A DNA stretch of 49,477 bases from a virus. Shown piece after piece: positions 1 to 49,477 of this stretch. The notes under the pieces are model-generated. The model ran no database searches, was not told the DNA's origin, and saw only the letters and a list, made by a program, of their open reading frames with translations. The stretch is from positions 1 to 49,477 of IMG/VR virus record IMGVR_UViG_3300021356_000032; one strand, given 5' to 3'. The number at the start of each line of letters is the position of its first letter. Position 1 is the stretch's first letter. Made by a program: the position numbers and the translations under genes.

Positions 1-945
1 GAAGGTGCGGAGTTGTCAGACGATTATAGTGCATGCGTATGGATGTGTTCTGGCAAGGTTATTAAGGTTATGTTAAACCCAGTGTCGGGTTACAGAATGC
101 CTTACTTTATATTCCCTTATGAGAGAACACCGCATCAATTCTGGGGAACAGGTGTTCCTAGAATGATGAGAGACTCGCAGGGCACTATGAATGCCGCAAC
201 TCGCATTTGGCTAGATAACTTAGCGCTTTCATCAGGTCCTATGGTTGAGGTTAACACTGATCTCCTAGCGGCAGGAGAAGATCCAACAGACATACACTCA
301 TGGCGCGTATTCTTGCGTGAAGGTGGTGACGGCAGTATGCCTGCTGTTCGTTGGTATCAGCCTGTAGCAAACGCAAACGGTCTCAATCAAATTGTTGAGA
401 TCTTTAGACGTTTTGCTGATGAAACAACTAGCTTACCAAGCTATACGCATGGCGAGCAGTCGAAAAGCTTAAATAAGACTGCCACCGGCATGTCAATGTT
501 GATGGGAGCGGCAAATGTTGCTCTTAAATCAACAATCAAGAATTTAGATGATTTCTTAATGGAGCCAATGATTGAGGCTCTGTATCACTGGAATATGGAA
601 TTTAATCCTAAAGAAAGTGTTAAGGGTGATCTAAAAATAATTGCAAGAGGAAGCACAGCTCTTGTTCAAAAAGAAGTGCAAAGCCAGCGTTTATTGCAAT
701 TCCTGTCGCTGGTTTCAAACCCCACGGATATTGGATTGGTGGATCGGAACCGACTGTTGCGTGATATAGCACAGTCAATGGATATCGATCCTGATGAAAT
801 TGTGAAATCAGAGGAGCAAATAGCTCTTGAACAACAACAAGCAATCCAAGCTCAAATGCTCCAAGGAGCAAGCGCAGTCGGTCCTTCGCCTGTCGGCGAT
901 GACAGAATGGGAGCAGGTCCAACACCTCCTCCAATGCCGATTTAA
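1..945 (+). CDS. Portal protein, C-terminal part (5' end outside window)
   Basis: The frame is open from base 1, so this is the last 314 residues of a longer protein. The portal forms the dodecameric ring at the capsid vertex through which DNA is packaged and ejected. The motif TPHQFWGTGVPRMMRDSQ, the helical segment with LNKTATGMSMLMGAANVALK, and the Gln/Pro-rich C-terminus resemble portals of P22-type and related podoviruses. Position directly before scaffold and coat genes agrees. A TTG at base 13 is not the likely start, because the frame continues upstream of it. The P22-type assignment is from memory of the family and is less sure than the portal role. Confidence 0.75.
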   Translation, partial: EGAELSDDYSACVWMCSGKVIKVMLNPVSGYRMPYFIFPYERTPHQFWGTGVPRMMRDSQGTMNAATRIWLDNLALSSGPMVEVNTDLLAAGEDPTDIHSWRVFLREGGDGSMPAVRWYQPVANANGLNQIVEIFRRFADETTSLPSYTHGEQSKSLNKTATGMSMLMGAANVALKSTIKNLDDFLMEPMIEALYHWNMEFNPKESVKGDLKIIARGSTALVQKEVQSQRLLQFLSLVSNPTDIGLVDRNRLLRDIAQSMDIDPDEIVKSEEQIALEQQQAIQAQMLQGASAVGPSPVGDDRMGAGPTPPPMPI

Positions 946-1102
946 TGACGCGCAACTAAAGCTGGAACAAGCTGACGAAAAAAATTTCAAGTTTGAGCAG
1001 GGGCGGCTCCAAGAGCTTCGCTTCATGCTTGAACTACAAACCAGTGCGAAAGCACTATTAGACCAACTGAGGGCTCCTAAGAGAACACCCTCCATTGACT
1101 AA
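899..1102 (+). CDS. Small helical protein of unknown function
   Basis: A 67-residue, charged, probably all-helical protein starting MTEWEQVQHLLQ. It overlaps the portal 3' end by 47 nt in another frame. The ATG at 899 is preferred over the earlier ATG at 827, which would bury most of the N-terminus in portal coding sequence, but no strong Shine-Dalgarno precedes either. Small genes at this place between portal and scaffold are common in podoviruses of this kind. Function is unknown. Confidence 0.5.
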   Translation: MTEWEQVQHLLQCRFNDAQLKLEQADEKNFKFEQGRLQELRFMLELQTSAKALLDQLRAPKRTPSID

Positions 1103-1140
1103 CGGATATCTGCGTAAAGCGGACCCGAAGGAAAAACACT

Positions 1141-2058
1141 ATGGCTAAAAGAAATGACCCAGAGCGACTAGAAGCAGAAGCTAAAGAGTTGTACGCGCAG
1201 ATGACTCAGGCTAAAGAAGAGACCCCGCAGGATGATCAACCTGTAGAGGATACCTCCGAAGAGCAGGAAGAAGTGCAAGTAGAAGCCCCCGAGCCTACGG
1301 ATACGGTAGAAACTCAAGCGGAAGAGGAACCAGTTCAGGATAGTAGCGGCGAAGAATCCGAACTGAGGTCAGCTTTACAAAAAGCTGAGAAAGCAATGAA
1401 GGGAGCTCAGGCGAGAATGACCAAAGCAACGCAAGAGGCGGCAGAACTGCGAAAAGCAAACGAGCAGATGATGCAGACAATTGCGGGGCTAAAGAGTCAG
1501 ATAGAGGCGAGCGAAAGAGATACGAGTAAGTTGGCGCAAATTAGAGAAGATTATCCTGATTTAGCCGGTCCATTACTTGACGAACTTGAGCGAACCCGAC
1601 AAGAGGTTTCAAGCACCAAAGAGAAATTAAGTCTTGCAGAACAGCAAAAGCGTGAAGAGCTAGAAGCCCAAGCTGTGGAGGCACATTTTGAAAGAATCAG
1701 AGCAGAGCATCCTGATGTTGATCAGATTATTGAAACAGCAGACTGGATGAACTGGCTTGAGGATGCAGATGCGCAAACTAAGCAGTGGATTCAAACAGGC
1801 TCATCAAATGACGTGAACTCTGTTTTGTATAGATTTAAAAGCGACATGGGCATGAAACCAAAAACGCCGCAAGAGCGGACTCTAGAGAAGGCAAAAAAGG
1901 TTGCAGAACCAAAAATGCCTAAAGCTCGAAAGTCCAATTTGAAAGGTGAGAAGAAGCAGTGGACGGTTGATGATATTGTCAGAATGCCAAACGAGTTGTT
2001 CGAGAAGCATAAAGACGAAATTCTGCAAGCCATGAATACTGGTTCTATTCGCCGTTAA
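1141..2058 (+). CDS. Capsid scaffolding protein
   Basis: Probable internal scaffold that guides coat assembly and leaves or is degraded before packaging. The 305-residue protein is very rich in Glu, Lys, Ala and Gln. It has an acidic, Pro-containing N-terminal third (residues 20-75), a long coiled coil (about 75-195) and a basic C-terminal region (about 255-285) that could bind coat protein, as P22-type scaffolds do. It lies between portal and coat genes, the usual place. A good GAAGGA Shine-Dalgarno precedes the ATG. The assignment rests on composition and position, since scaffolds diverge strongly in sequence. Confidence 0.75.
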   Translation: MAKRNDPERLEAEAKELYAQMTQAKEETPQDDQPVEDTSEEQEEVQVEAPEPTDTVETQAEEEPVQDSSGEESELRSALQKAEKAMKGAQARMTKATQEAAELRKANEQMMQTIAGLKSQIEASERDTSKLAQIREDYPDLAGPLLDELERTRQEVSSTKEKLSLAEQQKREELEAQAVEAHFERIRAEHPDVDQIIETADWMNWLEDADAQTKQWIQTGSSNDVNSVLYRFKSDMGMKPKTPQERTLEKAKKVAEPKMPKARKSNLKGEKKQWTVDDIVRMPNELFEKHKDEILQAMNTGSIRR

Positions 2059-2086
2059 TTAATTTTACTCTTGTGAGGTAATTAAA

Positions 2087-2971
2087 ATGGCTTTTTCTTT
2101 TTATACAGCAGATGGCGCAAGTAATACACCCGCCACTAATCAGGCTAACTTCGTGCCTGAAGTGTTTTCAAAACTCCTTCAGGCTAAATTCTATTCAGCT
2201 TCTGTTTTACCAGCTATCTCAAACACTGACTATGAAGGCGAGATTGCAGGTCAGGGCGACAAGGTACAAGTGCGTACAGTTCCAACCGTAACTATCAACG
2301 ATTATGCAGGAACTGTTACAAATCAAAACCTTGAGTCAGCTAAGGTAACTTTAAACATCGACAAAGCTAAGTATTACAGCTTTAAAGTTGATGATGTATT
2401 GGCGGCACAAGCAGACATCAACATGCTTGAAGAAGCGTCTAATGATGCGGCAGAGCAAATGCGCATTGCCGTTGAGACTGACGTTCTAGGTAACGTTGGT
2501 GCTAGTGCGGGCACAACTCTCGACGTTAATGATCTTGGTACAGACAATATTCTTGAATATATCTTAGACATGTCTCAGACATTGGATGAGAAAAACATTC
2601 CTGAAGAAGGTCGATTTATCGTTCTTAACCCTGCTCAAGTGTCTTTACTTAAGCAGTCTGAACTACGTCAAGCATACTTAACTGGCGACGCAACTTCACC
2701 TTTGCGTAACGGTCAAGTAGGTACTGTAGATCGCTTCACTGTTTACCAAAGCAACATGCTTGCGACAGTAGACATTGATGACACCACTGGTACAGACAAC
2801 CGCGTTTCAGTACTTGCAGGTCACTCAAAAGGTATTACTTTTGCGTCTCAGTTCACTAACACTGAAACTGTACGCCTAACTGATACTTTTGGTGACGCAG
2901 TACGTGGTTTGAAAGTATACGGCTACAAAGTAATCAATCCTGATTGCTTGGTGCAAGGTCGTTGGAGATAA
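2087..2971 (+). CDS. Major capsid (coat) protein
   Basis: A 294-residue protein in the canonical coat position after the scaffold gene. The N-terminus (FVPEVFSKLLQAKFYSASVL) and the segment around GDKVQVRTVPTVTINDYAG are typical of HK97-fold coat proteins of the P22 coat-like group in podoviruses, and the length fits. The start is supported by GTGAGG ahead of the ATG. A G/C hairpin follows the stop codon at once. Gln, Asn and Thr are abundant and there is little Cys, as in stable shell proteins. Confidence 0.85.
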   Translation: MAFSFYTADGASNTPATNQANFVPEVFSKLLQAKFYSASVLPAISNTDYEGEIAGQGDKVQVRTVPTVTINDYAGTVTNQNLESAKVTLNIDKAKYYSFKVDDVLAAQADINMLEEASNDAAEQMRIAVETDVLGNVGASAGTTLDVNDLGTDNILEYILDMSQTLDEKNIPEEGRFIVLNPAQVSLLKQSELRQAYLTGDATSPLRNGQVGTVDRFTVYQSNMLATVDIDDTTGTDNRVSVLAGHSKGITFASQFTNTETVRLTDTFGDAVRGLKVYGYKVINPDCLVQGRWR

Positions 2972-2986
2972 GTCTCCTTAGGACTA

Positions 2987-3004
2987 GGGGGGAGAAATCC
3001 CCCC
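2987..3004 (+). terminator. GC hairpin after the coat gene
   Basis: Six G and six C residues form a perfect stem around AGAAAT, starting 16 nt after the coat stop. Only three T residues follow, so it may act as a weak terminator or mRNA stabiliser lowering expression of downstream genes. Its GGGGGAG arm is also the only purine-rich sequence that could serve the next gene as ribosome binding site, and it would be hidden in the stem. Confidence 0.4.
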
Positions 3005-3012
3005 GAATTTAA

Positions 3013-3276
3013 ATGACTACAGTTAAGACAAAGAAAGACGAACTTTACGAAAGCGTTCTAAAAGAATGCGGGATAAAGCTTGATCGAAGAAAGTCTCTTG
3101 TACAGATGCAAGAGCAAGCCGAACTAGTTCGTGAGCGTGCTAAAAATCCTCCAAAAGAGGAAAAGATTAAAAAACCTTTGCGCTGTAGAAATATCAGAAC
3201 GGGTTTAGAAATGAACTGGCATCCGCTATACGAAGGCAACAACGACCTTGAAATCATCAAATGGCATGAGGACTAA
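3013..3276 (+). CDS. Small basic virion-module protein, unknown
   Basis: An 87-residue Lys/Glu-rich protein (MTTVKTKKDELYESVLKE) between coat and head-tail adaptor genes. The N-terminal half looks helical. The C-terminal half contains LRCRNIRTGLEMNWHPLYEG, which I do not recognise. Position suggests a head-completion or coat-decorating role, but nothing in the sequence proves it. The start lies 9 nt after the GC hairpin, so its translation may be limited by that structure. Confidence 0.6.
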   Translation: MTTVKTKKDELYESVLKECGIKLDRRKSLVQMQEQAELVRERAKNPPKEEKIKKPLRCRNIRTGLEMNWHPLYEGNNDLEIIKWHED

Positions 3277-3279
3277 AAG

Positions 3280-3936
3280 ATGGCAACGGTAAAAGTGGTA
3301 GACATTCTGGATCGGGCATCGATTATCCTGCAAGATAATACAAACGTCCGCTTTCCAAATGAGGAGTTATTGAAGTTTTTCAATGACGCTCAAAAAGAAG
3401 TAGTACTGCATCGTCCAGATGCAAACATGAATAACGCTAGCATTGATCTTGTGGCAGGCAGTAAGCAATCTCTGCCCAGCACAGGATTAAGACTTATAGA
3501 CGTGATTCGCAACGTAAACGGTAAGGCGGTTACTCAAGTTGACCGTCAAATTTTAGATGAAACGCTACCAAACTGGCACGAAACCGAGGCTGGTTCGGAC
3601 GGCATTGAGCACTTCATTTATGATCCTGCCGACCCAAAGAATTTTTATGTATATCCTAAGGGAACAGCCGATATGGATCTGGAGATTGTTTATAGCTCGG
3701 CACCAGCCGACCAGACAATAGCCAACTTTAGTACAGACACATCAACAATTACGTTGGATGATATTTATGCAAACTGCATACTTGATTACATATTGTATCG
3801 TGCGTACCAGAAAGATTCTGAATACGCCGGTAACGCTCAGCGTTCAATGATGCACTATCAGGGTTTTTCAAATGCATTAGGCATAAAAACACAGGCTGAC
3901 CAAGCCACTACTCCAATCCCTACAACAGGGGTATAA
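3280..3936 (+). CDS. Head-tail adaptor protein
   Basis: A 218-residue protein starting 3 nt after the previous stop. The helical N-terminus (VDILDRASIILQDNTNVRFPNEELLKFFNDAQ), the middle FIYDPADPKNFYVYP and the helical C-terminus with YRAYQKDSEYAGNAQRS follow the pattern of the phage adaptor family found in many podoviruses. These proteins dock under the portal and begin the neck. Assignment is by family resemblance and gene order. Confidence 0.7.
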   Translation: MATVKVVDILDRASIILQDNTNVRFPNEELLKFFNDAQKEVVLHRPDANMNNASIDLVAGSKQSLPSTGLRLIDVIRNVNGKAVTQVDRQILDETLPNWHETEAGSDGIEHFIYDPADPKNFYVYPKGTADMDLEIVYSSAPADQTIANFSTDTSTITLDDIYANCILDYILYRAYQKDSEYAGNAQRSMMHYQGFSNALGIKTQADQATTPIPTTGV

Positions 3937-3939
3937 GAT

Positions 3940-4560
3940 ATGAAGTTCAGTGACTTAGACGCATATATAAGACCTGAAGTTAAAGGTTGTCCAGATCACC
4001 TTATTGAGAGATCAGTGAGGGATGCATGCATAGATTTTTGCAAAAGGACGGATGTTTATGTGCCTGAGCCTGAGGAACTTACAGTGGTAAAGGGCGTGAA
4101 TGAGTACGCCCTAAGCCTCCCGTCAGGTACTGAGCTAAACCATATCATTGATATATATAACGACACCACACCATTACAGCCTGTTTCTTATACAAAACTT
4201 TTAAGTCTCTTGGGTGATGAAACCGAGCAGGGCGCCCCACAGTATTATGCGCAACGCGACAATACTGACTTCTATTTGGCGCGTATTCCTGATAGAGATT
4301 ATTCTCTAAAAGCAGTTTTTAGCGTCAAGCCATCGTCTTCAAGTACAAGCATTCCCGATACTATAGGAAAAGAATATCGTGAGATTTTGGTCCACGGAGC
4401 TCTGTATAGGTTACAAATGATGAATCAGCCTTGGGGTAACGTGAATCTTGCCGGAACAAATAAGCAGTTATTTGATCGCGAGGTTGGGGTCACTGTACGT
4501 CAGGTTAAGTATGGTTTTAGTGGTGGTTCCCTAACGTGTAGATCGAGGGCATTTATCTAA
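3940..4560 (+). CDS. Second head-tail connector / neck protein
   Basis: A 206-residue protein with the layout of connector proteins: a helical start (FSDLDAYIRPEVKGCPDHLIERSVRDACIDFCKRTD has the typical spacing), a beta-rich middle, and a late helix containing YREILVHGALYRLQMM. It overlaps the next gene by one base, which suggests translational coupling. It probably forms a ring between adaptor and tail nozzle. The exact counterpart in model phages is uncertain. Confidence 0.6.
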   Translation: MKFSDLDAYIRPEVKGCPDHLIERSVRDACIDFCKRTDVYVPEPEELTVVKGVNEYALSLPSGTELNHIIDIYNDTTPLQPVSYTKLLSLLGDETEQGAPQYYAQRDNTDFYLARIPDRDYSLKAVFSVKPSSSSTSIPDTIGKEYREILVHGALYRLQMMNQPWGNVNLAGTNKQLFDREVGVTVRQVKYGFSGGSLTCRSRAFI

Positions 4561-4934
4561 TGGCATATTTAACAACTATAGACTTGGTTCAGGGCGATCG
4601 GTTGCCAGAGATTCAGGTTTCTCTAAAAGATAGCAATACAGCCGCATCAGGAAGAACGCTTGATCCAGATGATCCGACATCGTTTTCACCTATAAATTTA
4701 GGAACCGGCTCTGTTCGCTTAAGACTACGCAAACTTGGGCAAACAACCTTAAAAGAAACAATTTTAGGTACGATTACAAATGCGTCGACTGGTTCTGTGA
4801 CGTTTGTATTTGGCGAGAACACACTAGATGAGGCTGGTCAGTTTGAGGGTGAGATCGAATTTACAAACTCTGAAGGCAGGACTCAGACAGTAGTTGACCT
4901 GCTGAAATTTAAAGTTCGTGCACAATTCGGTTAG
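4560..4934 (+). CDS. Small beta-rich tail protein (BppU N-terminal-like)
   Basis: A 124-residue, all-beta protein. The pattern of an early QGDRLPEIQVSL, a central SVRLRLRKLG and a late GQFEGEIEFTNSEGRTQTV resembles the N-terminal Ig-like domain of upper baseplate proteins (BppU type) that attach receptor-binding fibres. The coding start TAATG overlaps the upstream stop. It likely links the neck to the repeat fibre encoded next. I rate the fold better supported than the exact role. Confidence 0.55.
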   Translation: MAYLTTIDLVQGDRLPEIQVSLKDSNTAASGRTLDPDDPTSFSPINLGTGSVRLRLRKLGQTTLKETILGTITNASTGSVTFVFGENTLDEAGQFEGEIEFTNSEGRTQTVVDLLKFKVRAQFG

Positions 4935-4940
4935 TTATAA

Positions 4941-6380
4941 ATGGCTATTCGCGCCACAACAAATCATAAGGCGCTATATGCAGGCATAAGTTACGCCAAG
5001 CTGTCCGCCCGTGCACGGCTTGTTAAAACATATTCGACTGTAAAAAACTCTTTTATAACATTACAGGCAAGTACCGTACAGCTGACCGCTAGCGCATTAA
5101 CTGTATCTCCTTTTGTTCTTGCTAACTGGCAGAACATTACGCTAGCAGGCATAAAGCTTAATACTGCAAAATCATTATATGCATTTTCTAGCTCGCTTGG
5201 GTTCGAGCAGAGCGTAATATTTAATCCTGAAAAAAGAATCACGTCAGATGTTGAAATGGCAGAAAGTCATTTCTTCTCTTTAGATGACAAAGCATCGTCC
5301 AGTTTTTCGTTTACTGATTATGAAAAATTTGGTGTCGGCACAGCTAAAAGCAGTTCATTTAGTATATCTGACGCCGCACTGATTAATCATCTTCCAAATT
5401 ACAAGAGTGATGTGTACGTACAGTTTTCTAATCTTGTATATGCTCTTGATAAGCAGATGCAGGATGATTTTTCTTTTGATGACTCTCATGCATTTGCGGC
5501 GACAAAACCCTCAGAAAGCTCTTTTGGTTTTGGAGATAACAGCACACTGACAGCGGATAAGGTCACTGATAGCGCTACACAGGTTATAGATGAGCAGGTA
5601 TTTGAAAGTAACAAAGTTAGCACTAGCGACTTTGATTTTGAAGATAATTTAATCTTTGTCAGAGACCCTTACAATTTTACCTTTGTAGATGGAGAGACAT
5701 CTAGAACTGTAAACGGATATCCAGCTGACGAATTTGACTTTGAAGATGTTGTTTCTTTGAGCGTTGGTATAGGGCTGTTAAGTCAGTTTGGGTTTGATGA
5801 CACCGTAAGCGTTGATGAGATTGATAAGAGCAAGAGGAATCTTACATTTATGGAGGATTCCACAACATTCTCAACAGGTAAGCAGTTGGAAAGCTCTTAC
5901 TCATTTAATAGCCTGCCTTCAATGGGTGTTGGATTGCAAAGATCCAGTGATTTCACGGTCTTTGATCAAGGTTTCGATTATAATGCTAACAAAGCTCTAA
6001 GCCATGCGTTCAGTTTTGACCAGAGCGCTAATTTTCATGTTGCGAAACGTCCTCACAATGCTTTTTCAATGCTAAGTGACACGGAACTAGAAACAAATAA
6101 ATCCTTTACAAATCAATTATCTATGTCTGATTCTGACCCAACAAAAGGTTTGTCAAAGCAGGCAACAAACTCTATAATTGATATGACAAGTATTACCCCA
6201 CTCATTGCAGTGGAAACCACCGCTTTAAGCGCGTTCGATACGGACGATGAGGCGGTGATGTCTACAATGACTGAACCTTCAGACAGCCTAACACTCACTG
6301 ACAGCGTGTTAAAAACCCTTTCTTCAGCATCATCTAGGGTCAATCACAGCATGGTTAATGAGTTCCTTATTAATGGTTAA
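4941..6380 (+). CDS. Tail fibre-like protein with about fifteen 18-residue repeats
   Basis: A 479-residue protein. From about residue 95 to 400 it is built of near-tandem units of about 18 residues with the loose consensus S-x-F-x-F-x-D-x-x-x-F-x-x-x-K. Examples are SSFSFTDYEKF, DDFSFDDSHAF, DEFDFEDVVSL and HAFSFDQSANF. Alternating aromatic and polar residues in a short fixed period point to a beta-structured shaft, as in phage fibres, though no known repeat family is recognised. It lies between a BppU-like gene and other fibre genes. No signal peptide or enzymatic motif is visible. Confidence 0.6.
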   Translation: MAIRATTNHKALYAGISYAKLSARARLVKTYSTVKNSFITLQASTVQLTASALTVSPFVLANWQNITLAGIKLNTAKSLYAFSSSLGFEQSVIFNPEKRITSDVEMAESHFFSLDDKASSSFSFTDYEKFGVGTAKSSSFSISDAALINHLPNYKSDVYVQFSNLVYALDKQMQDDFSFDDSHAFAATKPSESSFGFGDNSTLTADKVTDSATQVIDEQVFESNKVSTSDFDFEDNLIFVRDPYNFTFVDGETSRTVNGYPADEFDFEDVVSLSVGIGLLSQFGFDDTVSVDEIDKSKRNLTFMEDSTTFSTGKQLESSYSFNSLPSMGVGLQRSSDFTVFDQGFDYNANKALSHAFSFDQSANFHVAKRPHNAFSMLSDTELETNKSFTNQLSMSDSDPTKGLSKQATNSIIDMTSITPLIAVETTALSAFDTDDEAVMSTMTEPSDSLTLTDSVLKTLSSASSRVNHSMVNEFLING

Positions 6381-6395
6381 TAGTGGAGACCGGTC

Positions 6396-6857
6396 ATGAT
6401 CAAAGATGATCTAGGAATGAACGGACGTCTTAAGATTGAACTTAAGGGTCCAGATGGAAAAATCAAAGAAACAAAAGAAGTCACAAACACCGTAACAAAT
6501 GATGGTAAAGAGTGGGTTGCGCAAAGAATGGGAAAAGCAACCGCCGACTTACCTAGCCTTATGACGCACATGGCAATCGGCACTGACACTGCGTCGGCAT
6601 CGCCAACTCAGTCCAGCATGTCAGGCGAGCAAAGCAGACAAACATTGACAAGCACTACTGTGGACAGTGACAGCAACGAAGTTGTTTACGTGGCGTCATT
6701 CGGGGCAAATCAGCCAAGCACTGCGGCGGCGATCACCGAGGCAGGTATATTCAACGCGGGCAGTAATGGCGTGATGCTTTGCCGTACAGATTTCAATGAA
6801 ATCAATAAGGGAACTGGCGACACGTTGACTATCACTTGGACAGTAGAAGCTAGCTAA
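6396..6857 (+). CDS. Virion structural (tail) protein
   Basis: A 153-residue protein with a GGAGA Shine-Dalgarno. It contains an N-terminal strand-rich part (GRLKIELKGPDGKIKETKEV), a helix with NDGKEWVAQRM, and a C-terminal beta part with AITEAGIFNAGSNGVMLCRTDF. This pattern is common in small tail or fibre-tip proteins of marine podoviruses whose exact role is not known. Context among fibre genes supports a virion role. Confidence 0.55.
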   Translation: MIKDDLGMNGRLKIELKGPDGKIKETKEVTNTVTNDGKEWVAQRMGKATADLPSLMTHMAIGTDTASASPTQSSMSGEQSRQTLTSTTVDSDSNEVVYVASFGANQPSTAAAITEAGIFNAGSNGVMLCRTDFNEINKGTGDTLTITWTVEAS

Positions 6858-6869
6858 CAGGAGCCTTAC

Positions 6870-9362
6870 ATGGGCATAAAGTTTGCTAATAATGCATCCG
6901 CGGTAATATCAACTTCAATAAATTCCGTTGGGACTACCTTAACAACAGGTGATAATCGAGACTTTCCTACCCTGCAAAGCGGGGAGTATTTTTATGCGAC
7001 AGTAATAAATACATCAGGGACGGTATTTGAGATTGTTAAGGTAACAGCTATTACCATAAGCAGTACTACCGGTTCTTTTACTATCGAGCGAGCCCAAGAA
7101 GGGACAAGCGCACGTAATTTTTCGTCTGGCTCTAAAATTGAGCTACGAATTACCGCAAAAGCGCTTGATAGTATAGCTGAAGAAACTGAAAAGCGTGTTT
7201 TACAAAACCTGCCATATAAGTCTGCTGAAGACTTGGGGTCAGGTTGGGTAACCGTGGCAAAGCTTAACGGACCAGCCCAGAACTATTTCCTTGAGTATGT
7301 TATCACGGCAAACAAGGGCGGTTACCATTCCAACGTGCGGCTTGGGATAGCTAAGAAAGGTAGAAATATTAGTGCTTACCTGCTTGGGTCAAGTCATACA
7401 ACGCACCACTCTACCGGTGAAAGTCAGGCTCTTTTGTCCAAGGTTAGGATTTTATGGCAAACAGGAACTGACGGTAACCTTACTGGTGTAGATCATGGGC
7501 AGACTCTCATTCAAGCCTATAACACCACAGCAGATACCGATGTACATGTAACTGCCATTCCTATTGTCGGAAACAACCATCCGGTGGTTTTTGGGGCACA
7601 AGAAAGTCATACTCAATATCAGTTTGAATCTGACCACCTGACATTAACCCCAACAACCACAACCCCGACCGCGGAGTCACTATATGGAGACTGGGTAACA
7701 TTCTGGGAATCAGAAGTTGAAGACGAGCAGTTTGCCCTTACGGGCAATGCGGTTATTGACGGTAAGGTGCAATCATCGGAGTTGGTTGTTCGCGGTGAAG
7801 ACGCTGATGCTAGCCCGCTGATTAAGTTTACGCAGGACGCGACAGAAAAAGCATCTATAAAGTACAAAGACAACAGTGCCTTGACTGATGATTTGGAGAT
7901 TAAGTCATCAGGCGGAATAAAGTTTTTTGTCGGCGATACTAATAATGCATTTAGTATTGATGATCAGGGAGACTTGAGCTTTGGCACCAGCACGCTAGCC
8001 ACGCAAACTTATGTTGACGGCGAGGTGGCTGATTTACGCGGAAGCACCAGCTCCTTCAGTCTGGATACTCTTCAAAAAATAAACAACGCATTAAACAGTG
8101 ACTCGAACTTTTACACCACCATGATAAACTTGCTTAATACTAGGCTGTCACTGACTGGCGGAACGTTGACTGGGTCACTGATTATATCAAGAAGTGCGCC
8201 AAAATTAACTCTTAAAGATACATCTGTTGCTGACGATCACGAAATTAATTTCACTGACAACTCAAACGCTGAGTTATATCAAATTAACACCGCTGGCGAT
8301 CATTTAAATATTAATACGTCTTCGGGCAAGGGTTTTAAGGTTATCAGTGATGGGTCAGACAGCTTCACTATTAGCTCCGCAGGCAGTGCTTCATTCGCCA
8401 ATACGCTAACAGTTAGTGGCTCGGCAACAATATGCTCCGATGGAGGTAACACAACCACTAACATAGCTTCGGGGGTAAATACTTCAAGTGCTGACACCAA
8501 AACAGTAAACATTGGGACTGGATTCACAAACGGTGGACTTACCACTATAAATATTGGGGCAACCGGAACCACAACTACCAATACAAATATCCGTGGCAAA
8601 GCGTTCTTTTATGACGATATAGGGTCAGCGGCACAGAGCACAACAATCGGTGGTCAGTTTCATGTTGATGGTACAGCTGATTTCAATAGTAATGTCGAGT
8701 TTAATTCAAACGCCAGTGGTGCAGGGGTTTACGATCAACTTGTTTCTTTTAAGGCTAAATACGCGGCAAGCAGTTGGGCAGAGGCAGGAAGGGTCGCGGT
8801 GAAGGGAAGCGTCGGAGCTCCCGCAACCTTTGTCATTGGCGTAGACAAGGCGGCTCTAAAGTATTTTGATGGGTTTGGGTCAAGATACATTGTTCCCGCT
8901 GACGCTGACACCGCTAACGGTACAGATGCTGTTTGCGATTTAGGCACATACTGGAACAGATTTCGTATAGGTAAATTTTCTAGTGGTACGTCTACTACGT
9001 CAGACGGAAGAGAAAAACGAAACATTGAAGAACTTAACGAGGCAGAATTAAGAGTTGCTACTAGATGTAAATCGTTACTCAGAAAGTATCAAAGAACAGA
9101 GGCTTTAGAGTTAAAAGGCGATGATGCGAGACTACATTTTGGAATTATTGCACAAGACCTAGAACAGGCGTTTGCCGATGAAGGTTTAGATGCTCACCGT
9201 TACGCAATGTTTTTAGAAGACACTTGGTATGTGACTGAAGATGGAGAAACATTCCCCGTATTAGAAGCTGTACCAGAAGAGTTGCGTGAAAGTGCAGTTC
9301 AAAAATCCTTAAAAGGGATTAGGTATGAACAGCTCCTTGCTTTCATCATTGCGAGTATTTAG
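6870..9362 (+). CDS. Tail fibre with C-terminal peptidase S74 chaperone domain
   Basis: An 830-residue fibre. The N-terminal 90 residues carry AQEGTSARNFSSGS, typical of phage fibre attachment regions. The centre is Thr/Ser/Gly-rich beta structure. The last 125 residues form an intramolecular chaperone autoprocessing domain with the signature SDGREKRNI. Ser711 and Lys716 match the catalytic dyad of the S74 family, and cleavage is expected just before or at Ser711, releasing the chaperone after trimer folding. FGIIAQDLEQ and the final YEQLLAFIIASI are also typical of this domain. AGGAGCC precedes the ATG. It probably contacts the receptor. Confidence 0.88.
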   Translation: MGIKFANNASAVISTSINSVGTTLTTGDNRDFPTLQSGEYFYATVINTSGTVFEIVKVTAITISSTTGSFTIERAQEGTSARNFSSGSKIELRITAKALDSIAEETEKRVLQNLPYKSAEDLGSGWVTVAKLNGPAQNYFLEYVITANKGGYHSNVRLGIAKKGRNISAYLLGSSHTTHHSTGESQALLSKVRILWQTGTDGNLTGVDHGQTLIQAYNTTADTDVHVTAIPIVGNNHPVVFGAQESHTQYQFESDHLTLTPTTTTPTAESLYGDWVTFWESEVEDEQFALTGNAVIDGKVQSSELVVRGEDADASPLIKFTQDATEKASIKYKDNSALTDDLEIKSSGGIKFFVGDTNNAFSIDDQGDLSFGTSTLATQTYVDGEVADLRGSTSSFSLDTLQKINNALNSDSNFYTTMINLLNTRLSLTGGTLTGSLIISRSAPKLTLKDTSVADDHEINFTDNSNAELYQINTAGDHLNINTSSGKGFKVISDGSDSFTISSAGSASFANTLTVSGSATICSDGGNTTTNIASGVNTSSADTKTVNIGTGFTNGGLTTINIGATGTTTTNTNIRGKAFFYDDIGSAAQSTTIGGQFHVDGTADFNSNVEFNSNASGAGVYDQLVSFKAKYAASSWAEAGRVAVKGSVGAPATFVIGVDKAALKYFDGFGSRYIVPADADTANGTDAVCDLGTYWNRFRIGKFSSGTSTTSDGREKRNIEELNEAELRVATRCKSLLRKYQRTEALELKGDDARLHFGIIAQDLEQAFADEGLDAHRYAMFLEDTWYVTEDGETFPVLEAVPEELRESAVQKSLKGIRYEQLLAFIIASI

Positions 9363-10077
9363 TCAGATTTTGTTGCTTATGAAAATATACGGAATATTGG
9401 CACTATCTCTTTTTTCTGGTTTTTTACAGGCGCAGATTGCAAATGAACAAGAAGGAAGTTTGAACACCAGCACGGTTAATTCAACGGTTGACTCAAACAA
9501 CACAACTGACTCCGTGACAAACAACTACACAGGCGCGGGGTCGTCAAGCCAGATACCAGTAGGTAGTGCAATAACCCCTTCTTACATGTCAAACGGAGTT
9601 GAGACATGTTTGCGCGGCGCGGGAAGCTCAATATCAACTGTTGTAGTGGCAATATCAGACGGACATTATGAGGTTGACGAGGACTGTAATAGGCGAAGAG
9701 ATGCGCGGCTTTTAAGCGATCTCGGCATGAAGGTTAGCGCTGTAAGTCGCCTTTGCCAGAGTGAGGCTAATTGGATGGCGCTATTTAGCTCTGGGACACC
9801 GTGCCCAGTTGTGTCGAATGGCAGGTTGGTTGCGGGGCGAAAAAACTATCTTTTAATGAAGCTCAACCCAGAACTATATATACCTTATTACGGAAAGGTT
9901 GAATATAAAAGAGTTAAAAAAGGCGCAAGTTACGAAAGGGTTCCCAAGTACACAGAAAAGCAAATATGGTTTAACAATATTTTAAGAATAGGAGAAGAAG
10001 ATGTTGAAGAAGGTGATGATAGCCGGTCTATTAGCGATAGGTTCCGCACAAGCAAATCAGATCGACAATCTGATTAA
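9325..10077 (+). CDS. Exported protein of unknown function
   Basis: A 250-residue protein with a signal peptide: the segment MKIYGILALSLFSGFLQAQ has a basic n-region, a hydrophobic core and an AQ cleavage site. The start at 9325 has an AAGGGA Shine-Dalgarno and overlaps the S74 fibre by 38 nt. The ATG at 9379 would give a shorter signal but lacks a ribosome site. The mature part is Asn/Thr/Ser-rich, then holds four Cys residues (C-L-R, D-C-N, L-C-Q, P-C-P contexts) suited to disulphides in the periplasm. I do not recognise the family. A lysis or superinfection role is possible from position only. Confidence 0.55.
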   Translation: MNSSLLSSLRVFSQILLLMKIYGILALSLFSGFLQAQIANEQEGSLNTSTVNSTVDSNNTTDSVTNNYTGAGSSSQIPVGSAITPSYMSNGVETCLRGAGSSISTVVVAISDGHYEVDEDCNRRRDARLLSDLGMKVSAVSRLCQSEANWMALFSSGTPCPVVSNGRLVAGRKNYLLMKLNPELYIPYYGKVEYKRVKKGASYERVPKYTEKQIWFNNILRIGEEDVEEGDDSRSISDRFRTSKSDRQSD

Positions 10078-10834
10078 CACATCTCAAGATATTGTTGATC
10101 AAATTGATCGCTCGATAAAATTAGTCGGAGCAAGCACCGAACACGCACACCAAGGCGCCGGTATGAGTGATGGAACACTTGCGCAAACCGCGCACATATC
10201 CAGCAACCAAATACAGGCATATAACGACGCATTAATAGATATGCAAAACTTTTTACCATACGGTTCTGTTAGAAACGTTTTAGAAGAAAAGGCTTTAAAT
10301 GAATTGACCTTAATGAACGAAGCCGTAGATGCCTTTACTTCAGCTACAGTTGAAATTATTCAAGTAGCAGAGATTAATTCTATGGCGGTTGAGGCAAAAA
10401 CACCTCAAGATCAGGAAGAGGTTAAAACCTTTGTAGAAGACAACCAAGAAATGCTCATGGTTAGTGAGGAGTCTGTAAACGAATTTAATGAATCGTTAAG
10501 CGATATTGAGACGCATGCAAACGCGGCTGTGGCGTACATGAGTATCGCGGCATCTGACGATGCTGTAAGTTTTTTTGAAGACGGAGTAGCCGCCGCTAAC
10601 ACAACCGCAGAACAAGCAACAATACTTTATGACGCAAATAGACAGTGGGTGCAGATGGGATATAACACCACAAGAAATTTGTCAGCAGTATTCCTGAACG
10701 GCACAGACGGTATTGGTCTGGACATGTATCTAACGGAAGCTGAAATACTGGTTGCCGGCTCACAGTCAGAATATTACTTGTCCTCATCTTTTGGTGGCGG
10801 GTTTGACTGTTACATGAATGGAGGTTGCGAGTGA
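10001..10834 (+). CDS. Exported helical protein of unknown function
   Basis: A 277-residue protein with a clear signal peptide (MLKKVMIAGLLAIGSAQA) and a strong GGAGAAGAAG Shine-Dalgarno. It overlaps the upstream exported-protein gene by 77 nt in another frame. The mature part is acidic, Ala/Glu-rich and mostly helical, and ends in a Gly-rich tail with two Cys. The stop overlaps the start of the next gene in GTGA. It probably acts in the periplasm with its neighbours. Function unknown. Confidence 0.6.
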   Translation: MLKKVMIAGLLAIGSAQANQIDNLINTSQDIVDQIDRSIKLVGASTEHAHQGAGMSDGTLAQTAHISSNQIQAYNDALIDMQNFLPYGSVRNVLEEKALNELTLMNEAVDAFTSATVEIIQVAEINSMAVEAKTPQDQEEVKTFVEDNQEMLMVSEESVNEFNESLSDIETHANAAVAYMSIAASDDAVSFFEDGVAAANTTAEQATILYDANRQWVQMGYNTTRNLSAVFLNGTDGIGLDMYLTEAEILVAGSQSEYYLSSSFGGGFDCYMNGGCE

Positions 10835-11310
10835 GTCTAGAGGACACTGAACTTAAGATTGGTAACACCTCATTTAAAGGTATCTGGATCGCAATTGTGA
10901 TCACCATAGGTACCAGTATAGGGGGAACCGTCTGGACTGCATCAAGCCTGTATTCAAGATTAGAGGCGCTTGAGGCGCTCAACATTCCTGATATAACTCC
11001 GTTACAGGAGCAGATTGGCTTGATTGAGCAAGAGCTTGAGGATAATTCAGTCTCTCAGTTGCAAGGAAAGCTTGCAGAGCTGGGAACTAACTTGGTAGTT
11101 ATTAAAGACCAGCAAGAAGATCTTCTTTTGCTAAAAAAACAAGTAAGCGATTTAGAAAAAGATATTGAAAGCATGAAAGCTACCGTGGCAAAAAGCGAGG
11201 TTATTGCAGATAGCCTTACTAATTTTTCCGATAAATATCAAGTACTTACAAGAGAGATCAATGATATTTGGGATGGACTCGACGAACTTAGCGCAAACCC
11301 TTTGAGGTGA
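10831..11310 (+). CDS. Membrane-anchored coiled-coil protein
   Basis: A 159-residue protein. The GTG at 10831 is chosen because GGAGG lies 6 nt upstream and it overlaps the previous stop as GTGA; a TTG two codons earlier is less likely. One membrane segment (about residues 17-38, GIWIAIVITIGTSIGGTVW) is followed by a long coiled coil rich in Leu/Glu/Lys. This shape, beside the holin-like gene, resembles accessory lysis proteins, but i-spanin-like and structural roles are equally possible. Confidence 0.55.
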   Translation: MSLEDTELKIGNTSFKGIWIAIVITIGTSIGGTVWTASSLYSRLEALEALNIPDITPLQEQIGLIEQELEDNSVSQLQGKLAELGTNLVVIKDQQEDLLLLKKQVSDLEKDIESMKATVAKSEVIADSLTNFSDKYQVLTREINDIWDGLDELSANPLR

Positions 11311-11313
11311 TGT

Positions 11314-11688
11314 ATGTTACAGAATTTAATTGGACCCATAGCGAATTTAGCAGGTGGTTATCTAAAAAACAAAGCTGAAGAAAAGCAGGCTAAACACAAA
11401 GCCAAAATGACAATGATCGAAAATGATGCTGACTGGGAAACCAAGATGGCTGAGGCTTCAAAAGAAAGTTGGAAAGACGAGTATTTTACAATTGCCTTGA
11501 GCTCGCCCATCATCTTTATAGGTTATGCGGTAGGTGTAGATGACCCAACAATTATTGCTAGGGTGGAAGAAGGTTTTGCGGCATTATCAAGATTGCCTGA
11601 GTGGTATCAGTATTTATTGTTTATTGCGGTAAGCTCCAGCTTTGGCATCAAGGGTGCTGACAAGATTATGAAACTGAGAGGTAAGTGA
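11314..11688 (+). CDS. Holin-like protein (3-TM, gene-transfer-agent holin type)
   Basis: A 124-residue protein with a charged N-terminal helix (KNKAEEKQAKHKAKM), then WKDEYFTIALSSPIIFIGYAV, a short amphipathic helix (FAALSRLPEWYQYLLF) and a last hydrophobic stretch ending FGIKGADKIMKLRGK. The W-K-D-E-Y start and the order of segments match the 3-TM holin family known from gene transfer agents and podoviruses. It would make the inner-membrane lesion at lysis. No endolysin gene was recognised nearby. TGATG overlap with the next gene suggests coupling. Confidence 0.65.
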   Translation: MLQNLIGPIANLAGGYLKNKAEEKQAKHKAKMTMIENDADWETKMAEASKESWKDEYFTIALSSPIIFIGYAVGVDDPTIIARVEEGFAALSRLPEWYQYLLFIAVSSSFGIKGADKIMKLRGK

Positions 11689-13352
11689 TGACCGGATTCA
11701 CATTAAATCAGTTTGGCGGGAAAGCCCCAAAAATATCACCACGAGTGTTACCGCCAAATATGGCGCAAAAAGCTACCAATGTTCGTCTTGATAGTGGACG
11801 TCTAGATCCTTGGAAGGGTAACGCTACAGCCTCTACAGGTACGGCTACTGTACAGGGGACTATTAACAATCAAACTAAAACAATATTCAAGTACAGTGAT
11901 TCACTGTGGATTGCTCGTAACTATGACGCTGACTATGCTAGGTCACCAATAGCAGAAGATCCCCATGAGCGAATATATGTAACTGATTACATAGACACAG
12001 AGTCAGGCAACTACCCAAGAATGACGACCTCAAGCATAGCTGGTAGCGGTACATACTATAGGCTTGGCATGCCTTCGCCTTCAAATCTTAACACTACAAC
12101 ATTATCACCAGCCTCATCTGGAGTACAAGATGAGGAGACGCCAAAAAACAGATCATACGTATACACATATGTTTCAGCGTATGGGGAAGAGGGCGAGCCA
12201 AGTGTTCCACAGCTTAACAATGTTGTAGAGATATATAGCGACCAAACGGCGACAGTAAACTTTGGAAGCCATGACGGAGACAACCACAATATCCAATACA
12301 AAAGAATATACAGAACGGACGCGAATGGTGATTTTCGTTTTGTCGCTGATGTAGCGTTAAATGCAAGCAGTTATGAAGATGATGTCGCTGATGAAAACCT
12401 TGGAGAAGTTATTCCGACTTCTTCATTTGTAGCCCCACCAGACGAGGTTAGCGCCGACCACCCAAGCGGACCTATGCGCGGGTTGACCCCCTTACCTAAT
12501 GGTGTGTTTGCGGGGTTTTCGGGAAAAACAATATTATTCTCTGAACCATTCCAGCCACACGCATACCCAGAAGAGTACCGCCTTACAGTTAAGACAGATA
12601 TAGTGTCTTTGGCGCCATTGCAAAATGGGTTGCTCGTTTTGACAAAAGGTAAACCAGCTCTAATAACTGGGTCTGAGCCAGCATACATGAGCATGACCGA
12701 GATTGACTCTACCTTGTCTTGCGTCAGTAAAAGGTCTGTTGTGGACACAGGAGATGCTGTGTTTTATGCAAGTCCAGACGGGCTAGTAGTTGCTTCAGAA
12801 ACTGGCGTCAGTCTAGCTACAGAATCCTTGTTTACTCGAGAGCAGTGGCAAGAGTTATCTCCGGAATCTATAACTGGGTTTGCTTGGGAAGGACATTATG
12901 TAGGTTTTTACTCAACCGATACAGAAAGCCGAGGATTTGTGTTTGACCCTAGAGGCGGCGCAAATAGTTTTATAGATCTAAGTTTCCACGCTACAGCAGG
13001 GTTCACCGATTTTGAGAACGACGTTTTGTACTTGGTCGTTGGCGGAAACTTGGTTACTTTTGGGCAAGGCGATGATCTAAGCTATACGTGGAAAACAAAA
13101 AAGTTTTACGTTCCTCGACCAATAAATCCAGCTGTTGCCAAGGTTGACTGCGATAGTTATGGGGACGGAGTTGTGTTCAGGCTTTACACGGGTGGAAACA
13201 GCACTCCGGTTTATTCTCTTACCGTGCAAAATGGTTCTTTGTTTCGCTTGCCGTCTGGATATAAAGACAATGAGTTTGAAATACAGCTGGAAGCAAGCGT
13301 TCCCATAAATGAAGTTTGTGTCTATGAGTCTGCGGAGGAAATAGGTGGCTGA
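11688..13352 (+). CDS. Tail nozzle / tail tubular-type protein
   Basis: A 554-residue beta-rich protein starting MTGFTLNQFGGKAPKI. The ATG overlapping the holin stop is chosen over the GTG one codon earlier. Features shared with podovirus tail nozzle or stabilisation proteins are the N-terminal NMAQKATNVRLDSGRLDPWKG and the propeller-like segment around APLQNGLLVLTKGKPALITG followed by a conserved VSKRSVVDTGDAVFYASPDGL. It likely closes the tail channel below the adaptor ring. The family link is good, the exact model-phage equivalent less so. Confidence 0.7.
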   Translation: MTGFTLNQFGGKAPKISPRVLPPNMAQKATNVRLDSGRLDPWKGNATASTGTATVQGTINNQTKTIFKYSDSLWIARNYDADYARSPIAEDPHERIYVTDYIDTESGNYPRMTTSSIAGSGTYYRLGMPSPSNLNTTTLSPASSGVQDEETPKNRSYVYTYVSAYGEEGEPSVPQLNNVVEIYSDQTATVNFGSHDGDNHNIQYKRIYRTDANGDFRFVADVALNASSYEDDVADENLGEVIPTSSFVAPPDEVSADHPSGPMRGLTPLPNGVFAGFSGKTILFSEPFQPHAYPEEYRLTVKTDIVSLAPLQNGLLVLTKGKPALITGSEPAYMSMTEIDSTLSCVSKRSVVDTGDAVFYASPDGLVVASETGVSLATESLFTREQWQELSPESITGFAWEGHYVGFYSTDTESRGFVFDPRGGANSFIDLSFHATAGFTDFENDVLYLVVGGNLVTFGQGDDLSYTWKTKKFYVPRPINPAVAKVDCDSYGDGVVFRLYTGGNSTPVYSLTVQNGSLFRLPSGYKDNEFEIQLEASVPINEVCVYESAEEIGG

Positions 13353-16300
13353 TATTAAAAGCGGGATTCCTCCCGTCCCTCAAAGCTTTTCTGGCGCCGA
13401 CAAGATATTTCTTCAACAGCTGAAGGAAAGCTTGGACGTTCTGACAGGAGCAAAAGAGCGTAAGTCAAAAGCAATAACAGCAAACGATCTTGTTGAAATG
13501 GGGTTTGCAAAGTATGTCACCACCCCGATGTCTGGCGAAATAGAGCCTACAAATGATGAGGTTGTAGAGTTAGAGCCAATCCCACAGCCAACTAACTTAA
13601 GCGCTGTGGCTGGCTTTGAAAATATTATGATAACGTTTGACCTCAAGCAATACAGTGGTCATTCCGCAGTACAAATATTTAGAAACAGTACTGATGATAT
13701 CTCTACAGCAACCCTGTTGGCGGAAGTCAGCGGCTTTACTGTTATATTCAGTGACCCTGTTGGGGAAAATGTGACGTTTTATTACTGGGTTCGCGCTGTT
13801 AATGTTGTCGGCGATAAAGGACCTTTTAATAGTGGTGCTGGTACATCAGCTACCACCCAGACCAACACTGCCGCACTTATAGCTGATCTTTCTGAATCAA
13901 TTACTTCTTCTGAGTTGGCGACGTCATTGACAACTCCAATTAATAAAATTGACGGCATAGAAAGTCTTTTGGAAAGCATAGAAACCTACACGGGATATGC
14001 TTCTACGTATGATCCATCCAACAGTAACGATCTTTTGAGTAGGCTTTCTGCAACAGAATCTGTAGCATCAAATGCATCGTCTAGCGCGTCAACTTTATCG
14101 AGCAGTTTATCAACTGCGAATACAGCTATTAGCAACCTGCAAACAGCAGTAGAAGACTTGACCGCAGGAACAACGTCTGTATATGTTCAGGATGATGAGC
14201 CAACAGGAACAATAAGCACTTATAGCAGATGGTATGATTCAAATGACAGCATGAAGCCTTATGTGCGAATTGACGCTAATGGCGACGGTACGGAGACATG
14301 GGAGAGTCTTGAGGACCCAAGAATCGGTGATAATGAATCTAACATAACAGACCTTAACGCTGAAGTTTTTAATAGTGACGGCTCAAGCAGGTTAGCAACT
14401 TCCACTGCATTAAGTACTCTTGACTCAACAGTGACCAATATAAACAGCACTGTAACGTCGCACGCATCTTCTATAACTGCGTTAGATGGAGCGGTTTTCA
14501 ACGATGATGATACTGTAAAGCTAGCAACCACGAGCGCCCTAGATTCGCTTACATCAAGCGTTGAAGCCATTTATGACGCGGAGGATGATACGTCACTGGT
14601 TCAGGTTTTGCAGGCTGATGTGACAAGTTTAGAGTCAGAGGTTTTTAACGAAGACGGCACTGGACGACTAGCCACATCTAGCGCTCTAAGTACCTTGAGT
14701 TCAACGGTTACAAGTCAAGGATCAAGTATAAGCACGGCAGAGTCCAGTATAGACTCGCTAAATTCTGCTGTATTCGCGGCGGACGATACCGTTCAGCTGG
14801 CTACGACATCTGCACTCTCTGGACTTCAGTCAGAGGTTGATGCTATATACAAGTCTGATGACGATACCAGTCTTGTTCGAGTTTTACAGTCTAGTGTTAC
14901 GGACTTGACCGCAGAGGTTTTCACAGAAACGGACGGCGAACAAAGCTCTAGGCTGGCTACGGCAGAGGCTTTGTCAACCCTAAGCCAAGATGTGGAAGAC
15001 GCCGAGGGAGATATTAGCTCTCTTCAGAGTTACGTAACCAGCCTTAATAGTACCGTTTACGGTTCTGATGATGGCGGCTCCGAGACAATACTTGCAACCG
15101 GTGATGCTCTAGATACCCTGACCAATACAGTCGAAGCTATTTACAGTGATGATGCGGACACCGAAACGGTTGTGTCTTCTATACAGAGCGATATCAGTTC
15201 CCTTACCAGTGAAGTGTTTCACGATGTAGATGGTCAGCAAACCGGCAGGTTAGCAACAGCTGAGGCACTTAGTAGTCTGACGTCAAGCTTAGAGGCTATC
15301 TATGATGGCGACGAACCCAGTGTTGTTACAAGCATTCAGTCTGATATTAGCGACTTAAATGCCGTTGTATTTGATGATGATGAGCTGGCATTAGCTACCG
15401 CAAGTGCTCTTGATTCTTTGGACTCAGCTGTAAAAGTTATTTACGATCCTGATAACACCGAAGACACAGACCTGATCCAAGCGCTACAGTCTAGTGTCAC
15501 AAGTTTGACGTCAGAGGTTTTTCAGGAAGTTGATGGGACACAGACATCAAGATTGGCAACGGGTTCAGCCTTAAGCAGTCTTCAAAATGATGTTGTGGCT
15601 ATATACGATGGAGACAACGATAGTGTTGTTAAGTCTCTACAAGAATCAGTAACGTCACTTAACAGCGCGTTATACAATGATGACAGCACGCTAAAGCTTG
15701 CAACTGCTGAAGCGCTTCAGTCTCTTCAGACAGAAGTTTTTGGAGAGGGAAATGAAAATGGCGCATCCGCATCAATATTAAGCCAGCTAAATACAACAGT
15801 AAACGATCCTAATACTGGTCTTTCGCAAGCAGTTTCATTTATGCAAATAGTAGAGCAAGAAATATATGGATCAGGCGGATTTAGCGAGGGTGGAGCATCT
15901 AGAATAGACAGCCTATCCACCGAAGTTTTTGACGATCTCGGTAATGTGAAACTAGCAACTGCGTCAGCAGTTTCTGAATTGACTACTGAACTTTTCGGCA
16001 CCAATGCAGAAGTGTCTAGACTAGACTCGTTGGATGCAGAGGTATTTTCCGAAGACGGTGAATCTAGACTGGCTAGCGCTTCTTTTGTTGAAAACATTAA
16101 CATAGAGCTCTTTAACGACGCTACAGACCAAACTGGTACAAGTGTTACGCGATATCTTAATACTAAAGTGGAAGATATTGAAAGCACGATCACTACACAC
16201 TCTGAGATTTTAGATACCGAAAATGGTTTGGCGGCTAACTATGCTGTCAAGATAGACAACAATGGTCACATATCTGGATTTGGTTTAGCTACGACTCCGC

Positions 16301-17949
16301 CGAGCGGGGTGGGTGAGGATCTTGCCAAGGCTCTTGCAGGAAGACTAGATCTTTTTTCATCCAATAGAATTAATGCCGACTACGAGCTAACTGGTTCTGG
16401 CTTTCAAATAAAAGACAACGGTAGCTCTACTAGACCAAGCTGGAGAATGAAAGCAAACAAAAATAGCGGAGACGATCCTTATACTGCTATTTTGGAAATA
16501 ACGTTTCATAAAAATTCTGACTGGACTAGGACGGTCGAAGTAACCAGCGATGATGGAGCGTTCACAAGAAAATATGCGTGGAGACCGGAAGACGCGACCC
16601 TTAACAAAAAAGTTGTCAAGCGAATTACGTGTAAGTTTGACGGAACGGAAACCCCCACCTTCTATTTTAACAATCCTTTTGTAAGGGGAGAAACATCCTC
16701 TGCTGGAAAAAAACTTATTATTGAAGATATCAGTCTGCGCGTTGCAGACGAATCCTTCTCTGATTTCATCATTGCCGCGGACAGGTTCGCTATTGTCGAT
16801 CCCGCCGGCAATAATTCAGTGAGTCCTTTCTATGTCAAGGGGGGGAACACTTACATTGACTCCGCCTTTATGGCTGACGCATCCATAGATGTGGCTCAAA
16901 TTAGGGACCTGACCGTCGACTTTGCCGATGTTACCGGAACCTTGTCGGCGACTAAAATAGTGGGTGGCACTTTAGATACAGGCGTTCTTAACATTGATAA
17001 CAGCACAATTAAAGAGGTAGACGGCAAGCTTTCTCTGGGTAGTATAAGTGCAAATAGTATTGAGTCAGGTGAAATCGATGCAGGAAACGTCACGATTAAA
17101 AATCTTTTTGCGTCTTCCATTAAAGGTGACATAAGCAAGCTGACCACCTTTAGGCAAACTACAAGTATGGGACCTTGGACTAGAGACACCGCACCATACG
17201 AAGCAACCGGTACTATAGCTGAGGGCGTAATTGGTAAATACAGTACCGCAGAGCTTCCACGGATGATACATATCAGTATGTCTGGAACCGGCGAGTTCAA
17301 TGCAAGTATCGAGTATACTTTTATGCTAAAAATAAGAATATCACTTGCAGATGACAGCGGTGACCAAGAGACAACATCCATTAAAGAAATTGCACAAGGC
17401 AAAACTAATATGGAACCTGTTTATTATCCCTCGCAAGGCTGGGCTTTTGCGTATTTAGAGGGCGATGTCCGCGCCGAGTTTCTTAGAGGCTGGATCTTGA
17501 CGTCTAGATTTGATGGAGAGGGACTTGCTAATAAGGGTAACGCAGGTTACAGGGGTTTGGGGGAAATTCTAGATGTTGAATATATTGAACAATTCGATTA
17601 CACCAAAATAAAATTTGATCCAATATACAACCCAACTCAGAGGGGTAGTGCGGGTTCGGGTTACTATTGGTATTGGGGCACTAACGACACCAATGTAGCA
17701 AGATACCCTAATCAGGCACACAGAGCCATGTTCGGGGCGAGTGCGCAGACGCAAGAGTATACCGTTGCAAGACAAACATTTAGAGCAAATAGATCCTATG
17801 TGCCTGAGTTTTGGTCGATACAGGGCGGTTTAGACATCCCGACAAGACACTACGTGCAATGGTCAGTACATCTTGCAACCAGCACTTTACTTGACTATAA
17901 CAGCGACAGAATTAACGAAGTTAACGGTCTAATAATGGAGCTAAGATGA
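13345..17949 (+). CDS. Giant central tail fibre with 12 repeats and FN3-like domain
   Basis: A 1534-residue adhesin candidate. Start GTG with GGAGGAA upstream, overlapping the previous gene by 8 nt. Residues about 75-170 look like a fibronectin type III domain. Residues about 335-915 hold twelve units of roughly 45 residues, each with a core like EVF-x-DG-x-RLAT-x-AL followed by helical segments containing AIYD and LQSSVTSL. The C-terminal third (about 1170-1280) resembles the host-specificity (gpJ/DUF1983-like) region, then a unique tip. It probably decides host range. Repeats this similar invite recombination-driven length change. Confidence 0.7.
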   Translation: MADIKSGIPPVPQSFSGADKIFLQQLKESLDVLTGAKERKSKAITANDLVEMGFAKYVTTPMSGEIEPTNDEVVELEPIPQPTNLSAVAGFENIMITFDLKQYSGHSAVQIFRNSTDDISTATLLAEVSGFTVIFSDPVGENVTFYYWVRAVNVVGDKGPFNSGAGTSATTQTNTAALIADLSESITSSELATSLTTPINKIDGIESLLESIETYTGYASTYDPSNSNDLLSRLSATESVASNASSSASTLSSSLSTANTAISNLQTAVEDLTAGTTSVYVQDDEPTGTISTYSRWYDSNDSMKPYVRIDANGDGTETWESLEDPRIGDNESNITDLNAEVFNSDGSSRLATSTALSTLDSTVTNINSTVTSHASSITALDGAVFNDDDTVKLATTSALDSLTSSVEAIYDAEDDTSLVQVLQADVTSLESEVFNEDGTGRLATSSALSTLSSTVTSQGSSISTAESSIDSLNSAVFAADDTVQLATTSALSGLQSEVDAIYKSDDDTSLVRVLQSSVTDLTAEVFTETDGEQSSRLATAEALSTLSQDVEDAEGDISSLQSYVTSLNSTVYGSDDGGSETILATGDALDTLTNTVEAIYSDDADTETVVSSIQSDISSLTSEVFHDVDGQQTGRLATAEALSSLTSSLEAIYDGDEPSVVTSIQSDISDLNAVVFDDDELALATASALDSLDSAVKVIYDPDNTEDTDLIQALQSSVTSLTSEVFQEVDGTQTSRLATGSALSSLQNDVVAIYDGDNDSVVKSLQESVTSLNSALYNDDSTLKLATAEALQSLQTEVFGEGNENGASASILSQLNTTVNDPNTGLSQAVSFMQIVEQEIYGSGGFSEGGASRIDSLSTEVFDDLGNVKLATASAVSELTTELFGTNAEVSRLDSLDAEVFSEDGESRLASASFVENINIELFNDATDQTGTSVTRYLNTKVEDIESTITTHSEILDTENGLAANYAVKIDNNGHISGFGLATTPPSGVGEDLAKALAGRLDLFSSNRINADYELTGSGFQIKDNGSSTRPSWRMKANKNSGDDPYTAILEITFHKNSDWTRTVEVTSDDGAFTRKYAWRPEDATLNKKVVKRITCKFDGTETPTFYFNNPFVRGETSSAGKKLIIEDISLRVADESFSDFIIAADRFAIVDPAGNNSVSPFYVKGGNTYIDSAFMADASIDVAQIRDLTVDFADVTGTLSATKIVGGTLDTGVLNIDNSTIKEVDGKLSLGSISANSIESGEIDAGNVTIKNLFASSIKGDISKLTTFRQTTSMGPWTRDTAPYEATGTIAEGVIGKYSTAELPRMIHISMSGTGEFNASIEYTFMLKIRISLADDSGDQETTSIKEIAQGKTNMEPVYYPSQGWAFAYLEGDVRAEFLRGWILTSRFDGEGLANKGNAGYRGLGEILDVEYIEQFDYTKIKFDPIYNPTQRGSAGSGYYWYWGTNDTNVARYPNQAHRAMFGASAQTQEYTVARQTFRANRSYVPEFWSIQGGLDIPTRHYVQWSVHLATSTLLDYNSDRINEVNGLIMELR

Positions 17950-18275
17950 TGTACTATGTGCTTTGGGATGAAAGTCAGCAGAGAGTAATATACGGTCCGC
18001 AGACGAACAAAGTTGATGAAAAATGGGTTGAATATATCCACTGCGAAAAAGAGAGCGCAAGCGACGATCTTTATGATGTTTGGGATGATGAGAAAGAGTG
18101 CGTAGTTCAGAAAGCCAGAGAAAATACGCAATGGCTATATAGAAGATGTGGCGAGTACCCAGCATTTTCCGCACAGCTTGAAGCCATTTACGATGACATT
18201 AAAAACGGCACACTGGATCAGACGGGTTCTTTTTATAACATGATTAAAGATGTTAAGGATAAATACCCAAAATAG
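17946..18275 (+). CDS. Tail fibre assembly chaperone-like protein
   Basis: A 109-residue protein overlapping the fibre stop as ATGA, so probably made with it. The N-terminus (YYVLWDESQQRVIYGPQ) and the C-terminal half with YRRCGEYPAFSAQLEAIYDD and IKDVKDKYPK resemble the phage tail assembly chaperone family, whose members carry a YP-x-x-x-x-QL motif and end in KYP. It likely folds or trimerises the 1534-residue fibre. Confidence 0.65.
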   Translation: MMYYVLWDESQQRVIYGPQTNKVDEKWVEYIHCEKESASDDLYDVWDDEKECVVQKARENTQWLYRRCGEYPAFSAQLEAIYDDIKNGTLDQTGSFYNMIKDVKDKYPK

Positions 18276-18303
18276 CTGTAAAAAACTCTATAAAAATTAG
18301 TAC

Positions 18304-18461
18304 TTTACGTTTATTTAAAGTATTATATAACATATATTTGGGCAGTTTTTCTACTGCCTGTCACATGGAAGCCTGCCAATTTACTTGGTGAGGTTCTTAC
18401 GGTCACTCAAGATCGCTTCTTGAACACGACCAAAAAAAATTATACCTATACATGGTGATAT
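18304..18461 (+). promoter_or_regulatory. AT-rich gap with possible late promoter and small hairpins
   Basis: This gap separates fibre and internal-protein genes. TTTACG (18304-18309) and TATAAC (18326-18331), 16 bp apart, form a weak sigma70-like promoter. Two short inverted repeats follow: GGCAG/CTGCC at 18341-18358 and TCAAG/CTTGA at 18407-18423. Neither has a T tract, so they are not convincing terminators. The rest shows nothing I can name. Confidence 0.3.
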
Positions 18462-18923
18462 ATGTCGGTTATTCGCCCCCCTGTTACGGGTGATTACGAG
18501 CAAATAAACAGTCTTGGGCGATGGTTCCAAGAAAACAGCGCTTACAGTAAGTGCGGATGGTCAGATAAAAAGTTTGCCGTCATGTATATGTCTTCCTTAA
18601 AAGAAGATTCTCCTTATTTTGTTAGGGTTGCTGAGGAAGATGGCGACATCTGTGGCTTATTTTTTGGCTTGATTACAGAATACTTTTTTTCGGAAGAGAA
18701 GATAGCAATGGATCAGGTCGTTTGTTTTCATCCCGAAAAAAGAAAAAATGTAGGGAAAAATTTAGTGCGCATGTTCAAAGAGTTTGAGGCATGGGCAAAA
18801 AGCAAGCAGGCTCGTGAGGTCTGCATTGGAGTCACCTCGGGTATAGCGGGTGAAGGGTATCCAAAATTAATAGAAAGACTTGGTTATAAGCAAGTCGGTA
18901 CATGGTATAAGCGAGAGGTTTAA
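18462..18923 (+). CDS. GNAT-family acetyltransferase-like protein
   Basis: A 153-residue protein with GNAT layout: early helices, a strand pair around YFVRVAEEDGDICGLFFGL, the acetyl-CoA loop region at HPEKRKNVGKNLVRMF, and a C-terminal YPKLIERLGYKQVGTWYKR, typical of the last GNAT motif. Small GNAT genes often lie beside internal virion protein genes in podoviruses, where their target is unknown. It could modify a virion or host protein. Confidence 0.7.
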   Translation: MSVIRPPVTGDYEQINSLGRWFQENSAYSKCGWSDKKFAVMYMSSLKEDSPYFVRVAEEDGDICGLFFGLITEYFFSEEKIAMDQVVCFHPEKRKNVGKNLVRMFKEFEAWAKSKQAREVCIGVTSGIAGEGYPKLIERLGYKQVGTWYKREV

Positions 18924-18924
18924 T

Positions 18925-19491
18925 ATGTGCGGTGGCGGTGGAGACACAAGACAACCAGAACTGGAAAGCAAGCTAGCGCTAGCAGAGCAGGCAGGTCAAA
19001 CTTTACAGCGTTATGGGCAAGTATTTGTTCCGCTAGAGAACCAGTATATTCAAGATCAATTTGACAGATTTGGCGGTAGCGCATATCAAGATGCTATGTC
19101 TAGGGCGTCTAATCAGACTTCGTCAATTTATGAAGACGCTATAGGCGACATGAATGCCGGTGCATTTGGTCGAGGATATGATCCCACCTCTGGAGCATAT
19201 CAAGCAGAGTCAAACGCTCTTCGTGCCGCTCAGGCGAGAGGCATGGGTTTAGCTTCGGCTGGGGCTGGTATTGACAATACTGATGCGGCATATCAGGGTC
19301 TTGGCAATGTGATAGCCATGGGGCAGGGTCTACAGGGAACGACAATGCAGGGCAACGTCGACAGACTGCAATCAAGCCTTGATCAAGCTGGCGCTCAAGC
19401 TGAACAAGACTTTGCAAAATCTAGCTCTATACAGCAGGTGATAGGCACCGGTGCAGGTATGGCGGCTAGCTACGGCACAAGAGGGGTTTAA
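18925..19491 (+). CDS. Internal virion protein (small, Cys-Gly start)
   Basis: A 188-residue protein. The ATG at 18925 is preferred because GAGAGG lies upstream and it follows the GNAT stop by one base. It begins MCGGGG, continues with an Ala/Gln-rich helical body and a Gly/Ala C-terminus. Proteins starting MCGGG or similar open the internal-core/ejection gene cluster in many T7-like and marine podoviruses. It probably leaves the virion with DNA and helps form the channel across the cell envelope. Confidence 0.6.
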   Translation: MCGGGGDTRQPELESKLALAEQAGQTLQRYGQVFVPLENQYIQDQFDRFGGSAYQDAMSRASNQTSSIYEDAIGDMNAGAFGRGYDPTSGAYQAESNALRAAQARGMGLASAGAGIDNTDAAYQGLGNVIAMGQGLQGTTMQGNVDRLQSSLDQAGAQAEQDFAKSSSIQQVIGTGAGMAASYGTRGV

Positions 19492-19496
19492 TCGAT

Positions 19497-20198
19497 ATGG
19501 GTATGGATTTTGATCAGATGTCACCTTACGAGTTTGGTCAGCATGCTTCGGGTTACAGGAACGATGACGGCTTCAGTAGCACGTTCTATAGAGCCGGTTT
19601 GAATGCATACGTGAATCAAAATTACGGAACATATGGTGACGACAAATACGGGGAGTATTTAAGCGGTCTGAATGCCGGCACGGCAGGTGATGTAGAAGCG
19701 TTTTATGCGCCATATACTCCAACGCCTAGTAGTGGAGGATTCTACCAAGGGGGCGGTATGATTGATCCTACATACAACCCTTACAGTTCCATTGATATCA
19801 ATAGATACGACCACCTTGATAAGAAAGATAACCCCGGCGATAAGCTGTACGCAGACCTGATTAGAGCGCAAACTGATGATTATTTAAACAGATATGCACC
19901 AATCGAAGATTATATGGCTGGACAGATTACGAAAACAGGAACTAGATCCCTGTACGGTGATTTACAGCGTACCGGTGGAGCCGTTCTTGGCGCCGCAAAA
20001 AATGTAGATGCACAACAAAAAAGAGCAATGTCTAGAATGGGTATTGCTCAACAATCAGATTCAAGAAATAACATGTCAACTGTTAGTGCGTTCGTTGGGG
20101 GCTTGAATGATACAAGACTTAGAGACTCTGACAGAAGAGATGCTATTCTCAGCGGAAACTTAGGGGCACTATCCCAAAAAGCAAGAGGTAACGTGTAA
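19497..20198 (+). CDS. Internal virion protein, Tyr/Gly-rich
   Basis: A 233-residue protein rich in Tyr, Gly and Asp in the first half (YGTYGDDKYGEYLSGLNAG), then helical and Arg-rich (QQKRAMSRMGIAQQ). No catalytic motif is visible. Its place in a row of five genes with coupled or near-coupled starts suggests an ejected core component. The stop overlaps the next start as TAATG. Confidence 0.5.
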   Translation: MGMDFDQMSPYEFGQHASGYRNDDGFSSTFYRAGLNAYVNQNYGTYGDDKYGEYLSGLNAGTAGDVEAFYAPYTPTPSSGGFYQGGGMIDPTYNPYSSIDINRYDHLDKKDNPGDKLYADLIRAQTDDYLNRYAPIEDYMAGQITKTGTRSLYGDLQRTGGAVLGAAKNVDAQQKRAMSRMGIAQQSDSRNNMSTVSAFVGGLNDTRLRDSDRRDAILSGNLGALSQKARGNV

Positions 20199-20875
20199 TG
20201 ACAATGTTAGCAGTCGGTAGAGGTTTGCGCGGAAGCGCACTCAGAGGAATGGGTGCGGTTTCAAAAGCTGAGTCAATAGAAAACCAACAAAGGCTTGCGT
20301 TAGAGACCGCTAAACAACAGCAAAGAAATGCCACGCTTGGAACGGGTGCTGGTATTGGCGCAATGTCTGGTACAGGCAAGGCAATGGAATTATCCAAAAC
20401 CGCAAACGCTGGCGTTGAACAAATAAATGCGGCACTTGACGGTTATGGAACAGCAAGCAGGTCAATGACAGGCAAGCTTCAATATACTCCAGCGGGAGAG
20501 GGAGCAACCACCCTTACTGGAGATGCGGCATTAGCTGAAATTCAAAACACTGCTATGGGCATTGATGGTTTAGCAACACCGGTAGCAGAGGCAGGTACGT
20601 TAGCAGAAGCCGGTACGATTGCAGAGGCTGGAGCGGTAGCCGGAGAGGCGGGAACGCTTGCCCAGACAGGCTCTTTAGCGGCTGAGGCTGGAGCGTTGGC
20701 AGAGGCTGGCGCTATGGCAGAGACAGGGGCTGTAGTTGGTGAGGCAACGGCGGCAGTTAACGCAGGTACAGCCGCGGCTACTACGGCAGGACCTATGGCA
20801 CAACTAGCGGCAATGGCAACGCCGATTGCTATTGGTTTGGGTGTTGCCTATTTATTAAACAAATTATTTGATTAG
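20198..20875 (+). CDS. Internal virion protein with Ala/Gly heptad-like repeats
   Basis: A 225-residue protein. Residues about 127-185 repeat EAGTLA/EAGALA-type units of six to eight residues, and a hydrophobic segment near the C-terminus (about 203-222) could cross or insert in a membrane. The composition suits an ejection protein that changes from soluble in the virion to membrane-bound during infection. Function is inferred from position. Confidence 0.5.
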   Translation: MTMLAVGRGLRGSALRGMGAVSKAESIENQQRLALETAKQQQRNATLGTGAGIGAMSGTGKAMELSKTANAGVEQINAALDGYGTASRSMTGKLQYTPAGEGATTLTGDAALAEIQNTAMGIDGLATPVAEAGTLAEAGTIAEAGAVAGEAGTLAQTGSLAAEAGALAEAGAMAETGAVVGEATAAVNAGTAAATTAGPMAQLAAMATPIAIGLGVAYLLNKLFD

Positions 20876-20884
20876 GTATTCGTT

Positions 20885-22390
20885 ATGGGCTTGAACACAT
20901 ACGGCGGATTCGCACAGGGTTTTCAGCAGGGCTTTGGTTTAATGGAAGGCGCAGTGCAAAGAAGAGCACAGCGAGAAAAAATGCAACTTGACGAAGACTT
21001 TAGGCGAGAACAGCTTGATTTCCAAAAAGAACAGCAAGAAGACCTGCAAGCGTATAGGGAAAAAGATCTTGGGATAAAAGAGCTTACCGCAGAGCAGACT
21101 GCAAACCTAAAAGTATTACAATCAGAAATAGCTAAGTCGCAAGCCGAAACCAACAAAACAAAGGCGGAAACTGCGCTACTAAAGCAACAACAGCTCACTG
21201 ACCCTAACTCTTTAGCATCACAAAAAAAACAATCAGACATTAACAAAGTTAATCAGGAGACGGCACTCGCTAAAGCAAACAGATCTGAATTTGACAATGC
21301 CGTGGTCTTGGGCGACCTATACGAACTGGGTCTAAAGGCTCAAAACAGTGGTCTAGACGATTTAGAAAAAAATCTATTTATGGAGCAAATGGGTCTTCTT
21401 AGTGACACGGGAAGGTTTAGCCTCAGCACTGTACTTGATCCACAGCAACAGCGTAGCGCAGGCATTATTAACAGTACGTTGCAAAAGCTCGCATCACAGC
21501 AACCTGTCGAGGCTTCTCCTGATGTCGTCGCGGCATTTGGAGACGTAATGGGTATAAACAAGTCTGCGGCAGTGGGAAGAGTAATTGACGACACATTTGT
21601 GAACGCGCCTGCTTTTATGAAGGACGGCAATCATGTCATTGAAGGTCAGAGTCTGTATGGCATAAGCAGTCTTAACCAAGGAAAATTTGGTGGTGACATT
21701 GCGGTTTTTGTAAGAAACAAACAGACAGGGGAGGCTTATCCCTATTTAGCTCCGCTAACTTCTAATAGAAGCATGGCTAGCAACGAGGCGGTTGACTTTA
21801 CATTAAATGAAGCGGCGCAGGTTGCCGCAGGCACACACCACATGATAAGAGCAGTTGCTCCTGCTATTAGCAGAGAGGCAAAAGACGCAAGAATTAAGGA
21901 GCTATATGGCGACGCCAAAGGTGCAAGCGGCAAAAAGGAGTTTGACGAAGTCGTTAAGGCGGATCTGCAATTACAAATCAATGCCATACAAAACGGTGCG
22001 AAGCCAAGCAGTATTCCATTTATGCCCACAGAAATACAGGCGGCAGATATCAATCAGCAGATAGGCTTTTTGAAGTCAACGGAATATAAGCATCTTGTAG
22101 AACACGACAAGCTGTTTGGGGCGAATAACTCGGCTCAAAAAATTAATGATGTTCAAGAGTGGTATCAAGGGGCATCTAGGGCACTAGCAAAAGCCCCCAT
22201 GCCAGACGTGCAGAAATACAGCTCTACACCCTTGTTACAAAAATTTCCTGCCACTCTTGGCGAGTTGCTAGGAGACGACATGAATATCCGCAATGTTGCT
22301 AGCTTGCACGGCTATTTCAACCCCGATGGATCATTCGCAGACGAGAAAGGACTTGTAGAAGCGTTAAAGCGACTTAAATTCATCAACTAA
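20885..22390 (+). CDS. Internal virion / ejection protein with coiled coil
   Basis: A 501-residue protein. An N-terminal GGFAQGFQQGFGLM segment is followed by a long coiled coil (about residues 28-125, rich in Gln/Glu/Lys) and a mixed C-terminal domain. The FAQGF-Q-GF start and the coiled coil are common in podovirus ejection proteins encoded before the giant internal protein. No enzymatic motif is seen. Confidence 0.55.
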   Translation: MGLNTYGGFAQGFQQGFGLMEGAVQRRAQREKMQLDEDFRREQLDFQKEQQEDLQAYREKDLGIKELTAEQTANLKVLQSEIAKSQAETNKTKAETALLKQQQLTDPNSLASQKKQSDINKVNQETALAKANRSEFDNAVVLGDLYELGLKAQNSGLDDLEKNLFMEQMGLLSDTGRFSLSTVLDPQQQRSAGIINSTLQKLASQQPVEASPDVVAAFGDVMGINKSAAVGRVIDDTFVNAPAFMKDGNHVIEGQSLYGISSLNQGKFGGDIAVFVRNKQTGEAYPYLAPLTSNRSMASNEAVDFTLNEAAQVAAGTHHMIRAVAPAISREAKDARIKELYGDAKGASGKKEFDEVVKADLQLQINAIQNGAKPSSIPFMPTEIQAADINQQIGFLKSTEYKHLVEHDKLFGANNSAQKINDVQEWYQGASRALAKAPMPDVQKYSSTPLLQKFPATLGELLGDDMNIRNVASLHGYFNPDGSFADEKGLVEALKRLKFIN

Positions 22391-22400
22391 GGATTAGCCA

Positions 22401-25400
22401 ATGGCGTTAATGTCGTTTAAACAAACAGGTACAAAGCCTTATCTTGAGGAGATAGAAGAGCGCCTCGAGGGAAATAATAACGAGATCAGATCACCCGCTC
22501 TGCCACCTCAAAGTTATTACGACAACATACAGAGTCGTCTTGACGGTGATAATGACAGCTTCACATCGCCTGCGCTTCCCAGCCAAGCTTACTACGACAG
22601 TATCAGCTCGCGCCTAGGCGGGTCTCAGCCAGAACAAGTAGCTACCGAAACGGACTCTACATCCGAAGAGGAAGCACCCTCTAGTTTTCGCGCAGGCTTA
22701 GATGCAGGTATTGACCAGACACAGGCTTTAGGAGGCGGTCTAAAGGCTCTCGCAGGCTCAATCATTGGTAAAGATGATTGGGTTGAGGACGGTATGGCTT
22801 ACTATCAGGAACAGATGGCTGAAGCTGAGTCACGCGGAGGGGATGTCAAAACTATTGAAGAAATAGATAGCATAAGCGACTTTGGTGCATGGTCAGCATA
22901 TACCCTTGGGACGTTGGTTCCGGATATTGTAGCGGCGGCAACGGGCGTCGGCTTGGGAGCTGGGGCTGTCAAGGCTGGGGTAAAAGCCGCAATTAAGAAA
23001 AACACAGAAGCATATGCAAAAGCGGGTGCTGATGACTTAGTAGCAAATGGTGTTGAAAGGCAGACGGCTGACAAGCTTGCTCAAGAGGTTGCTGAAAAAT
23101 ATGCAGAATCAAAATCACAGCAGTACGCTGTAAAAGGAGGTGTAGCAGGAGCTGTTGCCTATGGAACTGCGCAGGGGTCCAGTAATCAGTTCGCACAAAC
23201 TCTTTTAGATACAGGTGAAGAGGCTCCATACATCTCTCTAACCTCTGGTTTCGCACAAGGTATGTTGAACGCACTTCCTGCTACGAAAGTTTTAACGGAC
23301 ATGATCCCTCAAAACTTAAGAGGAGACACCATTGAAGTTATCCAAGATGGGGTGAACTCACCTTGGGTGGGTGACTTCCTAAGAGATGTATTTGCTGTTG
23401 GTGGCGTAGAGGGTATGACTGAGGGGCTTCAATATATTATTGAACAAGAAACCATCTCGTATGTTAATAATAACTTTACTGAAAAAGAAGCTTTGCAGTA
23501 CTTTGACTACCTCAGCAACGAGACAAAGAGAAGCGGTTTACTTAATAGCACGGCAAGTGGGTTCTTGGGCGGTACGACAATGGGTACGGCTAGCTCTACT
23601 GTCAAAAAGATTCGCGGCGGGTATGATAAACAAACACCTGACTTTGAATCAATGAAAGATGTAACCCCTGATTCCTCTCCACAAGAACGACTACAATTTA
23701 TCGCTGATACTTTTAATAAGTACAAAAGCAACCCTACAGTAACTGTTGTTAATCAAGAAGGTGATACTGTCGATACAATCACGCCAGAGCGTGTCGCTAA
23801 CCCAGAGCAACAACAACAAATACAGTCGGTTGAAGATCAGTTAAAAGAACAGTACGGTGACAGCTACGACCCTCGCGGCTTGATAGTCGAGCTAGGTGAA
23901 GGTGATAACATGAATATTACCTACACCGAGCCTGAGAATAATATTTCTCTGGGCGATGGCGACATACCACCTACAGAGATTGCCCAAACAGAAAACACAC
24001 CCAGTCGCGTAGTAGGTCAAGGATCTAGAGAGTATGGCAATGATCACAAGTGGGATGGCGAGCTATCTGATGCGTCTACCCCCATACAAGATCAATTGCT
24101 ACAGGTGTCACAACAGGCACAAACTCCAGAAGCATTAGACCCCAAAAATACAAATGTTGTTGTTGAGGCAATTGATCAAGACGACATTGACCGAGTGTTT
24201 GATAGAAACGAAACACTAAAAATAGGCACTATAACCAAGCCCAAAGGTAAAAGCTTACCAACGGTAGAAGAGGCTTACGGAGCAAAGGCGGAAGATGTAA
24301 CCAACACGGTTGGCGGCGTTATGGCTGACTTGTCTGCTAATGGTGTTCCGACTAAATTTATTGATGCTGTTTCTGGAGTGTTCGTTCACACCGACGCGGA
24401 TGTAGATGCACCAGCATTGACTGGCTTTAATTCAAGAGGCATATCAATAAACGATAAGCTAATTATTGGATCAATGTCTAACAAAGATGATCTCAGCGAG
24501 CTTGCATGGACAATGACCCATGAAGTGTATCATGCGGCTGATTATGCTTATGGCTTGTCTGATTCAGACGACCAGTTAAGTATACGTGTAGATGAGGAAG
24601 CCAAAAAGCCTTCAGTAGTGATGGGTGACATCATGACCGAGATCTTTGATAACTGGGAAAACGGCACTCCAATGGGTAAGCGCTTTGACTACCCGTTCAA
24701 TGATTTGCAAGAAGATATTAACGATTTGCAACTTGATAATGCGAAAGTTAATGATCGTTACAGGCAAGAAGTTTTTGCACAACTTGGAGCTCTTTTTCAT
24801 AGCAACCCAAAACAGCTACAAGAGTTTGCTCCAAAGGCGTATAATTATATAAAAGGTATTAGAGACAATAACTTACAGACTGCACAAACAGAGGTACAAG
24901 ATGAACAGTCGAGTAGTCCGATCACCCCAGAAACCACCCAACCTACTGGCATATCAGGAGAAGTTCGGGCACCGCCCGAGTCCGGAAGCGAGCAGGTCAT
25001 ACAACCTGCAACAGCTAGACCAGATGGCGAAGGAAGCCTTGTTGAAGGGAGAGCCGATACCGCAGTGGAGGGATCGGAACAAGACACCAGTGGGCAACTT
25101 GAACGACCAGATGTTCAAGAACCTCTCGTAGCCTCCAGACAAGACGCTGAAATTGAGGCAGAAAATCTTCAGCCTACACTTGAAGAGCCTGCTCAAGATT
25201 CCGAGGCATTTGAGTTTGATAAAAACGATCCGATTATCGAGCAAGAAGAGGTTGCCCCAGAAAAAATAAAACGCGGCGAAAACTTTCAGTTCGATGGTAC
25301 GTATGATGTTACCTATCCTGACGGCTCAAAATATCAGATGTACAGAGACAGTGTCTCAAATCCAAGCGAACCAAGCTGGAATTTAGAACCCTCAAACTAT

Positions 25401-28400
25401 GACGCTTTAGGATTATCCTTTGATGATCCGGCTAGAATTTTTGGCATTGGCTACAACAGAAAAGAAGCTGTTGCATGGCTAAACGAAAGAGTGAAGGCGA
25501 AAGCTCAAAAAGAACAACAATTAAAAGAGCAACAGGATCTAGAGGATTTTGAGCAGGGTGAGGTTGAGCTTCCTGAAGTAGCAACAATGCCAGAAACTAC
25601 AGAGCAATCTGTAGTGGAGGCTGAAACCCAAGATGTCACTGAACTCGTTGACGTTGATCAGGCTGAGTCTGAAGCTGAAGCATTAGCTATCGAGCAGGAC
25701 GTACAGGGTGAGGCTGATATATTAGATGTTGACGATACAGTCTTTATTAAGAAACAGGATTTAAGTCAGACCGGTCAGAAAATTACGGTTTCTGATGTCC
25801 TGTACGGTGACGAGAAAGTATCAGTTGCCCCACCTGAGGGTAAGAAAACCACTATTAAAGACATTGCTGTAGCAATGGATGCTAGAGCAAAAGAGGCAAA
25901 TGACGGCAAACCACTTGATGAAGAAACAGATGAGAACAAAGAAACAATTTCTGATCTCATTGCTCATGAGGGTTTAGCCGCTCTAGAACAAAACGGAAAT
26001 GCAGGTGAGTGGTATCAAGAGAAAGTAAAAAACGCAGTAGCAATTGCAGGTTTATCTTTCCCTGAGATCAACGCTGTAGACAGTAATAAAGTTGCGTTTA
26101 TGTCGCTTGTTGCTGTTACTTCCAACGGTGCATCTGTTGTAGAGAACTCGGATGTTACTTTCCCTCTATATGAGCATTTCCAGAAAACAGGAAGATTTAA
26201 AGTGTTTGGGCAGGGCAAAGAGTCCCCAAGCATGGAAAAAAGCTTCACGGTTTTAAATGAAATAATAGACACTGTGGGCATGGACGGTCTTGCAGAGTTT
26301 ATGCGCAGTGAGTTTACCGTTGGCGAAATGAGCAGAATGGGCTTTAAGGTGAATGGTGAAGCTGTAGATGTGAATGTATACGGCTCTGCCATGCTTGGTC
26401 CAAAGATTGGTCAAGGCTTCTTTCAAAATCTAGATGGTAATTTTGATCCGTTGACAATGGATCGTTGGTTTATGCGTACTTGGGGTCGTTTGACCGGAAC
26501 CATGATGCGTGAATCTGAGCAAAAGTTAGATGGTGAGATAGCAAAGTTCAGAAAGGTTGCCTTGGCAAATCGAAGTAAAATCAAAGAGCTAGGTTACACC
26601 CCCGACCAAATTAAAAATGACGACAAAATATTAATAGAATTTTCTCTTAAGGTGTATGGCATCTTTTCTCGGGATGGTTTTAAGGACAAGAGCGCAATAA
26701 ACAATGCATCTCGATCTCTTAAAAATGCTATTGAGCCTAGAGAAGCACCACAAAACTCATCTGAGCGTAAATGGATAAGAAGCGTTTTCGCAGAGGCGTT
26801 GCGCAAAGTTAATGAAAACATAGATACACCAATTAACACCGGAGCACTGCAAGCGCTTATATGGTATCCTGAAAAGGAACTGTATAAAAAACTAGGTGTT
26901 AGCAGTAAAAGATCAGAACCTACTGATTATCAAACAGAGTTCACACGGATAGCCCTCGGGAGGGGCATGACCAATGAGCAAATATCTAGAGCAATCAGAT
27001 CTGCACAGCAGTCTGGAGCAGGAACAACACAACGAGTCTCTGCTGGAGATGTCACCGACGCAAGTCAAGCAAGCGGCACTGAACGTCAAGAAGGCACTGA
27101 AAGATCGCCAGTCCTTCAAAGATTCGTCAGAGACAGAGTCTTCAAAGAGCTTCGTCGTCCCGTCAAACCTAAGGGAGGAAGTGATGGAGATGAAAAAGTT
27201 GTACCCAGACGCTTCAGAGGAAAAGCTAGCAAGGATGTTGAAGTACGTTTAGGCGATGATACTGTTCGCGCATTCAAGAGAACGCTACTACCCCGCGCCA
27301 AGTCGTCACTTAATTTAGCGCAGACCTACAACTCGCCAATATATGAACTCGTGCCCAGTAAGGAATCTGCGGCTGTGTTCGCTAAAAAGATTAGGGAAGC
27401 AAAAGCCGCCAACGAGTTTGGAGCGGCGGTGTATGTGTATCCAGAATCTGACTATGAGGGCATGAAGCTATTCCTTGCTGAAGATGGAGCGGCAGGTGTT
27501 GCAGTCAAAGATGATGGTGACATCGTTTCTGTATTTAGTGATGGCACAAACTCAGTGGTTAGCTACCCGTTAGGGGCGCTAGCTATCGAGGAAGGAGGCA
27601 AGTATCTAGACGCCTTCGACACTGTGTTACCCACGGTTTATTCAAAACTAGGATTCAAAGCGGTATCTAGAACGCCATGGAACGACGAGTTCGCACCTGA
27701 AGGTTGGGATAAGTCTGCGTTTGATCTGTTTAATGATGGTGAGCCTGACGTTGTATTTATGGTTCATGATCAAGAAAACTTTGATAACTATAAGAACGAC
27801 GACGGTGTCATGGCGGAAAGCTATGACGAGGCTGTAAAAATTCAGCGAGGCGGGGAAGAAAGAACCCGCCCCGAACAAAACCGAATTAATCAGAGAATGA
27901 AGGATGCGGTACAGGCTCGTATAGATAGAGAGATATCACCAGAAGAGTTAAACAGAGTCTTCGAGGAAGAGGGTCGCTTTGTAGCACCTATGACTCCTGA
28001 CATGGTTCCCGAGCTTCCATCAGAAGAGAAGTTCGTTAACGCACTGAAGAAGACCAACAGAGAGAAGCCCAACACACCAACAAAAGAAACGTACTGGAAA
28101 GCAGACGTACTTGAGCATGGTATTAAGTACGGTTCTCGTCTGGATATCCCGTCTTACAACTCTAAGACGCTATCAAAAGAAGAACGTGTAGACATTGTTA
28201 CGGTGCATGAGGCTAGACCAAATGCTCGTGCAGGTTCGGCGGGTAAGCGCCTAGGTTATTACCCAACGATTCGAATGAGAGATGGTGTATTTGCAGTGCC
28301 TGAGAAGGGTGCTGTGAAGATTGCATTGGGTGCAGATAAGAACACCATCGCTACGATGGAAGGCATCCTGATATCCCAGAGAGAAGACGGTACACAGATC

Positions 28401-31400
28401 TCTCATGAGGATAACCGACAAGATTTCATCAAGCTTATAAATGACCCTAACTGGACTCAGGTATCAATGAATCCAGAGCGTCACTCGTTCTACTACGACC
28501 TAGAGAAACAGCTACCAGTGGTCAGCTTCAGTGAAGCGATTCAGGTAGGTAACTTGGTTATTGTTAAGGATGCTGAGTACGCTGACGTAGAAGACTTCGC
28601 GTTCATCAAGAAGAAGCAGATGAACAAAGAGTTGAACAAGCTAGATGATGGCACCCCATCAACTAACAAGTTCTCTTACAACGACGAAATAGATTCACAA
28701 GCCGATCTTGCTAGACGTCTTAGGGATAAGAAGATCTACGCAAGCTTGGTAGATCGCTATGCAGTTCTTCAGGACTTCGAAGAGCAGGCGGCAGAGTATC
28801 TTGAGATGGGTCGCTTACCTGCGGCTATATCTCCAAGAGATCAGGAGAACCTTTCACACGGACGTGTCCAGAATGATATTGATGATTTCCATGAGCGTCA
28901 CATAGACCCGATAGGCGATCTGATAGCAGAGCTTGGCTACACTGTTGAGGCGGTAGACATCTATCTTATCGCTAAACATGCGGCAGAGCGTAACGACGCG
29001 ATTGCTGAAAAGGTTAAGGATCAAAGAGCCCGCAACATTCAACGTGTTGAGAATCAGATTAAGAAGCTAAAAGAAGAGATCGGCGTTGATCACTCAGTAC
29101 AGATTGCAAACCTAGAGGCGAAGCTAAAGGAATACGACGAGCTACCCCTAGCGTTCCAAGACACTGGCTCTGGTATGACCTATATCGAAGCCGCTAAAGT
29201 GTTGAAGACAGCAGAGGAAGAGGGCACTCAAGCAGACCTAGAGCGCATTTCTAAGAAGGTTTATGACATGCTCGATGAGTACCGTGAGCGCATGGTGACA
29301 TCAGGATTACTTGATGAAGATACCCGCGCTGACTGGGAAGAGCGCTTTAGATTCTATGTTCCGCTAAAAGGCTTTGCCGCACAGGATGATGGTGAGACCT
29401 ATGTGCGTGATGCTAAGTCGCGTGGCTTCTCAGTTGTAGGTAAAGAGAGCATGAAGGCGAGAGGTCGCAAGACATTGCCATTCAGCCCACTGCTTACATC
29501 GTTTGAGGATGTACAGAAAAAAATTATTCGGGCGAGAAAAAATGAATACGCCAACACCTTATTAGACCTTCTAAGCGAGTTGGGTAACAGTGACAGTTAT
29601 ACCATCTATAACACTAAGTTCCGTCCCATGAAGGAGTCAGATGAGTTAACACCACAAGACCTTAGAGAGATGTCTCTGGATGTTCGCCCGAACGGTGATC
29701 CCAGATACGTTGAGGTTAAGAGAGATGGTCAGACATTCTTTATAGAGTTTGCTAGTGACAAGCTTAATCACGCGCTACAGAACATGAGTGTTCCGATGTT
29801 GTCTCGTGCAAATGAAAGCATGGGCAAGGTGCTAACACTAGCTACTCGATTCCAGACCTTTAGACGAAACATGCTTATCAACTACAACCCGACATGGGGT
29901 CTTGTTAACCCGATGCGTGATGTGGCGACTGGCATGATGTATGCCATAGGTGAGATGGATAAGAAGGGTAGTCGAGTCTACGGGCAAAACCTTGTAGGCA
30001 AGATGGCTCAAAGTTATTTTCCTGCAATGCGCTCCCTGTGGCGTTACTACCGAGGTAAGCCGCCGCGTGATGCAGGTGAAAATGAAATGGATATCTTCGT
30101 TCAGGAGTATGTGGAAGACGGTGCCCCAACAGGCATGATGTTGATGAAGGATGCTGATGAGCAACTCCGCATCCTCAAGAACAAAATCAAGCGTGGCTTC
30201 ACTCGTGAGGCGCTACGAACCATGGGTAAAGTTGTTGAGGACTTCAATGTAACCATGGAGAACAGTATAAGATTTGCCGCATATGTTGAGGCAAGAAAGG
30301 CAGGAGTGCCTAGAGAGGACGCGGCTACGCTAGCAAAAGATCTGACTGTAAACTTCAACCGCAAAGGTGAAGACACAGCGGTAGTAAATGCGGGTTACTT
30401 ATTCTTCAATGCCGCAGTACAGGGCAACATGAACTTCCTTCAGACCTTGCAGGATGATGGGAGTAAAGGTGACAAGAGAACAACGGGAGCAAGGAAAACT
30501 GCTTTGGGATTGGTTGCTCTTGGTAGCGCGATTACCCTGTTAAATATCCTTTCCTCCGAAGAGGATGACGATGAAGAGTTGAAGTACGCAGATTTACCAG
30601 AACACGCTAAAAACCGTGCTTTGTTGTTTATGTATTCTCCAGAGGAAGGCTTTGCATTACAGGCACCTTATGGTTACAACTTCTTCACCAATATCGGTCG
30701 CTTATCAACTGAAGTGGCAATGGGTCAAACCACATTCAAGGAAGCAGGTATTCATCTGTGGGAAAACTTCCTGCTTAACTTTGTACCAGTTGCACCTTCA
30801 GCGGGTGAGTCTTGGGAGGATGCGGCACGAGGCTTCTACCCAGATGTTTTAGAGCTACATCTTGACCTGATGGCTAACAAAAACTTCTTTGGAAGCGATA
30901 TTTATATCGAGCAGAACCCTCTATTTGTTGAGCGATCAGCGGCATATAACCAGCGCCGATCAACAGATAAGATGTTTAGTGTTCCGGCTCAGTTCCTTAA
31001 CGACCTAACGGGTGGTGATAAGTATCAGGATGGGTACATTGCACTAAACCCTGACAAGATGCAGTACATTTACGAGTACTTCTTAGGCGGTGTTGGTCGA
31101 TTCGCTAGCCAAACAACTGACGTTATAAGCAGAGGTCTTGCTGATGAAGAGTTCCGCAACCAAGACCTGCCAATTGTAGGTAGCTTCTTTGAGTCACCCT
31201 CAGATTACGAAGACCGATTTGAGTTTTACGCTAACTGGGAAGAGACAAGAAAGATTGTACAGCGCTTCAAGGAGGCTCAGAACATGCAAGAAGTTAAGTC
31301 ATTGCAAGACGAGTACAAGCCGTTCCTTCCGCTAATTGAGCCGAAGTATGGTGGTAAAGGTATGTGGCAGGTTGCTAATAAAGATCTGCGAGCTATCAGC

Positions 31401-31550
31401 AAGGCGAGAAAGCTGATTGAAAAACAAGATTATTCAGTTCAGCTTAATGGAGAACAGAAAAAAAGAGAATTGTTAGATGAGCTTGAGGCTAACGAAAACA
31501 TGATCTTTGATATATTCAACAAGGCTTATCGCGAGGCTGAGAGGAGATAA
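22401..31550 (+). CDS. Giant polyvalent internal virion protein (3049 residues)
   Basis: The largest gene in the window. N-terminal residues 14-72 hold three short repeats (PYLEEIEERL, SYYDNIQSRL, AYYDSISSRL, each linked by SPALP). A hydrophobic stretch follows near residue 165. His707-Glu708 and His711 form a HExxH zinc peptidase motif within TMTHEVYHAADYAYG. About 1634-1800 looks like a GNAT-type domain ending VYSKLGFKAV. About 2476-2673 matches the large polyvalent-protein domain LPD38, followed by a hydrophobic helix (LGLVALGSAITLLNIL). Such proteins are packed in the head and ejected early. The peptidase could open the cell wall or act on host proteins. The domain calls are from pattern memory. 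Confidence 0.7.
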   Translation: MALMSFKQTGTKPYLEEIEERLEGNNNEIRSPALPPQSYYDNIQSRLDGDNDSFTSPALPSQAYYDSISSRLGGSQPEQVATETDSTSEEEAPSSFRAGLDAGIDQTQALGGGLKALAGSIIGKDDWVEDGMAYYQEQMAEAESRGGDVKTIEEIDSISDFGAWSAYTLGTLVPDIVAAATGVGLGAGAVKAGVKAAIKKNTEAYAKAGADDLVANGVERQTADKLAQEVAEKYAESKSQQYAVKGGVAGAVAYGTAQGSSNQFAQTLLDTGEEAPYISLTSGFAQGMLNALPATKVLTDMIPQNLRGDTIEVIQDGVNSPWVGDFLRDVFAVGGVEGMTEGLQYIIEQETISYVNNNFTEKEALQYFDYLSNETKRSGLLNSTASGFLGGTTMGTASSTVKKIRGGYDKQTPDFESMKDVTPDSSPQERLQFIADTFNKYKSNPTVTVVNQEGDTVDTITPERVANPEQQQQIQSVEDQLKEQYGDSYDPRGLIVELGEGDNMNITYTEPENNISLGDGDIPPTEIAQTENTPSRVVGQGSREYGNDHKWDGELSDASTPIQDQLLQVSQQAQTPEALDPKNTNVVVEAIDQDDIDRVFDRNETLKIGTITKPKGKSLPTVEEAYGAKAEDVTNTVGGVMADLSANGVPTKFIDAVSGVFVHTDADVDAPALTGFNSRGISINDKLIIGSMSNKDDLSELAWTMTHEVYHAADYAYGLSDSDDQLSIRVDEEAKKPSVVMGDIMTEIFDNWENGTPMGKRFDYPFNDLQEDINDLQLDNAKVNDRYRQEVFAQLGALFHSNPKQLQEFAPKAYNYIKGIRDNNLQTAQTEVQDEQSSSPITPETTQPTGISGEVRAPPESGSEQVIQPATARPDGEGSLVEGRADTAVEGSEQDTSGQLERPDVQEPLVASRQDAEIEAENLQPTLEEPAQDSEAFEFDKNDPIIEQEEVAPEKIKRGENFQFDGTYDVTYPDGSKYQMYRDSVSNPSEPSWNLEPSNYDALGLSFDDPARIFGIGYNRKEAVAWLNERVKAKAQKEQQLKEQQDLEDFEQGEVELPEVATMPETTEQSVVEAETQDVTELVDVDQAESEAEALAIEQDVQGEADILDVDDTVFIKKQDLSQTGQKITVSDVLYGDEKVSVAPPEGKKTTIKDIAVAMDARAKEANDGKPLDEETDENKETISDLIAHEGLAALEQNGNAGEWYQEKVKNAVAIAGLSFPEINAVDSNKVAFMSLVAVTSNGASVVENSDVTFPLYEHFQKTGRFKVFGQGKESPSMEKSFTVLNEIIDTVGMDGLAEFMRSEFTVGEMSRMGFKVNGEAVDVNVYGSAMLGPKIGQGFFQNLDGNFDPLTMDRWFMRTWGRLTGTMMRESEQKLDGEIAKFRKVALANRSKIKELGYTPDQIKNDDKILIEFSLKVYGIFSRDGFKDKSAINNASRSLKNAIEPREAPQNSSERKWIRSVFAEALRKVNENIDTPINTGALQALIWYPEKELYKKLGVSSKRSEPTDYQTEFTRIALGRGMTNEQISRAIRSAQQSGAGTTQRVSAGDVTDASQASGTERQEGTERSPVLQRFVRDRVFKELRRPVKPKGGSDGDEKVVPRRFRGKASKDVEVRLGDDTVRAFKRTLLPRAKSSLNLAQTYNSPIYELVPSKESAAVFAKKIREAKAANEFGAAVYVYPESDYEGMKLFLAEDGAAGVAVKDDGDIVSVFSDGTNSVVSYPLGALAIEEGGKYLDAFDTVLPTVYSKLGFKAVSRTPWNDEFAPEGWDKSAFDLFNDGEPDVVFMVHDQENFDNYKNDDGVMAESYDEAVKIQRGGEERTRPEQNRINQRMKDAVQARIDREISPEELNRVFEEEGRFVAPMTPDMVPELPSEEKFVNALKKTNREKPNTPTKETYWKADVLEHGIKYGSRLDIPSYNSKTLSKEERVDIVTVHEARPNARAGSAGKRLGYYPTIRMRDGVFAVPEKGAVKIALGADKNTIATMEGILISQREDGTQISHEDNRQDFIKLINDPNWTQVSMNPERHSFYYDLEKQLPVVSFSEAIQVGNLVIVKDAEYADVEDFAFIKKKQMNKELNKLDDGTPSTNKFSYNDEIDSQADLARRLRDKKIYASLVDRYAVLQDFEEQAAEYLEMGRLPAAISPRDQENLSHGRVQNDIDDFHERHIDPIGDLIAELGYTVEAVDIYLIAKHAAERNDAIAEKVKDQRARNIQRVENQIKKLKEEIGVDHSVQIANLEAKLKEYDELPLAFQDTGSGMTYIEAAKVLKTAEEEGTQADLERISKKVYDMLDEYRERMVTSGLLDEDTRADWEERFRFYVPLKGFAAQDDGETYVRDAKSRGFSVVGKESMKARGRKTLPFSPLLTSFEDVQKKIIRARKNEYANTLLDLLSELGNSDSYTIYNTKFRPMKESDELTPQDLREMSLDVRPNGDPRYVEVKRDGQTFFIEFASDKLNHALQNMSVPMLSRANESMGKVLTLATRFQTFRRNMLINYNPTWGLVNPMRDVATGMMYAIGEMDKKGSRVYGQNLVGKMAQSYFPAMRSLWRYYRGKPPRDAGENEMDIFVQEYVEDGAPTGMMLMKDADEQLRILKNKIKRGFTREALRTMGKVVEDFNVTMENSIRFAAYVEARKAGVPREDAATLAKDLTVNFNRKGEDTAVVNAGYLFFNAAVQGNMNFLQTLQDDGSKGDKRTTGARKTALGLVALGSAITLLNILSSEEDDDEELKYADLPEHAKNRALLFMYSPEEGFALQAPYGYNFFTNIGRLSTEVAMGQTTFKEAGIHLWENFLLNFVPVAPSAGESWEDAARGFYPDVLELHLDLMANKNFFGSDIYIEQNPLFVERSAAYNQRRSTDKMFSVPAQFLNDLTGGDKYQDGYIALNPDKMQYIYEYFLGGVGRFASQTTDVISRGLADEEFRNQDLPIVGSFFESPSDYEDRFEFYANWEETRKIVQRFKEAQNMQEVKSLQDEYKPFLPLIEPKYGGKGMWQVANKDLRAISKARKLIEKQDYSVQLNGEQKKRELLDELEANENMIFDIFNKAYREAERR

Positions 31551-31623
31551 CTATCTCTTTCTCAGGTCTTGCAGACCGACACAAGCCAAACCGAACACAA
31601 CTAAGATACAAACGATAACCACG

Positions 31624-31658
31624 AAAAAAAAGCCTCCGACAAGTGAATTGAAGGAGGC
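31624..31658 (-). terminator. Rho-independent terminator, leftward
   Basis: On the minus strand GCCTCC and GGAGGC (31632-31658) form a stem directly followed by eight T residues (A run 31624-31631 on the plus strand). It ends transcription of the small membrane-protein gene just upstream. On the plus strand the hairpin could also protect the late mRNA, but no T tract follows it there. Confidence 0.75.
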
Positions 31659-31720
31659 ATTCTAAGTGCTACAGTCTACTAGGGGAAATGCTTTGTTTTT
31701 ATGATTATTATAACCTGTGG

Positions 31721-31918
31721 TTATATAGAAGCTGAATATACAAACATAAAGGTTATAAGAGCCCAAGCCCCTATATGCCAGTTTTTTAGCGTACAGGCTT
31801 CCTTGTTTGCATAGTCTAAAATTATCTTTTTGAAGTCTTTAATATCGCCTTTTGCTTCTTTTATTTTTTGATCGGCGAACTTATTTACATCCCTAATTAG
31901 CTTGTCTATGTTACCCAT
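31721..31918 (-). CDS. Small tail-anchored membrane protein
   Basis: A 65-residue protein starting MGNIDKLIRDVNKF. The internal ATG is chosen because AAAGG precedes it; a longer form from 31954 is possible. The N-terminal two thirds are charged and helical; the last 20 residues (WHIGAWALITFMFVYSAS) are a membrane segment. It sits between attP and its own terminator, where prophages often carry lysogeny-expressed genes. Superinfection exclusion is a guess from location only. Confidence 0.5.
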   Translation of the reverse strand: MGNIDKLIRDVNKFADQKIKEAKGDIKDFKKIILDYANKEACTLKNWHIGAWALITFMFVYSASI

Positions 31919-31942
31919 TTTAGTACCTTTCACGTCAGGAAA

Positions 31943-32208
31943 GGTTAAGGTCAACGAAAAACAGTAATTTGCTGGTAAGTCTCTCGTAAGTTATTGATTT
32001 ATAAGGAAACGCATGCCGATGTCTTGCCAAGGTTGAGGTCGCCGGTTCGAACCCGGTTTCCCGCTCCAATTTTTTTGGCAATAAAATCAAACACTTATAA
32101 GCGTTTTTATTCCCTATTGACCGTAACCTTTTCTAGGTTAAGGACTCCTGTATAAAAAAACAGTGCCCATGTTAAGGTGTTGGCTTACTAATACTTAAGG
32201 TTAAGGAC
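31943..32208. other. Phage attachment site (attP): tRNA-Gly core and arm repeats
   Basis: The core, 32023-32068, reads as the 3' half of tRNA-Gly(GCC), from the anticodon loop (CTTGCCAAGG) through the T-arm (GGTTCGAACCC) to the CCA end. No 5' half is present, so it is not a tRNA gene. Copies of GGTTAAGGAC or close variants flank it at 31943-31952, 32136-32145, 32171-32177 and 32199-32208, as expected for integrase arm-binding sites. The integrase gene ends 20 bp away. Integration would restore the host tRNA gene. Confidence 0.85.
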
Positions 32209-32227
32209 AACACCACCAGTCGGAAAA

Positions 32228-33169
32228 TTAAAGATCACTCCTTAACAATCCATTGATATTAGCCGCCGCCTCTTGTTTAAATTTCATAGACAGGTGACCA
32301 TATCTTTTCATTGAACGCTCGCTTTGCCAATTACCCAATTCTTGCAGTGTTGACTCGCTCGTTCCACTTTGCAAATGCCAGCTAGCAAAAGTGTGTCTTA
32401 ATGTATGAAACACAACATCATCTGGCAGACCTGCTTGACGACATGCTTTTCGCCAGTTTCTTCCTGATACAGCTTTGCAATCTGCATAAGGTTTTCCATT
32501 CGCTGATCGACGATTGCTTTCCTTAGCAAATACATAATCTATTTTCCCTTTGAGATAAGGGTAGCGATCCTCTAAGTTTTTGCTCTTTTGATGCCTTCTC
32601 CTCAGCACTCGTTGAGCATCTTTATTTAAAGGTATCGCTGTAGGCTCGCCGTTCTTTGAATCTTCAGCCTTTACGTACAGGGATGAAAAGTCCTCCGATA
32701 AATCAGACCATCTAAGTAGCCTGACATTAGAGTTTCTCAACCCCGTGTTTACAGCAAACTCAACCATATCTGCCCGCAACTCATCTAACCATCTCATAAG
32801 ATTGCGAACCTGTTCTGGCGTTAAGTATGTGTCTCGCTTCTTTTCCGTTAAGGTTTTTATCAAAGGAACTCTGTCAATAATCTCAAGTTCATCTCTAGCA
32901 AAAACCAGTATTGCTCTTAGGAAAACAATATGGCTATTTACATAACCATTACTAACCAAACTATTAGCACGCCTAGCTGACTTTTGATTCCGCACCTGTG
33001 TAATATACTCAAGTACCGGTCTCTTGCTCTGAAACTTAGTGATCTTTTCCTCGCCAAGTTTTTCGCATATTTTTTCAACTATTTGCACACAGTGTTTTTG
33101 TTTGCGTGCGTACTTTTTAGTCGGTTGTTGCACATACATCTCTGCAACTTCTCTAAATGTCATACTCAT
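32228..33169 (-). CDS. int: Tyrosine-family integrase
   Basis: A 313-residue recombinase catalysing integration and excision between attP and a host tRNA-Gly gene. The ATG at 33169 is chosen because AAGGAGG lies 5 nt upstream. An N-terminal core-binding SAM-like domain (about 1-105) is followed by the catalytic domain with Arg145 (NTGLRNSNVRLLRW), His255 and Arg258 (HTLRHTFASWH), and the nucleophile Tyr290 (MKRYGHLS). A Trp replaces the second His in LGNW, a common variant. It ends next to attP and closes the leftward recombination operon. Confidence 0.93.
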   Translation of the reverse strand: MSMTFREVAEMYVQQPTKKYARKQKHCVQIVEKICEKLGEEKITKFQSKRPVLEYITQVRNQKSARRANSLVSNGYVNSHIVFLRAILVFARDELEIIDRVPLIKTLTEKKRDTYLTPEQVRNLMRWLDELRADMVEFAVNTGLRNSNVRLLRWSDLSEDFSSLYVKAEDSKNGEPTAIPLNKDAQRVLRRRHQKSKNLEDRYPYLKGKIDYVFAKESNRRSANGKPYADCKAVSGRNWRKACRQAGLPDDVVFHTLRHTFASWHLQSGTSESTLQELGNWQSERSMKRYGHLSMKFKQEAAANINGLLRSDL

Positions 33170-33243
33170 AAAGCCTCCTTGTGAGAGACCTACCAGCCAG
33201 ATTATTATCCACACTCATAGGTCAAAAGTCTATGGTTCGTTAT

Positions 33244-33282
33244 CTAGCACTGGTGAACCACGCCAGCGAGGAGGATTGCTAG
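33244..33282 (-). other. Hairpin before integrase resembling a degenerate ribozyme
   Basis: On the minus strand CTAGCA pairs with TGCTAG, enclosing a second hairpin with loop TGGTT, and is followed by ATAACG-AACCA. The CTAG stem containing the upstream stop codon, the loop TGGTT and a complementary AACCA downstream are shared with hammerhead ribozymes 2 and 6 of this phage. However, the catalytic CUGANGA and GAAA sequences are absent. It may be a relic or an unrelated hairpin. Confidence 0.35.
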
Positions 33283-33518
33283 CCTTCCTGTTCCGCGTCC
33301 GCCGAGGAGGGGGAGTCAGACACAGGATCAGGAAGAAGCTTTATCGCTTCTTTTAAATCCACGTCCATACCGTGTTGCGCATGATTAACTAGACAAGCCA
33401 CAAGCTGAAGAGCCTGCTTGGTCTGTGCAACTGCATTGATTTTTTGCATGCATGTTTGGGACAGATCCCCAGCACGATATTTATTTCCATCAATTTCAAT
33501 TAAAGTATCTTCGTTCAT
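33279..33518 (-). CDS. Small conserved phage protein (DUF6447-like)
   Basis: A 79-residue protein with the order IDGNKYRAGDLS, a helix with QKINAVAQTKQALQLV, and LKEAIKLLPDP. This resembles a family of small phage proteins (DUF6447) of unknown function that begin with an IDG-x-x-Y strand pair followed by helices. It overlaps the upstream gene by 4 nt, so the two are probably translated together. Confidence 0.5.
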   Translation of the reverse strand: MNEDTLIEIDGNKYRAGDLSQTCMQKINAVAQTKQALQLVACLVNHAQHGMDVDLKEAIKLLPDPVSDSPSSADAEQEG

Positions 33519-33904
33519 CTTTTTTTCCTAGCATCATGTCTAATTACTTCATATTCCCTAGGGGCATCTACCGCTAACCTAGCCTGTGGAACATACTTTG
33601 ATTTAAAGTGGTCTCCTCGACCACAAACCTTGCAGTATTTTTCGGGCTTGAGGTGATACCGCTGAACCCCAACCATTTTTATTTCCACTCCATGATCAAC
33701 CATCATAGGTTCGTCAATATTTAATATTTCTTCTATAACCCCGTCCTGAGATTCAATATTAATTAACGCATCCTGATGATCATCTGTATCTCTTACCCTC
33801 CTCACCCAAATTCGGTGGTCGCATGACCCCTCTAAGTCCGAGGGGTCTAGGCTCCACCCGCCATAAAGTACCGTATCAACGGCACGGGTGATTCTTAGCG
33901 GCAT
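33515..33904 (-). CDS. CsrA-like protein with insertions
   Basis: A 129-residue protein. Residues 64-80 (DEPMMVDHGVEIKMVGV) and 107-125 (QARLAVDAPREYEVIRHDA) align by eye with the two halves of the RNA-binding regulator CsrA (E-x-x-x-I-G-D-x-I-x-I-x-x-L-G-V and Q-V-R-I-G-V-x-A-P). Between them is an insert of about 26 residues with a CKVCGRGDH knuckle-like motif (91-99). The N-terminus MPLRITRAVDTVLYGG also resembles the CsrA start. If real, it could bind mRNA leaders of phage or host. This is a pattern match, not a proven homology. Confidence 0.45.
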   Translation of the reverse strand: MPLRITRAVDTVLYGGWSLDPSDLEGSCDHRIWVRRVRDTDDHQDALINIESQDGVIEEILNIDEPMMVDHGVEIKMVGVQRYHLKPEKYCKVCGRGDHFKSKYVPQARLAVDAPREYEVIRHDARKKR

Positions 33905-33914
33905 AATTTATCCC

Positions 33915-34280
33915 TTAAAATGGTACGTCATCATCTAAAAAGTCATCGATAGCTTCACTTGTTGCTGGCTTTGACTTCGCCGGTTTTGTTGGAACCCAGT
34001 AATCGAGGTTAAATTGTTTCACTTCACCCCCGTCACCAAGTTTCTCGCAAACTTTCAGGTTGTAACGAAACTCTCCACCTTGCGCTTGCAAAGCAGTTGT
34101 CATCTCATCAATAACGTCCTGATTAATTTTGATATAACCCTCGTACTTTGGGACATGACTCTTTGTTGCCCAGTCGTACTGTTTTAGGCGATTCCATTCC
34201 GCCACTCGCTTTTCCTTGTCCATAGGGTACAAACGACCCTTACCTGCCTTCAGGCTTTCAAACGCTGTTGGTGTTTTCAT
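33915..34280 (-). CDS. SSB-like single-stranded DNA-binding protein
   Basis: A 121-residue protein whose last residues, FLDDDVPF, match the acidic tail by which SSB proteins recruit partners. The body (KYEGYIKINQDVIDEM, GEFRYNLKVCEKLG, FNLDYWVP) is compatible with a small OB-type fold but is not a standard SSB. It overlaps the exonuclease gene by 4 nt and belongs to the recombination operon, which fits a role in coating ssDNA for annealing. Confidence 0.7.
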   Translation of the reverse strand: MKTPTAFESLKAGKGRLYPMDKEKRVAEWNRLKQYDWATKSHVPKYEGYIKINQDVIDEMTTALQAQGGEFRYNLKVCEKLGDGGEVKQFNLDYWVPTKPAKSKPATSEAIDDFLDDDVPF

Positions 34281-35308
34281 AATTGATCTCCATGTAAGAT
34301 CGTTACTTGCCTAGCACCGGTAGTCCTTCTAAAGGAATCGATGCTCTCGTCTTTGTTGAGGACTTCGTCCTCGCCCCCCAGAAACTCAAAAGCTTTTTTG
34401 TAGTCAATGGGAGGGGTCTTGCTTATTATTTTCACGGTGGTTTTGCCGTTAGATACTGAGCCTTCAAATCGTTCGGCAATGCCTTTCTTCAGGTCGTTAG
34501 CGTTAGAAGAAAGAATATCCAGAATCTCAAGCTCATCAGATATTCTTGATCTGATCTCATGTATTCTGTTTTGTATTTTTGTTAAAGAGTTTAAGTCTTC
34601 ATCGTCTGTGACATAATCAGCGCAATCCGCTTCGATAGGATCGCAATGAAGTTTTCTTGTTACGGGATCTCTGAACTGCTCCTGAATCCATCTGTGCCAA
34701 GCATGATATAAATCCAGTCTGGAGATGGTTCCTTTCTCAGGCTGTGGCATGTACTTCCTGCTGACAGACTCAGTTAAAAAGTCATGCTTTCGTTCAACCC
34801 TTTCGATGGTAAACTGTGGCTCGCTGGTTTCGTTTTTGGCTAGATAGCAAATAAAATCACACCAGTCAGCATCAAGCACCTCCATTTGCATGTATACCTG
34901 CCAAAGATAGACAGACTTAGCAGGATCGAAAACAGAGTAGGGCTTTTTCGTATACTGAGGATATGGACATTTAATCTCGACACATCCGTCCAACCCGACA
35001 AGACCATCAGGACTTGCCGCTAAAAAATCATACTTTGGATGCACGACAAGACCAGTTTCTTCAACAGTATAGTCTTGGGTTTTTTCGAGAAATATGCGGG
35101 CATGATCTTCCATCATCTGACCATGTGCTACAGCAGGCACCATCTTAAACTCTGACTCAGCCCCTGCAAGAGCGCGTACTTCTTGCCTTACTAAGTCTTG
35201 CGCCTTCATGTATTTATGCTTACCTTCAAGTGCGGCGCATACGGATGCTTTGATCTTGCCGGCTCTAGCGGCGTGCCATTCTGGAGAACCCTGTGCGGCT
35301 AAACTCAT
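34277..35308 (-). CDS. YqaJ-type recombination exonuclease
   Basis: A 343-residue PD-(D/E)xK nuclease. The N-terminal GSPEWHAARAGKIKASV, Glu67 (GQMMEDHA), Asp101 (ASPDGL) and Glu111-x-Lys113 (VEIKCP) are the typical YqaJ/lambda-exonuclease motifs. The C-terminal part adds a helical region (about 235-275). It degrades one strand of double-stranded ends to give ssDNA for the annealing protein encoded just upstream, which it overlaps by 4 nt. Confidence 0.88.
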   Translation of the reverse strand: MSLAAQGSPEWHAARAGKIKASVCAALEGKHKYMKAQDLVRQEVRALAGAESEFKMVPAVAHGQMMEDHARIFLEKTQDYTVEETGLVVHPKYDFLAASPDGLVGLDGCVEIKCPYPQYTKKPYSVFDPAKSVYLWQVYMQMEVLDADWCDFICYLAKNETSEPQFTIERVERKHDFLTESVSRKYMPQPEKGTISRLDLYHAWHRWIQEQFRDPVTRKLHCDPIEADCADYVTDDEDLNSLTKIQNRIHEIRSRISDELEILDILSSNANDLKKGIAERFEGSVSNGKTTVKIISKTPPIDYKKAFEFLGGEDEVLNKDESIDSFRRTTGARQVTILHGDQL

Positions 35309-35931
35309 TTCTTAGCCCTCCAACCGTTTCTCTTACATAAGTCTTCCCACCTGCCTGAATTGTCAGTCCACCCGCGATTTTGTAATCCCTTTGTAAATCT
35401 AGAGTAGAGCTTTTGAGCGTCACCAAAAGTCTTAGTGTCCTCAATTTTAGTTTTTAACCACAGGGCTTTGACTAACTCTTCTTCATCCTGTGCTTCCTCT
35501 ACGGGCTCGATTACAGGCTCTGGCTTCTCTTCTACATCAGTTAGCCACATTGAGTACCCAAGACCAAACTCTGCCATTGCTTTGACGCGACAGCGCTGTT
35601 TAGCGGTGTTTACGTCCATTGCGCTTGGCGATTCGATTGGTTTTCCGTTACGGTGTACTGGAAGGGCGGTGATATTTGTGTGTTCGCCGATTGTCATTCG
35701 GCAACGCACCTCGGCAGATCCGTCATCAAAGTAATGACACTCTCTTCCTTGAGGGTCTTCGGTAAATTCCCAACTGTATTCAGGATACTCGCTCATCATT
35801 ATTTCGTGAGCACGCATCCAAGGAAGATATTTAAGGACTAGATCACCGATGACTTCTGTTTCGGTGCAGTAAGGCTGTACATCTTTTTTTGATAGTTTTG
35901 CCCAGATTTCTGAGCGCGTAAGCGTATCCAT
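35305..35931 (-). CDS. Single-strand annealing protein (Sak/DUF1071-like)
   Basis: A 208-residue protein. The segment YLPWMRAHEIMMSEYPEYSW, a strand-rich middle, and NTAKQRCRVKAMAEFGLGYSMW match the Rad52-like Sak/DUF1071 annealing proteins of phages. An acidic linker (VEEKPEPVIEPVEEAQ) precedes a small C-terminal helical domain. It would pair ssDNA made by the YqaJ exonuclease. Start codon and Shine-Dalgarno lie inside a 12-bp inverted repeat, which suggests translational control. Confidence 0.75.
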   Translation of the reverse strand: MDTLTRSEIWAKLSKKDVQPYCTETEVIGDLVLKYLPWMRAHEIMMSEYPEYSWEFTEDPQGRECHYFDDGSAEVRCRMTIGEHTNITALPVHRNGKPIESPSAMDVNTAKQRCRVKAMAEFGLGYSMWLTDVEEKPEPVIEPVEEAQDEEELVKALWLKTKIEDTKTFGDAQKLYSRFTKGLQNRGWTDNSGRWEDLCKRNGWRAKK

Positions 35932-35962
35932 GTAGTTAGCTCCTTTGTTCAGCTAACTACAT
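35930..35962 (-). promoter_or_regulatory. 12-bp inverted repeat around the annealing-protein start
   Basis: ATGTAGTTAGCT and its exact complement are separated by 9 nt. On the mRNA, AGGAG of the ribosome site lies at the loop-stem border and the AUG lies in the stem, so folding would limit initiation. The same palindrome overlaps the transcription start region and could also be an operator. Confidence 0.55.
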
Positions 35963-36006
35963 AATATTACCCTATAGACTATAAATCAACACCTATAGAT
36001 TAATTT
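35961..36006 (-). promoter_or_regulatory. Leftward early promoter with two operator-like repeats
   Basis: On the minus strand TTGATT (35984-35989) and TATTAT (35961-35966) are 17 bp apart, a good sigma70 promoter for the recombination and integrase operon. CCTATAGAYTA occurs twice, 21 bp apart, at 35971-35981 (inside the spacer) and 35992-36002 (just upstream). They share TAGAYTA with the sites at 36578 and 36598, so repressor control is likely. Confidence 0.6.
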
Positions 36007-36024
36007 ATTTGCGAATAGGCAAAA

Positions 36025-36429
36025 TTATTCTGTGGCAATGATATCAGTGATTGCATCTATAATATCTCCCTCACCGTTTAGGGTGTACAAATAAGATATT
36101 ACCTTTGCATATTGCTTTGTATCTATTTGCATACCAACAGCATCAAACAAACCTTTAGCTTGTTCAATCGAACTCATAAGTTTGTCCGAGTCTATGCTAG
36201 TGCTTCCTCTAGACTTGCCGTCAACCCATGCATATAGGTCAATATTATAAGCATCACATACCGAAACTAATGTCTGCGGATCACTTGGTAGCGAGCCTCT
36301 GCACCATCCTTGAGCAGTAGCAGGACTGCAATTTATTCTTTTTACAAGCTCTGCATTCCTGCCCCAGTTTGGGACTCCAGCTTTATCAAGTGCCGCGTTA
36401 AAAAACTCGGCTCTTTCTTGCTTGTTCAT
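36025..36429 (-). CDS. Phage repressor (CI-like, HTH)
   Basis: A 134-residue protein. Residues about 22-58 form a lambda-type helix-turn-helix (NAELVKRINCSPATAQGWCRG, with LPSDPQTLVSVCDAYNID following). The C-terminal half is helical and could dimerise. It lacks a LexA/S24 self-cleavage domain, so induction would use another route. It is divergent from the replication genes and flanked on both sides by promoters with related operator repeats, as expected for the lysogeny switch. No Cro-like gene is evident on the other side. Confidence 0.75.
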   Translation of the reverse strand: MNKQERAEFFNAALDKAGVPNWGRNAELVKRINCSPATAQGWCRGSLPSDPQTLVSVCDAYNIDLYAWVDGKSRGSTSIDSDKLMSSIEQAKGLFDAVGMQIDTKQYAKVISYLYTLNGEGDIIDAITDIIATE

Positions 36430-36558
36430 AACATATCTCCGTGTGTTATACCCTGAAAAACCTGTTGTTTATCGGGGGTTCGGGATCTTCGCACAAAATT
36501 GGTGCAAATGTCAAGCTGTATTATTTTATGACCATGAAAACTAATTTTTAAAACAGTG

Positions 36559-36608
36559 TTGCAAAAATATACACTTCTAGATTAGTATATTCACAACTAG
36601 ATTAATTT
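36559..36608 (+). promoter_or_regulatory. Rightward early promoter with two operator-like repeats
   Basis: TTGCAA (36559-36564) and TAGTAT (36583-36588), 18 bp apart, form a plausible sigma70 promoter for the replication operon. CTAGATTA occurs at 36577-36584, over the -10, and at 36597-36604, exactly 20 bp later. The rest of the 200-bp intergenic region also holds GCAC/GTGC at 36491-36505. Repressor binding here would shut off replication genes. Confidence 0.6.
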
Positions 36609-36632
36609 GCTTACATGGAAGCTTGCTATTAC

Positions 36633-37358
36633 ATGATTTATCGCCCCGCATATAACAACAACACGCACTTTACTAAATTACCAAACATATTGCTACGCGG
36701 CGGGCGTGATGCATCGTCACCTAGACAGGATGGTTTAACACCAGAAGCGCTTGGTGTTCTTGTTTATTTACTTTCTCATATTGATGACTGGCAGGTTACG
36801 CAAAGCCAGTTATGCACAGTATTTTCTGTCGGCACCACAAAAATGACCACCATAACAAAGTGCTTAGAGCAATCTGGATATCTCAAAAGAACAAAGATGA
36901 GAGATGAACAAGGTTGTTTTAGTCGCTTTGATTGGTTGGTTACTGACACCAGAGGAGTGTTTCCTGACTCACCACTTCCTGATTTTCCAGAAGTGGATAA
37001 CCCGCAAGTGGATAATCCGCAAACGGATAATCCGCAACAAAGAAATACTATTACTAAAGAAAAACATTGGAAAGACGAGCTTTTTGATAAATGCCCTAAC
37101 GGTATCTGCAAAAACGCATGGAAGTCTTGGTGGGAATACAAGATTGGTGGTAACGGAAACAGAAAAGTAGCCAAGGGAACGGTTACAAGACAAACGCATG
37201 ATTTCGAGGTAATGCGTGATGAAAAGTTTGATATGAAAAAAGTTGTTGATTTTGCGATATCAAGAGGGTGGCAAAGAGTAGGGCAACCTGACTGGCAGGG
37301 TCTTCAGTGTTTTAAAAACATATCAAGAGAAGATGACTTATTGGGGGCAGTTAAATGA
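36633..37358 (+). CDS. Replication initiator-like winged-helix protein
   Basis: A 241-residue protein first in the rightward early operon. Residues about 33-80 form a winged helix (GVLVYLLSHIDDWQVTQSQL, then TTKMTTITKCLEQSGYLKR) as in phage O-like initiators. Four short repeats of VDNPQ/TDNPQ type form a linker (about 119-135), then a C-terminal domain with KNAWKSWWEYK. The ATG at 36633 has GGAAG 11 nt upstream; an earlier ATG at 36615 has no ribosome site. Origin binding is inferred. The stop overlaps the helicase start (ATGA). Confidence 0.65.
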   Translation: MIYRPAYNNNTHFTKLPNILLRGGRDASSPRQDGLTPEALGVLVYLLSHIDDWQVTQSQLCTVFSVGTTKMTTITKCLEQSGYLKRTKMRDEQGCFSRFDWLVTDTRGVFPDSPLPDFPEVDNPQVDNPQTDNPQQRNTITKEKHWKDELFDKCPNGICKNAWKSWWEYKIGGNGNRKVAKGTVTRQTHDFEVMRDEKFDMKKVVDFAISRGWQRVGQPDWQGLQCFKNISREDDLLGAVK

Positions 37359-39187
37359 ATGTAAAAGATTTAAGCAGTGAGCTCGCGCATCACGCCGCTT
37401 CGGTGTGTCACGAGTTATATCCAGAGGGTCGAATGGAGTCGGGCTGTTACAAGGTCGGTTCTATTCAAGGTGAAAAGGGTAGATCTATGTCTATTTACCT
37501 GACGGGTGAGCAAGCAGGTAAGTGGATGGATTTTGCTACTGGTGAGGGAGGAGATCTTTTAGATTTAATCCAATACCACCACGGTCTAACTCTTAATGAG
37601 GCAATGGACTGGGCAAAGAAGAAATACTCTATAAGAGATAGAAGTCCCGCAAAAAAAATAACGGCGGCGGAAAAAAAGAATTACACCAAACCAAAGCCAC
37701 CACCACAAATAAGCGGAGAGTCTCTACATAAACATATGGAACAAAGGGGTTTCAAAGATGTGGGTGAGATTTGTTTTCGCCACAAACTTTACGAGACAAA
37801 GGGTCGCGGAGGAAGTGATGTTGTATTTACATATTACGACCCTCAGGGCAAAGAAGTTTTCTTAAAAACAAAACCTGTAGATCATGATGGCAATCCAAGT
37901 ACGCAGAAAGATTTAAAACCAATCTTGTTTGGCTGGCACACAATGCCCGCAGATTGCAGAAAGGTATGGATCACTGAGGGTGAATGGGATGCCATTGCTT
38001 GTAGTGAGTTAGGTTACCCCGCGCTAAGTGTTCCTATGGGCGGCGGTAAAGGAGCCAAGCAAACAAAGTGGATTGCGCATGAGTACGAAAATCTCGCTAG
38101 ATTTGAAGAGATTATTATTGCTACTGATATGGATGAGCAGGGTGAATTAGCCGCCGAAGAAATCATAAGTCGCCTAGGTGATCGATGCTATCGTGTTGAA
38201 TTACCTACAAAAGATATCAACGAGCTACTTAAACGGGAAGGCTATGAGCAAGCTAAATGGATGCTTAACTGTGCATATGAAGAAGCTCGATGGAAAGATC
38301 CAGAAACGCTAAAAGCTGTACTGGATTTTGAGCAAGAGATAGATGATTTTTTTGATAACCGTGTCAATGATCAGCAGGGATTTGGTAGCGGCTGGTCAAA
38401 AATTGATGAAGAAGACATACGGTTTAGACCACAAGAACTGTGGGGTGTTGCGGGTATAAACGGTCACGGTAAATCTATGTGGCTTAATCAGCTTGCGCTA
38501 AACGCGGTTGAGCAAGAGCAGAAAGTTTTAATCGCATCAATGGAGATGACGCCTAAAGCAACTATGGGAAGAATGTTGCGACAAGCGGGGGGCAGTGCCA
38601 ACCCACCAAAGCCATACCGCTCAAAGTTATTAGAATGGATGGCACCCAATCTTTGGCTTTTTGTAGATAAGCTAACGCCAAAACCAGAAGACCTACTGCA
38701 CTGTTTTGAATACGCATACAGGCGTTATGGAATTAATGTCTTTATCGTTGACAGCCTGACCAACATGGTTAGGCAAGATGACTATGAAGGTCAGCAAAGA
38801 TTCATAGAAAAGCTAGTAAATTTTAAACTGTCATTTCCAGTCACGTTGTTTCTTGTGACTCATGTCAGAAAAGGCGAGTCAGAATATTCTGCTCCAAATA
38901 AATACGATGTAAAAGGTTCGGGATCTATCACAGATTTGGCTGATGGATTTATCTCAGTGTGGAAGAACAAAAGAAAATCTGAAGCAATCGAGCAGGCTGA
39001 AATGCTTGGTGAAGAACCTGAAGAAAAGTATACAAAACAATGGGATACCTACCTCGAGATACTCAAAAACAGAAACGGCATGTATGAGGGTCGCGTTGGT
39101 TTTGAGTTTGACGCAGAGACCTGTCAGTACAAGGACAGAAAGGGTGCGAGACCTAGATATTACATAAATTATTCAAAGGAGACTTAA
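37355..39187 (+). CDS. Primase-helicase (Toprim plus DnaB-type)
   Basis: A 610-residue T7 gp4-like replicative protein. The first 100 residues hold a degenerate primase front (WMDFATGEGGDLLDLI) without zinc-binding Cys clusters. The Toprim domain has Glu208 (ITEGEWDA) and Asp258/Asp260 (IATDMDEQGE). The helicase domain has Walker A at 366-374 (AGINGHGKS) and Walker B Asp466 (VFIVDSLTNM). It unwinds the fork and probably primes synthesis. No phage DNA polymerase is seen in this window, so a host enzyme may extend the primers. Confidence 0.9.
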   Translation: MNVKDLSSELAHHAASVCHELYPEGRMESGCYKVGSIQGEKGRSMSIYLTGEQAGKWMDFATGEGGDLLDLIQYHHGLTLNEAMDWAKKKYSIRDRSPAKKITAAEKKNYTKPKPPPQISGESLHKHMEQRGFKDVGEICFRHKLYETKGRGGSDVVFTYYDPQGKEVFLKTKPVDHDGNPSTQKDLKPILFGWHTMPADCRKVWITEGEWDAIACSELGYPALSVPMGGGKGAKQTKWIAHEYENLARFEEIIIATDMDEQGELAAEEIISRLGDRCYRVELPTKDINELLKREGYEQAKWMLNCAYEEARWKDPETLKAVLDFEQEIDDFFDNRVNDQQGFGSGWSKIDEEDIRFRPQELWGVAGINGHGKSMWLNQLALNAVEQEQKVLIASMEMTPKATMGRMLRQAGGSANPPKPYRSKLLEWMAPNLWLFVDKLTPKPEDLLHCFEYAYRRYGINVFIVDSLTNMVRQDDYEGQQRFIEKLVNFKLSFPVTLFLVTHVRKGESEYSAPNKYDVKGSGSITDLADGFISVWKNKRKSEAIEQAEMLGEEPEEKYTKQWDTYLEILKNRNGMYEGRVGFEFDAETCQYKDRKGARPRYYINYSKET

Positions 39188-39523
39188 GTGGAAGATATAG
39201 AAAGATTTGCAGAGGCAATCCGCGTCGCGGGTGTACAGCTTCAAAAAGCTGAATTACAGGTTGCAAGGGCTGAAGCCGAAGAGAAAAAGTTGGTAGCTCA
39301 ATGCAAGGTTCAGGCAGAGGCAAGGGGAACAAAGACAAACGCCGCACAAGAAAGGTTTGCTGATGAAGATGACAGGGTCTTTCAAGCCAGAATTGAAAAG
39401 GGTATAGCCAAGGGTGCGCTAGCCGCCGCGAAGGCAGACCTTATGGCGGCAGAAGTTGAATTTAAAGCATGGCAATCGAAGCTCGCATCAGAGAGAGCCG
39501 AACGCCGTGTCTATGGTTCCTAA
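39188..39523 (+). CDS. Small coiled-coil protein, unknown
   Basis: A 111-residue Ala/Glu/Lys-rich helical protein starting with GTG directly after the helicase stop, with AAAGGAG upstream. The whole length looks like a coiled coil (AELQVARAEAEEKKLVAQ). The stop overlaps the start of the Ref-like nuclease. Its place suggests a replication or recombination accessory role, unproven. Confidence 0.55.
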   Translation: MEDIERFAEAIRVAGVQLQKAELQVARAEAEEKKLVAQCKVQAEARGTKTNAAQERFADEDDRVFQARIEKGIAKGALAAAKADLMAAEVEFKAWQSKLASERAERRVYGS

Positions 39524-39828
39524 TGAAGGGTAGAACGCCCAACACGGAAGAGAAAGCATGGATGGATTTGATTACGCAACTTGGATGTTGCGTTTGTAAG
39601 AAACACCACGGGGTCTTTAGTCCTGCTGAGGTTCATCATATTGATGGAAAGACAAAACCTGATGCTCACCTAAAGACCATACCACTTTGCTATAAACATC
39701 ACCGCGGAGGTGAAGACAATGAAATTTACACCAGCAGACACCCATTTAAACGGGCATTTGAGAGAAGGTATGGCACGCAGTATGAGTTACTCGAATACGT
39801 CAAACAAAAAACCGAACAGCATCGATGA
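39523..39828 (+). CDS. Ref-like HNH nuclease (RecA-dependent type)
   Basis: A 101-residue protein starting MKGRTPNTEEKAWM at a TAATG overlap; a longer frame upstream lacks support. The order GRTP-x-x-EEK, LGCCVC (22-25), EVHHIDGK (36-43), TIPLCYKHHRGG (52-63), then SRHPFKRAFERRYGTQYELL matches the phage P1 Ref family. Ref proteins are HNH-type nucleases that cut at RecA-made displacement loops. Here it may act with the annealing protein and exonuclease in recombination. Confidence 0.75.
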   Translation: MKGRTPNTEEKAWMDLITQLGCCVCKKHHGVFSPAEVHHIDGKTKPDAHLKTIPLCYKHHRGGEDNEIYTSRHPFKRAFERRYGTQYELLEYVKQKTEQHR

Positions 39829-40069
39829 TGCCTCACCCTCAGACTGGGATGCAGTCAATCAGCCCAAGCATTACAAGAAAGCACCTGATGCTGTTGAGTG
39901 CATTGACGCTATTAAAAGTTCTATGGAGATAGAGCAGTTTAGGGGTTACTTAAAAGGCAACATACAAAAGTACGTTTGGCGGTATGAGGTTCACCCTAAC
40001 GGTGCGCGGCAATCTTTAGAAAAAGCGGCAGTGTACCTTCAGTGGCTTATAGAGACTTTGCATGATTAA
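39719..40069 (+). CDS. DUF3310 protein
   Basis: A 116-residue protein with the DUF3310 core VNQPKHYKKAPDAVECIDAI and GYLKGNIQKYVWRYE, ending with an AAVYLQWLIE helix. The family includes T7 gp1.7-type nucleotide kinases and many proteins of unknown role. The ATG at 39719 has a strong GGAGGTGA; an upstream GTG and inner ATGs are less likely. It overlaps the Ref-like gene by 110 nt, which is unusual but typical of compact phage operons. Confidence 0.7.
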   Translation: MKFTPADTHLNGHLREGMARSMSYSNTSNKKPNSIDDASPSDWDAVNQPKHYKKAPDAVECIDAIKSSMEIEQFRGYLKGNIQKYVWRYEVHPNGARQSLEKAAVYLQWLIETLHD

Positions 40070-40466
40070 CGGAAGAGCAAAAGGACATGCGTTTGAAAGG
40101 GATTTGATCCGAATATTCAGGGATGAGTTCGGGTCATGCGCAGATCATTTGAAACGTAACCTTGAGCAATATCAAAACAAAGGTCATGGAGACATTGTTT
40201 TTCATAACTTAATGATCGAAGCCAAGCGTTATGCCAAGGGTAATTGGCATAAGCATGAGTGGTGGGATCAGGCTTGTGAATCTGCTAAAGAAGATTATAT
40301 CCCCATCTTAATTTACAAGTATGACTATCAGCCTGCCCGCATGGTATTCCCATTAAGTGCAGTTGCTGAGGGACAGTATATGGGGTCTAACGGCATGCAA
40401 ACGATCACCACTGAATTTTCCACAGGGATCATGATCATGCGGGAACTATTGGAGGTTCAAGATTGA
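40062..40466 (+). CDS. PD-(D/E)xK nuclease, Holliday-junction-resolvase-like
   Basis: A 134-residue nuclease. Glu12 (GHAFERDLIRIF), Asp44 (KGHGDIVF), Glu53 and Lys55 (LMIEAKRY) form the active site of the PD-(D/E)xK superfamily in the layout of archaeal and phage junction resolvases. It overlaps its upstream neighbour by 8 nt. It may resolve recombination intermediates before packaging. Confidence 0.7.
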   Translation: MINGRAKGHAFERDLIRIFRDEFGSCADHLKRNLEQYQNKGHGDIVFHNLMIEAKRYAKGNWHKHEWWDQACESAKEDYIPILIYKYDYQPARMVFPLSAVAEGQYMGSNGMQTITTEFSTGIMIMRELLEVQD

Positions 40467-40705
40467 TTAAATATTACGGGTTGGACGAAGCAATTATTGG
40501 AACCGCACAGATGTGGGGTAAGCCGAAGGTTGTGGCTTATGACAAGGAAAAGATTATCAAAATCTTGATGCGTGATATGTCGCTGGAAGACGCGCTAGAG
40601 CACTTTGATTTTAACATTGCGAGTGCTTACGTGGGTAAAGAGACGCCGGTTTTTATCACGAGGGAGGATGAGGAATGCATCCCGCAAAACTCAGAATCCT
40701 TGTAA
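40463..40705 (+). CDS. Conserved small phage protein, unknown
   Basis: An 80-residue protein with TTG start supported by GGAGG 7 nt upstream and a 4-nt overlap with the nuclease gene. The sequence (YYGLDEAIIGTAQMW, then FDFNIASAYVGKETPVF) belongs to a small acidic protein type seen in many phages, with no known function. Confidence 0.6.
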   Translation: MIKYYGLDEAIIGTAQMWGKPKVVAYDKEKIIKILMRDMSLEDALEHFDFNIASAYVGKETPVFITREDEECIPQNSESL

Positions 40706-40953
40706 AAAATGCGGCGGAAAAAATATATTACCCCCAGTGCCTTGAGTACTTGGAGCGCGAACTAGAGCCAGAGTTTCACGATTTGGCAAAGGCTACGCTA
40801 CCGTTCTATCTTCCAAAGGTAATACTAGAGTTAAGAACTAAAGAAGAAAGGCGGAAGGCGATAGATGCAATCCCTAATGATGCAACACCGAAACACACAA
40901 AGGATTTAGTCATGAGTGGCGTTAAGGTTATGTGGAAAAAGAATGGGATTTAA
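40675..40953 (+). CDS. Small helical protein, unknown
   Basis: A 92-residue protein starting MHPAKLRILVKN, with GGATGAGGA upstream of the ATG. It overlaps both neighbours (31 nt with the previous gene, 11 nt with the next). It is basic at the C-terminus. No family is recognised. Confidence 0.5.
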   Translation: MHPAKLRILVKNAAEKIYYPQCLEYLERELEPEFHDLAKATLPFYLPKVILELRTKEERRKAIDAIPNDATPKHTKDLVMSGVKVMWKKNGI

Positions 40954-41365
40954 GGAAGATTTAGAAAGGGGTGGAAGGATTGAGGAGGCGCTCCTAAAAC
41001 GCCTTAGAATGGCTTTTGAGAGGTCTGAGAGGGCTTCTGGATGCCATCCTGAGTATGACATAAAAATACCCGAACTTGACCTTAAAATAGAAGTAAAATA
41101 TGACCCCATGTCGATGCAAACAGGTAATGTCGTCGTCGAGTATTATCACAGGAAGCCAAGCGCTCTTTCTGTATCGGAGGCTGACTATTGGTTTTTTGAT
41201 TTGGGGGATCAGGAGTATTGGTTTACAAAGGAAGGGATACTGAAATGTATCTTAAGTGAAGGGTTAGATCCTGTCCGCATAACTGGTACTACGGACAGGT
41301 ATCCAAAGTGGGTCTTTCTCATTCCGCGGATAAAGCTGATTCGATACTGTATCGGACAGCAATAA
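40943..41365 (+). CDS. Second PD-(D/E)xK-like nuclease
   Basis: A 140-residue protein. The ATG at 40943 follows GGAAAAAG. Glu14/15 (RIEEALLKRL), Asp46 and Glu50-x-Lys52 (DLKIEVKYD) suggest a restriction-like nuclease fold; the C-terminal half is aromatic-rich (ADYWFFDLGDQEYWF). It ends the rightward early operon, converging with the leftward array and overlapping its last gene by 47 nt. Confidence 0.55.
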   Translation: MGFKEDLERGGRIEEALLKRLRMAFERSERASGCHPEYDIKIPELDLKIEVKYDPMSMQTGNVVVEYYHRKPSALSVSEADYWFFDLGDQEYWFTKEGILKCILSEGLDPVRITGTTDRYPKWVFLIPRIKLIRYCIGQQ

Positions 41366-41519
41366 GAGCGTGCCTAGGCATTGATCTGTAGCTTTCAGAG
41401 CCAGTTCCTCTAGTCCAGTTTTTAACTGTTCCGTAAGGTGTTTCAATAAGTTCTGCAATAGCTTTTAATGTAAGACCAGAATCTTCGGCTAGCTTTATGA
41501 ACTCTTCGTTAGTCGTCAT
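41319..41519 (-). CDS. Small HTH regulator
   Basis: A 66-residue protein (MTTNEEFIKLAEDSG) with a helix-turn-helix at about residues 14-36 (LTLKAIAELIETPYGTVKNW). The start overlaps the end of the upstream gene by 11 nt and follows AGGA. It is the last gene of the leftward array and may regulate it, or act as a directionality or Cro-like factor. Only the HTH is visible. Confidence 0.6.
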   Translation of the reverse strand: MTTNEEFIKLAEDSGLTLKAIAELIETPYGTVKNWTRGTGSESYRSMPRHALIAVRYSIESALSAE

Positions 41520-41853
41520 TTTTTCTGTAGTCCTCCATATTATGAACGTTGCCGTCACTTTTTGGTTTTGGGGCGGGTTGATCTGGAACAAACTCAATAA
41601 TAAATGGCTCGGACAAATTTTGAGACATGGTGACATTTCCATCCAAGCCCCACAATTCTGTATTAAGTTCTTCAATCCTAGCGTATTCAATTACAGCTTG
41701 TACGGCGTCAGGATTTATAAAGCTGAACCGCGCACGGTTTACTTGATCTAAACAGCAAATTGCACTGTGTAGGTTTTTAAGGGCTTCAGCCAAGGGCTCA
41801 GACCTAGTTTCAGGTATTTCACAGTCTTCCAGTAATTCTTTGTATAAGCGCAT
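41509..41853 (-). CDS. Hypothetical protein
   Basis: A 114-residue protein starting MRLYKELLEDCEIPE. The ATG at 41853 has GGAGG 5 nt upstream, so the GTG two codons earlier is not needed. The N-terminal part is helical; the last 20 residues are hydrophilic (KPKSDGNVHNMEDYRK). The GNVHNMEDYR ending is common in small phage proteins of unknown function. Confidence 0.5.
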   Translation of the reverse strand: MRLYKELLEDCEIPETRSEPLAEALKNLHSAICCLDQVNRARFSFINPDAVQAVIEYARIEELNTELWGLDGNVTMSQNLSEPFIIEFVPDQPAPKPKSDGNVHNMEDYRKNDD

Positions 41854-41878
41854 ATGCACCTCCAGTTATTGATATTAT

Positions 41879-42058
41879 TTAATATGGCGGACGCCACAAT
41901 TCTTCGACTTCTTCGCTGTCGCATTCGGGGCAGTAGATTGTGTAAGACGTGCGCGAGACCCTCTGATCCCCATAAGGTTCAAGGTCTACGCATTCATGAA
42001 TTATAAATTCGTCACGATCACCATCGAATGAACAGCAAAGGCATTCAAACCTTTGCAT
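41879..42058 (-). CDS. Small zinc-ribbon-like protein
   Basis: A 59-residue protein (MQRFECLCCSFDGDRDEF) with C6, C8/C9 and C43-P-E-C46, an arrangement fit for one zinc ion. The GTGGAG ahead of the ATG supports the start. It is acidic. It lies between the 127-residue gene with its folded 3' leader and the 114-residue gene. Function unknown; such small zinc proteins often bind nucleic acid or enzymes. Confidence 0.6.
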   Translation of the reverse strand: MQRFECLCCSFDGDRDEFIIHECVDLEPYGDQRVSRTSYTIYCPECDSEEVEELWRPPY

Positions 42059-42096
42059 TGTTTACTCCACGGGTAATTTTAGAATAGAATGTTTAG

Positions 42097-42145
42097 GACG
42101 GCTCGGCACTATCCGTGTGCCTTTACCCTCCTCAGGTGAGCCGTC
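42097..42145 (-). ncRNA. Structured leader upstream of the zinc-ribbon gene
   Basis: On the minus strand GACGGCTC pairs with GAGCCGTC (8 bp), enclosing CCTGAGGAGG, the ribosome-site element of this operon, and an inner hairpin GGCAC/GTGCC. No start codon follows the element at normal distance, and no GAAA is present, so it is neither a usual ribosome site nor a hammerhead. It lies 38 nt before the start of the 59-residue gene. Possible regulatory or processing element. Confidence 0.5.
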
Positions 42146-42147
42146 AC

Positions 42148-42531
42148 CTATAAAATACTTCTCAGCTTCAACTCAGTAGGAATCGTTTGACGTACTGTCA
42201 ACGATGGGGCGTTAATTATGATTGATTTGCCTCTAGCCGTTCTGGCAAACATCAAATATGAAACAAGATTTGCGGATAATTCATGTGTGTCTGGGAAGCC
42301 GTGTAAGGCATCCTGACCGTCCCATGTGTGCACAATAATTTTTCCACCTGATGATTTGCTATTAATTTCAGCTTTTATTTTTTGCCTGTGTGCAAGAAAG
42401 TCAAACCCTTGATGCTCTTTGAGCATTTTGCGAAGAACGTTTTTTTGCTTCGAAGTTTTTGCCTTTCTCAACAAGGCGACTGCGACCAAATAGCGAGGGT
42501 CGTTTTCCTTGTAAGATTTTCTTCCAAACAT
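42148..42531 (-). CDS. Hypothetical basic protein
   Basis: A 127-residue Lys/Arg-rich protein (MFGRKSYKENDPRYLVAVAL). The first half is helical and basic (KAKTSKQKNVLRKMLKEH), which could bind nucleic acid. AAGG precedes the ATG. A TATAAT-like hexamer on the minus strand (42583-42588) could start extra transcription here, but I see no good -35. No family recognised. Confidence 0.5.
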   Translation of the reverse strand: MFGRKSYKENDPRYLVAVALLRKAKTSKQKNVLRKMLKEHQGFDFLAHRQKIKAEINSKSSGGKIIVHTWDGQDALHGFPDTHELSANLVSYLMFARTARGKSIIINAPSLTVRQTIPTELKLRSIL

Positions 42532-42604
42532 TTTTATACCTTGTCATTTATTATTGCTTTTGCATTATTTAAATTAACATAAATTATACTTTATTGCATT
42601 AATA

Positions 42605-43042
42605 CTAAAGTATTAGATGGCTGTTTTTTTCAGCAGTTTGGCAGGGAAATTTTTCTCTATAAAGGGCAGGAGCCTCTTCGTAAGAAAAGTATACATATTG
42701 ATATCCATTTCGTATAACAAAGCCAACAATTTTATTGTCTGGGTTCTCGGTCAATCTAAATTCATTTTGGTCTATCTCATAGACAGGTGCTCCTCCCGCG
42801 CTAATTGCAGTCCATTTGTCAGCGAGCACACAACCATTAACGGCACTATGAATTTCGCATAACTTAATTGCTTTATCTTCACGTTGGTTAACAATTCGCT
42901 CATAGGTAGCCTCGCTTCCGTATTGTTTAATACGATTTAAGGCAGAGACTTCATAGTCATAAGCGTGATAAAACAAAACGATGTTTTTACCGCTGATTCT
43001 TTTTACGTTTTTACTGCGTAAGAAAATTGCATTATTTGACAT
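42605..43042 (-). CDS. Hypothetical protein after ribozyme 1
   Basis: A 145-residue protein starting MSNNAIFLRSKNVKRI. The ATG at 43042 is fixed by the ribosome-site hairpin GAGGAGGTTT just upstream; a longer frame to 43273 would run through the ribozyme and is rejected. The C-terminal half (IVGFVIRNGYQYVYFSYEE) looks beta-rich. Unknown function. It follows hammerhead ribozyme 1, which should cut its mRNA 31 nt before the start. Confidence 0.6.
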   Translation of the reverse strand: MSNNAIFLRSKNVKRISGKNIVLFYHAYDYEVSALNRIKQYGSEATYERIVNQREDKAIKLCEIHSAVNGCVLADKWTAISAGGAPVYEIDQNEFRLTENPDNKIVGFVIRNGYQYVYFSYEEAPALYREKFPCQTAEKNSHLIL

Positions 43043-43044
43043 AT

Positions 43045-43060
43045 AAACCTCCTCAGGTTT
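43045..43060 (-). promoter_or_regulatory. Ribosome-site hairpin a
   Basis: AAACCT and AGGTTT form a 6-bp stem with loop GAGG. The Shine-Dalgarno GAGGAGG spans loop and 3' arm. Confidence 0.75.
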
Positions 43061-43069
43061 TTTAGTTAT

Positions 43070-43160
43070 CCAAGAGTCCAGTACACAAATGGTGAAAAAA
43101 AATTCTATTTGTGTACTTAGACTTTCGATCGAGGAACTACCTCGACAACTCATCAGTTGG
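43070..43160 (-). ncRNA. Hammerhead ribozyme 1 (type I, long stem III)
   Basis: On the minus strand CCAA-CTGATGA, stem II (TCGAGG/CCTCGA, loop TAGTT), GAAA, then an unusually long stem III (AGTC/GACT plus GTACACAAAT/ATTTGTGTAC) and CUC before TTGG. Stem I is CCAA/TTGG. Cutting is expected between 43074 and 43073. Loop II TAGTT pairs with AACTA downstream of stem I. The stop codon of the 62-residue gene lies in loop II. Confidence 0.88.
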
Positions 43161-43325
43161 AAAGATTTCAACCGCTTCAACCACTGTTTCGGTTGATCTG
43201 GTTTTCCCCGCCCATTTCGTATTGAGTGCTTCATAATACGAATCGATGGCTTCTTCTTGAGATTCAGCGCCAACGTGATACTCGTTGACGCATACTTCTC
43301 GCGTTATTACACGGTATGTAGGCAT
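43137..43325 (-). CDS. Hypothetical protein whose end encodes a ribozyme core
   Basis: A 62-residue protein (MPTYRVITREVCVNEYHVGA) with GGGAGG before the ATG. Its last codons, for PTDELSR and the TAG stop, are at the same time the stem I, CUGAUGAG core and stem II of hammerhead 1, so protein end and ribozyme constrain each other. If the ribozyme cuts, this mRNA stays intact upstream with a folded 3' end. The N-terminal beta pattern is common in small phage proteins. No known function. Confidence 0.6.
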   Translation of the reverse strand: MPTYRVITREVCVNEYHVGAESQEEAIDSYYEALNTKWAGKTRSTETVVEAVEIFPTDELSR

Positions 43326-43334
43326 TTTACCTCC

Positions 43335-43502
43335 CTAATATTGATCGCATTCGTCCTGAATGCCCAGTTTAAAACGATCAGCCCATTTCTGTTCGATCGC
43401 TTCTTTTCTTTCTTTTTCTCGCTCGTCTTCACGAGCGCGTTCAAGGTCGCTCATGTCCCAGTAGCGCTCCCACTGGGCGATATCTGCAAATGGGTTATCC
43501 AT
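43335..43502 (-). CDS. Small charged protein
   Basis: A 55-residue, very charged helical protein (MDNPFADIAQWERYW, then an Arg/Glu/Lys stretch). Its ATG overlaps the last codons of the upstream gene by 8 nt and has GGAGGA 6 nt before it, which strongly supports translation. Unknown function. Confidence 0.6.
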   Translation of the reverse strand: MDNPFADIAQWERYWDMSDLERAREDEREKERKEAIEQKWADRFKLGIQDECDQY

Positions 43503-43680
43503 TAAACTTCCTCCATAGTGTGTAGTACCTCAGGTCTTTATCAGGTAGCAGGTCAAGCAATTCGCGCAGTGCGTCCAATTCGCGCTCGTAGATGTCGTTT
43601 TCAGCAGTCTTGATTACCTTGCTGATCAGTAAAGCTCTGTCGAACTCGCGCACGGCGTCTGAAGGGGTGATCTTTTTCAT
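43495..43680 (-). CDS. Small helical protein
   Basis: A 61-residue protein (MKKITPSDAVREFDRALLIS) whose start overlaps the upstream stop as TAATG, so it is coupled to the 116-residue gene. Leu/Asp/Glu-rich helices (ERELDALRELLDLLPD). Unknown function. Confidence 0.6.
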   Translation of the reverse strand: MKKITPSDAVREFDRALLISKVIKTAENDIYERELDALRELLDLLPDKDLRYYTLWRKFNG

Positions 43681-44030
43681 TACGCCACCCCCTGCTTTTC
43701 TGTTAAGACCACCACATCACGCTCATCGCCGTACTCGACGGTGTCGCGAATCCATGTCCAGTTGAAGCAGTGGATGTAAGGTGAGTGTCGAGTCGCATCA
43801 ATGATATCTGTAGGGCATTGAACATAAGTGCGGACGCGACGAACATCAGACCAGACTTCATCGTCCCAGTCTTTTTCGACATCCTTAACAAGAAGATCAA
43901 ACTCCCAAGCGGTGAGAATGTGATCGACGTTGTCAGGCAGATCGTCCTCTGGAACGTACACGAGAAACCTATTGGTGTACTCGTAGTCGCCGTGGTTTAT
44001 TACGGTCTTGCATAGATGATATTTGTACAT
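43680..44030 (-). CDS. Acidic hypothetical protein after ribozyme 2
   Basis: A 116-residue acidic protein with many Asp, Tyr and Trp (DVEKDWDDEVWSDV). The start is set by ribosome-site hairpin b and lies 29 nt after the predicted cut of hammerhead 2. Acidity and early-operon context beside ArdC make a DNA-mimic or anti-defence role possible, but nothing specific is recognised. Confidence 0.6.
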   Translation of the reverse strand: MYKYHLCKTVINHGDYEYTNRFLVYVPEDDLPDNVDHILTAWEFDLLVKDVEKDWDDEVWSDVRRVRTYVQCPTDIIDATRHSPYIHCFNWTWIRDTVEYGDERDVVVLTEKQGVA

Positions 44031-44032
44031 AA

Positions 44033-44046
44033 ATCCTCCTCAGGAT
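44033..44046 (-). promoter_or_regulatory. Ribosome-site hairpin b
   Basis: ATCCT and AGGAT form a 5-bp stem with loop GAGG, ahead of the 116-residue gene. Confidence 0.75.
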
Positions 44047-44054
44047 ATTGGTTA

Positions 44055-44113
44055 TCTAGGACGCACCCGAAGGTGCGTTTCGACTGAGAACCACTCAGCA
44101 CTCATCAGCTAGA
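44055..44113 (-). ncRNA. Hammerhead ribozyme 2 (type I)
   Basis: Minus strand: stem I TCTAG/CTAGA, CTGATGA, stem II CTGAG/CTCAG with loop TGGTT, GAAA, stem III ACGCACC/GGTGCGT closed by a TTCG tetraloop, then GUC. Cut expected between 44060 and 44059. Loop II TGGTT is fully complementary to AACCA just after stem I. The stop codon of the 79-residue gene is the TAG of stem I. Confidence 0.93.
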
Positions 44114-44348
44114 AAAACAGACCACCGATTTGTTTCGGTATGTCATGTCTGGTCACGGGCTTCAGCTTCCCACCCTGTGACTCGTAGGTTTTGTAGCGCC
44201 ACTTCTCAGTGAAGTCTCTGCGGTTCTTGAATACCGCATACACCTGACCGTCCGCCGTATGCTTGGCATCACCCAATCGCTTTACCACTCTTGCGATTGG
44301 CGCTACTGACCCATCAACTGGGTCTATCGTGCTAATGTAATAAGCCAT
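44109..44348 (-). CDS. Hypothetical protein
   Basis: A 79-residue protein starting MAYYISTIDPVDGSVAPIAR, with beta-rich first half and basic C-terminal part. The ATG at 44348 follows ribosome-site hairpin c; a longer frame upstream is rejected because it would overlap two genes. The TAG stop is part of stem I of hammerhead 2. Unknown function. Confidence 0.6.
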   Translation of the reverse strand: MAYYISTIDPVDGSVAPIARVVKRLGDAKHTADGQVYAVFKNRRDFTEKWRYKTYESQGGKLKPVTRHDIPKQIGGLFF

Positions 44349-44353
44349 ATTGC

Positions 44354-44365
44354 ACCTCCTCAGGT
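44354..44365 (-). promoter_or_regulatory. Ribosome-site hairpin c with embedded stop codon
   Basis: ACCT and AGGT form a 4-bp stem with loop GAGG. The TGA stop of the upstream gene lies inside the element (CCTGAGG), coupling termination to initiation. No ribozyme is present here. Confidence 0.65.
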
Positions 44366-44575
44366 TCTGTAAGGCTTGATGTATTCGCCGACTGTTAAGT
44401 CGGAAGATTCGATATCGGCAACCAGTGCCTCCCACTCCTGAATGTCCCAGTCCGACTTGCCCTGAGTGACAATCTCAAGCAGGGCGTCGTGTAGGTCGTC
44501 AGGTTTTTGGAGGACGTACTTCACCTTGCGGTGGAGCATAGTTTTGATATCAAAGGGGGGCGTAGGTAATTTCAT
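44360..44575 (-). CDS. Hypothetical protein
   Basis: A 71-residue acidic protein (MKLPTPPFDIKTMLHRK). The ATG at 44575 has AGGGGG 10 nt upstream; an ATG at 44602 is possible but has no ribosome site. It overlaps the upstream gene by 26 nt. Helical with many Asp/Glu. Unknown function. Confidence 0.5.
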   Translation of the reverse strand: MKLPTPPFDIKTMLHRKVKYVLQKPDDLHDALLEIVTQGKSDWDIQEWEALVADIESSDLTVGEYIKPYRT

Positions 44576-44837
44576 CGATACTATGCCCCCTGAACAGATC
44601 ATGGATTTTTCGCAAGGCTGATCTTCTTTTGTCCCTAATCAGCTTTCCGTCTTTTGTGACATATATCCCGTGTGCTTTGCCGTCGCTACGATCAAGATAA
44701 CCCTTGTACACGAGATAGGAAATACCATCTCGTACGTTTGGATATCTGAAATCAGATAGTTTGCTCAAGCTTACATAGTGGATTAGCCCGTGCTTACTGG
44801 GCACTCTGTCACCATTGATTTTAGTAATAAAATACAT
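44550..44837 (-). CDS. Basic protein, possible winged helix, after ribozyme 3
   Basis: A 95-residue basic protein (MYFITKINGDRVPSKHG). The segment RDGISYLVYKGYLDR followed by GIYVTKDGK has the helix-then-wing rhythm of a winged-helix DNA-binding domain. The start is 29 nt after the predicted cut of hammerhead 3 and is preceded by ribosome-site hairpin d. Function otherwise unknown. Confidence 0.6.
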   Translation of the reverse strand: MYFITKINGDRVPSKHGLIHYVSLSKLSDFRYPNVRDGISYLVYKGYLDRSDGKAHGIYVTKDGKLIRDKRRSALRKIHDLFRGHSIDEITYAPL

Positions 44838-44838
44838 A

Positions 44839-44856
44839 AAAACCTCCTCAGGTTTT
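44839..44856 (-). promoter_or_regulatory. Ribosome-site hairpin d
   Basis: AAAACCT and AGGTTTT form a 7-bp stem, the longest of the set, with loop GAGG. Confidence 0.8.
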
Positions 44857-44861
44857 GGTTA

Positions 44862-44919
44862 TCCAAGACACCCTCGAAAGGGTGTTTCGTCCAGTTACCA
44901 TCTGGACTCGTCAGTTGGA
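44862..44919 (-). ncRNA. Hammerhead ribozyme 3 (type I)
   Basis: Minus strand: stem I TCCAA/TTGGA, CTGACGA, stem II GTCCAG/CTGGAC with loop ATGGTAA, GAAA, stem III ACACCC/GGGTGT with loop TTTCGA, then GUC. Cut expected between 44867 and 44866. Loop II TGGT pairs with ACCA after stem I. After cutting, TTGG could refold with CCAA of the new 5' end. Confidence 0.94.
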
Positions 44920-44920
44920 A

Positions 44921-45463
44921 TCAATGAGGGAGTTGATATCTCTCATCGTTTGCATCAGCCCAACCATCCTGAAGGTTTTCACGCTGATCTTGGACGAAGT
45001 CTTCAGTCTGTTCAGCGGTTAACAATTCAGAATGGATCAAGCCTGACGCTAGGCGTGGCTGAACGTAGTGTTCAAACTCATGCTGTGTGTCAGTGACGCA
45101 CTGGTTGTGCCCTCGGATGTAGACCTCATCAGGGTACATTTGGACAATCTCCCAGTTGCTGGGTAGTAGGTTGTCTACTTTTACGCCGAAACCGCTTACC
45201 TTTGTGGGGTTGGGGCAGACTGCGTACACGCACTCACCGTCAAGGTCGCGATCAGCATCAAGGGTCTCAGTGGATTGGTTGATTACCTTGTTCAGGTACT
45301 CTTCCAGAATCACCAGTTCCCGACGTGTGCTACTGGATACGCCAGAGCCATGTAGGTCAGCTATCAGCTCTTCGACACGACCCGACAAGCGCCAAGCCAG
45401 TTCATTGCACTCTTTGAGTAGAGCGACAGCATCGCCATCAAGGCGGAATTTGGAATTGCTCAT
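44921..45463 (-). CDS. Hypothetical protein after ribozyme 4
   Basis: A 180-residue acidic protein (MSNSKFRLDGDAVALLKECN). The first 75 residues are helical; the middle has VYAVCPNPTKVSGFGVKVDNL and the C-terminus is Gln/Asp-rich. The start follows ribosome-site hairpin e and lies 32 nt after the predicted cut of hammerhead 4. Not recognised. Confidence 0.6.
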   Translation of the reverse strand: MSNSKFRLDGDAVALLKECNELAWRLSGRVEELIADLHGSGVSSSTRRELVILEEYLNKVINQSTETLDADRDLDGECVYAVCPNPTKVSGFGVKVDNLLPSNWEIVQMYPDEVYIRGHNQCVTDTQHEFEHYVQPRLASGLIHSELLTAEQTEDFVQDQRENLQDGWADANDERYQLPH

Positions 45464-45467
45464 GATT

Positions 45468-45481
45468 AACCTCCTCAGGTT
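45468..45481 (-). promoter_or_regulatory. Ribosome-site hairpin e
   Basis: AACCT and AGGTT form a 5-bp stem with loop GAGG, ahead of the 180-residue gene. Confidence 0.75.
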
Positions 45482-45490
45482 TTATAGTTT

Positions 45491-45547
45491 TCCAAGACAC
45501 CCGCAAGGGGTGTTTCGACCAGTAACTATCTGGTCTCGTCAGTTGGA
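45491..45547 (-). ncRNA. Hammerhead ribozyme 4 (type I)
   Basis: Minus strand: stem I TCCAA/TTGGA, CTGACGA, stem II GACCAG/CTGGTC with loop ATAGTTA, GAAA, stem III ACACCC/GGGTGT with loop CTTGC, then GUC. Cut expected between 45496 and 45495. Loop II ATAGTT pairs over 6 bp with AACTAT downstream. Confidence 0.94.
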
Positions 45548-45548
45548 G

Positions 45549-45788
45549 TTAGTACAGGTCAGTGCTGTGAGCCCAGTCCACCATTCTCTTTGCGAGATGT
45601 TTACTGGTATCCCAAACAGCCTCAGTAATTTCATCCTCTTCTGGGTTGCCGTTGAGAACGCCTGCCACGACGTACTCTAGGTTTACGCAGTGGTCGTCTA
45701 GCCACACATCGGCTCGATTCTCCTCGGCGTCTATCGTTACAGTGAATTGACCAAACTCTTCGTAATCTTCATAAATGTCGAAATCCAT
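45549..45788 (-). CDS. Very acidic small protein after ribozyme 5
   Basis: A 79-residue protein (MDFDIYEDYEEFGQFTVTID) in which Asp and Glu far outnumber Lys and Arg. Strands in the first half and helices in the second, together with strong negative charge, would suit a DNA mimic such as antirestriction proteins, but this is inference from charge and from ArdC in the same operon. The start lies 33 nt after the predicted cut of hammerhead 5. Confidence 0.6.
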   Translation of the reverse strand: MDFDIYEDYEEFGQFTVTIDAEENRADVWLDDHCVNLEYVVAGVLNGNPEEDEITEAVWDTSKHLAKRMVDWAHSTDLY

Positions 45789-45794
45789 AGTTAG

Positions 45795-45806
45795 CCCTCC
45801 TCAGGG
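45795..45806 (-). promoter_or_regulatory. Ribosome-site hairpin f
   Basis: CCCT and AGGG form a 4-bp stem with loop GAGG, a C-G compensated version of the other copies. Confidence 0.7.
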
Positions 45807-45815
45807 TAAGTAGTT

Positions 45816-45873
45816 TTCCAAGACGCCCCGAGGGGCGTTTCGACCAGTAACTAACTGGGCTCATCAGTTGGAA
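45816..45873 (-). ncRNA. Hammerhead ribozyme 5 (type I)
   Basis: Minus strand: stem I TTCCAA/TTGGAA, CTGATGA, stem II GCCCAG/CTGGTC with one C-U mismatch and loop TTAGTTA, GAAA, stem III ACGCCC/GGGCGT with loop CTCG, then GUC. Cut expected between 45822 and 45821. Loop II TAGTT pairs with AACTA downstream. Confidence 0.92.
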
Positions 45874-45884
45874 TTAGTAAAAAG

Positions 45885-46292
45885 TTAGTACCCGTAGTAC
45901 TCAGCGTTGCGATCGCGGAACGAAGGCTCAAACTCACTAGCTGTAGCCTCAGTGATCAAGTCGCAGTAAGTGAGTCCCTCACGACCTGCGTACAGGCGCT
46001 TGAGGTGTAGCTCGTAGGCAGTAGCGTGGGCGGGTATCTTGCTCAACCATCGGCGCTCGCAGTTGTCGCAGTCTCTTGAGAAATTCTCGATATAGACAAA
46101 GCCGTCAGAGGTTTTGTAGTAGTCGAGGTTGCTTTTGAGTTCAGCGCGAGAGGCTAGGGTGTCGCGATACTGTAGGCGCCTCGCATCCTGACGCAGTCTT
46201 GCTTTGCGCGTGGGATTGATTACGGGCTGTGCCAATAAGTCCCAAGTCAGGGACAGTACAGGGTGTATGTTTTGCTGTTGCAATGTAGCCAT
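45885..46292 (-). CDS. Hypothetical protein after ribozyme 6
   Basis: A 135-residue protein (MATLQQQNIHPVLSLTWDLL) with a basic N-terminal helix region (TRKARLRQDARRLQYR) and a CDNC pair. The ATG follows ribosome-site hairpin g and lies 30 nt after the predicted cut of hammerhead 6. No family recognised. Confidence 0.6.
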   Translation of the reverse strand: MATLQQQNIHPVLSLTWDLLAQPVINPTRKARLRQDARRLQYRDTLASRAELKSNLDYYKTSDGFVYIENFSRDCDNCERRWLSKIPAHATAYELHLKRLYAGREGLTYCDLITEATASEFEPSFRDRNAEYYGY

Positions 46293-46296
46293 GATG

Positions 46297-46312
46297 AATC
46301 CTCCTCAGGATT
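46297..46312 (-). promoter_or_regulatory. Ribosome-site hairpin g
   Basis: AATCCT and AGGATT form a 6-bp stem with loop GAGG. Confidence 0.78.
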
Positions 46313-46317
46313 GGTTA

Positions 46318-46376
46318 TCTAGGACACTGGCGAACCAGTGTTTCGACTGGGTACCACCCAGTACTCATCAGCTAGA
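46318..46376 (-). ncRNA. Hammerhead ribozyme 6 (type I)
   Basis: Minus strand: stem I TCTAG/CTAGA, CTGATGA, stem II ACTGGG/CCCAGT with loop TGGTA, GAAA, stem III ACACTGG/CCAGTGT with a TTCG tetraloop, then GUC. Cut expected between 46323 and 46322. Loop II TGGT pairs with ACCA after stem I. The stop TAG of the 51-residue gene lies in stem I. Confidence 0.94.
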
Positions 46377-46527
46377 GTCTTTCTTTTATAGCTTCAAAAA
46401 GCCAATCCCTGTGCTCGTAGTAACGATCGTACAGAGACAGTTCGCTGTCAGGGTTTTCTTCTACTTCTTCAAGCGACCACTCAAGAAGTGTTTTTTTGAT
46501 TTTTTCGATTAACTCGTCTTCACACAT
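46372..46527 (-). CDS. Small acidic protein
   Basis: A 51-residue helical acidic protein (MCEDELIEKIKKTLLEWSLE). The ATG follows ribosome-site hairpin h. It is the first gene after the internal terminator. Its TAG stop forms part of hammerhead 6. Unknown function. Confidence 0.6.
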   Translation of the reverse strand: MCEDELIEKIKKTLLEWSLEEVEENPDSELSLYDRYYEHRDWLFEAIKERL

Positions 46528-46529
46528 GA

Positions 46530-46545
46530 TTACCTCCTCAGGTAA
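46530..46545 (-). promoter_or_regulatory. Ribosome-site hairpin h
   Basis: TTACCT and AGGTAA form a 6-bp stem with loop GAGG. It follows a terminator rather than a ribozyme. Confidence 0.78.
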
Positions 46546-46581
46546 AAAAATTTCAGGGGGCGGGAAAATCCCACACCCCCC
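46544..46581 (-). terminator. Terminator after ardC, inside the array
   Basis: On the minus strand a G/C stem (GGGGG/CCCCC then GGGA/TCCC) is followed within 5 nt by seven T residues. It should stop part of the transcripts after ardC and so reduce expression of the genes beyond. The hairpin sits where a ribozyme would be expected by the pattern of the other units. Confidence 0.7.
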
Positions 46582-46584
46582 AAC

Positions 46585-47463
46585 TTAAGCGACCTTGCTA
46601 ACAGCTAGTAGAGAGCCGTTATCATCAAGATAGTTAACAGCCTTGGATGCTTGAGCAGATGCCTTAACGATATGTTTAGGATCTGACTTCAACGCCTTGA
46701 GCCATCCTGCAATGTACTTCTCATGCTGTAAGCCTTCATATGGAATGCCAAGTAGAGCGCCTGCAAATGCAGACCCCAACTCAGCAACCAATTCTTCAAA
46801 GGCGTAGTCTTCACCGCCTTTACTGTTCAGTATCTTGCGGTTAAGTCGGTCTTTATGACCAGTCCAATGGATCAACTCGTGAGCCAGTGTGGCGTCGTGA
46901 TCCTCAGCAGTTTTAAATGCGTCAGCAGACGGCATGCGGACTTGGTCAAGTGATGGAATAAAGCAAGCAGTGTCTCCGCCGTAATGGAGATCAACGTTCA
47001 GGCTCTCAGCCAGTACATTGACAGCACCTGTACCAGATACTGGAGGGGTGTATTCCTTATAAGGTTTTGAGCCCTCTTCCCACTCAATCTGGTTAACATT
47101 CCAGACTGAAAAGCACTTATTGATAAAGCCAACCTTTTCGTCACCAGTTTGCTTATCTTTATAAACACTGCGAGCCATGAACCACACGTACTCACAGCCA
47201 CCGTTTGGGGCGCTTTTACTGGGAACCTTACCGCCAAGCTCTGTTGCCTGCTTGTAAGTAATCCAACCAGTAGCACCCCACTTTTTAGACGCCCAAGAAA
47301 GGTTAAGAAAGTTAACCCCACTGTAAGGTCTGCCAGTGGATGCGTTATGTGGTACTGAACCGTCGAACAATGATTTCCAAGGTTTACGCCAGTCTTCAGC
47401 ATTTTCCAAGCCATCAATGATTCGATCGGTAACTTCTTGAAATATATCTTCAAATTTAGCCAT
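46585..47463 (-). CDS. ardC: Antirestriction protein ArdC
   Basis: A 292-residue protein. The N-terminal half (FQEVTDRIIDGLENAEDWRKPW, GRPYSGVNFLNLSW, WFMARSVYK) is the ssDNA-binding domain of ArdC. The C-terminal half is a zinc metallopeptidase with His195-Glu196, His199 (AHELIHWTGH) and a likely Glu ligand in YAFEELVAELG. ArdC proteins protect incoming DNA against host restriction. Here it is in the first part of a strong early operon, as expected for a gene needed at entry. The start lies 38 nt after the predicted cut of hammerhead 7. Confidence 0.9.
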   Translation of the reverse strand: MAKFEDIFQEVTDRIIDGLENAEDWRKPWKSLFDGSVPHNASTGRPYSGVNFLNLSWASKKWGATGWITYKQATELGGKVPSKSAPNGGCEYVWFMARSVYKDKQTGDEKVGFINKCFSVWNVNQIEWEEGSKPYKEYTPPVSGTGAVNVLAESLNVDLHYGGDTACFIPSLDQVRMPSADAFKTAEDHDATLAHELIHWTGHKDRLNRKILNSKGGEDYAFEELVAELGSAFAGALLGIPYEGLQHEKYIAGWLKALKSDPKHIVKASAQASKAVNYLDDNGSLLAVSKVA

Positions 47464-47469
47464 GTTGTT

Positions 47470-47483
47470 ATCCTCCTCAGGAT
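47470..47483 (-). promoter_or_regulatory. Ribosome-site hairpin i
   Basis: ATCCT and AGGAT form a 5-bp stem with loop GAGG, ahead of ardC. Confidence 0.75.
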
Positions 47484-47496
47484 TAAGTAAATGGGT

Positions 47497-47552
47497 CTCA
47501 CGACACCCCGCAGGGTGTTTCGACTAGCCCCCGCCAGTCATCATCAGGTGAG
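47497..47552 (-). ncRNA. Hammerhead ribozyme 7 (type I, variant core)
   Basis: Minus strand: stem I CTCAC/GTGAG, different in sequence from all other copies but still paired, CTGATGA plus one extra T, stem II GACTGGC/GCTAGTC with loop GGGG, GAAA, stem III ACACCC/GGGTGT with loop TGCG, then GUC. Cut expected between 47502 and 47501. Loop GGG can pair with CCC downstream. The extra T may slow it. Confidence 0.85.
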
Positions 47553-47568
47553 TTTGTGCAACCCCAAC

Positions 47569-47799
47569 TCAGGGTTTTGTGAGCCGAAGGTTAGACTCAC
47601 TCGTGTAGTAGCGCTTAATTAAGTCAATCGCACGCTGTAAGTGATATTGAGCATCTTCCGAATCCCAGATTGGGTACTCGTCGTCAAATTGATCCTCTGC
47701 CCATTCGAGCCGCAAATCGTCGACATGCTCTTCTAGTTTGCTGTGCAGTGCATCAATCTCATCTGCTAGTGCAAACGCTCGCTGTTGTTGAATAGTCAT
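47569..47799 (-). CDS. Small acidic helical protein
   Basis: A 76-residue protein (MTIQQQRAFALADEIDALHS), acidic with helices and a coiled-coil tendency. GGGAG precedes the ATG inside the end of the upstream gene, 2 nt from its stop. Unknown function; early operon context. Confidence 0.6.
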   Translation of the reverse strand: MTIQQQRAFALADEIDALHSKLEEHVDDLRLEWAEDQFDDEYPIWDSEDAQYHLQRAIDLIKRYYTSESNLRLTKP

Positions 47800-47801
47800 G
47801 A

Positions 47802-47975
47802 TCAGATCTCCCGTGGCTTTACAATGAATTGATAACCAAGGCGCTTGGCTAGCGCGATAGTTTCATTGGTCAGTGTTTTGGTGCCTGCTATCTGAGCGAA
47901 TGTCTCGCCTGCTAGGCATAGCGGATAGATCTTCTCTTGACCGTAAACAGATTTAACTTCTACTTGTATTTCCAT
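47802..47975 (-). CDS. Small conserved protein, first gene of the array
   Basis: A 57-residue protein (MEIQVEVKSVYGQEKIYPLC) ending LAKRLGYQFIVKPREI. The AGTKTLT segment and this layout occur in small proteins of plasmids and phages with unknown function. It follows ribosome-site hairpin j and is the first gene after the structured leader RNA. Confidence 0.6.
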   Translation of the reverse strand: MEIQVEVKSVYGQEKIYPLCLAGETFAQIAGTKTLTNETIALAKRLGYQFIVKPREI

Positions 47976-47982
47976 GTTGTGC

Positions 47983-47992
47983 CCTCCTCAGG
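47983..47992 (-). promoter_or_regulatory. Ribosome-site element j (short stem)
   Basis: CCT and AGG with loop GAGG; only 3 bp, the weakest of the set. It ends the structured leader. Confidence 0.55.
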
Positions 47993-47995
47993 ACT

Positions 47996-48356
47996 GAATT
48001 GATTTTGTAGAACCACCAGAGGCGGTGGCTCTATCAAATCAACTCGACTGGGCTGTACTCGCCGAAGCTTTCCTAGGTAGGTTGCCCACCCAGTCGGTAG
48101 TTTGATTGCGTTCCGTGCAGGAGGCTTGCTACTCGCTCAGACCGTGGTCTGGCTTTCACTATCTCCAACCATGCACCTTTGAAGAGAGGCAGGGTCTCTG
48201 TCCCAACTCGCACCTTACTCTCGCCACCTGTACTCCCTGATCGGCAATTTCACACTGTGCTTTGAAGACCACTACTCGCCGAAGCTTTCGTGTTCACCCC
48301 GAAGGGTGGCAGGTCGTCTCGGAGACCTCGTAACCGAAGTGCCGTTTGAGCACTTG
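47996..48356 (-). ncRNA. Structured leader RNA with a duplicated domain
   Basis: About 360 nt without a plausible gene, unusually GC-rich, directly after a strong promoter. Visible stems in 5'-3' order: AAGTGC/GCACTT, CACCC/GGGTG with TTCG loop, CAGAC/GTCTG, GACTGGG/CCCAGTC enclosing GGTGGG/CCTACC, and TTGATTT/AAATCAA enclosing GAGCCACC/GGTGGTTC. GAAAGCTTCGGCGAGTA occurs twice, at 48274-48290 and 48056-48072, each time as the last part of a helix-enclosed domain. I match it to no known RNA class. Confidence 0.6.
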
Positions 48357-48362
48357 GAAACT

Positions 48363-48392
48363 AATATACAGGAGCAGAATTTAATCTGTCAA
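48363..48392 (-). promoter_or_regulatory. Strong leftward promoter of the ribozyme operon
   Basis: On the minus strand a consensus TTGACA (48387-48392) and TATATT (48363-48368) are 18 bp apart. Transcription would start near 48356, right at the first hairpin of the leader RNA. No repressor-type repeats are seen, which fits immediate early expression. Confidence 0.8.
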
Positions 48393-48420
48393 GAAATAAT
48401 TTAGTTTAGGGAGAAATATT

Positions 48421-48449
48421 TTGTCACCGTATAGATTAGAAGTTATACT
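48421..48449 (+). promoter_or_regulatory. Rightward promoter for the terminase end
   Basis: TTGTCA (48421-48426) and TATACT (48444-48449), 17 bp apart, lie 37 bp ahead of the coiled-coil membrane protein gene and back to back with the leftward promoter. The region between is AT-rich. Confidence 0.65.
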
Positions 48450-48486
48450 TGCAGATATAAATATTTAATAAAATTAACCACTTACA

Positions 48487-48771
48487 ATGAGCGACGTTAC
48501 CTTGGATATAGATAAAAGATTCGACCGCCTCGAGGACAAATTAGATGAGGTAACCAAAACCCTGTCTGATTTAAAAGCTATTGAGGAGAGGCTAGTCAGC
48601 AGTCATAAACGCCTAGATCGTCATGAGTTACGCCTCGACCAGTTAGAAACCAATCAAAGAACCATAGAAAAAGACATTGCATCCAGTGAGTCAAAGTCAC
48701 GTATTGCAGAGCGCTTTGTCTGGTTGCTGATAACAGTAACGGCAACAATCATAGGAAAGAATTTTTTTTAG
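48487..48771 (+). CDS. Coiled-coil protein with C-terminal membrane anchor (XhlA-like)
   Basis: A 94-residue protein. Residues 5-70 form a heptad coiled coil (RFDRLEDKLDEVTKTL, RHELRLDQLETNQRTI). The last 20 residues (FVWLLITVTATIIGKNFF) are a membrane segment. This resembles the XhlA group found near lysis genes and small phage membrane proteins of unknown use. It could take part in lysis timing, or act at entry. Confidence 0.6.
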   Translation: MSDVTLDIDKRFDRLEDKLDEVTKTLSDLKAIEERLVSSHKRLDRHELRLDQLETNQRTIEKDIASSESKSRIAERFVWLLITVTATIIGKNFF

Positions 48772-48826
48772 GGCGGGAAAAAACCAAAACCCCCCACGCC
48801 CATATTCCCATAGGGAGAAGTAAGCA

Positions 48827-49282
48827 ATGACAGTAGAGAGTAATACAGACAGTAAGGGAGCAATAAGACCACTAAACCTGAGACAGCTAAGATTTGTCAC
48901 AGAATATGTAGCTACTGGTAATGCAACTCAATCAGCACACCTTGCAGGGTATGCGCACCCAAACGTTCAGGCATTCCGCTTGTTAGATAATATTAGTGTA
49001 AAGACGGCTATTAAGGCTGAAAGGGACAAAATCATGAGTGATGGTGAGGATAAACTGGCGCGTTATGTAAGCCAATTGGAAAAGGAAAGCATGGACGCTG
49101 ACCAATCAGGAACCCGTGTTCGGGCTTTGGAGTTATTAATCAAGGTTGTGGGTGGCTTCGCACCAGAAAAACAAGAAGTTACAAGCTTTCACGGGGCATT
49201 TTTGGCTGATTTAGACCTAGAAGAGCCAGAGGAGCCAAGCTTTGATGAGGAAATTTTCAAGGAAAACAAGGACTTACACTAG
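48827..49282 (+). CDS. terS: Terminase small subunit
   Basis: A 151-residue protein. The N-terminal helix-turn-helix region LNLRQLRFVTEYVATGNATQSAHLAGYAHP is typical of the Terminase_2 family, which recognises packaging sites and feeds DNA to the large subunit. A helical oligomerisation region follows and the C-terminus is very acidic (LDLEEPEEPSFDEE). GGGAGAAG precedes the ATG. The large subunit would be expected just beyond the window end. Confidence 0.85.
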   Translation: MTVESNTDSKGAIRPLNLRQLRFVTEYVATGNATQSAHLAGYAHPNVQAFRLLDNISVKTAIKAERDKIMSDGEDKLARYVSQLEKESMDADQSGTRVRALELLIKVVGGFAPEKQEVTSFHGAFLADLDLEEPEEPSFDEEIFKENKDLH

Positions 49283-49477
49283 CTGACCAACACCTTTATC
49301 AGGTTGAGGTGTTAAGCAATCCCCGCGTATCGCGCATGTAATAAAAAGGTATGGGGGGGGAGTGGCGATCTGGGTCTGGCGCGGTTCGATGGTGTGGTGC
49401 CATGGGGGACTAGTAGGTAAGTATCAGCAGTTTTGGGGGGTGGGTGAATATGAGAGTACCTGTTTTGCAAAACATGT
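49283..49477. other. G-rich non-coding end of window
   Basis: An inverted repeat AACACCT/AGGTGTT (49289-49313) follows the small terminase gene. Then come eight consecutive G residues (49353-49360), further G runs and the palindrome TTTTGCAAAA near the end. A GTG at 49362 opens a frame to the window end, but its product looks like no known protein. A packaging signal close to the terminase genes is possible, not shown. Confidence 0.3.

Follow-up and report, generated by a model that had tools for sequence, protein, structure and literature searches.

Seven predicted hammerhead ribozymes, each accompanied by a Shine-Dalgarno hairpin, in one operon of a marine-type phage

The early transcript of phage T7 is polycistronic and is cut between its genes by the host RNase III, which results in units with folded 3' ends. 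For prophages, clustered hammerhead ribozymes were proposed to unitise the mRNA by Perreault et al. in 2011, who described active tandem and triple arrays (PMC3088659). These clusters include a triple around ardA in Agrobacterium as well as arrays in Azorhizobium and Clostridium scindens, and the tested ones are about 2 kb each (PMC3088659). Furthermore, the haloviruses HF1/HF2 carry a hammerhead variant before a helicase gene, where the mapped 5' end lies at most 3 nucleotides from the cut (PMC3088659). A ribozyme combined with a hairpin before the RBS increases mRNA and protein in the construct RiboJ (PMC6206723).

Here we analyzed positions 1–49,477 of the IMG/VR record IMGVR_UViG_3300021356_000032 (this whole stretch of 49,477 bases is referred to as the window) from a marine-type phage, whose genome encodes an integrase according to a protein family scan. 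Seven type I hammerheads are predicted on the minus strand within 4.5 kb of one operon, all in the same orientation. With several ribozymes of one orientation separating the genes of a phage operon, the array belongs to the class of clustered mRNA-processing hammerheads. Since this class was proposed in 2011 (PMC3088659), the array represents a larger and more regular form of it, and the suggestion of a preceding sequence-only reading that such an array seemed to be without precedent went too far. What is new over the earlier clusters is the large and regular two-part module of ribozyme and Shine-Dalgarno (SD) hairpin.

As in the prophage clusters, multiple hammerheads flank single genes or short blocks of the operon and an antirestriction gene adjoins a ribozyme (ardA there, ArdC-like here; PMC3088659). 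However, the tested Agrobacterium array is a triple, whereas seven elements are found here and up to nine in relatives. Moreover, a covarying SD hairpin follows each ribozyme here at an almost constant distance, and type I and type III elements substitute for each other at the same place. The synthetic insulator RiboJ shares the order self-cleaving ribozyme, hairpin, RBS and gene as well as the standardised mRNA 5' end (PMC6206723), but its ribozyme is derived from sTRSV and its 23-nt hairpin lies upstream of the RBS, whereas here the hairpin itself contains the SD sequence and the ribozymes lie between genes of one operon. The HF1/HF2 ribozyme is likewise directly upstream of an early gene, but this is a single variant element in an archaeal virus, at a distance of 13 nt to the start codon. 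In T7 and, as predicted, in the present operon, a polycistronic early transcript is cut at gene boundaries and yields units whose 3' ends are folded; T7 depends on RNase III, whereas the RNA here would cut itself.

To detect the elements we used R1, a covariance model that was trained on 25 relatives in other phages and zero sequences from the window. The seven elements (predicted C17/cut sites, distance from cut to start codon, scores of R1 and of Rfam model RF00163) were:

47491..47553, minus strand: HHR1, type I, before the ArdC-like gene; cut 47502/47501, 38 nt; R1 49.8 bits, E 3.9e-11; no Rfam match
46311..46377, minus strand: HHR2, type I; cut 46323/46322, 30 nt; R1 71.9 bits, E 4.3e-17; RF00163 20.6 bits
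45810..45873, minus strand: HHR3, type I; cut 45822/45821, 33 nt; R1 73.3 bits, E 1.9e-17; RF00163 25.2 bits
45484..45548, minus strand: HHR4, type I; cut 45496/45495, 32 nt; R1 74.3 bits, E 1e-17; RF00163 29.3 bits
44855..44920, minus strand: HHR5, type I; cut 44867/44866, 29 nt; R1 74.4 bits, E 9.5e-18; RF00163 33.5 bits
44048..44114, minus strand: HHR6, type I; cut 44060/44059, 29 nt; R1 73.2 bits, E 2e-17; RF00163 20.6 bits
43062..43162, minus strand: HHR7, type I; cut 43074/43073, 31 nt; R1 44.8 bits, E 9.1e-10; missed by Rfam

On both strands of the 49,477 bases, R1 gave these seven matches (E 9.5e-18 to 9.1e-10) and nothing else, exactly where the sequence-only reading had placed hammerheads, and the cuts fall 29–38 nt before a start codon as it had read. 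When 40 shuffled windows were put through a strict structural scan, there were 0 matches, and R1 likewise gave 0 on 100 bacterial or archaeal loci matching a loose sequence pattern alone; together with the seven R1 matches this excludes chance. The proposed check against Rfam succeeded in part: RF00163 matched five of the seven sites (20.6–33.5 bits; best E 1.7e-5) and missed those at 47502 and 43074, and no element of the window reached the gathering score of 34 bits, which is a database threshold and neither a structural nor a chemical requirement. Two relatives scored above it (36.7 bits).

The loose pattern also matched bacterial and archaeal contigs (at least 119 matches). We regard these as chance, with the fetched ones failing the structural scan and 100 lacking an R1 match.

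The core CUGANGA ... GAAA ... UH was present in all seven elements, and R1 placed three helices around it with stem I open. Stems I, II and III showed two-sided changes. All five positions of stem I were paired in 69 of 69 elements (shuffled maximum 49–64), and the covariation score of the whole fold was 0.604 versus 0.198 for shuffled and at most 0.123 for slid alignments. Type I hammerheads have a peripheral contact that links loop II to the region of stem I; here it is made by a pseudoknot of loop II with the leader. Its helix was paired in 85% of cells with two-sided changes at 4/4 pairs, and at least four Watson-Crick pairs were formed in 54 of 69 elements (shuffled mean 26.6, maximum 35). 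It could be argued that these are relics without activity, or simple hairpins that resemble hammerheads by chance, as the core is altered in a few relatives (TTGACGA, CCGATGA) and the Rfam scores stay below the cut-off. We give this almost no credence in view of the covariation, the conserved core and the pseudoknot in diverged copies.

HHR1 carried one additional U between A9 and stem II. A single-base insertion of this kind was also found in L012, L029, L037, L040 and L046, and orthologues of HHR1 were intact in L004, L036 and L044. An extra core nucleotide has been described for the CChMVd hammerhead (De la Pena and Flores 2001, as cited in PMC3705267 and PMC6155905). HHR7 had an unusually long stem III. 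The earlier description of all elements as intergenic does not hold throughout: the upstream ORF has its stop codon within the 5' strand of stem I in HHR2, in HHR6 the stop codon overlaps this strand, and the ORF upstream of HHR7 terminates within the ribozyme.

The operon contained the following further features:

48363..48392, minus strand: sigma-70-type promoter TTGACA-18-TATATT, 11 of 12 consensus bases
48000..48360, minus strand: candidate structured leader RNA with repeated GAAAGC-n-GCGAGTA
46585..47463, minus strand: ArdC-like antirestriction protein gene (Pfam ArdcN and MPTase-PolyVal; phrog_7245)
45885..46292, minus strand: ORF of 135 aa after HHR2, no family found
45549..45788, minus strand: ORF of 79 aa after HHR3, no family found
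44921..45463, minus strand: ORF of 180 aa after HHR4, no family found, no cultured phage match
44550..44837, minus strand: ORF of 95 aa after HHR5, no family found
43680..44030, minus strand: ORF of 116 aa after HHR6, no family found
42605..43042, minus strand: ORF of 145 aa after HHR7, no family found

No other promoter-like site was found on the minus strand between 42500 and 48395. From this single consensus promoter and the gene content we infer the early timing of the operon. The candidate leader RNA was conserved in 7 related contigs with moderate covariation and had no Rfam match at gathering score; four of nine matches to GAAAGCTTCGGCGAGTA (L184–L187) bore no relation to it. Approximately 15 ORFs were counted for seven ribozymes, so that the predicted units hold 1–4 genes, and some genes lack a ribozyme. 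These genes, the core insertion of HHR1 and the long stem III of HHR7 are observations that speak against self-processing.

The operon DNA had no match among cultured phages. RF00163 did not match in eight cultured relatives selected by portal or ArdC protein, a search with no positive control, for which a first look had nominated no candidates. An exact pattern search for a prophage copy found none in 369 genomes (class of G039) and 385 genomes (class of G040), nor did R1 in five bacterial genomes with 150 candidates scored per genome.

Among relatives, R1 produced 104 matches in more than 30 IMG/VR loci, located before genes and up to nine per locus. CTGAGGAGG followed 93 of the 104 matches, and at least 93 stood before an SD sequence, a start codon and an ORF of the same strand. 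In total, 89 elements stood before 35 downstream protein clusters; judged from these sequences, the elements are gene-agnostic. The related arrays have genes in common, but units were gained, lost and swapped (unit order 0,2,8,3,1,9,5 in the window, 0,2,3,1,4,5 in L036 and 14,15,2,1 in L046). At sequence level, this comparison establishes the fold of the elements, its covariation, their placement and their independence of the genes.

In T4-type phages, promoter/stem-loop cassettes have been proposed as recombination linkers. The stretch from ribozyme to SD could similarly serve mainly as a linker for swapping cassettes by homologous recombination, with cleavage being secondary, and both the 35 gene clusters behind the same element and the exchange of units between arrays would fit. 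We consider this quite unlikely, since a linker of this kind depends on identical sequence, whereas the stems have diverged and still pair, and most copies retain the catalytic core. Additionally, in six relatives the topologically different type III hammerhead occupies this position upstream of the same SD, so selection seems to act on cleavage itself.

Nearly every SD sequence was CCUGAGGAGG, sited within a small hairpin whose arms covary (69 of 71 pairs versus about 30 expected). This second module accompanies each ribozyme and had been overlooked by the sequence-only reading:

47472..47481, minus strand: SD hairpin CCTGAGGAGG after HHR1, start codon 47463
46300..46309, minus strand: SD hairpin after HHR2, start codon 46292
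45796..45805, minus strand: SD hairpin after HHR3, start codon 45788
45470..45479, minus strand: SD hairpin after HHR4, start codon 45463
44843..44852, minus strand: SD hairpin after HHR5, start codon 44837
44035..44044, minus strand: SD hairpin after HHR6, start codon 44030
43048..43057, minus strand: SD hairpin after HHR7, start codon 43042
47983..47992, minus strand: motif without ribozyme, before the first ORF (47975–47802)
46533..46542, minus strand: motif without ribozyme, before ORF 46527–46372
44355..44364, minus strand: motif without ribozyme, before an ORF starting near 44348
33515..33904, minus strand: candidate hairpin-binding protein of 129 aa with weak CsrA similarity (PF02599, E 0.0014, below cut-off)

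Orthologues of the first ORF have a ribozyme in L010, L017, L031, L033 and L053.

CsrA/RsmA proteins repress translation by binding GGA in a hairpin overlapping the SD, usually in a hexaloop ANGGAN. The hairpins here read CC-UGAGGA-GG, hence GGA also overlaps the SD, but the loop register is UGAGGA, and homology and binding are putative. The 129 aa protein, a speculative candidate for the binder, was present in 11 related array-bearing records. It stayed below the curated cut-offs (PF02599 18.9 bits versus 27; TIGR00202 15 versus 70.1); seven of nine homologues matched PF02599 weakly, and hhalign against one CsrA sequence gave E 3.2e-4 at 39% probability. The predicted structure is all-beta with a C-terminal helix (pLDDT 85.7); a PDB fold search with it returned no significant match, and CsrA was not among the matches listed. 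Only tentatively, and as a rather improbable extension, the ribozymes might free insulated units which each carry a common SD hairpin operator, so that a diverged phage CsrA-like protein switches all genes together.

Our preferred reading, with a probability of roughly 0.75 on these comparative data, is that a polycistronic phage mRNA processes itself during transcription into units which begin with a 5'-OH and a standard leader. Each hammerhead would cut the growing mRNA shortly before a single gene or a small block of genes. The upstream product would end in a cyclic phosphate, with stems II and III closing its 3' end; the downstream product would begin with a 5'-OH and a short leader (29–38 nt here, 28–52 nt in relatives) holding the weak hairpin which bears the SD sequence. 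Before cleavage, approximately the first 11 leader bases would be tied up in stem I and the loop II pseudoknot, and afterwards they would be single-stranded. Effects on stability and translation are, like cleavage and end chemistry, deduced. The likely benefit would be to place each gene on an mRNA of its own, whose 5' context and stability are standardised irrespective of the neighbours, which would make gene cassettes swappable. The type I fold, the common orientation, the short uniform leaders and the folded 3' ends had all been anticipated from the window, and the independent covariance model, the covariation and the relatives back them.

Upstream stop codons cluster near the ribozyme core, often at most 10 nt away, and ribosomes finishing the upstream gene could therefore cover the core. 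Cuts so shortly after stop codons, and a frequency of terminator-like sites in the operon that does not exceed chance, would also suit ribozymes that mainly reduce expression, either by triggering upstream decay or by setting 3' ends in place of terminators. This is unlikely: the tight conservation of cut-to-start distance, leader and SD hairpin is on the downstream side, and the upstream product retains strong stems rich in GC, a feature that usually protects 3' ends. Very unlikely is a joining of the excised units into circular mRNAs by an RtcB-type ligase. Each internal unit does have a ribozyme on both sides, and hammerhead cleavage leaves the 5'-OH and 2',3'-cyclic phosphate ends that RtcB joins; however, no RNA ligase was among the scanned proteins of the window, and Perreault et al. 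sought circular or spliced products and detected neither (PMC3088659).

The role of hammerheads in phages and bacteria has been called an open question (PMC6155905). The array family narrows it: the spacing between the ribozyme and the SD hairpin downstream is almost constant, this placement does not depend on which gene follows, and either type I or type III can occupy the position. Unitisation and insulation of mRNA thereby become directly testable, and the family provides, with dozens of diverged parts, a natural equivalent of ribozyme insulators such as RiboJ that spans several genes.

The Rfam hammerhead models, proposed as a check in the sequence-only reading, found no hammerhead in the window at gathering score. 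Once the threshold was relaxed, Hammerhead_1 matched five of the seven elements, all below the cut-off of 34 bits (33.5, 29.3, 25.2, 20.6 and 20.6 bits). Therefore, relatives were gathered from IMG/VR by a loose pattern (core, CGAAA and Shine-Dalgarno (SD) sequence), and the structures of the 59 stretches obtained were parsed. From these, 25 diverse copies were aligned, leaving out the window sequence (alignment A2), and used to build the covariance model R1. This independent model gave exactly seven matches in the window, which bears out the seven type I hammerheads of the sequence-only reading, each at the claimed place and strand. Elsewhere, 60 viral loci yielded 104 R1 matches, among them nine in locus L018 and seven in L044. 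No match was found in 100 prokaryote-genome loci fitting the loose pattern alone.

The five pairs of stem I were formed in all 69 non-redundant elements (34 loci), with up to five pair types, compared to at most 49-64 of 69 elements after shuffling. In total, 90.2% of the A2 cells were paired versus 68.8% when shuffled and ≤40% when slid by 1-3 columns. Additionally, loop II pairs with the leader, the RNA 3' of the cut, just 3' of stem I. This pseudoknot covaries (e.g. UAGUU/AACUA, UGGU/ACCA, GAUU/AAUC, AGAU/AUCU) and resembles a contact type described in other hammerheads (PMC3088659). A stem III arm of about 75 nt was present in hammerheads of L017 (2650-2776) and L035 (10881-11007).

The first ribozyme of the window (HHR1, cut at 47502) carries an additional U after A9. 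It is probably tolerated, since additional nucleotides at the same site occur in L012, L029, L037, L040 and L046, and a viroid hammerhead is known to have an extra core nucleotide (PMC3705267, PMC6155905). Further core variants were seen among the relatives. Eight elements across L003, L010, L014, L018 and L027 had the core CUGAAUGAG, with two nucleotides at N7 and otherwise intact stems. The R1 matches of L032 (7832-7897 and 6646-6709, minus strand) had the cores UUGACAA and UUGAUAA, a compensatory change from C3-G8 to U3-A8 within the catalytic core. Elements in L004, L005, L036, L044 and L018 had U-U where the first stem II pair would stand, and UA for UC before the cut.

The window covers one whole IMG/VR record (49,477 bases). 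Its proteins (portal/head-tail adaptor fragment, internal virion protein, tail fibre, integrase, Sak annealing protein, YqaJ nuclease and DnaB/Toprim protein) suggest an integrase-encoding phage of podovirus-like type. The closest cultured portals share 36-41% identity (Pelagibacter HTVC104P/HTVC033P, Roseobacter CRP-1). About 15 small ORFs follow one another on the minus strand between 48.4 and 42.6 kb. Features of this operon and of a further gene discussed below are:

48392-48363, minus strand, near-consensus sigma-70 promoter at the start of the operon
47463-46585, minus strand, ArdC-like gene, the sole ORF of the run with a recognisable family among those scanned
33515-33904, minus strand, weakly CsrA-like protein of 129 aa (PF02599 E 0.0014, below cut-off)

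No second promoter-like site was found on the minus strand from the promoter down to 42500. Directly after the promoter lies a candidate structured leader RNA of about 350 nt (48000-48360, minus strand) with repeated GAAAGC-n-GCGAGTA, sarcin-ricin/loop E-like; it had no Rfam match at gathering score, was kept in L007, L012, L036 and L044 and diverged in L014, L033 and L196. Hairpin-like stretches GGGG..TTTT..CCCGCCC with T- or A-rich tails, 3' of coding regions (46545-46590 and 48770-48800, minus strand), are possible terminators or processing signals.

The window has 11 copies of the sequence CCTGAGGAGG (0.1 expected), every one of them on its minus strand and within 42.1-48.0 kb. A start codon follows ten of them, the exception at 42127 being not SD-like. 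The flanking bases are mutually complementary and form a hairpin containing the SD sequence. Its third pair was formed at 69 of 71 SD sites that have a ribozyme (30 expected; at most 41 when shuffled) and at 57 of 61 classed as lacking one (25 expected; at most 39 when shuffled). Hairpin stability is low, averaging -5.6 kcal/mol over a short folding window.

The C-terminus of the weakly CsrA-like protein (PQARLAVDAPREYEVIRHDARKK), preceded by a CxxC insert, resembles the CsrA strand 4-5 region; a fold search with the protein did not confirm CsrA. In the window, as in those relatives that were inspected, its gene neighbours those for YqaJ and the integrase. Of 24 records searched, 11 encode a homologue, and all 11 are array-bearing; the array records lacking one are fragmentary (14-24 kb). 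Two records in which R1 had no match, and seven cultured relatives, gave no homologue. This co-occurrence may reflect shared ancestry only. As CsrA proteins bind GGA within SD hairpins, the protein is, speculatively, a candidate regulator acting on these hairpins.

Proteins encoded downstream of 89 elements fell into 35 sequence clusters. Orthologous arrays have genes in common, but units were gained, lost and exchanged. Upstream stop codons concentrate around the core, with peaks at positions -9, -8, -3 and +1, thus ribosomes finishing translation there may hold folding back. Hammerheads of type III, six in all, were located upstream of the same CCTGAGGAGG SD hairpin (L017, L022, L028, L031, L053 and L196). 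Of the comparative evidence, this swap of one topology for another at a fixed place indicates most strongly that self-cleavage is the property kept.

Clustered hammerheads in prophages were reported by Perreault et al. in 2011, who proposed that they process RNA to single-gene or operon-length mRNAs. Tandem prophage arrays were active in vitro and the triple array of A. tumefaciens in E. coli; no circular or spliced products were detected (PMC3088659). A 2017 review still called the prokaryotic role of hammerheads open (PMC6155905). In the synthetic insulator RiboJ, a self-cleaving ribozyme plus a hairpin ahead of the RBS increases both mRNA and protein (PMC6206723). The window array is of the same kind as these clusters, but larger and more regular. 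In the open-licence literature we found no account of arrays of seven to nine ribozymes, a covarying SD hairpin or type I/III interchange.

The observation of a seven-hammerhead operon array is thereby confirmed. The comparative evidence supports well the prediction that the operon mRNA would process itself co-transcriptionally into standardised mRNAs. Before cleavage, the first ~11 leader bases are tied up in stem I and the pseudoknot. After cleavage they would be freed, single-stranded and adjoining the SD hairpin, where they could serve as a ribosome standby site.
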